This document shows, piece after piece, positions 1-64,000 of a DNA stretch of 64,000 nucleotides; the stretch's first letter is position 1, and every line of letters begins with the position of its first letter. Made by a program: the position numbers and the translations under genes. The DNA comes from Bryopsis sp. KO-2023 (lineage: Eukaryota > Chlorophyta > Ulvophyceae > Bryopsidales > Bryopsidaceae): the NCBI GenBank assembly GCA_030272585.1, contig BSYQ01000008.1, positions 5,084,001 to 5,148,000 of the forward strand, in the 5' to 3' direction. The notes beneath the pieces were generated by a model. That model searched no databases. It was not told where the DNA came from and saw only the letters and a program-made list of their open reading frames with translations.

Positions 1-473
1 CCTTAATTTTATACCCCCCAAATTGTGCACATATATCAGGAGATCAAGACATTTCTTTCCTAATGCACCTGCAGAAAAAATGTATATATTCTGGTAGGTT
101 TTGAAGAAAGCGTCCGTCTTGATTGGACTGGTGAATCAGTATGGCTGTCATATGGCATCTCACCTCGTGCAATACAAATTTACCGTGCCACGTGCCGTAA
201 CCTCGAAGCTGGAGGGAACGTTCCAGCCCGACTCCACAGAATTTGGACGTCAAGTGTCACAGGAAAAAAAAATCACCAAAACTCTGAGGGAGAACTCTGG
301 TTTTTGGACGAGTTTCAGGAGAAAAAAAATCCAAAAAGGAGGCTGAAGTGTTCTGTGGCCTCGTCTTATTTCTCTCCCTTCGTTTTTTCCCCCGACGTCT
401 GACAACTGAGTCCGGGGAAAGAAACGCACCCAATATCAATACGCACCTGCTCGTATTTTTTCGATAGCTGCAG
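1..473. other. Upstream region of the TBC gene
   Basis: No convincing coding exon is visible. The stretch before position 474 should hold the promoter and 5' leader of the TBC-domain gene. No clear TATA box or repeat stands out. Confidence 0.4.
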
Positions 474-3400
474 ATGGAGGGGAGCAGTTCGGAAGGGGGT
501 GGGAGCCCCCCACGACGATTTCGTTTCTTAGCCGACAGGGTCGCGAGGACCGTGACTCAAATAACTGCCGATGTTGGGAAAACCATCGGGAGGACTGCGC
601 TCTCTGCTGGGGAGCTGCTCGGAGATATGGAACTACGAAAGTGAGTGGACCTCCAAACTGCTCATGCAGCAAGCCTTTCCAGACATCCAGAGAAAAAAAA
701 TACATAAATAAACAAAACAAAAAACAGAGGACCCCCCCCCCCCCCAAATTATGCATATGTGTGTGGATATGAACGAGGTTTTCCCTTTTGACAAAAGGAA
801 GAGAAATTTCGAGAAGTGAAGGGATATGGTCTAAACATAGGATCGCCCATCAGATCAATTTTCTTTTTGGAATTTTGTGAAATGAAACAATAAAAAAAGA
901 AAAGATGGAGCTTCAGTGTTTTTGGGTGGATCAAGTTGGGTTTTGGTTGCAGGAAGGGGACTGCCTTTGTGGTCCGAGAAGCATCCAAAGGCCTGAAAGG
1001 AATTCAACAAGGTGATTCGGGGAACGGGTGGTGGATTTTGCATGGGTGGTTTGGCCGAATTCTCGTATTTCCTGAAAAATACACAATGGACAACTCCCAC
1101 TGCTGAACAGCTTCTTGTAAGATCCCGACCTCCTGCTGCAACTCAGAATAAATTAATTTTTAATTTTAAAGTCTTGTTGAATTGTTGCATCGGTCGATTA
1201 TTTTATCAAAAGATAAATTAAAAAGTAGGTAAAAATGCCACTGAAGACTGGCAAAAATCAACCAGAAACTGTTGTAATGATTGTTTTGTCTTGGTTTCCT
1301 TAAACGTGGATTTCATGGAACAGGGATTGGCACCGCTGCGGGGACAATTGGCCGAACGATTCAGAGTGGGGCTTATGGAATTTCTCAAGGACCCAGACAT
1401 GTCCAGGTGAGTCATCGCATTAGTCAACAAATATGGACGCTGAGAGAATTGTGCTGAAAATCGCGTGGAAATCTGAGGGCACCATCTGCAATTACCATTG
1501 ACATGGATTTATTGGTTTGGTGAAAATTGTTCCTGAAAACATGGAGGTTGAACTCCACATCTAGGCTATATTTACTGTGGAAAGTGCAAACATTTCCCAA
1601 AACCCTGATATCAAGAGAGGTAGATCAACCCCTATTGTTCTTTTGAGCGTAAATGCTTTTACTTTCTGAAACAGTGCAGGATTGACAAGAAGCGAAATAA
1701 AAATTTGTGGATGCACTGGTCCTTGTCGATCATTTTCTCCATCACAAAGTCATTCGGATTCTTTTTTTTTTTTTCACCTTCCCACATTTCAGCACAACAA
1801 TCTTTATTCTTGGTGTCCAAAACACAAAGAATGCATATATCTTGGATTTTGTTTTAAATGTTTGATCCACTTAACTTGGAACGAAAATTGGGTGCCATGT
1901 TTTTGTTCTCAGCGACTGAACCCAAAAACTGTTTTTTTTTTTTTTTTTCATTTTTTTCTTTAAAGGGCTATCTTTGAGCATATTCAACAGCGAATTGAAG
2001 AGTGTTTTTTTTTGCTTTCTCACATTTTTTGAAAGGCTGTCTTGGAGAGGATTCAACAGCGAATTCAAGAGCAGAGACTGTCCGAGATGCTAGAAATGCA
2101 TCGGAACAAGCCGGTGGATGTGCAGATGGGGAGGCAACTGTATGAGGATGCCCCTCAGGAGTTGCGGACGAGATTGTGGTGTGTTTTGCTGGAGTCGCCC
2201 GACCTCGGTGAAGTGTTCAGAGTAAGGGAATCTTATTTCAAAGACATGCAGTTTTGGAATCGTTGCAAAACTTCAATTTCATGATTGATGCGTGTGAAGC
2301 AGTTTGGTAACGTTATGGCTGTACAACTGCAAAGTCCTATTTCACTTTGTGGGTGTTTTTTTGTCTCCATTCGATTCGTTCAAATCCGTGCCCCTTGGTT
2401 TGGAACCGGAAAATGAAAATTAATAAAAATTCCAACATTAATGGATCGATCTCCGTCCCTTGTTTTTCTTTAAAAGAAAACATCACTTTTCGCTCATACT
2501 TTCACTCGAAAGACTGTACTGTGTTCGAAACGTCGTTTTTTTTCTCTTCCTTCATTAATTTCTTCTTTTTTGTGGTTTTGCCCCAGCCCCTCTGTGATCC
2601 ACAAGCAGCGATTCCTTCTGGATCTTCTCCAATGGGGCAGCGGTCCGATCGGGAAAGGGAAACCCCAAAGCATCCAGAAGAAGAAAGCCCAAAAAACGAC
2701 CCAATGGATCCACTGCAAAACGAAGAATGTGCCAGCCCAGCTGATGGAACACTCATTCCCATGGAGGACACCAATCCTGAGGGGGAAACAAGTGGTGGTG
2801 GTTCAATCGAGGCGGTGCCCAGGCTGGAGGGGGAAATTTCCAGCAGCAATGATAGGCAGATTGATGGAAAACCAGACACACATCTCAGTGGGGACGTTTT
2901 GGTGAACTCGGTCATCAAAAAGATCGATCGGTTGAATGTTTCAGTGGAATCTGATGAAGAGAGGGGAAGGGGGGGTCCAGAAGAAGGGGGGGACAATGAG
3001 GATGGCAGCAGCACCAATCCGACGGGCTCGTCCAGCTCCAAATTCGAGCAAGTGTCGAACCAAGGGGAGGATGAGTGGGAATTGGTGGGGTCTGTCTCTG
3101 GGAAAAGCAGAGCGTTGAGGAGGAATCCAGGATCGCAAAGTTCGGAGCCGGTTATGTCGCCTCATACCATTGGTGTCCAGGTGGGGAAATTCAAGTTCAA
3201 ATCTAATTTATGTCTTTTGGATTTAACAGGGCGCAGGTAGCTTTCCTCCTTGCTTTTTTTCTGTCAAAATTTGTTCAACTGGCTTCCATCCCGCAAGAGA
3301 ACCAAGGACAACAAAAGAAAAGCCGCTCAAGTTCTGTCCTTTTACTTTTGTTGGGGATAACTTCTCGTTGGCTGCCCTTCCAAAGCAATATTGCTTTGCT

Positions 3401-5791
3401 CCATTTGCTATACTTCAATTTTGTTCTTTTCAGAATCAACAGTGGAAGCTGTGTGTGATTCGATCATTCAGGTTCTGAACGCTGCGATGCTGGATATCGA
3501 ATGGCCGTTGCCCACTGAACCACCGGAAGATTCCAGATATGCATTGCTGTGTCAAATCACTGTGGGTCAGGACGAGGTGGATGACATCATCAATCGGGAC
3601 ATCCATCGAACATTCCCTGAGCATCCACATTTCAATTTCGAACAAGGCAAAAGAGCCCTGTTCAACGTCTTGAAAGCATATTCACTGCACGACCTGGAGG
3701 TCGCTTACTGCCAGGTGATTGCTCCTCTTTTTTTCTTGCCTCTCCTCCTGTTTTCTTTTCCAAAAAAAATAAAAATAAAAATAAAGTTTTAACCATCTTT
3801 TTTTAATTTTTTAGGGGAAAAAAATTCGAAAATTCAGAACTCTTATTTTTAATGTGTCGAGAAAAAAAAAATTGAAAACCAGGAAATGGGATTGCAGCAC
3901 ATTTCGATTGTTTCTGTGTGTGCGTGTGTGTGTTTGATTTTGGGATGATGACCAGGGTATGGCATTTGTCGCTGGAGTGCTGCTTTTATATTTGCCAGAG
4001 GAATTTGCCTTTCGTGTTTTTTGTCGCTTGATGGGAAAGGAGGGGATGAACCTCAGACGGCTTTATCTTCCAGGTGGGCTGCTTTGGTTAATTCCAAACT
4101 TATTGTTAAGTTTGAACCCCTTTGGTTTCGAACCTATGTATATATATAATCTGTGGATAATCTTTTCCGTTAATAGAGTTCATATTTGTTTCTTTTCTTT
4201 TTGCAACAACTCCAGATCGAGTTGCGGCGTTGACAGAAAAAAAATCAAGCTTTTTTGCATTGCAAAGCATTTTGTTTAGAAACCAACTTTTAGTTAAATA
4301 AACAAAATAACCAATAATTTATTTTATTCACTTTAACAAGCGTGACAGAGAAAAGATCATCTCATCGCGGTATATCGGTTGGTCCATTGTCAGGTCTGCA
4401 TTGTTTGAAACGGGAGCTGTGCAAACTGGAATGGCTTTTGGAGAAGCACCTCCCCCGACTCCACAAGCATTTGCAAGACCACGGGATCCCGGCGGTGCTG
4501 TACGCTTCCCAGTGGCTGATGACGGCTTTCGCCTGTCCTTTCCCCCCGAGTTTCGTTGCCAGAGTGATAGACATCATGCTGATTGAAAACAACGATGGAT
4601 GCATGCAACGGGCTGCATTTGCAGTGTTGGCGGAGTGCGAGGAGGAAATTCTGGCCCTGGATGATTTTGAAGATATTCTGACGTATTTGAAGGTATGTTG
4701 GGAAACCCTACCCGATAAGAGGCAGCGCTTCTGCTTCCCATGTCGGGAGGATTCTGGAGTGTTTTTTTCATGAAAGTCTGACATCGATTCACATTTCAGA
4801 CAGAAAAAGTTCACTTTTCTTATGTCTTTGGAGCGTTACCTCAAAAAAAGCAAACATTTGAAGACGTTGTTTAAAACACTTTCAAAATTTCAAAAGGTTT
4901 AAATTTTTTTTTATGTAATTGACATAGTGTGACCACATGCATCGGCTCACTCTTTTTTCTCCAATATGTAGTACATCTTCTTGTAAGAAACCCAAAACAG
5001 GGGTTTGCCAAAACTCTGTCATAAATCTAACGTTCAATCCAGATGTAAAGACAGTCGAACCTTGTATGAGGAAACTTTTTGGAAGATAGGTCCAACCCAT
5101 GCAATGGTCTTCCAACACCACTCGACAAATTCTGGATTCCTCTCTAAGATCAGCCATCACCGACGAAGAAATCGAAAAAGCGGGAATGGCTATAGCAGAA
5201 GAGGAAGCTTCCACTTCTCGACCGGAAAATTCTCCTTTCACTAGAATGGGGTCTGGTCAAAATATGCAGTCAGCTTCCAATCAATCTGGGGGTGGAGCGG
5301 ATGGAAATGTTGGTGGGAGTCGGAGTGGCGGCAATAAGGAGGGGGGGGATGGGTTGGAAGATGAATTGGAGAAGCAACGGCAAGAAATGGCTTCGGAGGA
5401 ATTGAAAGTACTTTTGTCGATGGACATGCTGTGGGATGCAGGTGTGTGATTCAAGAAAGAGAATGGGGAGTTTGGTTTTTTAATTTCATTTTGTCTGGGG
5501 GTTTCTTGTTTTCTTGATTGCTTTTTTTTTTTTCATGGGATTTTTACATGGTTTCGCAAGTGTTTAATGCATTGATTTTTATTTTTTTTCTGCGCTTTCC
5601 ACTTTATTGTTGTTTTGTTGATATTTTTGCTAAAGGTGAATCTGGAGCGGAGCTGTCGGGAAGGCAAATTGACGGACAGGAGCCAGCAAATCAAAGCTAA
5701 AGAAGGAAGAGGGGAGACAAAAAAAGAAAATGAAGAACGAATGCTGTTCAAAAAATTAACAAGAAACCTGAAGTTCAACAAAGGGGTCTGA
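474..5791 (+). CDS. TBC-domain Rab GTPase-activating protein, multi-exon
   Basis: TBC proteins stimulate GTP hydrolysis by Rab GTPases in membrane traffic. Exons by splice site and phase: 474-640, 953-1011, 1324-1406, 2036-2221, 2587-3180, 3230-3236 (possible), 3434-3714, 3956-4073, 4394-4692, 5090-5443 and 5636-5791, giving about 767 residues. The N-terminus is Gly/Ser-rich. A TBC-type RTRLW..LL start in exon 4 is followed by a long acidic, Ser-rich, probably disordered insert (exon 5). The TBC core then resumes. It keeps both catalytic fingers, the IxxDxxR arginine finger as INRDIHR and the YxQ glutamine finger as YCQG, so GAP activity is plausible. A tail rich in Gly, Glu and Lys ends the protein. 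The exon 9 donor (5441 or 5443) decides the last frame. The 5443 choice gives a helical Lys/Glu-rich tail; the other stops near 5701. Substrate Rab unknown. Confidence 0.85.
1967..2002 (+). repeat. Partial tandem copy of the start of TBC exon 4
   Basis: This 36-nt stretch closely matches the first 36 nt of the exon beginning at 2036. It would encode AIFEHIQQRIEE against AVLERIQQRIQE in the real exon. It also follows a T-rich tract ending in AG, so it looks like an acceptor plus exon start. It runs into T-rich sequence with only a weak GT, so it is more likely a local duplication relic than a used alternative exon. Confidence 0.6.
3230..3236 (+). other. Candidate 7-nt microexon in the TBC gene
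   Basis: The exon ending at 3180 (phase 0) cannot join the exon at 3434 in frame. The sequence ttaacag|GGCGCAG|gtagct supplies exactly seven bases between a good acceptor and a donor, and restores the frame as Gly-Ala before ESTVEAV. The upstream intron would be only 49 nt. The alternative is a weaker donor at 3173 that also restores the frame without a microexon. Confidence 0.4.
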
Positions 5792-8340
5792 GGCAAATCG
5801 TTCTTCCTGTATTGTGTGTATGTACGATGATCTGTTTTTTTGATTTCGAATCTAAAATGAGGAAAAAAAGTTTGAAAAAAATGGGTGCCTCCCAAGAAAA
5901 ATCTCGGCTGGGGCAGACAGAGAGAGTTTTTTTTGGTTGAAGGCGGGGGAATGGGGGGTTAATTTACTGTTTTTGGAGTTTTGAGAATAAACGTTTTTTG
6001 TCGAGATGTTATTCTAGCTGGCCCACTATATATATATTTTTTTGTAACATTGTCGAGATAGAGATTAAGTGGAGCATTTACTTCATTAAACTTTCACCAC
6101 CCTTTCCACCACTATGCACATACAAAAAACTTTCAAACAGCGCAGGATGGAGCGGCCTTCATCCTATTGACTCTCTAGTTTTCCACAAATGCTGGACTTG
6201 GTTCAGTCACCACCACTCAGATGGATGTTCTAATGTCCTGCTGCAGAATTAAAAAAAAAAAAAAAGAAAATAGGGGAGGTTGAAAGGATATTTCCACGAG
6301 ACACTCATTAGAATGCGCAAACAATAACGTCCCTCCAACAAGACAAGGAAAAGCAGATAAATTGTTGCAAATTTTTCAACAATGTTTTAATTTTGTGCTG
6401 AAACTGAGAAGACAGCACTCCTCCACACAAGTTTTTGGGGAAAAAATCGAAGAAAGGCTATGCAGGTCATCTCCATTGCTGCTGGACTAACAAAGGACTG
6501 AGGAAGTGATTTTTTTTTACATTTGTAACATATGTACAACTTGAAACTTGATCATTCAGGTCTGTTCGGCAGTCAGCTCATCGTCTGTTTCAAAAAATTT
6601 CCCCAAAAAAAAGGATTCCCAAATTTCACAACCCACCCTTTCAAGAGGAACCCCCACTACTTCCCAAATTTTCAGAACAAATCCTTTTGGGGAAGAAAAA
6701 GAGCAACAACAAAAATCCTTCCACTGATCGAACACGAAAAAGAATAATCTCACTTATTCAGTCCATCCAGAAAATTAAACCTTGGGATAGTGTTCTGTTC
6801 CCAAATCCTGCACAGGGGCTCTTGATGAAAAAAAAACAAAATCGTCTCCTGTGATCCGGAAAAAAAAAAAAAAAAAAAAGCCTCCTTATAGAAGCATGTT
6901 CACATGGATACTGATTGGATCATAAACCAACCCCCCCTTTTTTTTCCCTGGCTGTTTTCCATAGGGCCCTCTCAAAAGAAAGGCAATAATACCTTCCATT
7001 CAAAACACCACCATCTATTTTCATTCCCTCACTCAGAATCCCAATCCCCTCCATATGAAAAATATCAACGGTTCTTTTTTTTTTCCCTCTTCTTTTTTCT
7101 ATCATTATAGACTTGGTGGGGTTTTTTTGTCTCTCTCTCTCCACCCACATCCCAAATTTCACAACAGAAGTTTGTTCTTTCTTGTTTTGCTAAAAAAAGC
7201 CCAAAATTTCCATTCTCATTAACATTCAGAAAATTCACTTGGATCTCCTCGGATTGTTTCTTTTTTCAATCAACCATCCGGAAAAAAGGAACATATAATA
7301 CCTTTTTTTTATATAAAACACCACCCTCAATTGGTACGGACCACCCTCCGGATCCAAGTCTCTAATCAAAAGTCAAAACCCTTTCTGTCAAGAGTGAAAG
7401 GCGATTTCTGCACTTTCAATAAACAAATAAACAACAGATATAATAAGGATAGAATCCTTAACTATATCTGTGGTTTAAAAAAAAGAGAAGGAAATTGATC
7501 CAACCACCATTGTATAGAACACCACCCTCTTTCTCTCCACCTCCATACATTGGTATGGACCACCACCCTTCGATCCAAATCCCTTTTCAAACTTCAAAAC
7601 AAAGTCAAAAGCCGGTCCATGAACAGTGGAAGGCGATTTCTGTACTTTCAATAAACAAATGAACAAATAAACAACAGATATAACAAGGGAAAAATCCTCA
7701 ACTATATCTGTGAATAAGAGAAAATGAAAAAAGCAAGTCACCTTGCTGGATGGTGCATATTTGTTTTTCACTTACTGCCCCTTGCATGAACTTCGTTCAT
7801 CCGTTTCCCCACCAAACCCTTTTTTTCTTTTGTATTTTCTAGTATATTTTTTTGGTGGTCTCCCACATTCTGCCACTCTTTTTTTTTTCTTTTCTGATTT
7901 TTTCCCCATTTTTTTCCCCCATTTTCTTTTTTTTCCCTTTTTTTTTTTTGTTTTCCCCTCATATTTTAAGGCAATACTTTTTCCGCCACTCTTTTTTATC
8001 TTTTCTGATTTTTTTCCCCTCTTTATTTTGTTTTGTTTTTTTTTTCTCAAATTTGTTATCTAATTTTCATCCCGTCACTTCTTCCATATCATCTGAAGCA
8101 TAACATTTTTTTTCCCAATGGTTCCCAACCGAAACTTTCCAAACCAGAATATCCAAATATCCAGCCACAGCAATTGAATCACTGCAGCTCATCCTCCGTC
8201 TGGTCGTAGTCACCGAAAACAAAGTCATCTCCCCTCCCATGGCCCCAGGTGCCATCCTGCGACAATCCAAAAAACAAAAAGCATTGATTTCCAACACCCC
8301 ACTCTCACCATCCTCATTTTGTCATTCATCCATTTGTTTA
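5792..8340. other. Non-coding, homopolymer-rich region
   Basis: Long A and T runs (for example about 6250-6263, 6860-6879 and T-rich 7870-8045) and low-complexity sequence give many meaningless open frames. No exon with coherent splice signals or family similarity is seen. The one clear structure is the tandem duplication at 7317-7735. Confidence 0.5.
7317..7735. repeat. Two-copy tandem repeat with an internal hairpin
   Basis: Two imperfect units (about 7317-7495 and 7519-7735) share ACACCACCCTC, GGTACGGACCACC-like and AAGGCGATTTCTG blocks and (AAACAAAT)-type stretches. Each ends with an inverted repeat, ACAGATATA...TATATCTGT. In unit 1 an inner AAGGAT/ATCCTT stem extends the fold; in unit 2 the inner stem is mostly kept through changed bases. 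The outer 9-bp stem is invariant. Confidence 0.65.
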
Positions 8341-8344
8341 TTTA

Positions 8345-10036
8345 TAGGAGCAGGAAAAACCAGTTCTGCCCGACAGACAAACATACTGCACAGAACTCAG
8401 TGGAAAAAAAAAGAGTTATGCTAAACGGAACTTTTTGCCGATTGCACTGAAATCCATACAATGACACAGGGGGGTGTAATTGTTGGGACTCACTTTAGCC
8501 CAGCACTTGAGTAGCAGCATTTTTATTGTTACCTGGAAGCAGGCTGGATCGAAACGTCGAAAGAAGTTCGGATCATTGAACTGCGGAAGGTTAGTGGTGG
8601 GATATGATGCAGGTGTGTGGGGGGACAAGGGGTTGAAGGAATGGGACAGATCCCTGTTGTAGGTGGAATCTGCCGGCTGGGGAATTGATGCCCTGTAAAA
8701 CACACAGCCATTGAAAGGTGCATTTGGACATCTGAGTCAGTCTGGAGCGCATTTTCGTGTAGTGGGCTGCACTTGGCATAATTTGTGTTGATCAATTTTG
8801 GACATGAATATCTTCGACAGGAGAAAGCCAGGTGCGGCTGATCGGGAACTTCTTGCACCAACTAAAAATCAACAAAAACCCAATTTAGGGACCAATAACA
8901 CCGATACAGACCTGCAACACCCCTCCAGGAGTGATAGGGCGTTTTCTGGGCTGTATTCCAGCTCTGCTGGACTCCAAGTTCCCTCCAGGCTCAACTTGCT
9001 AATGAGCAGATTCACATCTGCCACATTAGCAAGCATCGCCATTTGGGAGTCCACCCTCCTCTCCTGGCTCCCCTGGCTTCCGGATGCTTCGGAGCCGACT
9101 TCACCACCGCTGCTGCTCCCAGACACTGAACTGGGGGAATCTGGAATCGTGCCAACGGGGCAGCCTCCCGAAGGCACGGTGCTCTCGTCTCCAGTGATCG
9201 ACAATCCAGTGGTCGACGATTCCGTGGTTGGTGGAGATATGTTGGATGTGGATGTAGGGGTTCCATGGGTGTCCGCGAATCTGACTCGGCGGGCGGGTAT
9301 CAGAGGCTCTGCATTGGAACAACATCAATAAACATTCCAGCCTCTGAACACCAGAAGGGCAGGTGTTTTTTTTATCATCTTATTCACACGATGCACGTTT
9401 TTCGTATGTTGACACTTTCCAGAGTGCCGAAAAATTCAGTTTACTTGAGTTTACTTAACATCATCGAAATAGCTACCTATTTTGGAGGGGAGGGGGGTTC
9501 TCTCTACCTGGAGGATCGACCGCTTCAGATGCCGTCATTCTGACCAGCTCCATGTTCTTTTTGTTCTTGAGTGCTGGTCTGCAACAAAAAAAACACAAAA
9601 GCATTGTTCCCCCTCCAAATTCCCGACAGCATTGGACAAGAGTGCATTCGACACTCTATAAATCTGTTATCAAATCGAATCCCCATGTAGATCTGACTAC
9701 AAATTTGTCAGATGGGGCCACATACATGGAAATACTTCAAAATATTCCAAGTATCACAATCAACAATTATCCCAGTGATTTTGGAACAATCTGCAAGTAG
9801 ATTTTTGAAACCCAAAACTACCTGGAAGATGGCTCGAATATCCATGCCTCTGCCTCGGGATCATGCGGCAGGCAACACAGGATCCACTTGTGGACGAAGC
9901 GGGAAAACGCATTTCTGCGCGGCTGAGCGGGGGCACGACGAACGAGCTGGTCGACCCTGTATGCTGCCCAGTACTCCCTGTTCCTCGCCTCGTTCAGCTC
10001 TTGCCAGAGACGGGCGATTTCTTGCGATTTTGTCAT
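8345..10036 (-). CDS. Spliced gene of unknown function with an RVxF-like motif
   Basis: Minus-strand exons joined by phase: 10036-9822, 9578-9508 and 9308-8912, about 227 residues. The start is MTKSQEIARLWQELNEA, a predicted helix. A Cys-containing HKWILCCLP segment and a Ser/Thr/Gly-rich, probably disordered middle follow. RRVRFAD in exon 3 matches the RVxF motif that docks protein phosphatase 1; this is a short motif and only suggestive. Further exons lie between 8880 and 8345. One likely exon (about 8694-8529) encodes a Pro/Asn-rich stretch starting ASIPQPADSTY, but I could not join it unambiguously. A 5' UTR intron appears to precede the ATG. I do not recognise the family. Confidence 0.55.
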
Positions 10037-10040
10037 TCTG

Positions 10041-10307
10041 CTGAAACAGATGACTCATGATTAAAAATGCACAAGCAAGGAAACACAACGAAAACCGAGG
10101 GACCCGCTCCCCCCCCTGCCTGGTCTCCCGAGGGTTGAACCGGAAAAAGACGTGCGCGACTCGACGAAACAACTTTTATCTACGACACTATCGGGGTCTA
10201 CCGCAAAGTGACTCAAACTGAACCCCAAAATAAATTGCGGATTCGGGAGAAGTCTTCGAACACAACTGACGCCGCCTCACTGTGGGGGTGCGTAGTAGGC
10301 TTCTTAC
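10041..10307 (-). other. Probable 5' UTR intron of the minus-strand gene
   Basis: Reading the minus strand, AAAAG|gtaagaag at 10308/10307 is a strong donor, and tctgtttcag|CAGAATGAC at 10041/10040 is a strong acceptor four bases before the ATG at 10036. The leader exon would lie above 10308. Confidence 0.5.
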
Positions 10308-10309
10308 CT

Positions 10310-12346
10310 TTTCCTGCAACGAAAACTCAAAGGTTGTTCCAGAAAACGTAGACGCGCGCTCTCAAAAAGGAAAAGAACTCTTTTTGTCGAGTCCTCAGTA
10401 CCGGACCTGACAGTTACAGTACGTTTGCTGCACCTATTATTTCGAACAGTTGCGTTTCAATGTCGCACAATGGGAGTTACGAGCTCCATTGCGGCCAACG
10501 CCGTCAGTTTCGTCGGAGTTGTGAGATTAATGCTCCAGTGAAGAGGAAACAAAAACATGTGTTCGTTTGCTCAATATTTGCATGGCGTTGAGGCATCCCG
10601 AAGGACCCATCACGTCCACAGCGCCGACTCGCAAAGTGGGCGTTCGCCCTTCCAGCACAGCTGCCTTTGAAGTCAATCAGCCAACAGAAACCAAAAAGCA
10701 AAAAAATCCCAAGGCACAAAAACATTCTCTCCCTCCACCAAGTCTCAGCTTTCGTTAGTTTTCGAAAACGAATTCGTTGCTTTTCTTCAGTTTTCGGTAG
10801 TTTATTTCAGTTTTTTTTTGCTTCCTTGTGGAGAGAGAAAGGGAAAAAGACAACAATTCCGAGGAGGGGACATCCATATGGATAGTGCGGCCAGATACTG
10901 TACATTGAGTGGTTGCGGGTAACGATCATTTGGTGAAGTGGCTTCGGGTATTGATTCCCACGAATTCAAAAGAGCGTGCGCACACCACATTCGATTTTCT
11001 ACTATATTCGAAATAGGGGATTCAAAAAAAGCGGATCATGTGAATTTTCCAAATTTGACAAAAAAACAAAAAACAAAGATTACACACACAGATTAAGTTG
11101 ACGACAACTGCTTCCGTGAACGGATGGAACTATCAGTACTAAACATATGCGAAAAAGCATATATATGTTCGTGGAATTCAAACCCCCGGGGGCCCCCTGA
11201 AATTTAACATGCAAGCTCTTTGGATCTCTTCATTTCACAAGCCTTGTTTTCTCAGCGTTTTGATTCCCACCACCACGACCCTGCCATTCGTTTCTTTTCT
11301 CCTCAGTTCTTTGTTAATCCAGTAGCAAGGGATGTGAATTCCAGGCTGGGCATGGACAGTTTTTCTTCGATTTAAGAACCAAGAGAATATTATGTGGAGG
11401 AGTGCTGTCAACTCCAGGAAGACTTACGCTGCCCCATCATCTGATGCGATTGTGTTGAAATATTTCGAACAATTTTTTATTCTGTTTTTCCTTTTGTTTG
11501 AAGAAGCCCTTTTTTTGCCATTCTGCTGAATGTTTTGTGGAAATGTCCCCTCAAAACTTTAATTCATTTGCATTGTTGTTTGGGGGGATTTGTGGACAAG
11601 GGAGGTTGGGGGTGGGTGAGGATCTTGTGATATTTTTTCAGGGTTAATATCATCAGGAGATGAAATAGCCACATATCTGTATTGTTGAGGAGCACTTGTA
11701 ATAAGATACATTTTTTATGATCAGAAGCAGCCATCCTGAGAACTTCCTGTCAGTCAGCATCAGGCATAGTTGCCCACTTTCAACTAAAAGAGAAAAAAAA
11801 TTCCTCAAGTGAGGTGGTTGTGTCTTTTTCTTTGAAAAGGTGGACGGGGGGGGGGGGGCTTGCCTCCATCATTAGCTGTGTAACAGGTACCTGACTAGAA
11901 GGGGTACTTTCAACCAGTGGAAAACAGACCTGTATAAAATTGGAATACCAACACCACAGAAATGCCCCCCACCTCAGAAATGATTGTGTCTCTGTCTCTT
12001 TGGAGAGAAATTGATTTGTGCCAGCTGTACAGTGCATGCATGCAAAAATCAAAACACAAAACACCCTCGGCACCCCCAAAACAACCACTAGAACTCAAAG
12101 AGTGTGAAGATCATCACCTGAAGTCGCTGGGGACTTCCTCTCTCCATGGCCTGGTTTGCCACAGACTCGCCGCCTTCACACAAAAACATAGTTCACACAA
12201 AGTAGCAGCGAGTGGTGTTCGCATCCAAGTCGATACCCCTGGGAGTTAACTTCGCTGTCCAGTGAGTGGATCGGCTCAACTAGTTTTACCTGCTTTGACG
12301 GGGGATGGGTATTTACACGACGAATGCACTCCCACAGACATGAAAG
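10310..12346. other. Intergenic region between divergent genes
   Basis: No supported exon. It should contain the promoter of the minus-strand gene ending near 10.4 kb and the upstream region of the small plus-strand gene at 12347. A run of 11 G at about 11847 and assorted A-rich runs are the only simple features seen. Confidence 0.4.
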
Positions 12347-12725
12347 ATGTGGAAGTGGATCCGCAAACTGTGCTGTTGTGGTGTTGAGGAGAGCGCCGAG
12401 GTCGAGCAAAACCAAGCCAAAAATTACGAAATCGTTGAAGTAGAGCTCACTGTAGCCGAGGAGAGCTATCCGTCATATATTTTTTCCGACGTCTCCATCA
12501 GTTCCCTGTCCTGTGACGCGCCGCCGACTCCCCACACCACGCCTGCCTTCCCCTGGATCGAGGACGAGGCGATAGCCGCAGTAAGTATCGTTTTGTTTGT
12601 TTGTTTGAGCTCGACTTTACGCCCAACGGACTAACGATGAGTATTTTGATGGTATTGAGCAGCTCAGGATCTTAAGAGGGATTGCAAAACTGGAAAAATT
12701 GGTCGACACGGACGAATCAAACTAG
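12347..12725 (+). CDS. Small two-exon protein with an N-terminal Cys cluster, 98 aa
   Basis: Exon 1 (12347-12580) begins MWKWIRKLCCCG and ends at GCCGCA|gtaagt. Exon 2 (12663-12725) follows gagcag and reads LRILRGIAKLEKLVDTDESN then TAG. Both joins are phase 0. Three adjacent cysteines after a basic, aromatic N-terminus resemble S-acylation sites of membrane-attached proteins, so peripheral membrane attachment is a reasonable guess. The middle is acidic with a Pro/Thr stretch; the end is a short amphipathic helix. An upstream ATG at about 12331 opens a short overlapping frame, which could reduce translation. The gene lies just upstream of the dynein copy. Function unknown. Confidence 0.55.
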
Positions 12726-12833
12726 AGGTTGGTGGTGAGAGTTGTTTTTTGGTGTCTTTCCAGTGTTTCTACTTCCTTGGATATTGGCTACTCTGACTCT
12801 GGCTGCATTGTGATAATTATGTGTAATGGTCAG

Positions 12834-15800
12834 GAGATGATGGACAATGGGCGTAACGAGCTCTTGGATGCGATCCAAAAAGAATTCGCGGCATATCTTG
12901 AAAAGAAGCGGCTCTATTTCCCTCTATTTTGCTTCTTGGCGAGCGATGAAATGCTGGAGGTGAGGTCGCAGTGTTGGTTTCTCCTTTCTATTGTGGTTCG
13001 TAGTGACTGACGTATGGAAGGGATTGACTGGACAAATATCACAGATTGTAGTCTTGAAATTAGGGGCACATGAATGGACTTGTCGACTGCTTCCTGTTTA
13101 GATTCTCTCCGAGACTGAGAACCCTACTCGGGTGCAGCCGCATGTCAAGAAATGCTTCGAGGGAGTTGCAGAGTTGCATTTCAAAAAGAACGTCATCATC
13201 ACAAGCATAAAATCCGTCAAACAAGAGCAAGTGCCATTCGAGCATTTGGTCGATACTGTGGAAGTAAGAGATACAACTCAACGAGTTTCTTCATGGACTT
13301 TGTTGATTCCAAATGGAATTTAAATTGCAATTTTAACCAAACGTCTGAATGTTTAGCTGTCTTTGTCTTCAGAATCGTGGATCAGTTGAAAAATGGTTGC
13401 TGGAAGTCGAGGCTGCCATGTTTGAGTCCGTGCACAATACCACTGCACTTGGAATTAAGAATAGCGCAGCAAAGCATCGAAACGACTGGGTGCTGGAGGG
13501 GTCAGGAATGGTGATTCTCGTGGTAACAGCCCTTCATTGGACGCAAGGCGTAGCGATTCAAGAGAGATGCGTGAAGCAATATGGGGAATTCTGCACTCAG
13601 GATTTGGTGAAGAATATTGATTCAGTTCTAGGAAAACTGACCGAGCTTCAAAGGGCAACGCTTGGTAACAAGGATCTGCTTGGGATATTTTGTCGCTCAC
13701 AGGATACAAAATAGAGGTCTGAGCAGTTTTCTCTCCTCTGGTAAACTTGAAACTAAAATTTTGCCGGTGCGAATCCGCAGGGGCTCTTGTTGTTATGAAC
13801 GTCCACACACGAGACGTCGTGACGACCTTGGCTGCCACGGGAGTCGATAAAATCGCCCACTTTGAGTGTCAAGCACAATTGAGAAGCTACTGGGATAAAG
13901 ACGAATCGGGTGAAAAACAATTCGCAATGCTCATGCGTATGATGTCGGCAACTCTGGAATACGGCTACGAGGATCTGGGTAATTCCTCCAGATTGGTCAT
14001 TACTCCCCAAACAGACAGGTGGGTTCAATCAGAGCAGAAAACATGGCTCATATCAGTTCCAGCATTATATGAGTGTTCGACGGAATAAAGCTCTTGTGAT
14101 AGGAAGTACGGTTTTGAATGCAGATACTATCGGACGCTCCTTGGCGCGATTCATTTGACTTTGGAAGAAGCGCCAGAATGGCCAGCTGGAACAGGAAAGA
14201 CTGAGACCACAAAAGATTTGGCGAAATCATTTGCTCGCCAATGTGTGCTCTTCAACTGGGCAGACTCGCTGGATTACATAGCGATGGGAAAATTCTTCAA
14301 AGTTCTTGCCTCATCCGGGGCGTGGGAATGCTTTGATGAATTTAATCTTATCGATCTTGAAGCACTCAGTGTCGTCGCTCAACAGGTGTGGGTCTGGAGC
14401 CTTCACTCATCCTTAACGGGTCTACTTGTGCAATACCAAGTTGGGACAAAACGAAACACTACGAGAGCCACCACTGACATTTGATATCTCGTTCACAAAA
14501 AGGTTCCAGACATTCAAAGGGAAATAGCCGCTCGCCTCACCATAGAGGGGAAAGAAATTCAACTGAAGTGGAGCGCCAGGTGTGCGACCACGATGAACCC
14601 TGGATACGATGGGAGATATGATCTTCCTGACAATTTGAAGGCGCTGTTAAGAATGGCAGCCATGATGGCTCTGGACTATGCCATGATCTTGGGAATCAGA
14701 TTGTTTTCGCTTGGATACCATCAAGCACGAGAATGTGCACAGAAAATCATCCAGTGCTGCAAGCTGTGCTCTGAGCAGCTCGCCTCTCAAGACCATTATG
14801 ATTACGGTAACAGTTCGAGCTCAGTTCTAGTGCATTTTGTTCACGTTCACCCAACTACCCTTCCACCGACGAAGAATCTTGTTTATCTAGGAATGAAAGC
14901 CGTGATGGCGTCGTTGCGGGCGGAGGCAAACCTCAAGCAGAGCTTCTCATCAGAGGACGCGTTCGTTTTGCTCATTCGATCGATCGCAGACGTGAACTTA
15001 GGCAAGTTCTCGAGCCATGATGTTCCCTTGTTCCAAGGAAACATGTCAGATTTAGTCCCAGGAGTGGTCTTGCTAAACGCGGACTACGTGAGTATGGAGA
15101 CGGGACTTGGGGATGCTTACAATGAAATGAAGTTACAGGCAGAACAGTGCTCTATACTGAAGGTGATCACCATGGGATCACTTTGAGAAATATCATGTGA
15201 AAAGCTATTAAATTTCCCAGCTTGTTCTCACTATGTGAAATGTGTCGTGTAGGAACTTTCACCACCTATATTTGCGGCAACATTGGAGGTATACTTCACG
15301 GCCATGAGCCAGCTACTTCCCACTCCTACAAAGTCTAACTGCACATTCTATCTGGGAGACATTTCGCGGGTGGGGAACGGGCTACTAATGATGAAACCTC
15401 TCGGGAAGGGAGATGCTACCAAGGACTTACATTTCAAACTGTGGAACCACGAGGTGCGAGTGATAGTTAGCGCTTCTGGTGCTTCTTGGGCATGTAACTG
15501 CACACGGCATGCACAGCCTGGTTATGAGCAGCGAATTTGTTTTTTCTTGGTAGATACTGCGGGTTTTCTACGAGAGACTTGTGGATGAAAAATATCAGCA
15601 ATGGTTCCTGTCAGCACTAAAGCAGACAACAGCCACCAGTCTGAATGCAGACTTCGACAAGCTGTTCAAGCATGTAGCCAACGAGGCGAACATACCGGAC
15701 ACGGAATCTATCAGAAGGTGCTTTTTTGGGAACTACAAAAATCAGGTACGTCTCAGAAATCATGCGGAAAAAGATCCCAAGCTTGCTACTGCCCCTCACA

Positions 15801-18800
15801 CCACCTCTTTGAATTTATAGGAGGCCGAAGAACCAAGCCTGCGACCGTTTTCTGAGATCATCGATATCGCGCTATTGATATCAAAAATGGATGAATGCCT
15901 GGTCGATCACAAGAGCACCAGCAAGCAGGCAATGAATCTAGCAATGTTTCTGTACGCGGTGAAACACGTCTCGCGTGTTTGCAGAGTTCTCAAACAGCCT
16001 GGTGAGGAGCTGGGCGCTTTGGTGTATTTCTTGATCTGCTTTGGTGTTTCGGAGACGCATTTCGTAGCCATGGAGGATGTTCTATGTCACAGGCGCGCAT
16101 ATGCTCTGCGTCGGGCTTGGGGGTACCGGAAGGAAAAGCCTTTCTCGCCTTGGAGCTTATATCTGTGGTATGGAGACTTTCCAAAAAGAAGTATCTGAGA
16201 ACTGCACAACCATCGAGTGGCGCGACGATTCGAATAAAATGACGCGGAGAGCTGGGGGTGCTTGTGTCTTCCTTTCCTCTGACGCGCAAATTAAAAGAGA
16301 GTCTTTTGTGGAAGAGATCAACTGTCGGCTCAATGCTGGCGAGGTATTGAACCGACATGCGTGTCCAAGCTTATATTATTCCTGATAGATTCTTGTTTAA
16401 TTTGATATATCTTTTGCTGTTTTCTTCTGAAAGGTGCCGAACATATTTCCCTACGATATCGATGAAAGAGCGGCAGTTCTTGAACAGTGTGGAGGCCTGG
16501 CCAAAAATGAAGGAAAGCAACTGGAAGGGGCCACTGAGCTCTGGAACTATTTCGTGGAGAATACAAAAGAAAAGTTGCTCATGATACTCTGCTTCAGTCC
16601 CATTGGCGATGTGTTCAGAGAGCGATTGTGCCAGTTCCCATCGCTTGTGAACTGTTGCAGAATTGAATGGTAAGAGACCCTTCGTGAACGCCCTGTGAAC
16701 AGAGGTGTTATGGTATTGAAATCCAATGTTGGTATATACCAAAAATACCATAGAATATATGATACCATATATGGTATTATTTTCACCCATAAGTGTCAAA
16801 AACTATTAGTGGGTGCATGAAAAACCGACAAATCTTACACAGGAATATTGAATATCTGTGGGATAATTTGTTTTTCTAGCTTTCAAAGGTGGCAAACCGA
16901 TGCACTGGAAGCTGTTGCCATGAAATTCCTCCAGGAAATCAAAAATATGACCAAGGAGGAAAGACATGTCCAAATCATGGACACGTGCAAAATGTTCCCT
17001 CAAGTGCGATTTTCGATCTGCCGTTCACTTTGAGTCACAGCCAAGGCTTAACTTTGAAAATGGGAAAAGAAAGATGTGTTGTGCATGTCCAGGATATCGT
17101 AGGCCTCAGTGATAAATTTCGGTCCCAAGCTGGCCGGATCAACTACGTGACACCTACCTCCTATCTGGAGCTCATCACAACGTTTAAACGCAAATTTGCG
17201 GCGCTTCTCGCTCAAAAGGGAACCGAGATTTCGGCAGCCAAAAAGAGATGCGAAATGGGGTTGGAGAAGCTTGAACTCACAGTGAAACAGGTCAATATCA
17301 TGCAAAACGAGCCAACTGCCCTGAAACCCACGCTAGCGAAGATGGTTTCGAAAACGGGACAGCTGATGGCTACCGTCCAGAAGGGAAAAACTGTGGTGTC
17401 AACTTCCTCGCCCCTGGCGTTTTGGAGCCCAGTCACCGTGAGTGAAACTTTGTTTGAGACCTCACGGCAACCCCGATTGTCATTTACACGGCACCCTCCC
17501 CCTTCTTTGACAGATGGCAAAACCAAAACGAGCATTGGTCGATGAGGAAGTGAAGAAGGCCGAAGCAGCAGCTGTAGCCGCAAAAGCAATCAAAATGGAA
17601 TGTGAGGAGGCTCTCGCTGAAGAGATTCCAGTATCAGAGGGTGCACTTCAAGTTGCCGCCTTGGACACCATCAAACCTACAGATATCAAATTGGTCCAAT
17701 CGTTCAGAAACCCACCTTGCGCTACAAAACTTGTCATGGAGGCTGTCTGCGTTCTATTGAACGTCAAACCTACCAGGTATGAACTTTCCACTTCTAGCTG
17801 GAAAGTGCGTTTCCCAGGTTAAGATATGAACTAATCCTGACAGAATTCGTTTCGAGAACGTGCAGGACTAGTTTCCATTTTTTTGTTGTTGGAATGAACA
17901 TGCACTAAACAACTCGTAGTAACGCAATGCTTGGTGTTTCAGGGTGAACGATCCATCGAGGTCTGGAAAGAAGATCGACGTCTGCTGGGAGCCTTCGAAA
18001 CGTTTGTTGGGAGACCCTCAATTCGTTGTAAAGCTCCAAGAGTATGACAAGGAGAACGTTCCACCAAAGATCATGGAAAGGATTTCCAAAAACTACACCT
18101 CCAACCCCGATTTCACGCCCGCGAACGCTGCAAAGGCGTTTTCGGCTGCTAAAGGTCAGTGTAAGTGGGCATGTGCGATGGATGATTTCGATAAACTAGT
18201 AAAAGTGGTAGCCCCGAAGAAAGCAACGCTCGCGGACGCAGAGGGACAGTATAATGAAGTGATGACAGCGCTTCAGGTGAGACCTTTTTGGAAAGGCAGG
18301 CTGAAGCAACGATAAACACTCTTACATGAAAAGTGAACTTCAAGAGCTCTGTTTCTCCTTTTTAGGCGAAGGAAGCAAAATTGAAGGACAAAATGGAGAC
18401 CCTCGAACAACAGCTTGACCGTTCTGTAAAACAGAAAACTCGATTGGAAGATGAGGTCGAATTTTGTACCAAGCAGCTTGAAAGTGCCACAAAATGGGTG
18501 GCATCCAAGTCTAAAGAAATACCATCCTCTCTATCGTTTTCCCTGCGCAAAGGCATGGGAGACCCCGTCATATCCAGAGCGTGGGGCATTTCTGGGTTGC
18601 CCAATGATTCACTTTACAATGAGATCATGGTAGCCTATGCCAGGAGATGGTCCCCGACGATAGACCCGCACACGCAGGTTACACACGTCTTATCATCAAG
18701 CGAGAGGACTATTTGGGGGGGTGCAACAGACATACAGATATTGTCAGAAGCCAAGGAGGTGGGTTGGCCTGAACTGCACCCACTCATGATTAACTACTGG

Positions 18801-19780
18801 TTTTGTTATTGTTCGAATCGAACATATTGGAAAAAATACATTCCTCAGCTTTATTTGTCTCCTCATAGGTCAGAAAACAAATTAAAGAAAAGGAAGCGGT
18901 CGCTGAGCAAACTCAACAGGAAATTGCTGAAGCTCCAACAGGACATAAGCCCTGTGGGGTTTACAACGCTGTGCTTTTCCTCTGTATCCGGGATGTGGCT
19001 GCCGAGTATTCTCTAGCATGGTTTATTGGGTTGTTCGTGCGATCCATAAGAGGAAGCGAGAAGAGCAAAGACTTGCTCAACATCAACGACCACTTCACCT
19101 ACTTCTTTTACACTAGTATATGCCTCTCGTTGTTTGAAAACGACAAGGTGCTTCTCGCATTTCTGCTGAACGCTCGGTAAGAAAAAAAGCCAGCATAGTA
19201 TCAATCCACACTGCGCCGCCAATCGACTTTGTAGATGGCTGCAGTGACGTGTTGTGGCGTCTGTGACAGGCTTTTGTCTATGAAGTAAGGAGTGTTTCCA
19301 AAAAAGGGGTTTTGTTATGTGAGGCCGCTTATGTGTACGTGCAGGTATATTGACGCACTTCCCAGCGATCCAATACATGAAGTTTTCGGGCTTCACGAGA
19401 ACGCGAACATCACAAAGGATCTACAAGAGACGGATATGATGAGCACCCTCCTGATGAATGGTGGAGGGGGGGGGGAGTGATGAGGAGCTAGTGTGTCGAA
19501 TGGTGGAAGACATATTCAACAGACTGCCTGCGAAGTTTGACAAAGAAAAAGCGCGGGCCAAGTTTCCTGTGAAGTATGAGGATCCATGAATCAGGTAAGA
19601 AGGATTGGTGATTAATGTCTGCAGATTGAGCGTTTGTTGGGAAGCTGGAGCAACTTGAGCTTTTTACCACTTCGCCAGTGCATGTGGAATCAAGAACGTT
19701 TATTGATTAATAAACTTGCTGTAATCCACACAGGCTCTGTGCCAGGAGATGCTGCGCTACGATCTACAGAGATCACCAGA
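12834..19780 (+). pseudogene. Axonemal-type dynein heavy chain, decayed copy 1
   Basis: A functional dynein heavy chain is the motor that slides axonemal microtubules, about 4000-4500 residues long. This copy holds recognisable pieces: linker (12834-12959, 13102-13263, 13373-13664), AAA1 (13781-14018, 14124-14385, 14503-14806, with PAGTGKTE and FDEFN but EWPAG in place of the usual EGPAG), the start of AAA2 (14891-15162), AAA3 end (15253-15453, 15554-15745), AAA4 (15821-16001, 16093-16343 with GLGGTGRKS, 16434-16669), stalk and microtubule-binding region (about 16880-18500), an AAA5 fragment, AAA6 (about 18879-19179) and C-terminal pieces. Intron phases match throughout. AAA2 and most of AAA3 are missing, and the AAA5 start is lost. 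A frame break at a 10-G run (19466-19475) leads to TGA, and a 1-nt loss near 19584 gives another TGA. Before that, exons to about 18.5 kb are free of in-frame stops. Confidence 0.85.
16690..16790. repeat. Small AT-rich foldback insertion in a dynein intron
   Basis: Several overlapping palindromes built on GGTAT/ATACC (TGGTATATACCA, ATACCATATATGGTAT) fill this piece of intron. The matching intron of the inverted copy (near 61.7 kb) lacks most of it. It therefore looks like a small insertion or expansion that happened after the duplication, similar to a foldback or MITE-like element. No target duplication could be defined. Confidence 0.45.
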
Positions 19781-20951
19781 ATACGATTTATTTTACTTTG
19801 ATTGAATTCCCGAGATTTTTAATTTTAGAGACACCTTCAAAAAGCTCCAGTGTCAGGATATCTGTTCGAAACATCCCAATCTTCCACACGATGCAATAAT
19901 ATCATTTAGAATATTTGATACGTAGGAAAATTTGGTCGAGGGATATTGCAGCATTGGGTTCTCATTTTTCTTCTTTGGATAAGAAGAGGAAGTGACCTAA
20001 ATTTCTCGCATAGAGAGAAAGTGCTCAGTTTATTTTTGTCAGGAAGTGGAGCCCATATCACCCATTTGCACAGTGGACAGATTGCATGAGAGTTTCAGGC
20101 CTTGTCGAGATTTCCAGATAGTATTCCACTGCAAAAGTTTCTGAGTAGCAACTGAATGTCAAACTGGCGAGCTGCCAAAGCATGTATTGATTTCCTAATC
20201 AATACATGAATGGGTCCAGTTCCAGGAAAAACACTAAGATCTTTTTCTTTCCACAGCTGCTTTGTGCCAAAATCTCGTTTTCCTATCTACAGTTTTCCAT
20301 GATAACTCGTCAGGAGCCTTAAAAATGAGCTTCTCACCTTCTCCTGAACAAGAATCAACACAGCTTGAGTGAAAATTTATGTCCGTAGCTTGGGAATTCC
20401 CTGAGCATCTCACTCTTTTTCACATCACTCAAACAGATGATGCATCTGAACTTTGGCCCTGACCAATGGTAGTTTCTGTGAAATGAGAAAAAAAAGTGCA
20501 ATTCAAAAGACGAAAACAAAAATCCATGAATAAAAACTGCTTGTAATGCAGATTGAAATGTTTCGAAAAAGAGACCAGCCTTATCGGTGAAGAAGCCAGT
20601 ATGAATTTTGTGAACACTACACTTTCCCCCAAAAAAGTAGGAAAATTAAACTTTTTTTCACCGAATACCAATGCCAATACCTGTCTTGGTCTTGATGTCT
20701 CCACAACCACTTGGGCATTCGTGTTCCTGGATCCGAGTCTGCTGATGACTTCCTCAAATATGTCATGCTTCTTGAAGCACGTTGCGAGCTCTCCTGACTT
20801 CGGAAGATGTGTCCTCGTTTTTCCGTACTAGAAATGTGAAAACGAACTTTGAAAATAGCTACAGCGAAACAGCGCAACAGCACAAGAGGAACAGAGTGCA
20901 CTGTCGAATCCACTAGTCGGAGATGAGAGGCAGACGGTTCACGCGAGGTAA
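19781..20951. other. Non-coding region downstream of dynein copy 1
   Basis: No exon-like similarity recognised. It may hold more decayed dynein 3' sequence, but I could not align any of it. Confidence 0.35.
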
Positions 20952-21142
20952 ATGCCGGAGATAAAACCTTCCATCTCGTCTGTCTACTCCTCCTCCCCCA
21001 ACAAAAAAGTCGCAGCTGCGGGTTGGATCACAGATCTCTCTGGAGAGGTGGAGCGTGTTTTGCCGTTGACGTTGAAAAGTGGAGTTGTTTCACTGGAATC
21101 TGCAATTGCATTGCTACAGGCGATTGTTAGTAGCGTCGGGAA
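20952..21142 (+). CDS. Possible first exon of an unrecognised gene
   Basis: ATG at 20952 opens MPEIKPSISSVYSSSPNKK and continues through a Leu/Val-rich segment ending in SVGK, followed by a GTTCGT donor-like site. The frame is clean and sits just upstream of the aminopeptidase remnant, so it could be its N-terminal exon. I see no family similarity, and the sequence between is not clearly exonic. Weak call. Confidence 0.25.
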
Positions 21143-21536
21143 GGTTCGTTGTGTTTTTCATCACACAAACTGCGCAGTGTGTGTTATGATGAACACAACG
21201 ACGCTCCGCCCACGCTATTGTGCTCCCCACTGTGGAGAATTCCGTCTCAGGCAACAGCTACCGTCCATCGGATGTGCTTTCCACCAGATCTGGAATAACT
21301 GTGGAGGTTGGTCGACGAGGGTTCTTACTCTAATGTTTCACATAAAGAGAACCTTTTGCTCTAGAGACTTCTGTTCTTTTTCGGGAGGAATTCTCTTGCT
21401 CCTCAGTAAGAAAAAAGACATGAAGTAAATAAGAAAAGGAAAATGGGCTACTTTCCAGCCTCGATGCAAAAATACATGGAAAAAATGCAAAAAAAAATGG
21501 AGGGATGGAGTCGAGTTTTGGGTTTTTCCGTGTAGA

Positions 21537-22637
21537 ATATGAACACGGATGCGGAGGGTCGGTTGATTTTGTGCGATGCGATTTTCGAGGCTGCTTAGGA
21601 TTCCCCCGATGTTTTGATCGATGCCGCCACATTGACTGGGGCTGCAAGAGTGGCCTTGGGGGAAATGTTGCCCGTCATGTATTGCGATGATGAAGCCATT
21701 GCTGGAGACATCCTTGCTGCTGGAAATAAAGAGGTGCTATCAACATTTTTTTTTTAAATCAAACTGCTTGCTTTTTTCTTGGCCCCGTTATTTTTTCTTT
21801 GCCCAGTTCTTTGCACTTCTTGCAGTCTTTTCCCTGACGTTGTTTTTTCCCGATTTTTGTGGCAAGTTCAAATTTCGCCAAATTTTCTGGCCTTGAATTA
21901 ATTTCGAGTGTTTTTTTTTCAAGGATGACCCTCTTTGGCGTTGCCGCTACACAAGCCTTACAAGAAAAAGATCGAAAGCAAAATTGCGGACATCGCTTCT
22001 TGCTCCTTTGGCCCTGGGGGTTCCATCACTGCAGCTCTGTTTCTGAGGGAATTTGTCAAAGACACTCCAGGCTGGGTTTATATTGACACTGGAGCATCCA
22101 CCCCCGGCTACATGGCTGGACCAGGCAGAGCGGTGATATATCTGTTGCTAAATTTTAAGCATTTTTATTTACATGTTTTATTTTGTAGGTTGTGTGTGTT
22201 AAAGATGCCATCCTTTCTTTTTAATAAAGTGAAAGACATCCTGAAATTGTTGAAAGTTCACAGAAAATCGCTTTTCCTTTTTCAAAATTGACTTTCAACG
22301 AAGCAAGTTTCAGATCACAGGCTCTTCCCTGCTGTGTCTTTTCTTTCCCTCAACAAGCAGCAAGTTGAGAAAAAAACAAAAAAGGAAAACAAAGAGAAGA
22401 AAAGAGAAGGGAAAAATGTGGTTAACGCTTATATCTGCGAAAAAGAAGTATGCTAGTACATGAATGATAAAGAAATAAAATAAATGTTGATTTTTTTGTG
22501 ATTTGTGGTTCGTTTGCAGGAGGGTGGGGAAGCCTTCGCTGTTCGGGCTTTGTACAGATTCTTTGCACGATCGATACACAAAAACAGAAGCCTGATTTTA
22601 GTCATTTTCGCTTTAAAAAAAATATACATCGATTAGA
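21537..22637 (+). pseudogene. Leucyl aminopeptidase (peptidase M17), broken copy
   Basis: M17 enzymes remove N-terminal residues from peptides using two metal ions. The signature NTDAEGRL opens an exon at 21537 (after gtgtag), followed by DAATLTGAARVALG. The next exon (about 21924-22132) has DDPLW and then LPLHKPY, and the last (from 22520) has EGGEA and a short C-terminus; the order matches the family's C-terminal catalytic domain. Breaks: TAG at 21596-21598 inside the signature exon, and a 1-nt loss between DDPLWR and LPLHKPY (around 21940). The conserved metal-site block after W(x)H/Y reads IDTGAS rather than the usual DIAGT-type sequence. Upstream catalytic exons are not seen. Almost certainly non-functional. 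Confidence 0.75.
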
Positions 22638-24284
22638 CGCAGGAAGAAAATGGAGGACTTTTTATTTTTGCACTTTATGTATTCAGAACCCTTTTCTCTT
22701 TGTATTTGATAAGCGGACTGTGCTTATCAGGAATTATTGTCAAAATAACATGTCAATTAAGTTTTCCACCCACAACCAACAAATTGAAGTCGTCTCACCT
22801 GAAAAGAACAGGAAGCCAGGATGGGAAAAAGTGATATGAAATTGAACAGGTTGATGAATGTGTGTGATAAATTCGGTCAAGTATTGCAAGGATTTGTCCA
22901 AAGAAACGTTCAGCCACAAACATGTACTGCTCTACATGCATATTGCATTCCTTCTACATTTAATGCACAGACTCTGGACAATGTAGACTGGGGGCATCGA
23001 CCTCCTGCCATCAGTTGGGAAGCACGATTGAGGAATTGTTATTTGTGGAGAGCTTCCATTACTTCTATGGTGTTTGGAACCCCCCATTAAGATCAATCGA
23101 TCAATGATTACCCCGTTAACACACGCTGCTTCACCCAGCTGAGTCATTTTGGGGGTGGAGCGGTCGACCTCGTTTGGGAGTGCGTGTGGATTCTTGAGTC
23201 CCCATAATCAACCTGTTCAACTTCATTTTGCTTTGGGAGGAAACAGGGTTTATGCCCATTACTCCGACCCCGTTACTCCGACTTCGTCCATGTCTGACAT
23301 CGGGACACTCCAACCCGATGTCTGACCCGCTCAAACGAGTCCGACTTCATCCAAATTCGTTTGTCGTACGCGGGAACGAGGTCTCGCATGCGCGGTTGAA
23401 TCGTTGGGTGGGAATTTTGGGGGGTTGGGGCGGGCGAATCTCTGAAACGAAGCACAATGCAAGAGCCCGCGTTACAACAAACCAGCCCCCAACACATTGT
23501 CGCCGGTGCCCGTGGAATCTCGGAGTCTCGGATTATTTACGAGAAGCAATCAGGAATCGATTGCTTGGAACGGGGATGGACGTTGGCGCCGCCCTGAGAA
23601 ACGTTGCGGTACTTTGAGTTTTTTTTCGAGTTTTTCTTTTTGTGTTTTTTCTGAAGGGAAGTAGCCACTCCCTTTCCAGCCAACAGGGTGGTGGTGTTTG
23701 ATTGTTGTTCTATTTTTGTCTTGTATTGACAGACTTCGACCATCCAGAAGCCATGGCCCCCATTTTTTCTTGCTAAAGGATGAGCGATGAAGCCTGGGAA
23801 AAGTCATCCAAGAATATGACTCTTTGGAAAGAAGAAATATGAATCGTAGGGGAAATTGAGCCAGCAGTTCTCCTCACTCATCCTGTAAGTTTCAACAGCA
23901 GCTAGCAGAGCATTTTTGGCCAACCCTTGGTGTTTGGTTTACTTTTCCTCTTCCTCCCAAGCCACAGCCGGTCTTCGAATTGCTGTAAACCAAGTGATTT
24001 CAGACAAAAAAGCCACTTCTTGTCAGTCATGCCGCTCTCCAGAGCATGTGGGCATGTTTTTATGAAGAATTTTCCATGAAATTTGCGCGTGGCTTGTTTA
24101 GGGTCGAGCACATTAAGGTCTACGAGTGCGTCATGATATCCAGAAGAGGGGTGGCCAAGAAAGGAAGGGATTGTCCGGAATGAAACATTGCTGAGTGTTG
24201 GAAGGTTGGGCCATATTTCAGTCTTTCTCAAGAACACCTCTTCAAGCAGGTAAGACAAAGTAATGAAAACAGTGAGAATTGCCT

Positions 24285-24315
<31 letters not shown>

Positions 24316-27051
24316 CCCCTTGAAGGGAAGAAAACAGAGCTCCCATTGGAATTCTGACCACCGTCCACCCCCCTCTAAAAGAGCTTTAGGCGAAGATGGA
24401 AAAAAGTTACATTGAGAGATGTAGTGGCTATTGAGTGTATTTTCTGCTACATTTATTGTTGGAGATCATTTCAGCCCAGTTCCAGAGGATTCGTGCCGAC
24501 AGTTGGCATTTTCTTTACACATTGAGAGTGAGAAAAAACCAAAGAGGAATGTCTGTGAGTCCATTACTTGATTTAACATCGAAATGGAGTCGACCTTGTA
24601 CCTGGAAATCAGCTCAAATTTTCTGGGACTTTTTCCACAGGTGTTCCAGCTGTTGGAGTCAGACTCGCAGTCAGGTATGTTTCTCCTTCAGGCAAAATAT
24701 ATAGAAAAATTCGCTTGCCAGATCTACAATCTTAAGACAAAAAAACTATGAGTTTTTTTCTTCCTTTCGATCCTTTTGAGTGGGATGGTGCAATTCATGG
24801 ATGAGCCCTTTGATCTCATCCTCTTTGTTGAACGAAATTGCAACATTCAATGAGATATCGGAGGAGCCCTTGTGTTGAAATGATTCAAGATTGACTACAT
24901 TTTACACACACACATTCCTGCAGCATAAATTATTTTTGGCATTCTTCAGCTTTTCTTTGCTGTTTTCTGGTCCTGCAGGTGGCGATCGAATCATTTCTCT
25001 GGGGCTCTGGTTTTCCACAGAAGGAATGAAGATTTTGTTCTGAACCAAAAATAAAACACGAAGCCAACAGAGCAAATCCAGGCGTCAAAATCACCATGGA
25101 AAATCCTCAAGTGTTTATTTTGTTGCATTCACAAGTGCGTTTGGCTCTACCCAGTTTTTCTGCATATCAATTTTTGGAGGGTTGGCTTTGGTTTTTCACC
25201 CTCCCTTTGTCCTTGCTCGATGGGGAAATCGACTATTCGAAAATTCTTCAAAAATGTCGTCGTTGGCTTTCTCTTTGGAAGCACCAATCAAAATTATACT
25301 TTGCAAAAAAAAAAAAAAACAAGGTGGTGTGTTTCACTATTTCAAGTCAATGTTCAGTGTTGCTGTTGAACAATGAAGCCAATCATCACATTCTGCAAAC
25401 AAACCTTCAAAAAGTGTTTGGCTATTAACCTATCACGCAGAGGGAAGCCACCCAGTAGCGAGCAATGTATTTATAGGGTTAACCAGGGGGAACGATATCT
25501 TAGTTGATTTTCCCTCCACAAACGCCCACAGCTACCCCCCCCCTAAAGTGACCCCAAGGAATCCAAAAATTTCAGTTTCAAGAAATTTCAACGATTAATT
25601 TTCTCACTATGAGAAAATCTCCTGTCTTGCCCCAAATCAATCCTTGTTTGATTAAGACTCCATTAATACCTGGATAGCAACTTCCGTGGAAGGAAAGTTT
25701 TGAAAATGGGTTATTGTAGTCACACTGTTTCAAGCGTTTCATTGAATTAATAATTGTTCTCCAGAAAATCCCATCTTCGCTCTGATTCAATCAGGAGTTG
25801 GGTGAGTTCATCTTTGCCCACTGTTAAATTTGAATTCTGACCTTAATCCGAATCTTAGCTTGTTCAATCATTGCAGCAACAACAGCATATTAGAAACCCA
25901 GATGAGCGCCGTATTTCTAATCAGTGTCTCCAATATCTTTCACTTTCTCAACCAATTTATTTTGCCACAACTTCTTATGCCTCTAAGGAATGGACTCTCC
26001 TTGTGCATGATTGGAATATCCAGCTGCCAGCAGAAAATGTGGCTGATAAAATGTCTAACTTTTAATTGAGTTTGTATGTTTGGTGGCATTCACATCACCA
26101 TCGGCCTCAGGTTTCCTTTCAGTGATTCCATCCACATCTCAATTGGCCAGAGGTTCCCAAAGCCGAATTTCGGGGTGTAGACTCTGGAAGGTTTGTTTCA
26201 TGAATGCAATAGATTCAAACAACTTGTTTCTCTAGTTCCTTTGGTTTTTCAGGATCAATGTTTCAAAAAGTGATACGATACGGAAAAAACGATGTTTCAG
26301 CAGTGTGTCGAAGCATCTCAAACAAGTATTGCAGAGGCTAAGCCATAGCAATTGAAAATGGGCCTCCATGGCAAAGTTGCCTTAACTAAAATCAATTTCC
26401 TGCAGTGATCTTTTTAAGGAGGCTGTCTACAGTTTCATCAATCAAAGACACCTGTGTTCAATACCGATATGTTTTTGGCTTTGTTTTTATAAATTTCAAG
26501 AGTTTGAAGAATGCTGGTTCTGCGATTCCATGATGGTTTCGGCATAATTAGTAGGATTTTGGGTTCCTGCAGCCACTCCGGGCAGCGTCACCTCTACAGC
26601 CCCTAATGTGTTTTCAAATTCTGGGCCTACCACCGGCCCTGGATCTTTTGCAAGGCTTTCCAATCTGTTTTTTGATTTTGCGATTTTATCTCGATTTGGA
26701 GAGAGCAATACTTCGGCCTCGACATTATGGAAATGGTTTTTTAACACTGAGTGATGAATGGGGTCAAGCATGTGTATGTGCTTGGGCAATGCTGTTATAA
26801 AAAAAAAAGAAAAAAAGAGAGAGAAGGTTGGACCTCAGAGAAGAAGAAAAAGAAGATATATATTGGGTTGAAAAAAAATAATGAAAAGTTGTGTCGTTAT
26901 CAGGTATCGATGGGCACTTTGGACTATTTTGAATTTTCTTGGGTTTTTGGTGCTCCCCCTCCCCCCTCAGGAAAAAAAAATAGCAATTGGGTAGAAAAAA
27001 AAAATCTTATTGACATTGGTCCTTCAGTAAAAAAAGAAAAGGAAAAAAGAA
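22638..27051. other. Non-coding region with a long poly-C run
   Basis: No supported gene. The plus strand has an uninterrupted run of 28 C (24285-24312), then T and more C. Scattered open frames have no splice logic or recognisable motif. A minus-strand frame at 26496-26789 is the longest clean one, but nothing supports it. Confidence 0.4.
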
Positions 27052-27510
27052 GATGGGATTTCCGGTGGGGCTTCTCACCAAGGCACCGTCCCACGCACCA
27101 TTTCCCCCCGTCCCAGCCCCGATTAACCCCCTCGCCAAACTTTTACCCCCACCCCCGTGCCAGCCGAAGACGAGCCATGCAGCCCCGAAGCCCTGGAGCC
27201 CTTTCACTGGAGAGCTGTCTCGAACGCTTTCCACCCAAGAGAAGATCATGTGCCACGGTACGTTATCTCATTGCTTGAAGTTTTTTTTTCTGTCATGCTT
27301 GTTATTGAAGTTTTTTTTTAACAATCTATTAACGCCTCAAATTTTTGCTTGGGGCAAGGGAGGACCCTCCCTTGCCCCACCCAACAGGTGCCATCAAAGA
27401 GGAGAGCCTATGAAGACTGAAGCCAATGAAGATTGAAGATCGAGCCCTCAAGGAGCGCATAAAACGGAGCCCCCGACAGAGCCCCCGGTGCGTGGGACCC
27501 GGTGGGGAGC
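27052..27510 (+). repeat. Dispersed ~480 bp repeat, copy A
   Basis: First of three copies in the same orientation. All share the order: GGCGGGGCTTCTCACC-like start, GTCCCACGCACC, CCCCGTGCCAGCCGAAGA, CTTTCCACCCAAGAGAAG, a GGGGCAAGG...CCTTGCCCC hairpin, CAACAGGTGCCAT, and a GGTGCGTGGGACCCGGTGG end. The end is an imperfect inverted match to the start. Copy A is the most diverged but has the longest central hairpin (about 13 bp arms around 27352-27379). No protein-coding capacity shared by the copies. Confidence 0.8.
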
Positions 27511-29469
27511 CCATTCACCGAAAAAAAAAAAAAAAATGCCAGGGGGGAGGGGGAGGGAAAGCGAGTGTTGAGAATTTTAGATTAGAAAAAAAAAATAAAT
27601 AAAAAATGAAATTATGAGTGAAATCTCAAGGGGGAAAGAGAGGATATTTTTTCTTTGTGTCTTCTTTGAGCTTTGGGAGAAGACGTGGAGCTGAGTGAAA
27701 ATTCCAGAAAAAAAAAAGAAGGGATGGATCGACTAGAAGGAATTTTTTTTTGAACATTCTTATTCGAGCGTGTCAAGAAGGACCAAGCATTGGAGTGCTC
27801 GACATACGGGCAATAAGGTGAGTTCTGCAAGTTATATCATGATTTCTTCAGTGGTTTGTTTTTTCATGCTTTTTCCCTGTGCTTTTCAATGTGTCAATAT
27901 TTGATTGGCAATCACATATGCATGCATGTTTCGCTCAGATTCTGAGCTCTTAGAATGACAAGGGTTAACTGGAGCATTTTTTACCTGAATTCTTGCAGGT
28001 GTGTCAGCAACTGAGGAACATATGCGGAAATTGGACGTAAAAAGACTGAGATTTTGGTGAAGAGGAGCACCTGGGGCCTGTCTGTGAAGGTACCTTCTAT
28101 ATTGCAGTGAATGTGTGATTGGTCAAAAAGTCCCTCCAGATCAGGCAGAAAACACAGCGAAGAAACTGGATATTTTTGTGTTTATTCAAGGAACCTATAA
28201 ACTTGGAACAGAAAGATGTACAATTCGACTGAGCTGTGTGATCTGATGGATGCTCGTAGTTTCACTGGCCTCATATTGTGGAGCTCAGGTTTCATGGTGT
28301 TTTTGGAGCGAAAAAATACGGCAGAGTTTTCATGACAACATGCTCTAAAAGCATGCCACTGCCAGCAATTTTTGGATGATGGAGGAAGTCTGATGGAAAG
28401 TTCAACGCAATCCATGCATGAACCTAGTCAAAGGATATATTAAAGGCAGCCATCCACCCCTGATGGTTTCTCACAGAGCGTGCATGGAAAGGGTTCCACT
28501 TGTTGTATTTCCTTCAGGTGAATGGGTGGGTGGATGGATGGATGGAATCTTGGGATGATGTCTAACACTCAAATTCACTTGTTTTGCTCTTATTTTCTCA
28601 TTTTTCATTTTTTTTTTGGCAAGAAGCAACGAGAGATGCTTCCAAGAGATGCAAAGTGAAGCACTCCCATGACCGGATGGAGCGTGCATTAACTCAGGAA
28701 TTTGGTGTGCTGTGGTTTTGAGCAGGGTGGGGACATCGTACAGAATAAGCGGGACGCCTTCTGTTATGAATTGTGGACGACCTTCAAGATGGGAAATATT
28801 ATCTCCAAAAATCAGGGTTCCGTGGCAGTTTTGAGGGCTGCAGCCATTGCCACATCCGCATCTGCTAAAGCTTACGTATCCTTGCAGGGTTGTCGAAACT
28901 CTGTGCTGAGGAATGGAGGTGCACTTAATTAGCAGAAGATGGAGCGATCGGCACGGTTTTATGTTTCTTTTAAACGAGCTGGCGTGGGAAAACCAAATTG
29001 GCAGAAACTGGGTTGGTTGTTTTCGTCCACATGTCAGGCGTGTGAAAATGGATTCATGGGAAAAGGAAAGGAAGTGAAAGAAGAGAACCATAGGGATGGA
29101 TGGTGTTTGATTTGAGGAGGATTAGGAATTTTATTGGGTTGGTGGCAAGCCGAGGATTCACTCCCCTTTGTTATTGAGCGGAAAAAAAAAAGAATGCCCT
29201 GCTGGCTTTGTGAGATATGATACTATGAGCCAGGTAAAAATTTTTCTGAAGGTCAAGCATAAAAGGGAAGAAAGACGTTAAAAAGTTTATCCAGAAAGAT
29301 GGAACATGACAAACATATTGAAGCAAATGTGAACATTTGAGGAATTAGATAGATGGCATTGGGATTGAGGAGGCTTGTCACCAGAGGGGGATGCCCCCCT
29401 CCCCCCCTCCAAGAAAAAGAAAAAGGGAAAAAGGAAAAAAAAGATTTTGTCCAAATCATTGGAAAAAAA
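27511..29469. other. Spacer between repeat copies A and B
   Basis: A-rich low-complexity DNA. Both strands hold medium open frames at 28471-29091 (-) and 28702-28932 (+), overlapping and without family similarity. I do not support either as a gene. Confidence 0.35.
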
Positions 29470-29952
29470 GGTTTGGGTTTCCGGCGGGGCTTCTCACCAT
29501 GGCACCGTCCCACGCACCATTTCCCCCCGTCCCAGCCCCATTAACCCCCTCGCCAAATCTTTTACCCCCACCCCCGTGCCAGCCGAAGATGAGCCATGTA
29601 GCCCGGAGCCCTGGAGCCCTGGAGCCCTTTCACTGGAGAGCTGTCTCTAACGCTTTCCACCCAAGAGAAGATCATGTGCCAGGGTTAGTTTCTCTCCAGT
29701 TTTTCTGCTGCTTTTTCTTGTTCTCCTTTCTGATTTTGAACAAAACAATCTATTAACGCGTAATGTGTCTACTGGGGCAAGGGAGTTAACCACCTCCTTG
29801 CCCCACCCAACAGGTGCCATTCAGGATTGTAGCCATTGAAGCCACTGAAGCCATTGAACCCCTCAAGGAGCAGCAAGTAAAACGGAGCCCCCGACAGAGC
29901 CCCCGGTGCGTGGGACCCGGTGGGAAGTCTGGGTAGGGGTGGGTGGAGCGCC
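29470..29952 (+). repeat. Dispersed ~480 bp repeat, copy B
   Basis: Nearly identical to copy C. The inverted end segments are at 29490-29518 (CTTCTCACC...GTCCCACGCACC) and 29905-29927 (GGTGCGTGGGAC...GGGAAG). The central GGGGCAAGG/CCTTGCCCC hairpin is present. Short A-runs flank both sides, so a target duplication could not be fixed. Confidence 0.85.
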
Positions 29953-32031
29953 GGAACCCAACAAAAAAAGAAGGGGAGGGGGGGGGGTGATTAGCAAAAA
30001 AAAGTATAGAGATTGATGTCTTTTAAAAGAAAACAGGAAGAAAGAACGGAACTAAAGAAAAAATAGTATAAAAAAAAAATGAAAAGCGGATGCGGAAAGA
30101 TGATTTTGATGTTGACTGAGATTGAGAGCTGGACCTGGATAAACATGGAAGGAAAAAAAAGGGATTGTTGGGTGTTGGATCTGAAATTTCGCTTGGGAGT
30201 GCTCAAATCTGGAGGTCGAGGTAAGCACCGTCAATTCAATCAAAATTTTCAGCATTTTCACTTGTTCTGGAATTTTCTTATCAAGTGCTTGTGGATAGAC
30301 TTCACATACGTAAGTTTTTCCAGTTGTGTTTATTTTGTATTTTGTTCGGGCCTGCATCATCATAGGTTGATAATACAGCCACGCATTCTTAATGATGTTG
30401 TGTGTTGATTTTCAGATGGCATGCACTGGATGGATGGAATCGTTACCAGGAGTTTGAATGCACCAGATCAGCAAAGCATCAAAGTATATCCGATGGGGTC
30501 ATTATCAGTTTCTCGTTCAATCACTATGATCTGCACCAAGCCTTCTCAAATACTCAAATATCAACAGTCGGTTTCTTATCATATCAAATCAGAGGATGTT
30601 GCCAATGTGCACTGCAGTTAATTCCAAGTTTTCAACGTCAATCTCTATTTTCTTTCCTATTTTTTTCAAAGGACATAAGAAATCAAGAGTTCTTCAAGGT
30701 CTCTTCCTCCAGCTCGCAACTACATTTCTCGACTCCAGCTCTATCAATGTTCGTCGTTTCTTTCTCCTCCGTGGTTTCACATTTTTTCTGCACAAAATAT
30801 GCATTTATGCTTTGAACATTGGATGTTATTTGGTCCATACTCAACCAAACGCTTCTCTGGCCTTTGTCAAGAAATTCTTTAAGCTTCCCCTCATGTCAAG
30901 AGAAAATCCTGCTGCTGGATTTTCAGAGAGTTCGTCCTTCTCAATCTCAATGTGCAAGAAAAATGGAAAAAAAAATTAACTTGTTTCTTTGTGCATCCAT
31001 ATCAAGAGTTTGTTTTTCTAAACTTAAATTGCCTGGGAATCTGCAACCTGGAGAAGTCCATCAAAAATGCAGTTTCGTCCCAGGAGGGATTTTATCGTTG
31101 GAAGGTGAGACTTGGTTTCTGTCTCAATTTTTTGAAAACCTCAATTTAATGATCGCGAACTTGACGAGGAAAAAGTGTGTCTTTTTCCGTCCGGAAATTC
31201 CTTTGATGTTTCTACTTTCAAGCCATCATTAGGACTGCCATGTTTTTTCCTGCATTTGAGATGAAATAATTGATCATCTCCTGAAGTCAGGCCTTCTCCA
31301 ATTTTTCAGTTGTTTCTGTCGGGCTGCTACTGCCTTGATCGGTGATGGGCCGTGGTCAAATTTACTGAGGGTGGATACATTGGAAGGAATTTTCCCTGGG
31401 CCAGGGAATTAGTCAGCCACCTATCCCAGGAAAAAAAAGAAAATAAAAAGAAAATAAAGAAAAATGGCAAAAAGAATAATAGACAAAAGTGATTGGGTAT
31501 ATTTCTGGAAGGATTCGGGAGGGCAGGAAAGAAAAGAAGAATAAAAATGACAAAGATTTTCATCTTTGCAAAAAAAAAAAAAGTGAATGATAGTATGAAT
31601 TGGATACAAAAAATATTGATTATCTGGAGAAGAAAAAAAAATTGAATAAAGGTTGGGATTTTGTCCAAGACACGTGCGATGATTCACTCCCCACAATTTT
31701 TAAGGAAAAGAAAATTGGAAGGGTAGATTTCTTTCGCTTTTTTCTTAGAAGAGGATCGGATATAAAACAAACAAAAATGCTCACCACCAGAGTCAGCCCG
31801 GAAAACAAAACAAAACAAAACATATTGCTAAGATGAAAATAGGTGAGGATCAAGAATAAACTCAGGAAGAAAAGGGGATTAGATCAAACGCTTGTTTCTT
31901 TGTGAGGGTTGAGGAGCACGTGTCTTAGGTTCAGGTCCCCCCCCCCCCCTCTGAACACACACACCTGTTTGTTTATAAGAAAGAAATGAATAAGATACAT
32001 GTTTTCAATTGAAAATAAAGGTAGAAAAAAA
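29953..32031. other. Spacer between repeat copies B and C
   Basis: A stretch ending CTGGAGGTCGAG|gtaagc near 30218 resembles CTGGAGGTCAAG|gtaaat near 32812 after copy C. The repeats may therefore sit in longer duplicated units or in a multi-exon non-coding transcript. No coding gene supported. Confidence 0.35.
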
Positions 32032-32522
32032 GGTTTGGGTTTCTGGCGGGGCTTCTCACCATGGCACCGTCCCACGCACCATTTCCCCCCATCCCAGCCC
32101 CATTAACCCCCTCGCCAAATCTTTTACCCCCACCCCCGTGCCAGCCGAAGATGAGCCATGTAGCCCGGAGCCCTGGAGCCCTTTCACTGGAGAGCTGTCT
32201 CGAACGCTTTCCACCCAAGAGAAGATCATGTGCCAGGGTTAGTTTCTCTCCAGTTTTTCTGCTGCTATTCCTTGTTCTCCTTTCTGATTTTGAACAAAAC
32301 AATCCATTAACGCGTAATGTGTCTACTGGGGCAAGGGGGTTAACGACCTCCTTGCCCCACCCAACAGGTGCCATTGAGGATTGCAGCCTACAAAGATTGG
32401 AGCCATTGTAGCCATTGAAGCCACTGAAGCCCTGAAGGAGCAGCAAGTAAAACGGAGCCCCCGACAGAGCCCCCGGTGCGTGGGACCCGGTGGGAAGTCT
32501 GGGTAGGGGTGGGTGGAGCGCC
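32032..32522 (+). repeat. Dispersed ~480 bp repeat, copy C
   Basis: Matches copy B over almost its whole length, including TIR-like ends, the central hairpin and the GTGGAGCGCC terminus. Differences are a few substitutions and one duplicated CCCTGGAG block in B. The high B-C similarity points to recent spread or local duplication. Confidence 0.85.
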
Positions 32523-35500
32523 AGAAACCTATCTAGTGAGAAAAAAAGGGTCAGGTGTTTAGAGAGGGGGGGGGGGATAAAATAAAAAGAAAGAAGTGAA
32601 TATCAGGTTAAGAAAAATAGGAAAAGAGATAAGATAGGGAGTGAAAAAAAAGATCAGCCGAAAATCTGTGGGGAAAAAAAAAGAAATTAGCGAAGGACAT
32701 GGAGCAAGATTTTGGAGATCTGCAAAGGGTGTGGATCGACAAAAAAATCCATTGAACTGTACTGGGAAGAGAAATAAAATTTCGAAGAGGCAAGCACATC
32801 TGGAGGTCAAGGTAAATGCGCAAACGATTTTGTATTCTTTCTTTTTTCTGTTTTTCATTGCTCAACCTTTTAGAATGGCTCTTGTTCAGATTCAGGTTTT
32901 GTGTGCTTTGCCATTCAGTGATGGCAATGTTTCAATTTTCAGGACTTGAGGTTTCATGGTCTGCCAATTTTTGAGATTGAATGCATTTTGATTTTCATAG
33001 GTTTCTGGAGCACAGAAGAGCACCGCAGGGGACAATGCTGTGCAATGGCCATTCCTTGTATGGCTCATATCAGCTGCCGCTTTTTCGGTAAATCAAGCAA
33101 GTGTCAATGAAGCAGAGCCGAAAAACAACCCATTAGGGATGGACAGATTGCCTTCAGTAGAGAATTATAAAAACGGAAGAGCAAAAGCAAGCATCGCTTG
33201 AAAATCAAGAATAAATCGGAGGTGAGTTTTTGAAAAGGGTTCATGTTCAAGTCAGCCTGTGTGTGCATTTGAATTCCACTGATCTTGTGAAAATTGAAGC
33301 ATTTTCTCTGTTTTTTCAGATTTCCACCCTTTTTATAATAACGAGACGGTCCAGGAGCAATTCGAGGCCCCAAAAACTTCGCTATAGACAACAGTTGAAG
33401 GTATTATCGCTTTGGTTTTCGATTCTCTCCAATTGTCAGTATCGGCCCAAAAATCAACTGCCTTGTTTCTGGCAAAGCAAGCAATGGAATTCTGTCAATG
33501 TGATGTGCATACATGCCCGTTTCAAGAATATTTTCAATGCCTTTCAAAATGGCGATTTTCCTTTTTTTTCACTCAGTCAACCCCATTCAAGTTCATTTTA
33601 TCAACACCCAAGTGTTTTTTTCTGAACCCGACAAAAATGAGCAACCACTCCATAGTTTGGACTTGGACGCCCACATTCTCTTCTCATTCTCTCAACTTTT
33701 TTAACGGAAGAGCTTTCAAATTCTCAGGCCAATCAATGCCTCTTTTGGGGGTAATGTATTTGAGCCCAATAATATCCCACTCGGACTCTTTGTATATTGT
33801 TGGAGCGATGGAAACTTCTGAGACCCCTTCGATCCAATCTACCAAATATCCAATAGTTATTTCACAGCAAGTTTGTTGTCCAATCAATCATGCGCCTCGG
33901 CAGGCCAAACCAGCATACCTGACAAAAAGCTATACACTGAAAATCAACTATATTTGTGCAATTGAAGAAGGATATTAAAATTATTTGTTTTCCAAGAGAG
34001 ATCCATTTTTAAAGATCAACCGAGTTTTCTGGACTGTACTTTTTAGTAATCGATGCACTTTTCGATGCAACGTTTCAATTTACTTTCAGCAAAGTTGCTT
34101 TTCAAGCTATTGCTGTTTCTGACACTGACCCAAATCAGCCTCAACACAGTTCATTCAAAAAAAGCCAGTGTTTTTTTACAAAAGACTTCTTAGGCAGGCT
34201 GGGATGCTCTTCCACAATGCCCAATGGAATGTATGCCTCCTATAAATTCAAAAATGGAGCCAAGTGTTTCCTCTCCACAAGATTGCAGGTGAGCAACGAA
34301 GAATGGGTAGGAGTATTTGAAAAACCCGAAAGCAAAAGTGGGATTCACGGCCACTTGATAACATGTCCTTTCTTTCTTGCTATGGGGGCTGAGAACCCAG
34401 AAAGATTGCACAGTTCATTTATGAATATTATTTGTTCAGTTATGGTGAATAAGGATTTGGTGGCTTTGCTGTATTTTCCAGGATGATGTCAAGATGTGCC
34501 AGGGATGGTGTCTTAAGCTTCATGGCCCATGCAATCAGTTGCTGTATGGTGGATATGCTGAGGTCCATTCTGGAGCAAACCAAGAAATCGAGCATAAAGG
34601 AGATGGAGAAGGCAAATGCACCTGTTTCGGTGTTCTTTTCTCATTTTTGATAATGCATCTGCTTGATTCTTTTGTGATTTTTTTTTTGGAGGAAGAGTAA
34701 GGATAGGTGAAAGGTCGATATGGGAGATAATACGTTACTGTAACTGGTTTGTTTGGAAGAGTGCAAGGAAATTGTCAAATCGAAAGAAGTTGCTTGAGGA
34801 AAAAGGACAGGGCGATTCTTTTTGGTGGAGAATTCGAAAATTTCTATGCTTTGCCAAAATAAACACCCAAGTATATCCTGTTTCAGAGTATTGACTGACC
34901 TTTCAGTTGCCTCGATCTGGTGTCATTAATTTTATTGAATTGAGTTGAATCTTTGCACACCAAGGTACATGCATATTTTTGTCGTGACTGATAATAAACT
35001 ATTGAAAACTATTGTGCCAGGCAGCAAGCTTCACTTCATTTTTTATTTTTTTTCATTTTTTTTCTATACAAGTGATACAGCTTTACAAAAACTCCACATT
35101 TGTAGCTGTTTTTCGGAAAAAAATGTTTGAGTGATCCGTTTCTTGCAAGATATGGTGGGGTGGATGACTTAATGGATGAAGTCAGATAAGATATATTCTT
35201 CAACAAAATGTAAACTAAACAGCACGCAATATCTCCCCCTTGGCAAAGGATTTCTGAACCCTGGAAAGTTTTCCAGTTTACTGGGGAGTAGGGGACCTGC
35301 CTAATCCAATGATGCTAACAAATGATGCCCCACAAAGAGGTGGCTGCTAGCATCAGCCAAGACAGCTGAAGTGTGTGTGTATGTTTTTGGGCTGATTATG
35401 GCCCCTGAAGAACTGTGTTTTTCAGGAGATATTCTTGGGCTCCAAAAGGGCCACATCCCAAAAAACAATCGTCGATTTCACAGCACACAACACTGACAGG

Positions 35501-36367
35501 GAAAAATCAATTTTGTGTTACAAACATTGTTTTTTTTTGCATCATTGAAGTGGGACCACATTCACATTCTTTAAAACACGTTGGGCCCCGAAAGGGCCAC
35601 AAGAAGAAGAGATAATGGCTATTCCAAATTAGGGACAGTGGAATTGGAACTAAAAATAAACTGCTGACATTTTCACAGGATGACAATTGATCGATAACGA
35701 TACCTTCACACAAATGTGGAGAAGTTACAAAAAGGAACTTCCATGAGTCCATCCAAAGCGATCTGGTCCAATGACCAGCCGCCGATCAATGATTCCAATG
35801 TTTTCACTATTATCTTGGTGGGCGTGTGTCACCCCCTGTTTTTTTTCCCCCCAACCACCGATTCTTATCAACCACCACCCCACGTGTGATCAAAAGAACC
35901 AGTTGCTTTTATTATCCCCCACCTAAAAACCCCACCTCACCACCCCCACCAGATCTCTCTTTTGTAAAGATTAATGGTCCAGGGGGCATCGAAATACAAT
36001 CAGGAAACAAAATCCCTGACATAGAAAATATTAGAACAATCAACAAGAATATCCAGCCGCAGGCACCCAAGCCAACACCCACGTTTTGATTACCCAAGAT
36101 TCCCCAACTTCTTCTTCTCCTCCAAGTCAACCCTCATGAAAAACGCCACACAAACAAAAAAGACCACCTCGCCCCGACGACACAATCGAAGCGATTGCAA
36201 ACTACCCTTGAAAAAGAAACCATTATCTCCCCCACCTGACGGCCGATGGAAACCAGTGTGTGTGTGTGTGTGTAGAGAACAGGAAACCAAGATTTCTCGA
36301 ACCCTTCAGAAAACATGCCGACAGACAGACAGACAGAACACCACATGTCCTTCGCTTGTCATTAGAT
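32523..36367. other. Non-coding region upstream of the VTT gene's 3' end
   Basis: No supported exon. Contains A-rich tracts and a short (GT/CA)n run near 36256-36272. The last few hundred bases should include the 3' UTR of the minus-strand VTT gene. Confidence 0.4.
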
Positions 36368-38181
36368 TTACACATTCTCCCATGAGCTGTGCTTCTCCTC
36401 TTTCTCTTTCTTTTGGTTCTCCTCGGATTTCTCCCATGAGTTATGGTTCTCCCCGTTCGCACCCTGGCTCCCGCCAGCACCAGTATCGTTTTGCTCCCCA
36501 TCTTCGGACAAGTTCAATTTTGCTTTGATTGCCCGCTTGGCATAGTACGTGGTCAATATAACCACAAGAACAATCACCACACCAGTCACCACCGCAGTGA
36601 TGATAAAAACCGTCCCATTAACAGCCTCTCCATTAGCAATCTCACTGATGTCGGCAGCCACGCTCCCCAAATACACGTACAACAAGGTTCCAGGCAGAAT
36701 GCCAATGGCGGAAGCAAAGAAATATTGCCAGAACTGTTACCAAACACAGCCAAAAATCAGTGGAACAATATTTACAAGGTTTTACTGTTCTGCCAGAATT
36801 TTGAGTTTTCTTTTGTCAAGATAAAAAATCTAATAATTTGTTTTTTTGATTTGGGTTTGAGGAGCACAGAGTTCTTTGACAGAATGCAACTTGAAATTTG
36901 AGATTTTGTTTTTCTTGGCTCAGGGCTTTGATAAAAAAGACAATTTCCATACGGTGTGCGAAATTAACTACTCCTGCACGAAAATAACTACTCCTGCACA
37001 GAAAAAGAAGGGTTTTTTTTGAAACCAATTTTTTTTCGAAAAACAATTGAGGAAGCAGTGAAGGTCCGATAGTGACTGGGAGCTGAGAAGACAGGTTTGC
37101 CCGAATCAAAAGTATTTAAGTTTTTAGAAGTATTTAAGTTTTTTACCTTAACGGATGTCAGACCCAGAGCATAGTTGAGGGCATTGTATGGCACCAGGGG
37201 GGCCAGCCTCAGCAGCCCCACAATTTTCCATCCCTCGGTACTGACGGCTGCCTCAACGGCTTGCCACTTTGAAAAGGTTTCGGTCTTTTTGGAAATCCAG
37301 TCTCTGAGCAAATACCTTCCCACGAGGAAAGCCACGGTCTGCCCGATGGTTGCTCCAACGAAAACAGCCAGAGTTCCGAGAGGAAGTCCAAAGACAAATC
37401 CAGATCCGACCGAAAGAATCAATCCAGGTATGAAGAGAACTGCAACATCAGAAAAAAAAATGCATGAATGAATGGATGAATGGTTTTCAGGAGCAATGGG
37501 CCATTTCACTCGACAAGAAGACCAGATTTTCCCAATTGACTGAGGATAATGTGTGAAGCAACAACAAAAAAAGGTTCCTTTTTTCCACCCATCGCTTTTC
37601 TTTGCAATTTTACTTCAAACCAAATCTGAGTGGGGTTGGTAAGGATTCACTCAGAACTCCTACGGGCTTCCTTCTTTTTTTTGGTTCTTTTTTTGGGGGA
37701 AAGGGGGGGAAGGGATATAGTAAACACAGAAAGGATTCCGATACAATTCTTTTGCCTGGAAGTGACAAAAAAAAATTCAATCGAGATCAATTCTGGATGA
37801 GGCGGTAGGTCTTCCCAAACCAGCAACTACAGGGTAAAATTCACCAATATGTTTATCCTGGCACTTCCGTTTCAATATTTCAATTTCTGTTAACCGAGAC
37901 CCACCTGCTGCAAGGACGTACAGACAGGCGAATATGAAAAAACCAGGAACAGGGTTATCGTCCATCCATTCCAGAATGTCGTCCAACTTCTTATCCAATC
38001 GAAACGCAGCAAACGCCACGACAATGGCTCCGACCAACCCCAGAAACACGGCCAACTTTATCCAACCGGATTTCGTCAGTCGAAGGAAGGTCTTCTCTTC
38101 GGGTTTGTCGCTCATGCTTGGACCAGCGTCGCCCATGTTTTCAGTTTCTGGAGTCACACCAAGCAGAGTGAGCAATTTCAC
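36368..38181 (-). CDS. TVP38/TMEM64-family (VTT domain) membrane protein, ~311 aa
   Basis: VTT-domain proteins are multi-pass proteins of endomembranes or plastids; related VMP1/TMEM41B members scramble lipids. Exons (minus): 38181-37905, 37439-37147 and 36733-36368; phases join exactly to 936 nt. Exon 1 has an acidic, soluble N-terminus and a first hydrophobic segment (about residues 40-60). Exon 2 carries the VTT core: GSGFVFGLPLGTL, GRYLLRDW and RLAPLVPYNALNYALG. Exon 3 adds two hydrophobic segments (LPGTLLYVYLGS; a Val/Ile-rich helix) and a charged Glu/Lys/Ser-rich tail. Length and order fit the family. An in-frame Met 15 codons later is an alternative start. It is divergent from the chlorophyllase-like gene and may share its promoter region. 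Confidence 0.88.
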
Positions 38182-39118
38182 GCGGCAATTCGTCCCGGAT
38201 CGAACAGCAGGTTCGCCTTCTCAGCAACCCAGGTCAGCAGCACGCGGGGCTAGGAGGGGTCGAGGTCGGTCTAGCTACTGTAGTTTAACGAAAGGAAGAC
38301 TTCGGGATGGTTTGGGTTGTTTGGCAGTGAGTGTCCTATTGACCGCAAGGGAAATATGCTTCTCTTGCTAAAAACTGCCGATAATCTCGAAGGACAACGT
38401 AGTAAAGATTCACTGCCTTGCTACGTCTTTATGGTTCAGCAACCCGCGTCACACAATGTCGGTCGTCACTCGTCACAGGAACCACGAGAAGTCGGCTGAG
38501 GGGACTGATCCCGAGAACTCCATGACGACATGCATGGCAGGAACTCCAACCAAAATTTCCACGGCTGCCCCGTCCCTTCCTCAGAACTTGAACAGAACGA
38601 TGAAAACAGCGAAATATCGCATGAGGCCGCACTCGTCTCCTGGTCAGTGTCGGCGATCATCGCCCCCCCCGAGTTGGTGTGGCGAGATGGATGAGGATAT
38701 GGTTGCCGCGAAATCGTGGTTTTCAAGCCGACGCCTGCGGCTAGATGAAACTGGAAACTGCACGCAGCTTCTGGCCGATTAGCGAGCTGACCAACGAATT
38801 CGCGGCGAACCGAAAATGTAAATGCTCACTGGCAACACAGGCTTCCACAGTTTTTATCGCAACGCGCAAAAAGGAGTGAGATTTGGTTTCACGAAAAAAA
38901 CTTCAGCCCCCCCTCAACGACATGCAACATGCAACACGCCCAGTTCCCTCAGCGATTTTTTCGATTTTTTCTCTGAACAAAAATAATCGAACCAAAAAAA
39001 TCTCCCAAGAAAAATGCTGTCAATCAGTATTAACCCCCCTTGTCCCACACAATCCATCCAGAAACTGATCTGTCAGCCGTAAACAACCTCTGGAGTTCAG
39101 TTTGTGGTGAAGGCGGCA
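38182..39118. promoter_or_regulatory. Intergenic region between two divergent genes
   Basis: About 0.94 kb separates the VTT-gene start (-) from the chlorophyllase-like start (+). No supported gene lies between, so it probably holds both promoters. GC content is higher than in neighbouring intergenic DNA, by eye. No specific sites are called. Confidence 0.45.
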
Positions 39119-42100
39119 ATGGATCGCAGGGCTTGCGCGAGTAGAGAATGCTGTTCGTCCAGCTGCACTCGGCTGCATGCCGGACGATTGTACAGACGGA
39201 GCCCTCCTGAGCGATGCCCTGGGGTCTGGTGCCCCGCATCCAGGCGTGATCTGATCGCGGGGACAGCCTCTGGAGCCGTTTTGCTCTCTTCCGATGACCT
39301 CAAGGTAGTTTTGAAAAGCTGAATAATTCCTTCTGAGTGTTCAACGAAAAGTGTGTGGGAAAAGGGTGTAAAGGTTATGACTAAGTGGAGACGGGTTTCT
39401 ACTAAGAACAAAAATTTGAACTTGAATTTTTTTGCACAAATCACTCAACTTCCACGGTAGACAACCTACAGTACAATTTCTGTACTGTAGAGAATCTGGA
39501 TTGAATGGAAAGACACCCCAGGGAAAACCCGAATGAAGAATAGGAGAAAATTTACTTATTGTTTTGCCTGGTGGAGTTTCTGTTTCCAGGCGGTCACCCC
39601 ACCAGAAACTCCCTCCAGCCTCATTGATGCCAACATTTCAGAAAGGATTCAGCCTGACTTTACAGCGCCCGGGCCATTCCGTCCAGTGAGCCTACCTCGA
39701 TTGGAACACACCTGTGTGGACTGTTTTCCTCAATGTATTGGAGCCAGGTGTGTGATTTTCCTCACTGTTTCAACAAATACTGCACCTGTTTTTTAGGGAG
39801 CACCAATACACATTTTGACTCGAAATCACACGTCAATTCGTTTTTGAGTCTGACTGGTTTTTTTATATATGTATAGAACATGCATATTATATTGTGTGTT
39901 CAAGGCCTCACGAAATGCAACCTCCGTATTTTTTTTTTTTTCTATATTCAGCGTTGGCTTTTTGAGCGGATTTGTTCTCATGATTTTCATAGATGCCTAT
40001 TGAGGATGAATGTGACTTATCCGGGTGGGTCTTCGCAATTGGGGGTGGGCCCCCCCTTTCCTTTGGCAATTATTTCTGGCGGATTTCTGGTCAAGGGAGA
40101 AGTGTATCGATCCTACGCTGAGCGACTGGCAAGTTGGGGGTAAGCTCTTTGGTTAAGGCTTCCCAAAATCCTCTGTTTCAATGCGTCAGACAGGACCAGT
40201 CTGACAGTCATAAGTACAGTCCAGTTTCTTGCATTGCTTTGAAACTCTGCTATATTTGGAACACATGAGAATTAGTAATGAGAATTCATTATTTCACCGC
40301 CATTGGTTATAGTTTTTCTTTTCCTAACACTGTGCATAATTGTTTTTTTTTGTTTTTTTCAATTATTTCAATTATTTCTTTCTTATGCAGAAAATCTTAC
40401 ATTCAGTCTGGACCGGATTTTAAGAGGGGAAAAAATGAAGAATCATTTTTGAGAGAGAAAAAAAAGTCGAACCAAAAAATAAAATAAAAAAATCATGGTG
40501 AATTGTTTCTTTTCTCAGGAATCATGATTTGTGTCTTTTTTATTCTTAGCGTAGGTATGTGGCCGTATCGTATGATAAAGTTGAAAGTGTTTTGGACGCC
40601 TTGGATGATTTGGTGTCGGCTTCCTTCATAAGAGAAATTATCGACTGGTCCCAGCAAGACCCGCTGATGAGGCAATTGGCTGATCCTAACCTTGTCTACC
40701 TGATTGGCCACTCGAGGTATCTTTGTGCCCTTTTTTTTCCCCAAACTTTATCAATATATGAATTATATGGATGTTTACCCCCCCCCCCCAAAAAAAAACA
40801 AACATACAAACAAACAATGAAATTCACTGTGCAAAATTGGAACTTGACAGATTCTATTGGCCGGTGGAATGGGGGTTGGTGTCGACTCTGAAAGTGAATT
40901 GTTGCCTTATGATTACTTTCACTTTTCTGAAGTTAGGTATGTTGTTTTATGGTGGTTATTTCTTGGTTGTAGGGGAGGCAAGGTGTCTGTGCTGGCAGCT
41001 CAACAAGATGAAAGAGTCGCTGGACTCTGTTTAATAGACCCTGTGGATAACACCGTCTATGCACCCGTTGCTCCTGGGTATGCATTCATGTTGCTTACTC
41101 TTTTTTCATATTGCTTTTTTCTTAAATGGATTGCAGCCGACAGGACCTTGGTCATCACTTTCAGAGTGGTGGCTCCACATCGCTTTCCACCAGAACCCCC
41201 CCCCCCCCCCCCCCCCCGAAAAACAATATTGTTGTTTTTTCTGAAGTGATGGTGGCCTTGGAAGCATATATTCTTTCGTTTTCAGGTTTCCTGCAACTTT
41301 TGCTGAAGTTTTCATTCTTTTATTTTTTTAGGTTTCCTTCAGCTGTTGCGGCGATGCGATCTGGGGCCAGGCCGATTCCTATGGCAATCGTCGGAAGCGG
41401 AAAAGGGAGCGATTGTGCTCCCCGAGAATCTAACTATAAGGGATTCTACGAAGCGGCCAAACAGGCCACATGGGAAGTGGTTCTGAAAGACGCCGGCCAT
41501 TTTCAATTTCTCGATCGAGAGGACTCTATCCAAAGAGCAGTGTGCGTTCAAGGTGAGCCCTTTCCCCCTGCTTTTTTATCTTCAGTGGATTAAACTCTGA
41601 ACAGTGAAGGTGCATACCTCATCTCGATTCGAAAAACCGAAAGCTGGAAGGATTGCCTGTACTTGGGTTGAAAGTTGCCACTGAAAATAGGATACATCTA
41701 ATTCAATAAAAAGAAAAATAATTAGTTTTATTTTAGTCTGGACTGATTATTTACCAGCTTCACCTTAAGGATTTTATTCAGAAGATACTTTTCTTAATTC
41801 TAAGAAAAGAATAACAAAACTTTCGCTTCAGCAAAGTGTGATTGATTGATGCATTGGTGAAATCTTCGTTTCTTGGCTGGGTTGGAACAGGGGAGGTTGC
41901 AGACGAAGTCGTTCGATTTGTCACTCAGGCAGTCATGGTGGCCTGGGGGGAGGCCATATTCAGCCAAAGAATACTGTCTCAAGTCAACAGCAACCAGGGG
42001 CCATCCCCATCATGGAATATGGATCCCATCAAATCGGTGTTATCGAGGGTTGTAGGGGGGGAAAGAGTCGCCCTTGAAACGCATTTAAAGAACTACAAAG

Positions 42101-42144
42101 TTTCAGAACAGGACGTTTTTGGCACTATGAAGAATTTCGGTTGA
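39119..42144 (+). CDS. Chlorophyllase-like alpha/beta hydrolase, 410 aa
   Basis: Chlorophyllases hydrolyse the phytol ester of chlorophyll. Seven exons join exactly by phase: 39119-39304, 39590-39747, 39993-40139, 40555-40716, 40973-41077, 41332-41552 and 41891-42144 (TGA). The serine nucleophile sits in GHSRGGK, split across exons 4 and 5. LIDPVDN and KDAGHFQFLD give the likely Asp and His; chlorophyllases have the same order (GHSRGG, DPV, GH). The N-terminus is Arg/Cys/Ser-rich, and RRDLIAGTASGAVLLSS looks like a twin-arginine signal after a plastid transit region. This suggests import into plastids, perhaps to the thylakoid lumen. The substrate may not be chlorophyll, since this hydrolase family is broad. 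All splice sites are canonical and no defect is seen. Confidence 0.85.
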
Positions 42145-42869
42145 GAGGGTTCTTTTCTGTACCTTGTGGTTGTATTTTTGGAACGAATTGGATTGTGGTG
42201 TATTGTAAGCTAGTTTTGCCTTTTAATTAGGATTGTATAGCCTTTTGGGGGGGATGGGGCCACACATCATGTCAATGGTTTGTGGTGAATTCAATTCAGT
42301 CAAGTCACTTTTTGTGCTGTCGTAATGAATTGTTGTTCTGATGGCATGGCTGAGATAGATAGGAATGGTATTGTTATGAGTTTTGGGCGAAATACGACCA
42401 AGAGGAAAAACTTGTAACGTTCTGAATTGAAACTTTCCAGTTCCGATGACAACTGACACAACTCCGGTTTGGGATCAAAGCAAGGCTCCACCAGGTATTG
42501 TAAGAACTAGGAATGAATCAGTGTCGGATCCTCTTTGAAACCTGTCTGGAGGTTTCATGTGAGGGGGGTGGGGAAAATGGAAAAGGAAGGCTTGTAATCG
42601 GATAAGATGCGATTAGGACTTAAATTGGGGTGTTAATGTGAATTCCATCAGGAGAGCCCACTGAATTCCATACAACACCTAGAAATTTTGGGGTTATGTG
42701 CGGGAATATATAGATGTCTCAAGATGTTTTCTTTATTGTTTTAAAATGGATGTGCTGCTGTCGACACACTGGCAACCACTGAAAATGATTTGGTGAGGTC
42801 CCAGCACTGGATGCCCAATCGTTAAAATGAATGAATGAATGAATGAATCCATGGTGCACATTTGTGGTG

Positions 42870-42890
42870 GGTTCGAATCCCACAATTCAT
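42870..42890 (+). other. tRNA T-arm / B-box-like sequence
   Basis: GTGGGTTCGAATCCCAC forms a perfect 5-bp stem around a TTCGAAT loop, as in a tRNA T-arm and pol III B box. No matching acceptor stem, D-arm or anticodon arm could be assembled upstream, where a tandem AATG repeat intervenes. Likely a tRNA relic or SINE head rather than a working tRNA. Confidence 0.4.
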
Positions 42891-43210
42891 TTTGTTAAAA
42901 AATTAGGTATGCAGTTGATTCCCCGGTTGAATCAATGATTCTTTTTCTGTTGGTTGGTTTTATGAAGAAAACAGAAAAGGGAAAGATATATAGTGAAAGA
43001 TTTGACCTTATGTTTGGGAAATATGTGTTTTGACATTTTCTATCTTTCCTCCCTGGGCAAGCAAGGAGATTCTGTATTAATAATAATCAAGGGGGTTGAG
43101 TGGATTGGCTTACACAATGCAAAAAGGAAATGATTCGTCTCGAAAAACAGAAAAACCTCAGTAGATATGCTTTGCTTGAGGAACTTCTGATGGGGGTTTG
43201 CATATCTCAC

Positions 43211-43258
43211 AATACCATTAATGGTATTCCTCATATTCCTCAATATTGAGGAATATGA
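43211..43258. repeat. Two adjacent perfect palindromes
   Basis: 43211-43228 is an 18-bp perfect palindrome (AATACCATTAATGGTATT). 43231-43258 is a 28-bp perfect palindrome centred on CAATATTG. Two bases separate them. Both are AT-rich and could form cruciforms or hairpins. Confidence 0.85.
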
Positions 43259-43483
43259 AGTCACATGCTGTATGTTTCAGAGATACTAAAACTATCTCTG
43301 CACATATTGCACAAAACAAGAACAAACCCTCCTCCCCCCCCAAAAAAAAAGGAAAGAAATGAAAGCACTGCTTGCACACAAGCAGTCGAAGTTCAGGGCT
43401 GTAGGAAGTTGGAAAGGAAACCAATAAATACTTGGAAAGGGGGCGGGGGGTTTCGAGAGCTTTCTCGTTTTTCCTTTCTTTCC

Positions 43484-44265
43484 TCAAGCTGTCTTTTTTT
43501 TACTGGCAAACGGTTTGGAAAAGGCCTGTTTAAGGACTTCACGCCGATCCGATTCTTTTATTGTTCCCGCGCAAAAAAGGCATCCATCTCCTCCCAACTC
43601 GCCTTCTGCCCAAGCGCACAAGTCGTCACAGTAAAAGTCGACACCGGCCGGTGTACCACCAGCCATCGCTTCCGAGCATGATAACTCCGGATCAGTATCA
43701 ATTAAAAAAAAAAAAAAAAACTAACTGAAGCTCTCGTTCTCGAAGAAAACTGGTGTTCGACGTCAGCGTCTTAGAACCGACTTCTAGCCTCTGCGACGTC
43801 CTCCATATATATATCGTGTTCAAAATCTGAGTTTCGTGATCCGTGAGCTTACCGGCGACGCGATTGCCGCGCGCTTCTCGGTGGAAAAGACTTTCAACGC
43901 GAGCGAACCCTCCCTACAACCGTTTCCACAAAATCGTCGTCCTCTTTTAACAAGTAACTGCCTCCGCCATGTATATCCACCATTTCGACTGCAGCTTGCT
44001 CAATGGTGGCTTCCGCTTCCACGACCGGAGGGGGTTTCCGTTTCTCCGCGCGCTTTGTTTTTTTGCTCGCGGCGCTCGTAGTGATGAAACGGAACGTCGA
44101 AGACTGCTGGCGAGCTGCTGCTGGTCTCGAAAAGCCTTGGTCCGTCACATCGAGTGGTTGCACAAAGTGTGAAGGAGGAAAAACATTTGCATCGATGTGA
44201 CAAGCGCAATTTTGTGACAAAACACTTGTTCCAGAAATACCAAATCGCTGCATTTTTTCGATCAT
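43484..44265 (-). CDS. Weakly supported gene candidate with a Cys-rich last exon
   Basis: Minus strand. A clean frame at 44265-43894 starts MIEKMQRFGISGTS and has a Ser/Ala/Arg-rich N-terminus, then a Lys/Arg stretch and EAEATIEQAAVEMVDIHGGG; it resembles an organelle-targeted N-terminus. A strong donor, TCGCCG|gtaagc, lies at about 43852. A short exon before it and a last exon ending at 43484, with CDDLCAWAEGELGGDGCLFC, could follow, but I could not join all pieces in one frame. The terminal segment has a CxxxC...CxxC pattern that could bind a metal. Product unknown. Confidence 0.3.
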
Positions 44266-44569
44266 CCGTGTGATCGATGATCCGTTGATCCGTCGATCCG
44301 CCCTTTCGCGTTTCGCCTCGTTTCAAGTTAAATTCGTTTCAAAAGTTCAATTCTCGCACACGTTATATTCAAGTTTGCATTTTTGTTCGAAAGTTCGTTA
44401 TCTCTTCAATGCTCATTATTGTCGTTGGTTTTTTTGAAGTTTTTCGATTTTGGTCAAGTCCGTGGTCCGTTTGGTGGTGGACCTTTGTCCCCGCCAAAAA
44501 AAAAGTTTAGGAAAGAAAAAAAAACATCGAGTGCTTGGAACTCGAAGGCTCTAGGAGGCCGTCTTAGGG

Positions 44570-45045
44570 AGAAAAAAAATCCTATATGGGAGGCTCGAGT
44601 GGTGGCTAATTTGAATGGAAAGGAGGAACCCAATAAGGTACTCGGTTTTTTTTATAATTTTGTTTCCCGAGTCATAAATAAGAAAACTAAAAAATCCTCG
44701 TAAAACGGGTGGTCGGTTTTTTTTTCATGCTTTTGTTTTCCGACCCATAAAAAAAACAAAAAAAAGGACGGGCTCTTGGAAGCCCGTTTAAAAAAATCGT
44801 ACATGGGAGACTCAAGTGGTGGATAAATGGATTGGAAAGGAGATACCCAAATGTACTCGCTCTTTGAAAAACTCGACCTAGCGCCATTTGCACGCGAGAG
44901 ATGCAAAAAGATGTATTCTTCATGGATCGCTTGGATCCCTTTGATGTTGTCGCCTTGTTTTAGGAAGAAACCGAAAACGACTTGGAACTGCCTGAAAAAA
45001 AATCGACCATAAAGCGCCTGTTGCACGCGAGAGATGCAATTTTTT
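44570..45045. repeat. Imperfect short direct repeats
   Basis: An ~80-bp block near 44570-44652 (GTGGTGGCTAATTTGAATGG, GGAAAGGAGG) recurs near 44785-44866 (GTGGTGGATAAATGGATTGG, GGAAAGGAG). A second pair shares GCACGCGAGAGATGCAA near 44890 and 45025; each copy is a short hairpin (TTGCA...TGCAA). Origin unknown. Confidence 0.55.
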
Positions 45046-46654
45046 CACATACCAAAACTCGATTCAAACCAGTTGAGCAAAAATAGAACTCAGCGAAGGG
45101 TGGGAACGGGTGTCGCACTTCGAAGTTGACGGCCTCGTGATGGACAAACTGTCCGTCAGGTCCAGGTCTTTACACAACCAACCCCCTTTGTCTGTCGACC
45201 CCATTCTACCATCCCAAAAGTCCATTCAACACAACTTAATAACCCTCATCAGTAAAGCCACCAAAGGTTGCTGCATCCTTGGGGTCCAAACCCCCTCTAA
45301 ATATTCCCCGAATGCACACATCTCCACCAATTCTTTCCATTTCACTTCAGCCCTCGATCAGCAGAGATGCAATCTGCTCAGCCATCTACAAGCTCCACAA
45401 GAACTTGGATGCAGCTTTTCCTTACAGTAGGGTCCATGTGACTGGACAGCCCCCTGGTCAGCCCCCCCACACCAGATGTCAAAACATGGCCCTGATTTCA
45501 TAGCACACGGACTGAACCATTGCACTACACTGGATCACTATTGGATGAATGAACTCAACACGATTCAGAATATACTAAAAAAAGGGGGGTCGGATGCACA
45601 GTCAGATTATGAGTCACACATCACCCCACTTTCCCCATTCCCCCCCCAAGAATTAAGATTTCACACCTCTATCAAGGCCGACAGAATGACCTTCAACGTT
45701 GCCTCAGGAAGTTTTAGCACCACACCATCCAGCTTGGAGGACATCGTGACATGCAAAAGACTGTATGTAGTAAAGCTATTTGAAGGTCGTCCTTTTCCCT
45801 TTTCGCTGATATAAATTGAAAAAGTGGATAAATATCATCCAGGTGATGAATAAAGTTCTCAGGCAAGAAAAGCAATCAGCCCAACGACCATACACCCAAC
45901 AGTGTTTTCCATTCTAAGATTGAGAAGGTGATCTGCTCAGTATCATCTTGACCAAAAGTTGGTTTGGAGGCTAGAAACTTTCCATAAACCACCACAACAA
46001 CAGATGCACAACCTGAAACAGGCATAAATCCATAAAAAATATAATATTGTGCAATATATTAACTGTCCTCAGGGACTTGCTGTCAGGAAACACCTGGGGC
46101 ACCCTGAGTGCCAGCTCCAGACATTGCAGGCGCAACTGACCTACAGGAATCCCTGGTGAACACTCCTTAGGTCAAACATAAAAAGATCGCCCGCAGCTCT
46201 CCTTTTCCATCATCAGACAAATTCAGTTCCACACTGTCTTTCAATCCACTGCAACTTCATTGCATTAAACCTTGGGGTTCACTTAAAAGTCTCTGCTCAT
46301 CAAATCCTCGCAAGATACCACGTGAGGCGGGAGCCTCTGGATGGTATGCAGATTCCATAGCCGTTTGGAATAGGACTTCGTCCAAGGTGATATATTACTC
46401 ATGAATATATTTTGCCATGAGGGTCTTGAAACACACAAGATCACCAGTGATGGCTATGGATATGAGGTGTTGTTAGGTGGTGTGCAGTTCAAAATCGTAC
46501 CCAGTCCCTCACCAGTATCCATTGTTGCCAAGAAGCGTCTAGTCTGTAAAATTCCCCCAACTGTCATGAAAGGTACCACCCTGTCGATCCGCAACCCGAC
46601 CTCCAACGGCATCGGGAAAGAGCGAGCTGATATGTGGGATGCAATAATCTCAAA
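45046..46654. other. Region without a supported gene
   Basis: A plus-strand open frame at 45110-45430 and others are unrecognised, and their neighbours give no splice logic. I see no family motif. Confidence 0.35.
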
Positions 46655-46729
46655 CGTAATTCGACGAAACGTCATTCGACCAAATGTAATTCGACGAAAC
46701 GTTGGTCGACAAAACGTCATTCGACGATG
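46655..46729 (+). repeat. 15-bp minisatellite, five units
   Basis: Five consecutive 15-bp units with consensus CGTMATTCGACGAAA (46655, 46670, 46685, 46700 and 46715). Changes are concentrated at a few positions. The period is a multiple of three, so the plus strand reads as (NVIRR)n inside a frame starting at 46401, which is probably incidental. A short (CATAA)n run follows near 46808-46828. Confidence 0.8.
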
Positions 46730-46954
46730 TGATATGGATCCCGTCTGAGGGTGGAGTGCTGGAGGTATGCTGGAGGTGAATCATCTATCGTAGGCTATGT
46801 TGATCGAAGCATAACATAACATAACATAATTACACGCGAAGAAGCCACCCAGCTTCTATTGCGGAAAAATGTACACCAATGTGAACAGACGAATGTTTGG
46901 AACCAAAAAACAAACAAAAACAAAAAAAAACAAAAAAACACAGAGCATCAGGCA

Positions 46955-47374
46955 CTAACTGCCAGTAGACCCAAAACTACCCAAACCACGATCCGTAAGG
47001 GACAAAGAATCTGCAATAATTACTTGAGGAGTAACAATTTTTTCCAAAAGTAATTGAACCACCCTATCACCCGCTTTAATGTAAAAATCTTCAGAGGAGA
47101 AGTTAAAAAGAACCGCAATCAAAGAACCCCTATAGTCACTGTCAATAACCCCAGCACCCAGAAATAACTTGAACCTGGCACAGAGACCCGAACGAATTTC
47201 CAACCGACCATAATAACCTTGAGGGATTTCAACCGCCACACCCATATCAACCAGACCGTTATTCCAAGCTGGAATAACATAATCCTGGGGCGAGTAAAGG
47301 TCATAGCCCGCCGAACCCAAGGAAGCCCGAGTCGGAACTCGAGCAGCATCATGTTTAAGAAGAACCCGCAGCAT
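46955..47374 (-). CDS. dUTPase encoded in the LINE, 139 aa
   Basis: dUTPase converts dUTP to dUMP, keeping uracil out of DNA. All five motifs are present in order: ASLGSAGYDLYS (1), GRLEIRSGLC (2, with the catalytic-site Ser), GAGVIDSDYRG (3, with the conserved Asp-Tyr-Arg), GDRVVQLLLEK (4) and RGLGSFGSTG (5, the P-loop-like end). Length equals a single trimeric-type subunit. The ATG lies inside the last codons of the reverse transcriptase ORF (20-nt overlap, other frame), so translation could be by reinitiation or frameshifting. No stop or frameshift interrupts it. A dUTPase could protect the element's cDNA, as proposed for lentiviruses; here that is inference. Confidence 0.92.
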   Translation of the reverse strand: MLRVLLKHDAARVPTRASLGSAGYDLYSPQDYVIPAWNNGLVDMGVAVEIPQGYYGRLEIRSGLCARFKLFLGAGVIDSDYRGSLIAVLFNFSSEDFYIKAGDRVVQLLLEKIVTPQVIIADSLSLTDRGLGSFGSTGS

Positions 47375-49919
47375 TGTTCTCCCGAATACACAAGACAGCC
47401 CTCCGTAAGAGGAAAAAATCCTTCAACATACGTGCAACCTTAATCTGATCAACCCTATTGAAGAGAAAGAAAAGATTGCGACAACGGAAAAACTCTGACC
47501 AGCGAATACGCAAAAAATTATATGCCGGACACACATAAAGAAAATGGAACTCATCCTCCACTACCCCAAAACCACATACCCTGCAGAATCGTAATTCCCG
47601 CACCACAAGAGGATGTTGTAACCGACCCGAATCTACCTGAAGACCATGAACCCCCGCCCGAAAGGCACAATAAATTTTTCGCAGAGAACTTGTCGAAAGG
47701 ACAGAAAGGCAATCCAAGAATCGAATATTCCGTTTGATTTGACTAAAAAAATATCGAACATGGGACTTCTCCGACGAAAAAGTCAACCTCGAAAAATGAT
47801 TCTTAAAATTAGAAGACCACAGCCTAATATCAATAATGCTCTTTCCAGAAAAAGAAATTAAGTGCTCTTTCACCAAAGACTCAACCCTGACCACCCAAGA
47901 CGAACCACACCTATGTTCATCCAAAAGACTATTAAAAATAGCCTTAGATGGATGTTCCTCAGGAAGAGAAAAAAGTTTATTCCAGAATCTAAAAATTAGA
48001 CGCCTAAAAAAAAACTCTAAAGGGTAAGTCCCCATATCCGCATATAACACCTCCGTGGGAGCACGCCGAGGCAAATTTAAACAAAACCGTAAAAAAGCCA
48101 AATGAGACCGCTCAAGCGAATCCCTCTGTCCTTTAGTCAAAAACAAATACCAAATAGCACTCCCAAAATTTATTGAACCAAAAACGAATTGTTTAAACAA
48201 ATTATATTTAACCCGAGGATCTTCAATTTTATGTTTCGACAAATGACTATAAAGCAATCCAAGAGAAGAAGACATTTTACGACCAATATGTTGAAAGTGC
48301 GGTAAGAAAATGTTTGACCCAGTACCAAAAAAAACCCCTAAATAGCGAAAAGTTTTAGTAGCCGTTATAAAAGAATCACCAATCTGTACTCCATGAACAT
48401 TAGGAAAGTTAATCACCACCACACCCCTTTTCGAAACGTTCTCAGCAATCCCCCAACTAGCAGAACAACCCGCTAAAGCGTCATTAAGACAATTCAAATC
48501 TTCCGTATACTGAATCGGAATCATAGTATCATCAGCAAACGCTAACGCCGGAATACATACATTATCAAAAGAAATAGGTCTAATCCCAGAATGTTCAATA
48601 GCACGAATCAAATTATCATGATAAGCCTTATATAATTCCGGACTAAGAGGACAACCCTGACGTACCCCTCTACCTTGAATAAAATTATTCGAAACACCAG
48701 AAGTACATCGAACTCGAGATATAGCATTCGCATAAATAAAAGCCAAAACCTTCAAAATCTTGTCTGGCACCCCAGTCCTTGCTAACTCAAAAAAGAGATG
48801 GGGATGAGAAACTCGATCAAAGGCTTTTAATAAATCTAAGAAGATTAAAATTAACCCCTTCTTAGATTTTTTTGACAGAAAAATAAGAGCCCAAACCGAG
48901 AAGACAAAAAATTCCGGTAAGCAAAATTTACCAAAACCCCCTTGACAAACATGTCTAATCGTAGAAAAGGGATCTTGGACACGATTCAAAAGTACATAAG
49001 CAAAAAGCTTGTATATATGAGGACTAATAGTCAACGGCCTAAAACTGGAGGGATCAAGACGACTACCTTTGCCTTTATAGACTGGAACAAGTTCACCTAA
49101 TAACCAGGAAAATGGAACTGCTTCCTCTTGTAAACATCTAGAAAAAAGGGTAGATAGTACTTCACACCAAGCTAATCTCAGAGGCTCGCAATCATTTCTA
49201 AAGAGAGTAGATGGCCAAAGATCATGACCGGAAGCCCGACCATGTTTTAACTTCAAAATAGCACTATTAATCTCCTCAATCTCAACTGGCCTAGACAAAG
49301 AAAGTAATTGAGAAGGGGACATAACCACATCAGGAGGAAAAAACCCAGTAGAATCGGTTCGAAAATCCCTCAAATCACTCATAGGACTAAAAAAAGTTTT
49401 ATAATATTGCTCCCACTCAAGTAAGGAAATACAGTTTCTCTCACAACCAGAGCGATTTCGGGGATAAAAAAGGCGGAAAAAACGTTTGGGGTCCTCATAG
49501 TATAATGAGGTCATCCTTTTACCTTGAGAGGAAGAATACGCTTTCCTCTTAGTCCGCAGCAACGAATAAAACCGATTACGCAAAACCCGTGCATAATCTG
49601 ATCCACCATTAGTTCTGCAAGCACGACGGTAGACTTGGCGTGCATGATAACAGTCCCTATCAAACCAAGGTTGGCATCGAGAAGATTTCTGGGAGCCCCA
49701 TGTCAGTAAACTATCCACATGAGTCTTAAGAGCCAAAAAAGCCTCGTCAACTGTAGACGACTCCCGAATAGCTTGCAAAATGAGTGGCAATTTAACCGAA
49801 AAACCTTCCCAAAACCTATCAGGACTATCCTTAGACCAAATTACTCGCCGCTGTACACAACCACCCACGGCATCAATCAACCACCGTAAAGAAATCCACT
49901 GATCCACTGATCGAAGCAC
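47355..49919 (-). CDS. LINE reverse transcriptase (5'-truncated ORF2)
   Basis: An uninterrupted frame of more than 850 residues. The N-terminal part has the PWFDRDC(Y)xAR-type block found after the endonuclease in LINE ORF2s. The RT core follows: LLGELVPVYKGKG, FRPLTISPHIYKL, FLDLLKAFDRVSHP, GVRQGCPLSPELY and the catalytic LAFADDT, then the thumb-like KTFRYLGV. The C-terminus has CRVC(x9)HFLYVC, a CX2CX9HX4C knuckle. Endonuclease and any ORF1 are missing, so this copy cannot move on its own. The intact frame suggests recent insertion. Its stop is overlapped by the dUTPase start. Confidence 0.9.
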   Translation of the reverse strand: MLRSVDQWISLRWLIDAVGGCVQRRVIWSKDSPDRFWEGFSVKLPLILQAIRESSTVDEAFLALKTHVDSLLTWGSQKSSRCQPWFDRDCYHARQVYRRACRTNGGSDYARVLRNRFYSLLRTKRKAYSSSQGKRMTSLYYEDPKRFFRLFYPRNRSGCERNCISLLEWEQYYKTFFSPMSDLRDFRTDSTGFFPPDVVMSPSQLLSLSRPVEIEEINSAILKLKHGRASGHDLWPSTLFRNDCEPLRLAWCEVLSTLFSRCLQEEAVPFSWLLGELVPVYKGKGSRLDPSSFRPLTISPHIYKLFAYVLLNRVQDPFSTIRHVCQGGFGKFCLPEFFVFSVWALIFLSKKSKKGLILIFLDLLKAFDRVSHPHLFFELARTGVPDKILKVLAFIYANAISRVRCTSGVSNNFIQGRGVRQGCPLSPELYKAYHDNLIRAIEHSGIRPISFDNVCIPALAFADDTMIPIQYTEDLNCLNDALAGCSASWGIAENVSKRGVVVINFPNVHGVQIGDSFITATKTFRYLGVFFGTGSNIFLPHFQHIGRKMSSSLGLLYSHLSKHKIEDPRVKYNLFKQFVFGSINFGSAIWYLFLTKGQRDSLERSHLAFLRFCLNLPRRAPTEVLYADMGTYPLEFFFRRLIFRFWNKLFSLPEEHPSKAIFNSLLDEHRCGSSWVVRVESLVKEHLISFSGKSIIDIRLWSSNFKNHFSRLTFSSEKSHVRYFFSQIKRNIRFLDCLSVLSTSSLRKIYCAFRAGVHGLQVDSGRLQHPLVVRELRFCRVCGFGVVEDEFHFLYVCPAYNFLRIRWSEFFRCRNLFFLFNRVDQIKVARMLKDFFLLRRAVLCIRENNAAGSS

Positions 49920-49957
49920 TTTTTCATTTTTTTTATCATTTGTCAGACTCCAAAGCC

Positions 49958-50473
49958 TTCATAGCATCCAGGAAAATTGCATCAACTCGAACCAAAAAAA
50001 AGAAAAGGACCAGCACATGAGGCTTTTGCACATGCGGACCTTGACGTGCGTGTGGATCTTCTTCAATTTCGATGTTCGAAAAATCTTGTTGTCAATTTGA
50101 TCTGGGTGATTCAGCACAGTGGCTATTCTGCAGTGTCATTGTGAGTTTGAGACTTCTTCTGACAGAAATTGGGATTGGCGAAATGCTCGATCATTGCAGG
50201 ATGTCGGTGCCCCTATCAATAAGCCTCTCAATATCAAGAGGCAATTGATTTTCCTGGAAGACCTCTCCAGTCGAGAGGAAAAAAATAATGAAGGATCGAA
50301 CACAATGGATATCTCCAACATGCTCTCATGCTCAAAACCAAAAAGAATTACAGAATAAGCGCCACGCCGAAAAATTTGTCAGAACTATTATTAAAATCTA
50401 AGTGGCTGATCACTCTGCCAGAGAAAATCCATTGTCCAGTGATACTCCGGCAACTGAGTTCGACGAATCATCA
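49958..50473. other. Spacer between the LINE and dynein copy 2
   Basis: No supported feature. It may contain unrecognised 3' sequence of the inverted dynein copy. Confidence 0.35.
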
Positions 50474-51550
50474 TCAAGAAGTTTGTAGAATGGCTGTTAG
50501 TTGCCAGCACACCCCGTCCATCGCCTGTCCTGTAAACTGGGCAGTTGTAGTGCTGGTATTGGGCAGAGATGGAAACGACTTAGATTGGTGATTTTTTCGA
50601 TGGGGATCAAGCCAAGATCGAAAGAGCAACAACAGACAGTGCCAAGCAGTGCGAAGTCCAGGCAGCGATGGAGATGGACAAACATATTTTACCTGATCGA
50701 TCAGGATATCATGGAGTGCCATTGTAAACGCTCCCACGTAAGAATTGACACCAACACTGATGAGCATGTCCCAAGTAAGCTTGACATACGCATCCCCGAG
50801 CACCGTCGTGGACTGGGTCCATCGACCTTTCTTCCCCCGAAGCCCCCCGATCAGCTTCTCAGCTCTTTCGAGCTTCTTGGTACCAAATTCGACCTCATCT
50901 TCCAATCGAGTTTTCTCTTTCACAGAACGGTCAAGCCGTTGTTCGAGGGTCTCCATTTTGTCCATCAATTTTGCTTGCTTCGCCTAAAAAGGAGAAACAG
51001 AGCTCTTGAAGTTCACTTTTCATGTAAGAGTGTTTATCGTTGCTTCAGCCTGCCTTTCTAAAGAGGTCTCACCTGAAGCACTGTCATCACTTCATTATAC
51101 TGTCCCTCTGCGTCCGCGAGCGTTGCTTTCTTCGGGGCTACCACTTTTACTAGTTTATCGAAATCATCCATCGCACATGCCCACTTACACTGACCTTTAG
51201 CAGCCGAAAACGCCTTCGCAGCGTTCGCGGGCGTGAAATTGGGGTTGGAGGTGTAGTTTTTTGGAATCCTTTCCATGATCTTTGGCGGAAAATTGTCTTT
51301 GTCCTACACTTTGAGCTTTACAACGAATTGAGGGTCTCCCAACAAACGTTTCGAAGGCTCCCAGTAGTCGTCGATCTTCTTCCCAGGCCTCGATGGATCG
51401 TTCACCCTGAAACACCAAGCATTGCGTTACTACGAGTTGCCTAGTGCATGTTCATTCCAACAACAAAAAAATGGAAACTAGTCCTGCACGTTCTCGAAAC
51501 GAACTCTGTCAGGATTAGTTCATATCTTAACGTGGGAAACACACTTTCCA
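50474..51550 (-). pseudogene. Dynein heavy chain copy 2, distal part (stalk to AAA5)
   Basis: The minus-strand continuation of the dynein copy interrupted by the LINE and gypsy. It matches copy 1 at very high identity, including the intron between the microtubule-binding-domain exons. Exons: the MTBD exon (about 51411-51075, RKN/NPNFTP, CKWACAMDDF, KVVAPKK) and the second stalk helix into AAA5 (from about 50990, RLEDEVEF, LIGGLRGKKGRW, SYVGAF). It keeps the AAA5 start that copy 1 lost. A TAG at 51304-51306, where copy 1 has TAT, ends the MTBD exon frame. Pieces beyond about 50474 are not recognised. Confidence 0.85.
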
Positions 51551-51885
51551 TCCAGGACATTGTTGGTCTGGGGTAAAGGAAGTGTTGCAGGTTTTGATTG
51601 AATGGGAACAATATTCGGGAATTGGTTTAAATTTTTCCAAAACGATTCTGATGGTTTTTTTTTCAGCAGCTTATGTCTTCTTCTTTTCATTTTCATGAGC
51701 ATTCTATACCAATTTCAGAGGACCATACATATTTAGGAATTCGGTTATCATCAAGTTCTCATCATCCTTTTTTGTCGCATATTGATTATGTTTTAGCACA
51801 GTGTCGGAAAGCAATGGGGTTTGTTTTGTCGCGTCTTTTTGCTCTGAAAATTGAGGATCCAAAAGTAGCATACAATCTTTTTAAG
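51551..51885 (+). mobile_element. LINE fragment 2, 5' part
   Basis: The 5' side of a LINE inserted in a dynein intron, then split by the gypsy. A frame covering about 51673-51890 reads ISEDHTYLGIRLSS and KIEDPKVAYNLFKVYV, matching the thumb region of the dUTPase-bearing LINE (FRYLGVFF, KIEDPRVKYNLFKQFV). The junction with dynein intron sequence is at about 51550. Confidence 0.8.
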
Positions 51886-51890
51886 GTGTA
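51886..51890 (+). repeat. Gypsy target-site duplication, left (GTGTA)
   Basis: GTGTA directly precedes the 5' LTR and recurs directly after the 3' LTR at 59775-59779. Removing one copy and the element restores the LINE frame (FKVYV|LGSIGY). Confidence 0.95.
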
Positions 51891-52112
51891 TGTAACAGGT
51901 TGTAGCGAATCAGAAAGGCTACATCATGTCAAACCATATCTTGTCAAACTTAGATGTTCTGAGTGACAGCTAGCATCACTAGCTAGCTAGCTGCTGGATG
52001 CTAGTTGTCAAACCCACAGCACGAGTGGGTTAGGGTATATATGTTGTTGAGAACATCTTGTAAGCAGTATTATCCTTCGGGTTATTCCTTTCCGTTCTGT
52101 CCATTCGTTACA
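51891..52112 (+). repeat. Gypsy 5' LTR, 222 bp
   Basis: Starts TGTAACAGG and ends CGTTACA. Contains a (CTAG)n palindromic stretch near 51975-52000 and a TATATATG motif near 52040 that could serve as a TATA box. Matches the 3' LTR base for base as read. Confidence 0.95.
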
Positions 52113-52126
52113 TTGGTTTCGGAGCT
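52113..52126 (+). other. Gypsy primer-binding site
   Basis: TTGGTTTCGGAGCT directly follows the LTR. It matches the initiator-Met tRNA primer-site pattern TGGTATCAGAGC at 10 of 12 positions, so tRNA-iMet is the probable primer. The two mismatches leave another tRNA possible. Confidence 0.55.
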
Positions 52127-52375
52127 TAGGGCACGACAAGATTGTGCTAGATCAAGTTGGACCGTGGATGGAATCAGAACAACGTGCGGTTGAGGGCAGG
52201 ACTGAAAGAAGTACACAGCACGAGGAAGACCCGAGAAGGTTTACGCTACCCCACACCTTGCGGTTCCCAGAAACGGTGATAAGATTGCCGTCCCCTCCAC
52301 CGCAGGAGCCGACCCAACGTAGGCAAGAGCCCGTAAGGGAACCGTTGCGGGAGCTCTCTTTGAACCCGACACTGT

Positions 52376-52876
52376 ATGGATCCACCATTCCCTCTGGACC
52401 TCCCTGAACCTCCTACCGCTGCGGAGTTACACCCACTGGCTAACGTGAACCCACCTATCGACCCGCTACCGGACTTTCAAGTCAACAACCCATTGCTGCC
52501 AGCGGTGCTGCAAGGACAACCGCCTAGGCCGCAAGTGCAGCTCAGCTACCACGTGGATATTGTGAACCGTTGGGGAGATCCTGTTCCGGATATACCTCGG
52601 GAGTATTTAGAGGTTGTACCGTTCCACAACCACTACGAACTCTACCTTGGAGGACATCGAGGTGCAGGTGGTCCTGCCGTTACCTACGTTCCGTGCCGCA
52701 ATCCTCATTGCGCAGAGTTGGCCCGACACGTGAACGAATTGAGGCAGCACGGCTACTATCCAGTCCCTTACCACGGACACTTTAGATTGCAAGTGGGAGA
52801 CGTAATCCGATACATACCGTGCCTTGATCACGCTTGCCACCGTTTGTACCAATATCTCCATGGCCGACCACAATGA
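52376..52876 (+). CDS. Gypsy leader ORF with a duplicated Cys/His module, 166 aa
   Basis: Lies between the primer site and gag, and ends 17 nt inside gag in another frame. The N-terminal 60 residues are Pro/Leu-rich. The C-terminal half holds two related modules: PFHNHYELYLG with YVPCRNPHCAEL, and PYHGHFRLQVG with YIPCLDHACHRL. Each has HxH followed about 20-25 residues on by PCxxxxC, a plausible metal-binding unit. I do not recognise the family. Position before gag is unusual for Ty3/gypsy elements. Clean frame and internal repeat structure argue that it is translated. Role unknown: RNA binding or an accessory regulator are both possible. Confidence 0.65.
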   Translation: MDPPFPLDLPEPPTAAELHPLANVNPPIDPLPDFQVNNPLLPAVLQGQPPRPQVQLSYHVDIVNRWGDPVPDIPREYLEVVPFHNHYELYLGGHRGAGGPAVTYVPCRNPHCAELARHVNELRQHGYYPVPYHGHFRLQVGDVIRYIPCLDHACHRLYQYLHGRPQ

Positions 52877-53933
52877 GCAAGGGCAACATGGGGGGGACCC
52901 AGCTGCAGCCTTCGACCTACAAGCTATGCAGCAAACGATACTACAGCTCCAAGGCGAACTGCAACATCTACGACAGACGGCAGACCACGCAGAGGCTAAC
53001 AGGAATGCTCAGCTACAACAAGCGATTCACCAAGTGGTGCAACAGCAGCAACAGCCGGCCCCTGCACTGAATAGGGCTCGTGCTACTCCACCAGAAACCT
53101 GGCATGGAGAGCCAAGGGATTTGCCGTTAAACGAATGGCAAGTCCAGCTTCAAACTTATTTCGAAGTGACGGCTACGCATGACCCACAGCAACAGGTGTT
53201 GGTTGCTGCAGGGAACCTGAGAGGTGCAGCAGGAACCTGGTGGCGTGCTCGGTTTGAAGCGTCGGTGGCTGGAGATAGAGCATTGCCGGGCACGTTGGAG
53301 GCTCTCATTAGAGACCTACGGCAACAATTCGGAAGAGCTCACGAAAATCGAAATTTCCGAAGGGATTGGGCGCAACTGCGACAAGGAGAGACATCCGTGG
53401 CCGACTATACGCATAGGTTCCGTCGCCTCATGCTGCAAATAGAGGACAGCAATCCCGGGGAGAAACTCTTCCGTTATTTGGAGGGGTTGAATGTGCGATT
53501 GCGAATGAAGGTGGAGGTAGAAGCTCCGCGAGACCTCGAGCATGCTATGGAGTTAGCGGCCACATGGGAAGGACCACAGGAGTATTACAGGCGAAGCCGA
53601 GAAAGGGGCAGAAGCGGGAGCCGTCGAAGAGAAGAGTCTAAGGGACGAAGTAGCAGCAGACACAGGAGTGGCAGCCGAGGAAGGAGCAGGGACCGGGACT
53701 ACTCCTACGACTATACTCCTGCTACATCTCAGCACTACAGCGGAGACCGAATGGAAATGGGGAGCACCCAACATAAACGAGTCCACTGGGCGGACCAGAA
53801 ACGAAGAAGACCAAGGTCAGGAACCCCAGTACCAAATCGATCTCGCAGCAACAGCCGTGATCGACCCGAGAGACGAAGATGTTTCCGTTGTGGGAAGATG
53901 GGCCATTTGAAGGCCCAATGCCGGGAAAACTAA
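52860..53933 (+). CDS. gag: Gypsy Gag polyprotein, 357 aa
   Basis: Structural protein of the virus-like particle. ATG at 52860 (MADHNEQGQ). A Gln-rich coiled segment (residues about 25-80) is followed by the retrotransposon-gag domain, with PETWHGEP, NEWQVQLQTYFEV, GAAGTWWRARFE and a LRQGETSVADYTHRF block. An Arg/Ser-rich basic region and one CCHC zinc knuckle follow (CFRCGKMGHLKAQC), just before the stop. The last 55 nt overlap pol in the -1 frame. Confidence 0.9.
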   Translation: MADHNEQGQHGGDPAAAFDLQAMQQTILQLQGELQHLRQTADHAEANRNAQLQQAIHQVVQQQQQPAPALNRARATPPETWHGEPRDLPLNEWQVQLQTYFEVTATHDPQQQVLVAAGNLRGAAGTWWRARFEASVAGDRALPGTLEALIRDLRQQFGRAHENRNFRRDWAQLRQGETSVADYTHRFRRLMLQIEDSNPGEKLFRYLEGLNVRLRMKVEVEAPRDLEHAMELAATWEGPQEYYRRSRERGRSGSRRREESKGRSSSRHRSGSRGRSRDRDYSYDYTPATSQHYSGDRMEMGSTQHKRVHWADQKRRRPRSGTPVPNRSRSNSRDRPERRRCFRCGKMGHLKAQCREN

Positions 53934-56900
53934 AATGGCCGGGAACCGGAGGGGTTCCTGGCCTGCGACTTTTGGCGAAAGAGGACAGTAGTAAAGCAGA
54001 GGTGGCCCGGTGTAGCCACTCTTATGAGGCGGCTGCAGAATGGCATGTCGCAGAAGACCAAGGACGAAAGAGTGGACGAGGACAAAGTGTAGCCTCACCA
54101 CAAGTGACGGGAGCAGTGCCAGTAGTGGCCACTCGCGTGGAAGAAGACAAATTGCATAATCTGGAGTCAAGTGTAGCCGGATGTGCGGGAGTGAAGAATC
54201 TGCAGAAAGAAGAGAAAGAAGTGCTGTCAAGTAGCAGGCGGACCCAAGAGGAGCCTGTTGATAGCAGTAGCAGGCGGACCCAAGAGGAGCCTGTTGATAG
54301 CAGTAGCAGGCAGACCCAAGAGGAGCCTGATGTATGTGTGGTTCCACGAGAGGAACTAGGAAATTTTTCCAATGGGAGTATCCAACAGGAACCCACAATA
54401 TTTGGAAGTGGATGGACACTGGAGGTGATGGAGAAGTTTTGTACTAGGGGTTCTCAAGGAGGCCTGGAACCTGTCAGACCTATGAGGCTAGGGAATGCCA
54501 CCAATGCTGAAAAAGGGATGTTGGTGACTGTGGGAACAGTGGATGGTAAAGAAGCCAAAATACTGATCGACTCTGGAGCCTCGAACAACTTCATATCCAA
54601 AGAATGGTTGGTTAAAAACCAAGTGACCCCAAGCGAGTCGCAGCATCCCACGAAAGTACTTCTTGCTGACGGAGAGACTGCGGAATGTAGCAGTCGCCAG
54701 CTGGAAGCTACGGTCTCACTAGGGCAGTTTACCTCCGTGGAGGTGCTACATGAGATCACCATGGGCAACTATGACCTTATCCTAGGAATGACCTGGTTGC
54801 AGCAACATAACCCCGTCATTGATTGGAAAAGAAAGATGGTCACCCTTCTACAAAATGGGTGCCGACACCGCCTAAAAATGCGACGCTGTGACCCCGAGTT
54901 GCAGCAAGAAGGACCGGAGTTGCTGTCAGCATTACAAATGCGGGCAGTAATAAGAAAAGGAGAGCCTGCTTTCTTAGTCCAAGTGTTTGCAGCAAAAGAG
55001 GATAACCTACTAGCAGGAGCTCCTAAATGCCTGGAAAAGAAAGAGGAATCACAACGATTGGAGCAGCAAATTAGGAGTGAGTTTGGCGAATTATTTCGGG
55101 ATGAGTTACCAAGCGAGCTACCCCCGGACCGAGGCGTACGTCATAAGATAGAGTTAGTGGAAGGGGCCGTCCCGCAGAAGAAAGGGTTGTATCGACTCAG
55201 CATCACGGAGCAGAAAGAACTGAAGAAGCAACTCGTTGAGTTGCTTGAACAAGGCTTCATTCAACCCAGCAAGTCGCCATGGGGAGCACCGGTGATTTTT
55301 GTTCCCAAGAAGAATGGCAAGCTAAGGATGTGCGTCGATTATAGAGCCCTAAACAAACTCACTATTAAAAATCGCTACCCCATCCCAAGGATAGAGGACC
55401 TCATGGACCAGGTACAAGGGTGTAAGGTCTTCAGTAAGATTGACCTTTGTTCTGGTTACCACCAAGTACGTCTCGAGCCTGAAGATTGTGAGAAAACGGC
55501 ATTCCGCACGCGCTATGGACTCTACGAGTACGTGGTGCTACCCTTTGGGCTCACAAACGCTCCTGCCACGTTCATGAATACTATGCACCATGTGTTGCAC
55601 GAGTATTTGGACGTTTTCTGTGTTGTCTATTTGGATGACATACTAGTTTACAGTCGGAGTTGGCGGGAACACAAAGGGCATCTACGGAAAATCTTCCAGG
55701 TGCTACGGGAGCAGAAACTCTATGTTTCTAACAAGAAGTGTGAGATTGGCAATACCAAGGTGGAGTTCCTCGGACATGAGATCAGTGCTTTGGGAGTTGG
55801 AGTATTACAGGAAAAGATCCAGGTGATTCGGGAGTGGCCTGAACCTCAAACATTAAAGGAGCTCCGATCGTTTTTGGGCCTAGCTAATTACTACCGCCGT
55901 TTTATCAAAGGCTTTTCTGCCATAGCTCAGCCCTTGACCCATTTACTCAAACAAAGCACAGAGTGGAAGTGGGATGAGGCTGCGACTACTGCAATGGCGA
56001 GTTTGAAGGAGGCCCTCGCCAACGCACCAGTCTTGTTGATTCCTAATCCAGCGCTCAAATTTGAGGTGACCACCGATGCCTCCGACCATGCAGTAGGAGC
56101 GGTGCTTACCCAAGATCAAGGACATGGACAACAACCTGTGGCCTATGAAAGCCGGAAACTTAATCCCGCGGAATTAAACTATGCTACCCATGAAAAGGAG
56201 CTTCTTGCTATAATCCATGCTTTGAGGACTTGGCGACATTACCTCGATGCTCAGGAGTTTGTGATCTATACTGATCACGCGCCATTGCGTTATCTACAGA
56301 CACAACCAAATCTTTCCAAGCGCCAAGCTCGCTGGATGGAGGTGTTGCAGGAGTTTAAATACGAAATTAAGTATCGTCCAAGAAAGGAGAATGTAGTAGC
56401 CGACGCGCTAAGCCGTGCCACACACCAAAAGGTCCGAAAGGAGGAGCTCTTTGCCACAGTAGCAGGTGCTACCGTCTTCCAGGAAAAGGTGAAGAACGCA
56501 TATATGGAGGACCCGCTTTGCAACACTTTAATTGTTGCAGCACACAAGCCACCGCATGTGCGGTGGGATGGAGTCCGGTTGTGGCGGCACGTCGCTGGAA
56601 CCTGGAAATGGTGGATACCCAGGAGTATGCAAGCAACCGTTTTACAGGAGTGTCATGACTCTGCCTTAGCTGGACATTTTGGGCGTCGCCGTACCCTTTT
56701 TCGGGTGCAGCAACACTACTTCTGGCCCAAAGTATCGGCAAGTGTGCAGCGGTATGTGGCTACTTGTTTGGCTTGTCAACGCAATAAACCCTCTACTCAA
56801 AAACCGATGGGTTTGTTGCAACCTCTTCCTGTTCCAGATGAACGTTGGCAAGACGTGGCGTTAGACTTCGTGGGTCCATTACCCACCACTGCTGCAGGCC

Positions 56901-57937
56901 ACAATTATCTCCTGGTGGTGGTAGATCGCTTTAGCAAAATGCTACATCTGATCCCCACACAGCAAACTGTCACAGCAGCCGAGGTGGCACGACTTTTCTT
57001 TGACCACATAGTGCGGCTCCATGGCATACCTTGTAGCATCACTTCTGACAGAGATGCACGGTTCACGGGAGCGTTTTGGAGAGCCTTATGGCAACTTTGT
57101 GGCACTACCTTGGCTATGTCGAGTGCCTACCACCCAGAAACTGATGGCCAAACCGAACGTTCTAATCGGACAGTTCAAACTGTGCTAAGGAGTTATGTGC
57201 AGCCTACTGGATGCGATTGGGATTTACACCTTTCTGCTGCGGAGTTTGCCTATAATTCGAGCATTCACGAGTCTACCGGATTTTCTCCTTTCTACCTCGT
57301 CTATGGCTATCAGCCTAGCCTCCCAATTGATCGTGCTGCTCCTACTCTCTCGCCTGCTGCCGATGACTGGTGGGCTACGTGGACTACCGCCCTCGTCGCG
57401 GCCCGGGCTTGCCTCTTCCGAGCTCAGGAGCGTCAGCGGAGGACCGCTAACCGTCTTCGGCGGGGAGGCCACTACTGTCCCGGCGATAGAGTCTTTCTTT
57501 CTACGCACGATTTGAAGCTGTCACCAACGTTGAGTCGCAAGCTGACAGCAAAGTATTGTGGGCCTTTCACCATCTCTGAGTGCATTTCGGACGTCACTGT
57601 GAGGCTGGACCTACCTGAAGCATTTGGGAAGTTGCACAATGCGTTCCATATCTCTAAACTAAAATCAGCACAAGAGGAGGAACCACATGAATTCCCTGGG
57701 AGAAAGCAACTGCTGCAACCCGGACCAGAGTTGGTGGATGGAGAGGAAGAGTATGAGGTGGAACAAATTTTAGACAAGAGAATATCCAGGGGACAAACCC
57801 AGTACTTGGTAAGATGGAAAGGATATGATGTTTCGGAGGATTCATGGGAACCGGAAGCGAACTTGGAAAATGCGGAAGAAAAGGTGGCGGAGTTCGAAAA
57901 GGGGTGTACCAAAAAGAGACGTCACCGGAGGCGCTAG
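53879..57937 (+). CDS. pol: Gypsy Pol polyprotein with chromodomain, 1352 aa
   Basis: Domains in order: a Ser/Glu-rich linker with three 12-residue repeats (about residues 117-151); aspartic protease with LIDSGASNNF (about 228); reverse transcriptase with KNRYPIPRI, SKIDLCSGYHQ, LPFGLTNAPATF and catalytic YLDD (about 583); RNase H with TTDASDHAVGAVL (about 731) and YTDHAPL; integrase with a HHCC zinc finger (925-970) and D,D,E residues near 995, 1056 and 1092 (TDGQTERSN); and a chromodomain near 1290-1345 (YEVEQILDKR, YLVRWKGYDVSEDSWEP). The chromodomain probably steers insertion to particular chromatin marks. Frame is -1 to gag with 55 nt overlap; no obvious slippery heptamer is seen there, so expression may use frameshifting or its own ATG. 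No inactivating change seen. Confidence 0.97.
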   Translation: MFPLWEDGPFEGPMPGKLKWPGTGGVPGLRLLAKEDSSKAEVARCSHSYEAAAEWHVAEDQGRKSGRGQSVASPQVTGAVPVVATRVEEDKLHNLESSVAGCAGVKNLQKEEKEVLSSSRRTQEEPVDSSSRRTQEEPVDSSSRQTQEEPDVCVVPREELGNFSNGSIQQEPTIFGSGWTLEVMEKFCTRGSQGGLEPVRPMRLGNATNAEKGMLVTVGTVDGKEAKILIDSGASNNFISKEWLVKNQVTPSESQHPTKVLLADGETAECSSRQLEATVSLGQFTSVEVLHEITMGNYDLILGMTWLQQHNPVIDWKRKMVTLLQNGCRHRLKMRRCDPELQQEGPELLSALQMRAVIRKGEPAFLVQVFAAKEDNLLAGAPKCLEKKEESQRLEQQIRSEFGELFRDELPSELPPDRGVRHKIELVEGAVPQKKGLYRLSITEQKELKKQLVELLEQGFIQPSKSPWGAPVIFVPKKNGKLRMCVDYRALNKLTIKNRYPIPRIEDLMDQVQGCKVFSKIDLCSGYHQVRLEPEDCEKTAFRTRYGLYEYVVLPFGLTNAPATFMNTMHHVLHEYLDVFCVVYLDDILVYSRSWREHKGHLRKIFQVLREQKLYVSNKKCEIGNTKVEFLGHEISALGVGVLQEKIQVIREWPEPQTLKELRSFLGLANYYRRFIKGFSAIAQPLTHLLKQSTEWKWDEAATTAMASLKEALANAPVLLIPNPALKFEVTTDASDHAVGAVLTQDQGHGQQPVAYESRKLNPAELNYATHEKELLAIIHALRTWRHYLDAQEFVIYTDHAPLRYLQTQPNLSKRQARWMEVLQEFKYEIKYRPRKENVVADALSRATHQKVRKEELFATVAGATVFQEKVKNAYMEDPLCNTLIVAAHKPPHVRWDGVRLWRHVAGTWKWWIPRSMQATVLQECHDSALAGHFGRRRTLFRVQQHYFWPKVSASVQRYVATCLACQRNKPSTQKPMGLLQPLPVPDERWQDVALDFVGPLPTTAAGHNYLLVVVDRFSKMLHLIPTQQTVTAAEVARLFFDHIVRLHGIPCSITSDRDARFTGAFWRALWQLCGTTLAMSSAYHPETDGQTERSNRTVQTVLRSYVQPTGCDWDLHLSAAEFAYNSSIHESTGFSPFYLVYGYQPSLPIDRAAPTLSPAADDWWATWTTALVAARACLFRAQERQRRTANRLRRGGHYCPGDRVFLSTHDLKLSPTLSRKLTAKYCGPFTISECISDVTVRLDLPEAFGKLHNAFHISKLKSAQEEEPHEFPGRKQLLQPGPELVDGEEEYEVEQILDKRISRGQTQYLVRWKGYDVSEDSWEPEANLENAEEKVAEFEKGCTKKRRHRRR
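54227..54331 (+). repeat. 36-bp tandem repeat inside pol
   Basis: Three units encode SSSRRTQEEPVD twice and then SSSRQTQEEPD. Only a few bases differ between units, so the repeat arose recently by slippage or unequal exchange. It lies in the linker before protease, where length change should be tolerated. Confidence 0.85.
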
Positions 57938-57949
57938 TGGTTGGCAAGG

Positions 57950-58106
57950 TTAGATGCCTTTGGTAGCAGCAAAGATAGAGGTGCTACAAGCGATGTGACG
58001 CTGTGACAAGACCTCTGAAAGCCCCAGCGTAGCAAGCCCTTAGACGCCTTTGGTAGCAGCGAAGCTAGAGGTGCTACAAGCGATGTGACGGTGTGACAAG
58101 ACATCT
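57950..58106 (+). repeat. Two direct repeats between pol and the downstream ORF
   Basis: A 67-bp block (57950-58016) recurs at 58040-58106 with period 90 and only a few changes (GGTAGCAGC, AGGTGCTACAAGCGATGTGA shared). Non-coding in the pol frame. It could be a cis element for expression of the downstream ORF, but nothing proves it. Confidence 0.8.
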
Positions 58107-58211
58107 CGGATAATCCAAACTAAAGTAAGTTTGGCGGGGAAACAGCTTAGCAGAAGGGATCAGCAACGAGGTAGTTGGAGGGGAAAAGCGTGGTTACGGA
58201 ATCGCTCTACG

Positions 58212-59399
58212 ATGGACAAACCTCCGAGGCCTCCTACTACCCGGCGTTCGGCATCGGGAATGCGCGTGTCGGTGTCAGCCCCAGTGGTAGCAACGACTGC
58301 AGCACCTCTCACAGCCACTATCTCGACGACCCCTGTAGTGTCAGCACCGGCCGTTCCTCCGACACAGACACCGATGCTTCTCACGCCTATGGGAGTTCCG
58401 CCACCAGCATTTCCCAGGGTTGCCGAGCCTGGTCAAAGACAACCCCCTGATGTGTTGTCTGCACTGCAGTCAGCTTTTTATGCAGAGCTCAATAGACGTA
58501 ATGAATATGCAAGGGCGGAAAGGGCAGAGAAGAGGGTAGCGGTTTTGGAGGCGACGGCGAAGGGAATAGCACAAGAACTGGCTGAAGCGCGGCAACAAGA
58601 AAAAACGAAAACGAGAAAGGAGTATGATGCTAAAATTCGTGAATTGCAGCAAGAGTTGCAGCGAACAAAGGAGCACGACAAGACGGTAAGCAAGGAGCTG
58701 GACCGATTCCGACGTTGGGTGAAAATGGCCCCCAAGATTGAAGAGCCTGAAAGTGGTGTGGGTGGGGGACTCGAGCCCTCGGAGGACATATCTCACACCC
58801 ATTCCACCCAGTCAGAACCTCCAGATACTTGTGAGAATAGCGAGGAGGAGGAGTACGAAAGTGAAGAGAATGACGAAGCATCAGAAGAGCAGCAAGTGGT
58901 GGTGGCTAGTCTGGTTTCTGGGCCGCTGGAGGAGGTGCATAGTACTTGTAGCTTGTGCTTCCGCGACGTTGATGCTCCTGTGCGACAATTCAGTTGTAGA
59001 GCTCATCGTCTTTGCACCAAAGAGCAATGCTGGAGAAAAGCTTGGGTAGCTGACGGGTTGCAAAGGGATCCTGCAGGCGACGATGAAAACAACTGGGGCT
59101 TTATTACATCAGTGAACAAGGAGAAGGGGTACCCGGGAGTCGGTAACTTCACACATTGTAACCTCTGTCATGCTGCAGATGTAGCAGCAATGGTCAAGGT
59201 TAGGTGGACCAAGACAGTTACCTCATCTCGTGTAAGAGATGCTACCTTAGTCGTGGAGCAAGCACACGGGTACGCTTTCAAGGGAGCTCGAAATATGAAC
59301 TTCAGTCAGCACCAGTTAGTCCACCATCAGGTCGCGCGTAAGCCTTCTAAGCGAGTGAGAAAGGGAGCAGCTCAAGGGGCCGCTCCAGGGGAGTCATAG
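58212..59399 (+). CDS. Gypsy downstream ORF: coiled coil plus Cys/His cluster, 395 aa
   Basis: A long sense frame after pol, in the position of env in errantiviruses. ATG at 58212 (MDKPPRPPTT); the frame is open upstream to 58131. Order: a Pro/Thr/Val-rich low-complexity N-terminus (about 1-75), a Glu/Lys/Arg-rich coiled coil (about 100-180), an acidic Ser/Glu region, then CSLC(x10)C(x2)H(x2)C(x4)C and a later HCNLC, and a basic C-terminus. There is no signal peptide, transmembrane helix or fusion-peptide-like stretch, so it is not an env. Probably binds zinc and possibly nucleic acid; that is inference. I do not recognise the family. Composition and length suggest a real protein. Confidence 0.7.
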   Translation: MDKPPRPPTTRRSASGMRVSVSAPVVATTAAPLTATISTTPVVSAPAVPPTQTPMLLTPMGVPPPAFPRVAEPGQRQPPDVLSALQSAFYAELNRRNEYARAERAEKRVAVLEATAKGIAQELAEARQQEKTKTRKEYDAKIRELQQELQRTKEHDKTVSKELDRFRRWVKMAPKIEEPESGVGGGLEPSEDISHTHSTQSEPPDTCENSEEEEYESEENDEASEEQQVVVASLVSGPLEEVHSTCSLCFRDVDAPVRQFSCRAHRLCTKEQCWRKAWVADGLQRDPAGDDENNWGFITSVNKEKGYPGVGNFTHCNLCHAADVAAMVKVRWTKTVTSSRVRDATLVVEQAHGYAFKGARNMNFSQHQLVHHQVARKPSKRVRKGAAQGAAPGES

Positions 59400-59540
59400 A
59401 GGAGCATGAAATATTCACGACAAATAAAGACAATAACGGTTTATTTTATTTTGTTTTGTGTTGTTTTGGTTGTTAGTCTGGGAATTCTTCTGAGAATTTT
59501 AGATTTCCCTTGTTGCAGTGTTGGGACTTACTACAAACTA

Positions 59541-59552
59541 GAGGGGGAGGAA
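59541..59552 (+). other. Gypsy polypurine tract
   Basis: GAGGGGGAGGAA directly precedes the 3' LTR, as expected for the plus-strand primer. Confidence 0.9.
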
Positions 59553-59774
59553 TGTAACAGGTTGTAGCGAATCAGAAAGGCTACATCATGTCAAACCATA
59601 TCTTGTCAAACTTAGATGTTCTGAGTGACAGCTAGCATCACTAGCTAGCTAGCTGCTGGATGCTAGTTGTCAAACCCACAGCACGAGTGGGTTAGGGTAT
59701 ATATGTTGTTGAGAACATCTTGTAAGCAGTATTATCCTTCGGGTTATTCCTTTCCGTTCTGTCCATTCGTTACA
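59553..59774 (+). repeat. Gypsy 3' LTR, 222 bp
   Basis: Reads identical to the 5' LTR and is followed by the target duplication GTGTA at 59775-59779. Confidence 0.95.
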
Positions 59775-60697
59775 GTGTATGTTTTGGGCAGTATAGGATA
59801 TGGGTTTCCTATTTGGGGTCCATTCCTAACAGTTTCTCAGTGGCGTTTGTTGGAAGCAATTCATCTCCAGTTTATGAGAAGTATCCTCCGTTTGCCTCGA
59901 TATACGCCAAAGGAGGTTCTGTACGGGGAATTAGGGTGTTATCCATTAGAATTAGCACTTTGGTCGCAATTGTGCCGATATTGGAACAAGTTGGTTGGGT
60001 TATCAGTTGATCGATTGCATGGAAGATTGTTTTGTTGGGGTTTTGATCAATATCACGCATCTCGATCTTCTTGGTTTGGGCGTATTTTGGGTTTTTTCAG
60101 ACGGTTTTGGCCGGAGAAGATATTTTCTTCTACGACTTTGGTGGACATTTCGGAATTTCAGCGTCGTTATAAAGCTATGCATGCTGAACATGTTTTCGGT
60201 TCATCTGCATCTCGAGTTATATCTTGGTATCGGCATATTAAGTTTTCCCTCAGATTTGAACGGTATTTGACAACTTTAAAACCAACTTCTCTTCGGGTTT
60301 TCTTTACTCGTTTTCGTTGTGGTATTCATTTCTTGGAAGTGGAAGTGGGACGATATAATGGTGTACCAAGGGAAAACAGGATTTGTCGGTTGTGAACGGC
60401 ATTTTCTTTTTGAATGTCCTTTTTATTCTTCCTTTCGTTCTTTGCATTCAGATGTTTTTCGATGGGCTAATCCCAAGGATCTTTTTAGTAGGGTGCCATC
60501 GGGCAAATTAGCTTTAGTTATCAGCAAAATGGCTTCAATACGTTCAGCAGGTTTACAATCCTAAGGTTTTTGTTTTGTTTTTGGTTTTTTTTGTTTTTCT
60601 CTTTCTTTTCTTTCCTTTTTGTCTTTGTTCCAGCATCATAGAGGGTGATGGCTCTCTTTTGCTGTGGGTTGTAATTATGATTATGATTATGATCTGT
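59775..60697 (+). mobile_element. LINE fragment 2, 3' part
   Basis: Continues the LINE interrupted by the gypsy: LGSIGYGFPIWG, RYTPKEVLYGELG and LFTRFR-like blocks parallel the dUTPase-bearing LINE. The frame ends at CRL near 60395. The zinc-knuckle end continues in another frame as RHFLFECPFY, so a frameshift sits near 60390. The coding part ends at 60564, a T-rich 3' UTR follows, and the element ends with an ATTATG repeat (about 60672-60693). The dynein intron resumes at about 60698. No dUTPase follows this RT. Confidence 0.85.
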
Positions 60698-63600
60698 AAG
60701 TGGAAAGTTCGTACCTGGTAGGTTTGACGTTCAATAGAACGCAGACAGCCTCCATGACAAGTTTTGTAGCGCCTGGTGGGTTTCTGAACGATAGGACCAA
60801 TTTGATATCTGTAGGTTTGATAGTGTCCAATGCGGCAACTTGAAGTGCACCCTCTAATACTGGAATCGCTTCAGCGAGAGCCTCCTCGCATTCCATTTTG
60901 ATTGCTTTTGCGGCTGTGGATGCTGCTTCGGCCTTCTTCACTTCCTCATCGACCAATGCTCGTTTTGGTTTTGCCATCTGTCAAAGAAGGGGGAGGGTGC
61001 CGTGTAAATGACAATCGGGGTTGCAGTGAGGTCTCAAACAAAGTTTCACTCACGGTGACTGGGCTCCAAAACGCCAGGGGCGAGGAGGTTGACACCACAG
61101 TTTTTCCCTTCTGGACGGTAGCCATGAGCTGTCCCGTTTTCGAAACCATCTTCGCTAGCGTGGGTTTCAGGGCAGTTGGCTCGTTTTGCATGATATTGAC
61201 CTGTTTCACTGTGAATTCAAGCTTCTCCAGCCCCATTTCGCATCTCTTTTTGGCTGCCGAAATCTCGGTTCCCTTTTGAGCGAGAAGTGCCGCAAACGTT
61301 GTGATGAGCTCCAGATAGGAGGTAGGTGTCACGTAGTTGATCCGGCCAGCTTGGGATCGAAATTTATCACTGAGGCCTACGATATCCTGGACATTGAAAA
61401 CACATTTTTCAATTCCCACCTGCAATGTCATTTCATGCATCTCAAACTGAACGGCAGATCGAAAATCGCACTTGAGGGAACATTTTGCACATGTTCATGA
61501 TTTGAAGTCCTTCCTCCTTGGTCATGTTTTCAATTTCCTGGAGGGATTTCATGGCACCACCTTCCAGTGCATCGGTTGACCACCTTTGAAAGCTGGAAAA
61601 ACAAATTATCCCACAGATATTGAATATTCCTGTGTAAGATTTGTCGGTTTTTCATGCACACGTTTAATGCATCCACTGATAGTTTTTGTCACTCATGAGT
61701 GAAACTAATGATGTGAAAATTATACCACAACATTACCATTCAACTCTGCAACAGTTCACAAGCGATGAGAACTGGCACAATCGCTCTCTGAACGCATCGC
61801 CAATGGGACTGAAGCAGAGTATCATGACCAACTTTTCTTTTGTATTCTCCACGAAATAGGTCCAGAGCTCAGTGGCCCCTTCCAGTTGCTTTCCTTCATT
61901 TTTGGCCAGGCCTTTACATCGTTCAAGAACTGCCCCTCTTTCATCGTAGGGAAACATGTTGAGCACCTTTCAGAAAGAAACAGCAAAGCATATCGAATCA
62001 AATCAAAATTTATCAGGAATAATATAAGCTTGGACGTGCACGTCGGTTCAATACCTCGCCAGCATGAAGTAGGCAGTTGATCTCTTCCACGAAAGACTCT
62101 CCTTTAATTTGCGTGTCGGAAGAAAGGAAGACACAAGCACCCCCAGCTCTCCGCGTCATTTTCTGCAAATCGTCGCGCCACACGATGGCTTTGTGGTTAT
62201 CAGATACTTCTAGTTGGAAAGACTCTATACCACAGATATAAGCTCCAAGGCGAGAAAGGCTTTTCCTTCCGGTACCCCCAAGCCCGACGCAGAGCATATG
62301 CGCGCCTGTGACACAGACATCCTCCATCGCTACGAAATGCGTCTATATTTTGGACTCCAAAACACCAAAGCAGATATAGAAATACATCAAAGCTGCCAGT
62401 TCCTCACCAGGCTGTTTGAGAACCCTGCAAACTCGCGAGACGTGTTTCACCGCGTACAGAAACATTGCTAGATTCATTGCCTGCTTGCTGGTGCTCTTGT
62501 GATCGACAAGGCATTCTTCCATTTTTGATATCAATGGCGCGATGTCGATGACCTCAGAACACGATCCCAGGCTTGGTTCTTCGGCCTCCTATAAATTCAA
62601 AGAGGTGGTGTGAGGGGCAGTAGCAAGCTTGGAATTTTTTTCCGCATGATTTCTGAGGCGTACCTGATTTTTGTAGTCTCCTAAAAAGCACCTTCTGGTG
62701 GATTGTGCGTCCGGTATGTTCGCCTCGTTGGCTACATGCTTGAACAGCTTGTCGAAGTCTGCATTCAGACTGGTGGCTGTTGTCTGCTTTAGTGCCGACA
62801 GGAACCATTGCTGGTGTTTTTCATCCACGAGTCGATCGTAGAAAACCTGCAGTATCTACCAAGAAAAAATAAATTCGCTGTTCATAAGCAGGCTGTGCAT
62901 GCCGTATGCAATTATATGCCCAAGAAGCACCAGAAGCGCATCACTCGCACCTCGTGGTTCCCCAGTCTCAAACATAGATCCTTGGTAGAACCTTTCTTCC
63001 CGAGAGGTTTCATCATTAGTAGCCCGTTCCCCACCCGCGAAATGTCTCCCAGATTTGATGTGCAGTCAGACTTTGCAGGAGTGGGAAGTAGCTGGCTCAT
63101 GGCCGTGAAGTATACCTCCCATGTCGCGGCAAATACAGGTGGTGAAAGCTCCTGTAGGACACGTTTCATGAAACGTGTCCTACAGGAGCTTGTGATCACA
63201 TAGTGAGCACAAGCTGGGAATTTTGGTACCTTTTCGGAGCATGATTTTTTCTGAAAGTGATCCCATGGTGATCACCTTAAGTATAAAGCACTCTTCTGGT
63301 TGTAATTTCAATTCATTGCAAGCATCCTCAAGTGCCGTCTCCATACTCGCGTAGTCCGCGTTTGGCAAGGCCACTCTTGGGAATAAATTTGACATGTTCC
63401 CTCGGAACAAGGGAACATCATGACTCAAGAACTTGCACAAGTTCACGTCTACGATCGATCGAATGAGCAAAACGAACGCTTCCCCTGATGAGGATCTCTG
63501 CTTGAGGTTTGCCTCCGCCCGCAACGACGCTCTCATTCCTAGATAAACAAGATTCTTCGTCGGTGGAAGGGTAGTTGGGTGAACGTGAACAAAATACACT

Positions 63601-64000
63601 AGAACTGAACTGTTACCGTGATCTTGAGAGGAGAGCTGCTCAGAGCACAGCTTGTAGCACCGGACGATTTTCTCTGCACATTGTCGTGGTTGAAGGTATC
63701 CAAGCGAAAACAATCTGATTTCCGAGATCATGGCATAATCCGGAACCATCGTGGCTACCATTCTTAACAGCGCCTTCAGATTGTCAGGAAGTTCAGATCT
63801 CCCAGCGTATCCAGGGTTCATCGTGATCGCACACCTGGCGCTCCACTCGAGTTGTATTTTTTTTCCCTCGAAGGTGAAGACAGTGAGGCGTGCGGCTTTT
63901 GCTTTGTGAATGTCTAGCACCTTTTTATGAACGAGATATAAAATGTCAGTGGTGGCTCTCGTAGTGTTTCGTCTTGTCCCAGCTTGGTATTGCACAGTTG
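60698..64000 (-). pseudogene. Dynein heavy chain copy 2, proximal part (AAA1 end to stalk)
   Basis: Minus-strand copy, cut by the window end. Exons include 63920-63617 (AAA1 end: MNPGYAGRSELPDNLKAL), 63538-63276 (AAA2 start: DVNLCKFLSHDVPLF), 63151-62951 (AAA3 end), about 62870-62670 and 62580-62395 (RVCRVLKQPG), AAA4 near 62310-62050 (GLGGTGRKS), 61970-61735, and the stalk and MTBD exons 61400-60715 (YVTPTSYLELI, ECEEALAEAIP). Splice sites and introns parallel copy 1. It shares the loss of AAA2 and most of AAA3. Small in-frame indels differ between the copies: this one has the FTF triplet copy 1 lacks and lost YDY and AVM. Read with the TAG at 51304 in its distal part, it is a pseudogene. 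Confidence 0.85.
63146..63191. repeat. 46-bp perfect palindrome at a dynein splice acceptor
   Basis: The two 23-bp arms (AAGCTCCTGTAGGACAC... and its exact inverse) have no spacer. The palindrome spans the acceptor and the first six bases of the exon starting at 63151 (minus). Copy 1 has a single unduplicated version at 15230-15258, so this is an inverted duplication of the intron-exon boundary specific to copy 2. Confidence 0.9.

Follow-up and report, generated by a model that had tools for sequence, protein, structure and literature searches.

A multi-copy LINE family of the green alga Bryopsis with a dUTPase gene behind the reverse transcriptase

Does a dUTPase belong to a LINE, or does it only lie beside one? 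The question is raised by a locus of Bryopsis sp. KO-2023, found in a stretch of 64,000 nucleotides of contig BSYQ01000008.1 (below, the window). dUTPase prevents uracil from entering newly made DNA, LINEs are copied into nuclear DNA at the site of a nick, and Bryopsis is a giant multinucleate alga. The reading that we favour, with a probability of about 0.78, is that the locus belongs to a young, multi-copy LINE family that carries, as its third gene, a dUTPase of the cellular trimeric type, which would be translated from its own start and would hydrolyse dUTP during target-primed reverse transcription.

The window copy and the LINE families of the genome

The window holds a 5'-truncated copy of a LINE family, here called family A, between 11-bp target-site duplications. 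Its features are:

46812..49907, minus strand: family A LINE copy, its 5' end at the end of the endonuclease domain, target-site duplications on both sides; the matches of 10 other copies begin at 49900, 7 bases in from this 5' end
46801..46811, plus strand: target-site duplication TGATCGAAGCA at the element's 3' end
49908..49918, plus strand: target-site duplication TGATCGAAGCA at the element's 5' end
46812..46829, minus strand: (TTATG)n tail at the element's 3' end, of a type identical to that in L017
47355..49907, minus strand: open reverse transcriptase (RT) part of ORF2, the endonuclease missing here (ORF listing, Pfam)
46955..47374, minus strand: dUTPase ORF of 139 aa with motifs I to V (ORF, Pfam, fold model, motif check)
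47355..47374, minus strand: 20-nt overlap between the start of the dUTPase and the end of ORF2
46830..46954, minus strand: 3' untranslated region of the element

The bounds of the element are placed at 46812 and 49907 because the duplication adjoins the (TTATG)n tail. As the original prediction had it, a five-motif dUTPase follows an open RT frame, both on the minus strand; the RT stop codon ends at 47355, and there are 20 nt from the dUTPase ATG, in the other frame, to the end of this stop. The RT ORF had also been described as long and intact. It is open, but the copy is 5'-truncated and the GTG taken for a start, at 49919, lies outside the element. The open part consists of a linker and an RT with the motifs LDLLKAFD, RQGCPLSP and FADD (RVT_1, E 9.7e-20, Pfam), and its C-terminus is, by eye, Cys/His-rich. 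The window copy is a truncated copy without ORF1 and endonuclease and with an intact dUTPase ORF; we call these parts missing because they are present in two of the 10 longer copies, those whose 5' parts were read (L039 and L040).

Two neighbouring features of the window were noted by eye. Short diverged repeats of the type AACGTAATTCGACGA lie at 46640-46730, near the 3' end of the LINE, and a Ty3/Gypsy-like element has its gag and pol frames at 52806-57937, the end of pol being chromodomain-like.

A protein search of the Bryopsis sp. KO-2023 genome finds the same 155-codon open dUTPase frame at 42 places, and a DNA search for the 3' end of family A gives at least 41 matches of 97-100% identity (40 of 58 candidates scored), which represent 40 loci, two rows being one interrupted copy. 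The matches are dispersed across many contigs. The dUTPase stands next to the RT in many copies with the same arrangement and not in the window copy only. An uninterrupted ORF2 of 1098 codons is present at no fewer than 5 places (54 of 492 candidates scored). A full-length copy is about 5.4 kb long, with 47-bp repeats, ORF1, an in-frame TAG, an ORF2 coding for endonuclease and RT, the dUTPase and a (TTATG)n tail. One such copy, on contig C6, is made up of L039 and L017 (~5.4 kb by coordinates); it has 9.2 units of the 47-bp tandem repeat and the endonuclease joined to the RT (Exo_endo_phos, E 3.2e-9, Pfam) in L039, a 12-bp target-site duplication, GTTCGAGTCTTT, and the (TTATG)n tail. In a second full-length copy, L040 with L010, we found no target-site duplication, and the 3' end is without a tail; duplications together with a (TTATG)n tail are present in two of the three copies examined (TGATCGAAGCA and GTTCGAGTCTTT). 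ORF1 of family A gives weak coiled-coil matches alone, below the Pfam cut-offs, and protease and integrase domains are absent from the element ORFs in Pfam scans of the window copy and L039. The 5' ends vary among the copies. With target-site duplications, varied 5' truncations and a simple-repeat tail, the family A element bears the marks of a LINE.

The PF00692 profile has 83 matches genome-wide, which include families A and B, the remnants C and D, Gypsy dUTPases, fragments and the host gene. In family B (L004-L008), whose RT is 51% identical to that of A, the dUTPase follows the RT in the same order. This order is kept in two remnants as well: D (L044) is a single truncated copy with an RT C-terminus, a stop, 47 nt and then the dUTPase, and C (L047) has a 75-aa RT end followed by a dUTPase without its first residues. 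The LINE family with a dUTPase that had been proposed from one copy is thus a fact of this genome: the dUTPase is a fixed part of family A and is common to at least one other LINE family. L043 was considered as a family C RT with dUTPase, but the upstream RT piece is the terminal part of an element of family E, and the locus was not counted.

Using the family D C-terminus as query we obtained 345 candidate LINE RT C-termini and scored 150 of them. A dUTPase lies within 1 kb downstream on the same strand at 45 of these (40 of family A, 4 of B and 1 of D, by our own sorting), so the pairing is not due to chance. The remaining 105 (types E, F, G and D2 among them) lack one over this distance, so a LINE does not need the enzyme in order to move. 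Families E and F, with RTs 33-35% identical to A (RT search, 54 of 492 candidates scored), showed no dUTPase in one copy each, read with the 3' side; in families G, H and F2 (one copy each) and D2 (two copies) no dUTPase frame was seen (L067-L070, L072).

A LINE fragment without dUTPase elsewhere in the window had been taken as a hint of recent gain or loss. This interpretation is not supported. Over 207 aa the fragment at 59667-60395 shares 37% identity with A and belongs to another family, G, and no G-type place among the 150 scored of 345 candidate C-termini has a dUTPase within 1 kb; the fragment at 51673-51966 is a mid-RT piece that stops short of the RT end.

The dUTPase protein, its conservation and its translation

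The window dUTPase ORF matches PF00692 at E 2.9e-32 (Pfam), and all five motifs are found, motifs I to V starting at window positions 47311, 47194, 47152, 47071 and 46990. Among proteins of solved structure, cellular dUTPases come closest in sequence (3p48, E 3.3e-38). An AlphaFold2 model of a single protein chain, built from a 45-row alignment, has a mean pLDDT of 95.7, and its best match in the PDB is a dUTPase (E 7.6e-16, TM 0.94). On its five motifs and predicted fold, the protein is assigned to the trimeric dUTPase type (PF00692).

Motif II is a variant, IRSGLC versus PRSGLA in the host DUT, and the form xRSG[LIV]C is found in families A, B and D and in one of the two C copies. Hydrolysis of dUTP by the family A protein is likely but not certain, because motif II has I and C instead of P and A. 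The variant also speaks for another explanation, namely that the dUTPase is kept for a non-catalytic role, in regulation or partner binding, of the kind described for some retroviral dUTPases (passages of PMC4531489). However, the window protein keeps all eight invariant columns of the 45-row alignment (D25, R61, S62, V76, D78, D80, Q107, G135) and the whole of motif V, and we consider such a role improbable.

The coding sequence is conserved by selection in family B. For the pair L004 and L005, the dUTPase has a dN of 0.050 and a dS of 0.288, and the RT, with the alignment trimmed by 30 codons at each end, a dN of 0.053 and a dS of 0.313; three diverged pairings of B dUTPases give a dN/dS of 0.16-0.24. 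Purifying selection acts about as strongly on the family B dUTPase as on the RT, with a dN/dS of ~0.17 in the L004/L005 pair. The two C copies, both decayed, are near relaxed (dN 0.080, dS 0.122). In family A, among the 30 best matches of 40, the dUTPase is unbroken in all 30 loci, and the small counts of variants are 6 nonsynonymous in 314 sites and 5 synonymous in 103 sites. The last 1590 nt of the RT have indels in 5 of the 30 loci, with 15 nonsynonymous variants in 1234 sites and 15 synonymous in 353 sites, many loci being truncated. Comparison of A with B is near saturation both for the dUTPase (dN 0.44, dS 2.28) and for the RT (dN 0.49, dS 2.23). On this divergence the dUTPase is judged to be old in the A and B lineage, because dS is ~2.2-2.3; yet D has a dUTPase and its relative D2 is without one.

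How the dUTPase is translated was approached from the junctions. The overlap with the RT had been taken to suggest co-expression by reinitiation or frameshifting. In family A the same junction string is shared by 29 of 30 loci, so the 20-nt overlap is fixed there, and a frameshift is possible on paper, the RT ending in TCT TAA and the dUTPase being in +1. In four of the five family B loci, however, the dUTPase ATG lies downstream of the RT stop (by 26 nt in L004), as it does in the single D copy. The overlap is not conserved between families, and frameshifting is not the general route, because the B and D junctions have the ATG beyond stops. Moreover, all five B loci have an in-frame TAG, preceded by a T-rich tract, immediately before the dUTPase ATG, which rules out an RT-dUTPase frameshift fusion as general mechanism. 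In the fifth B locus, L005, the RT stop is lost through a short deletion while the dUTPase ORF is kept; compared with L006, ~23 nt are gone between two AG dinucleotides before the dUTPase, and the RT stop with them (C2:8298520-8301900, minus strand).

Separate initiation of the dUTPase fits families B and D, and for B the argument is that the in-frame stop directly precedes the ATG. The dUTPase would then have an initiation of its own on the LINE RNA: ribosomes that terminate at the RT stop could reinitiate, or a subgenomic or spliced RNA could serve as template. A spliced subgenomic RNA in place of reinitiation is suggested by family B, where the T-rich tract ends in GTAG right before the ATG in five of five loci and resembles the 3' terminus of intron 2 of the host DUT gene. 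The 3' regions of the elements are T-rich in general, though, and A and D are without an equally clear site at the ATG; splicing as the route is in our view unlikely, but it keeps an appreciable share of the probability.

A second unusual junction lies further upstream. In families A and B, ORF1 and ORF2 are in one frame with a single TAG between them (L039:4696-4698, L058:801-803), and in family A the first Met of ORF2 follows after 188 residues, beyond most of the endonuclease. The single in-frame stop and the late Met suggest stop readthrough at this TAG.

Origin and history of the LINE dUTPase

The host DUT gene (L041) has two GT-AG introns, and its joined exons equal BSKO_00224 at 100%. 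The LINE dUTPase ORF is intronless, and LINEs can make retrocopies; both facts agree with the idea that a processed copy of the host dUTPase landed beside one LINE, or was carried by it, and was then amplified as a functionless passenger. Against this, the LINE dUTPases are just 44-48% identical to the host DUT, a clade of LINE and host dUTPases is rejected in a 22-row tree (p-AU 0.0082), the dUTPase is common to two diverged families, and its dN/dS in B (~0.17-0.24) is like that of the RT. We therefore see very little chance for a passenger, and a host DUT retrocopy was rejected as source of the LINE dUTPase on identity, on its separate place in the trees and on the rejected joint clade. The grouping with the host's nuclear gene, which the original prediction had named as the outcome that would speak against its view, is not what the trees give.

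In an 89-row dUTPase tree, which has few columns (147), a single clade (99/92) holds all five LINE dUTPases, and A pairs with D inside it (99/89); the host DUT and the two Gypsy dUTPases are placed elsewhere. The nearest neighbour of the clade is P0004, at a weak support of 83/78. The LINE clade is found again in the 22-row tree (99/97), where the order inside the clade, including A with D, is not settled. Five dUTPases from sequence collections (P0157-P0160 and P0162), 286-311 aa long and thus longer than the host DUT protein, are 64-69% identical to the host DUT over ~80% of its length.

Viral relatives are 34-48% identical (191 loci with a relative); with regard to a viral origin, the 80 viral loci kept of these 191 contain no match to the family A RT at E 1e-3. 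Among the precomputed domains of metagenome RT relatives (74 matches listed) there is no PF00692, which says little because the dUTPase is here a separate ORF. The genome also has Gypsy elements with a dUTPase: in the family L001-L003 (C6, C7, C8) it lies between protease and RT, and in a second family, L052, next to the protease, with the RT outside the piece read. The dUTPase of L001-L003, which shares 58% identity with the host DUT and clusters with it, may thus be a separate capture from a host gene.

Within the LINEs, the RT and the dUTPase may have different histories. In a tree of 40 RT rows, without named Zepp/L1 references, A and B are sisters (100) and A, B, E and F form one group (100). 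In the tree of RT C-termini, the families with a dUTPase show no clustering (274 of 500 shuffles are as low), and their union in one clade is rejected (p-AU 9.7e-5; 10 rows, 186 columns, long branches for E and G, the C row 35% filled). The RT C-termini are 49% identical between A and B, 28% between A and D and 48.5% between D and D2, whereas the dUTPases are 55% identical between A and B and 53% between A and D. Since the RT identity of A and D is far below that of A and B while the dUTPase identities are alike, the history is probably either one early gain with several losses or a dUTPase end that was exchanged later among LINE families.

The second possibility, a mobile 3' cassette gained once and passed among LINE families by template switching or recombination, would account for these identities, for the rejected RT clade and for the grouping of A with D in the 89-row tree. 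On the other side, a clade of the A and B dUTPases is not rejected (p-AU 0.124), the smaller tree leaves A with D open, the RT C-terminus tree has the long branches and the sparse row mentioned, D is represented by one truncated copy and C by an RT end of 75 aa, and the early gain with losses fits as well. We hold the cassette to be a serious candidate that falls short of even odds.

A possible role of the dUTPase and comparison with known retroelements

In retroviruses and LTR elements, the capture of a dUTPase has been interpreted as adaptive where cDNA is made at a high dUTP/dTTP ratio. According to parts of the retroviral literature, a retroelement dUTPase lowers dUTP, so that the cDNA escapes uracilation and cutting by base-excision repair (PMC4531489). 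That a LINE needs a dUTPase despite the host DUT gene we infer by analogy from these retroviruses (same source, in part). The LINE enzyme would hydrolyse dUTP near the site of target-primed reverse transcription and so spare the element cDNA the incorporation of uracil and the cuts of base-excision repair, for instance in nuclei that do not divide. A bolder version of the favoured reading has an independently initiated third-ORF sanitiser of the nucleotide pool, a cassette that moved between LINE families of one genome, and the exclusion of uracil as a selectable step of target-primed reverse transcription; as a whole we offer it tentatively, with the odds somewhat against it.

A dUTPase in LINEs, selected about as strongly as the RT, suggests that uracil in cDNA can limit LINEs too, at least in Bryopsis. 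Related LINE families with and without dUTPase in one genome form a natural comparison for such a limit. Among non-LTR elements, Dualen has extra domains, other than a dUTPase. In the bicistronic LINE SART1, ORF1 and ORF2 are linked by a UAAUG stop-start coupling, an arrangement of neighbouring ORFs similar to that at the Bryopsis RT-dUTPase junction. SART1 couples ORF1 with ORF2, whereas the Bryopsis junction joins RT and dUTPase with a spacing that varies between families.

From what parts of the literature report, dUTPase domains are present in LTR retrotransposons and retroviruses, namely fungal Gypsy, rotifer Juno, Vesta and TelKA, planarian Gypsy, lentiviruses and ERVL (PMC2864245, PMC5408684, PMC6431247, PMC5753468, PMC4531489). 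These are, like the Bryopsis LINE, retroelements with a dUTPase domain; as far as these passages go, it lies inside element proteins there, whereas the Bryopsis element, of non-LTR type, devotes a separate third ORF to it. The Bryopsis Gypsy dUTPases lie outside the LINE dUTPase clade. In the titles, abstract beginnings and some passages of the open-access literature we found no non-LTR element with a dUTPase, which agrees with the original prediction, where lentiviruses and some LTR retrotransposons were named as carriers and no well-described non-LTR family with this arrangement was known. TRAS and Jockey with a viral RNA helicase are, by passages of PMC6338049, non-LTR elements with an extra enzyme as well, although a different one; the TRAS helicase is described, in part of PMC5563155, as part of ORF2, unlike the separate 3' ORF of the Bryopsis dUTPase.

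Zepp and Zepp-like L1 elements are, in the sections of PMC8226300 consulted, endonuclease-RT LINEs of chlorophytes, as is family A, and the word dUTPase is absent from the main text of that paper. The Zepp-like elements are described there as clustered; the Bryopsis family E is clustered too, whereas family A is dispersed. Among the matches listed, family E is clustered in one stretch per contig on several contigs (for example C14:553008-590879, C7:3187996-3224805, C9:5512136-5556526 and C3:2760185-2835213), comparable to the centromeric LINEs of Zepp type in other green algae (PMC8226300), and by this analogy it is possible that the clusters are Bryopsis centromeres.
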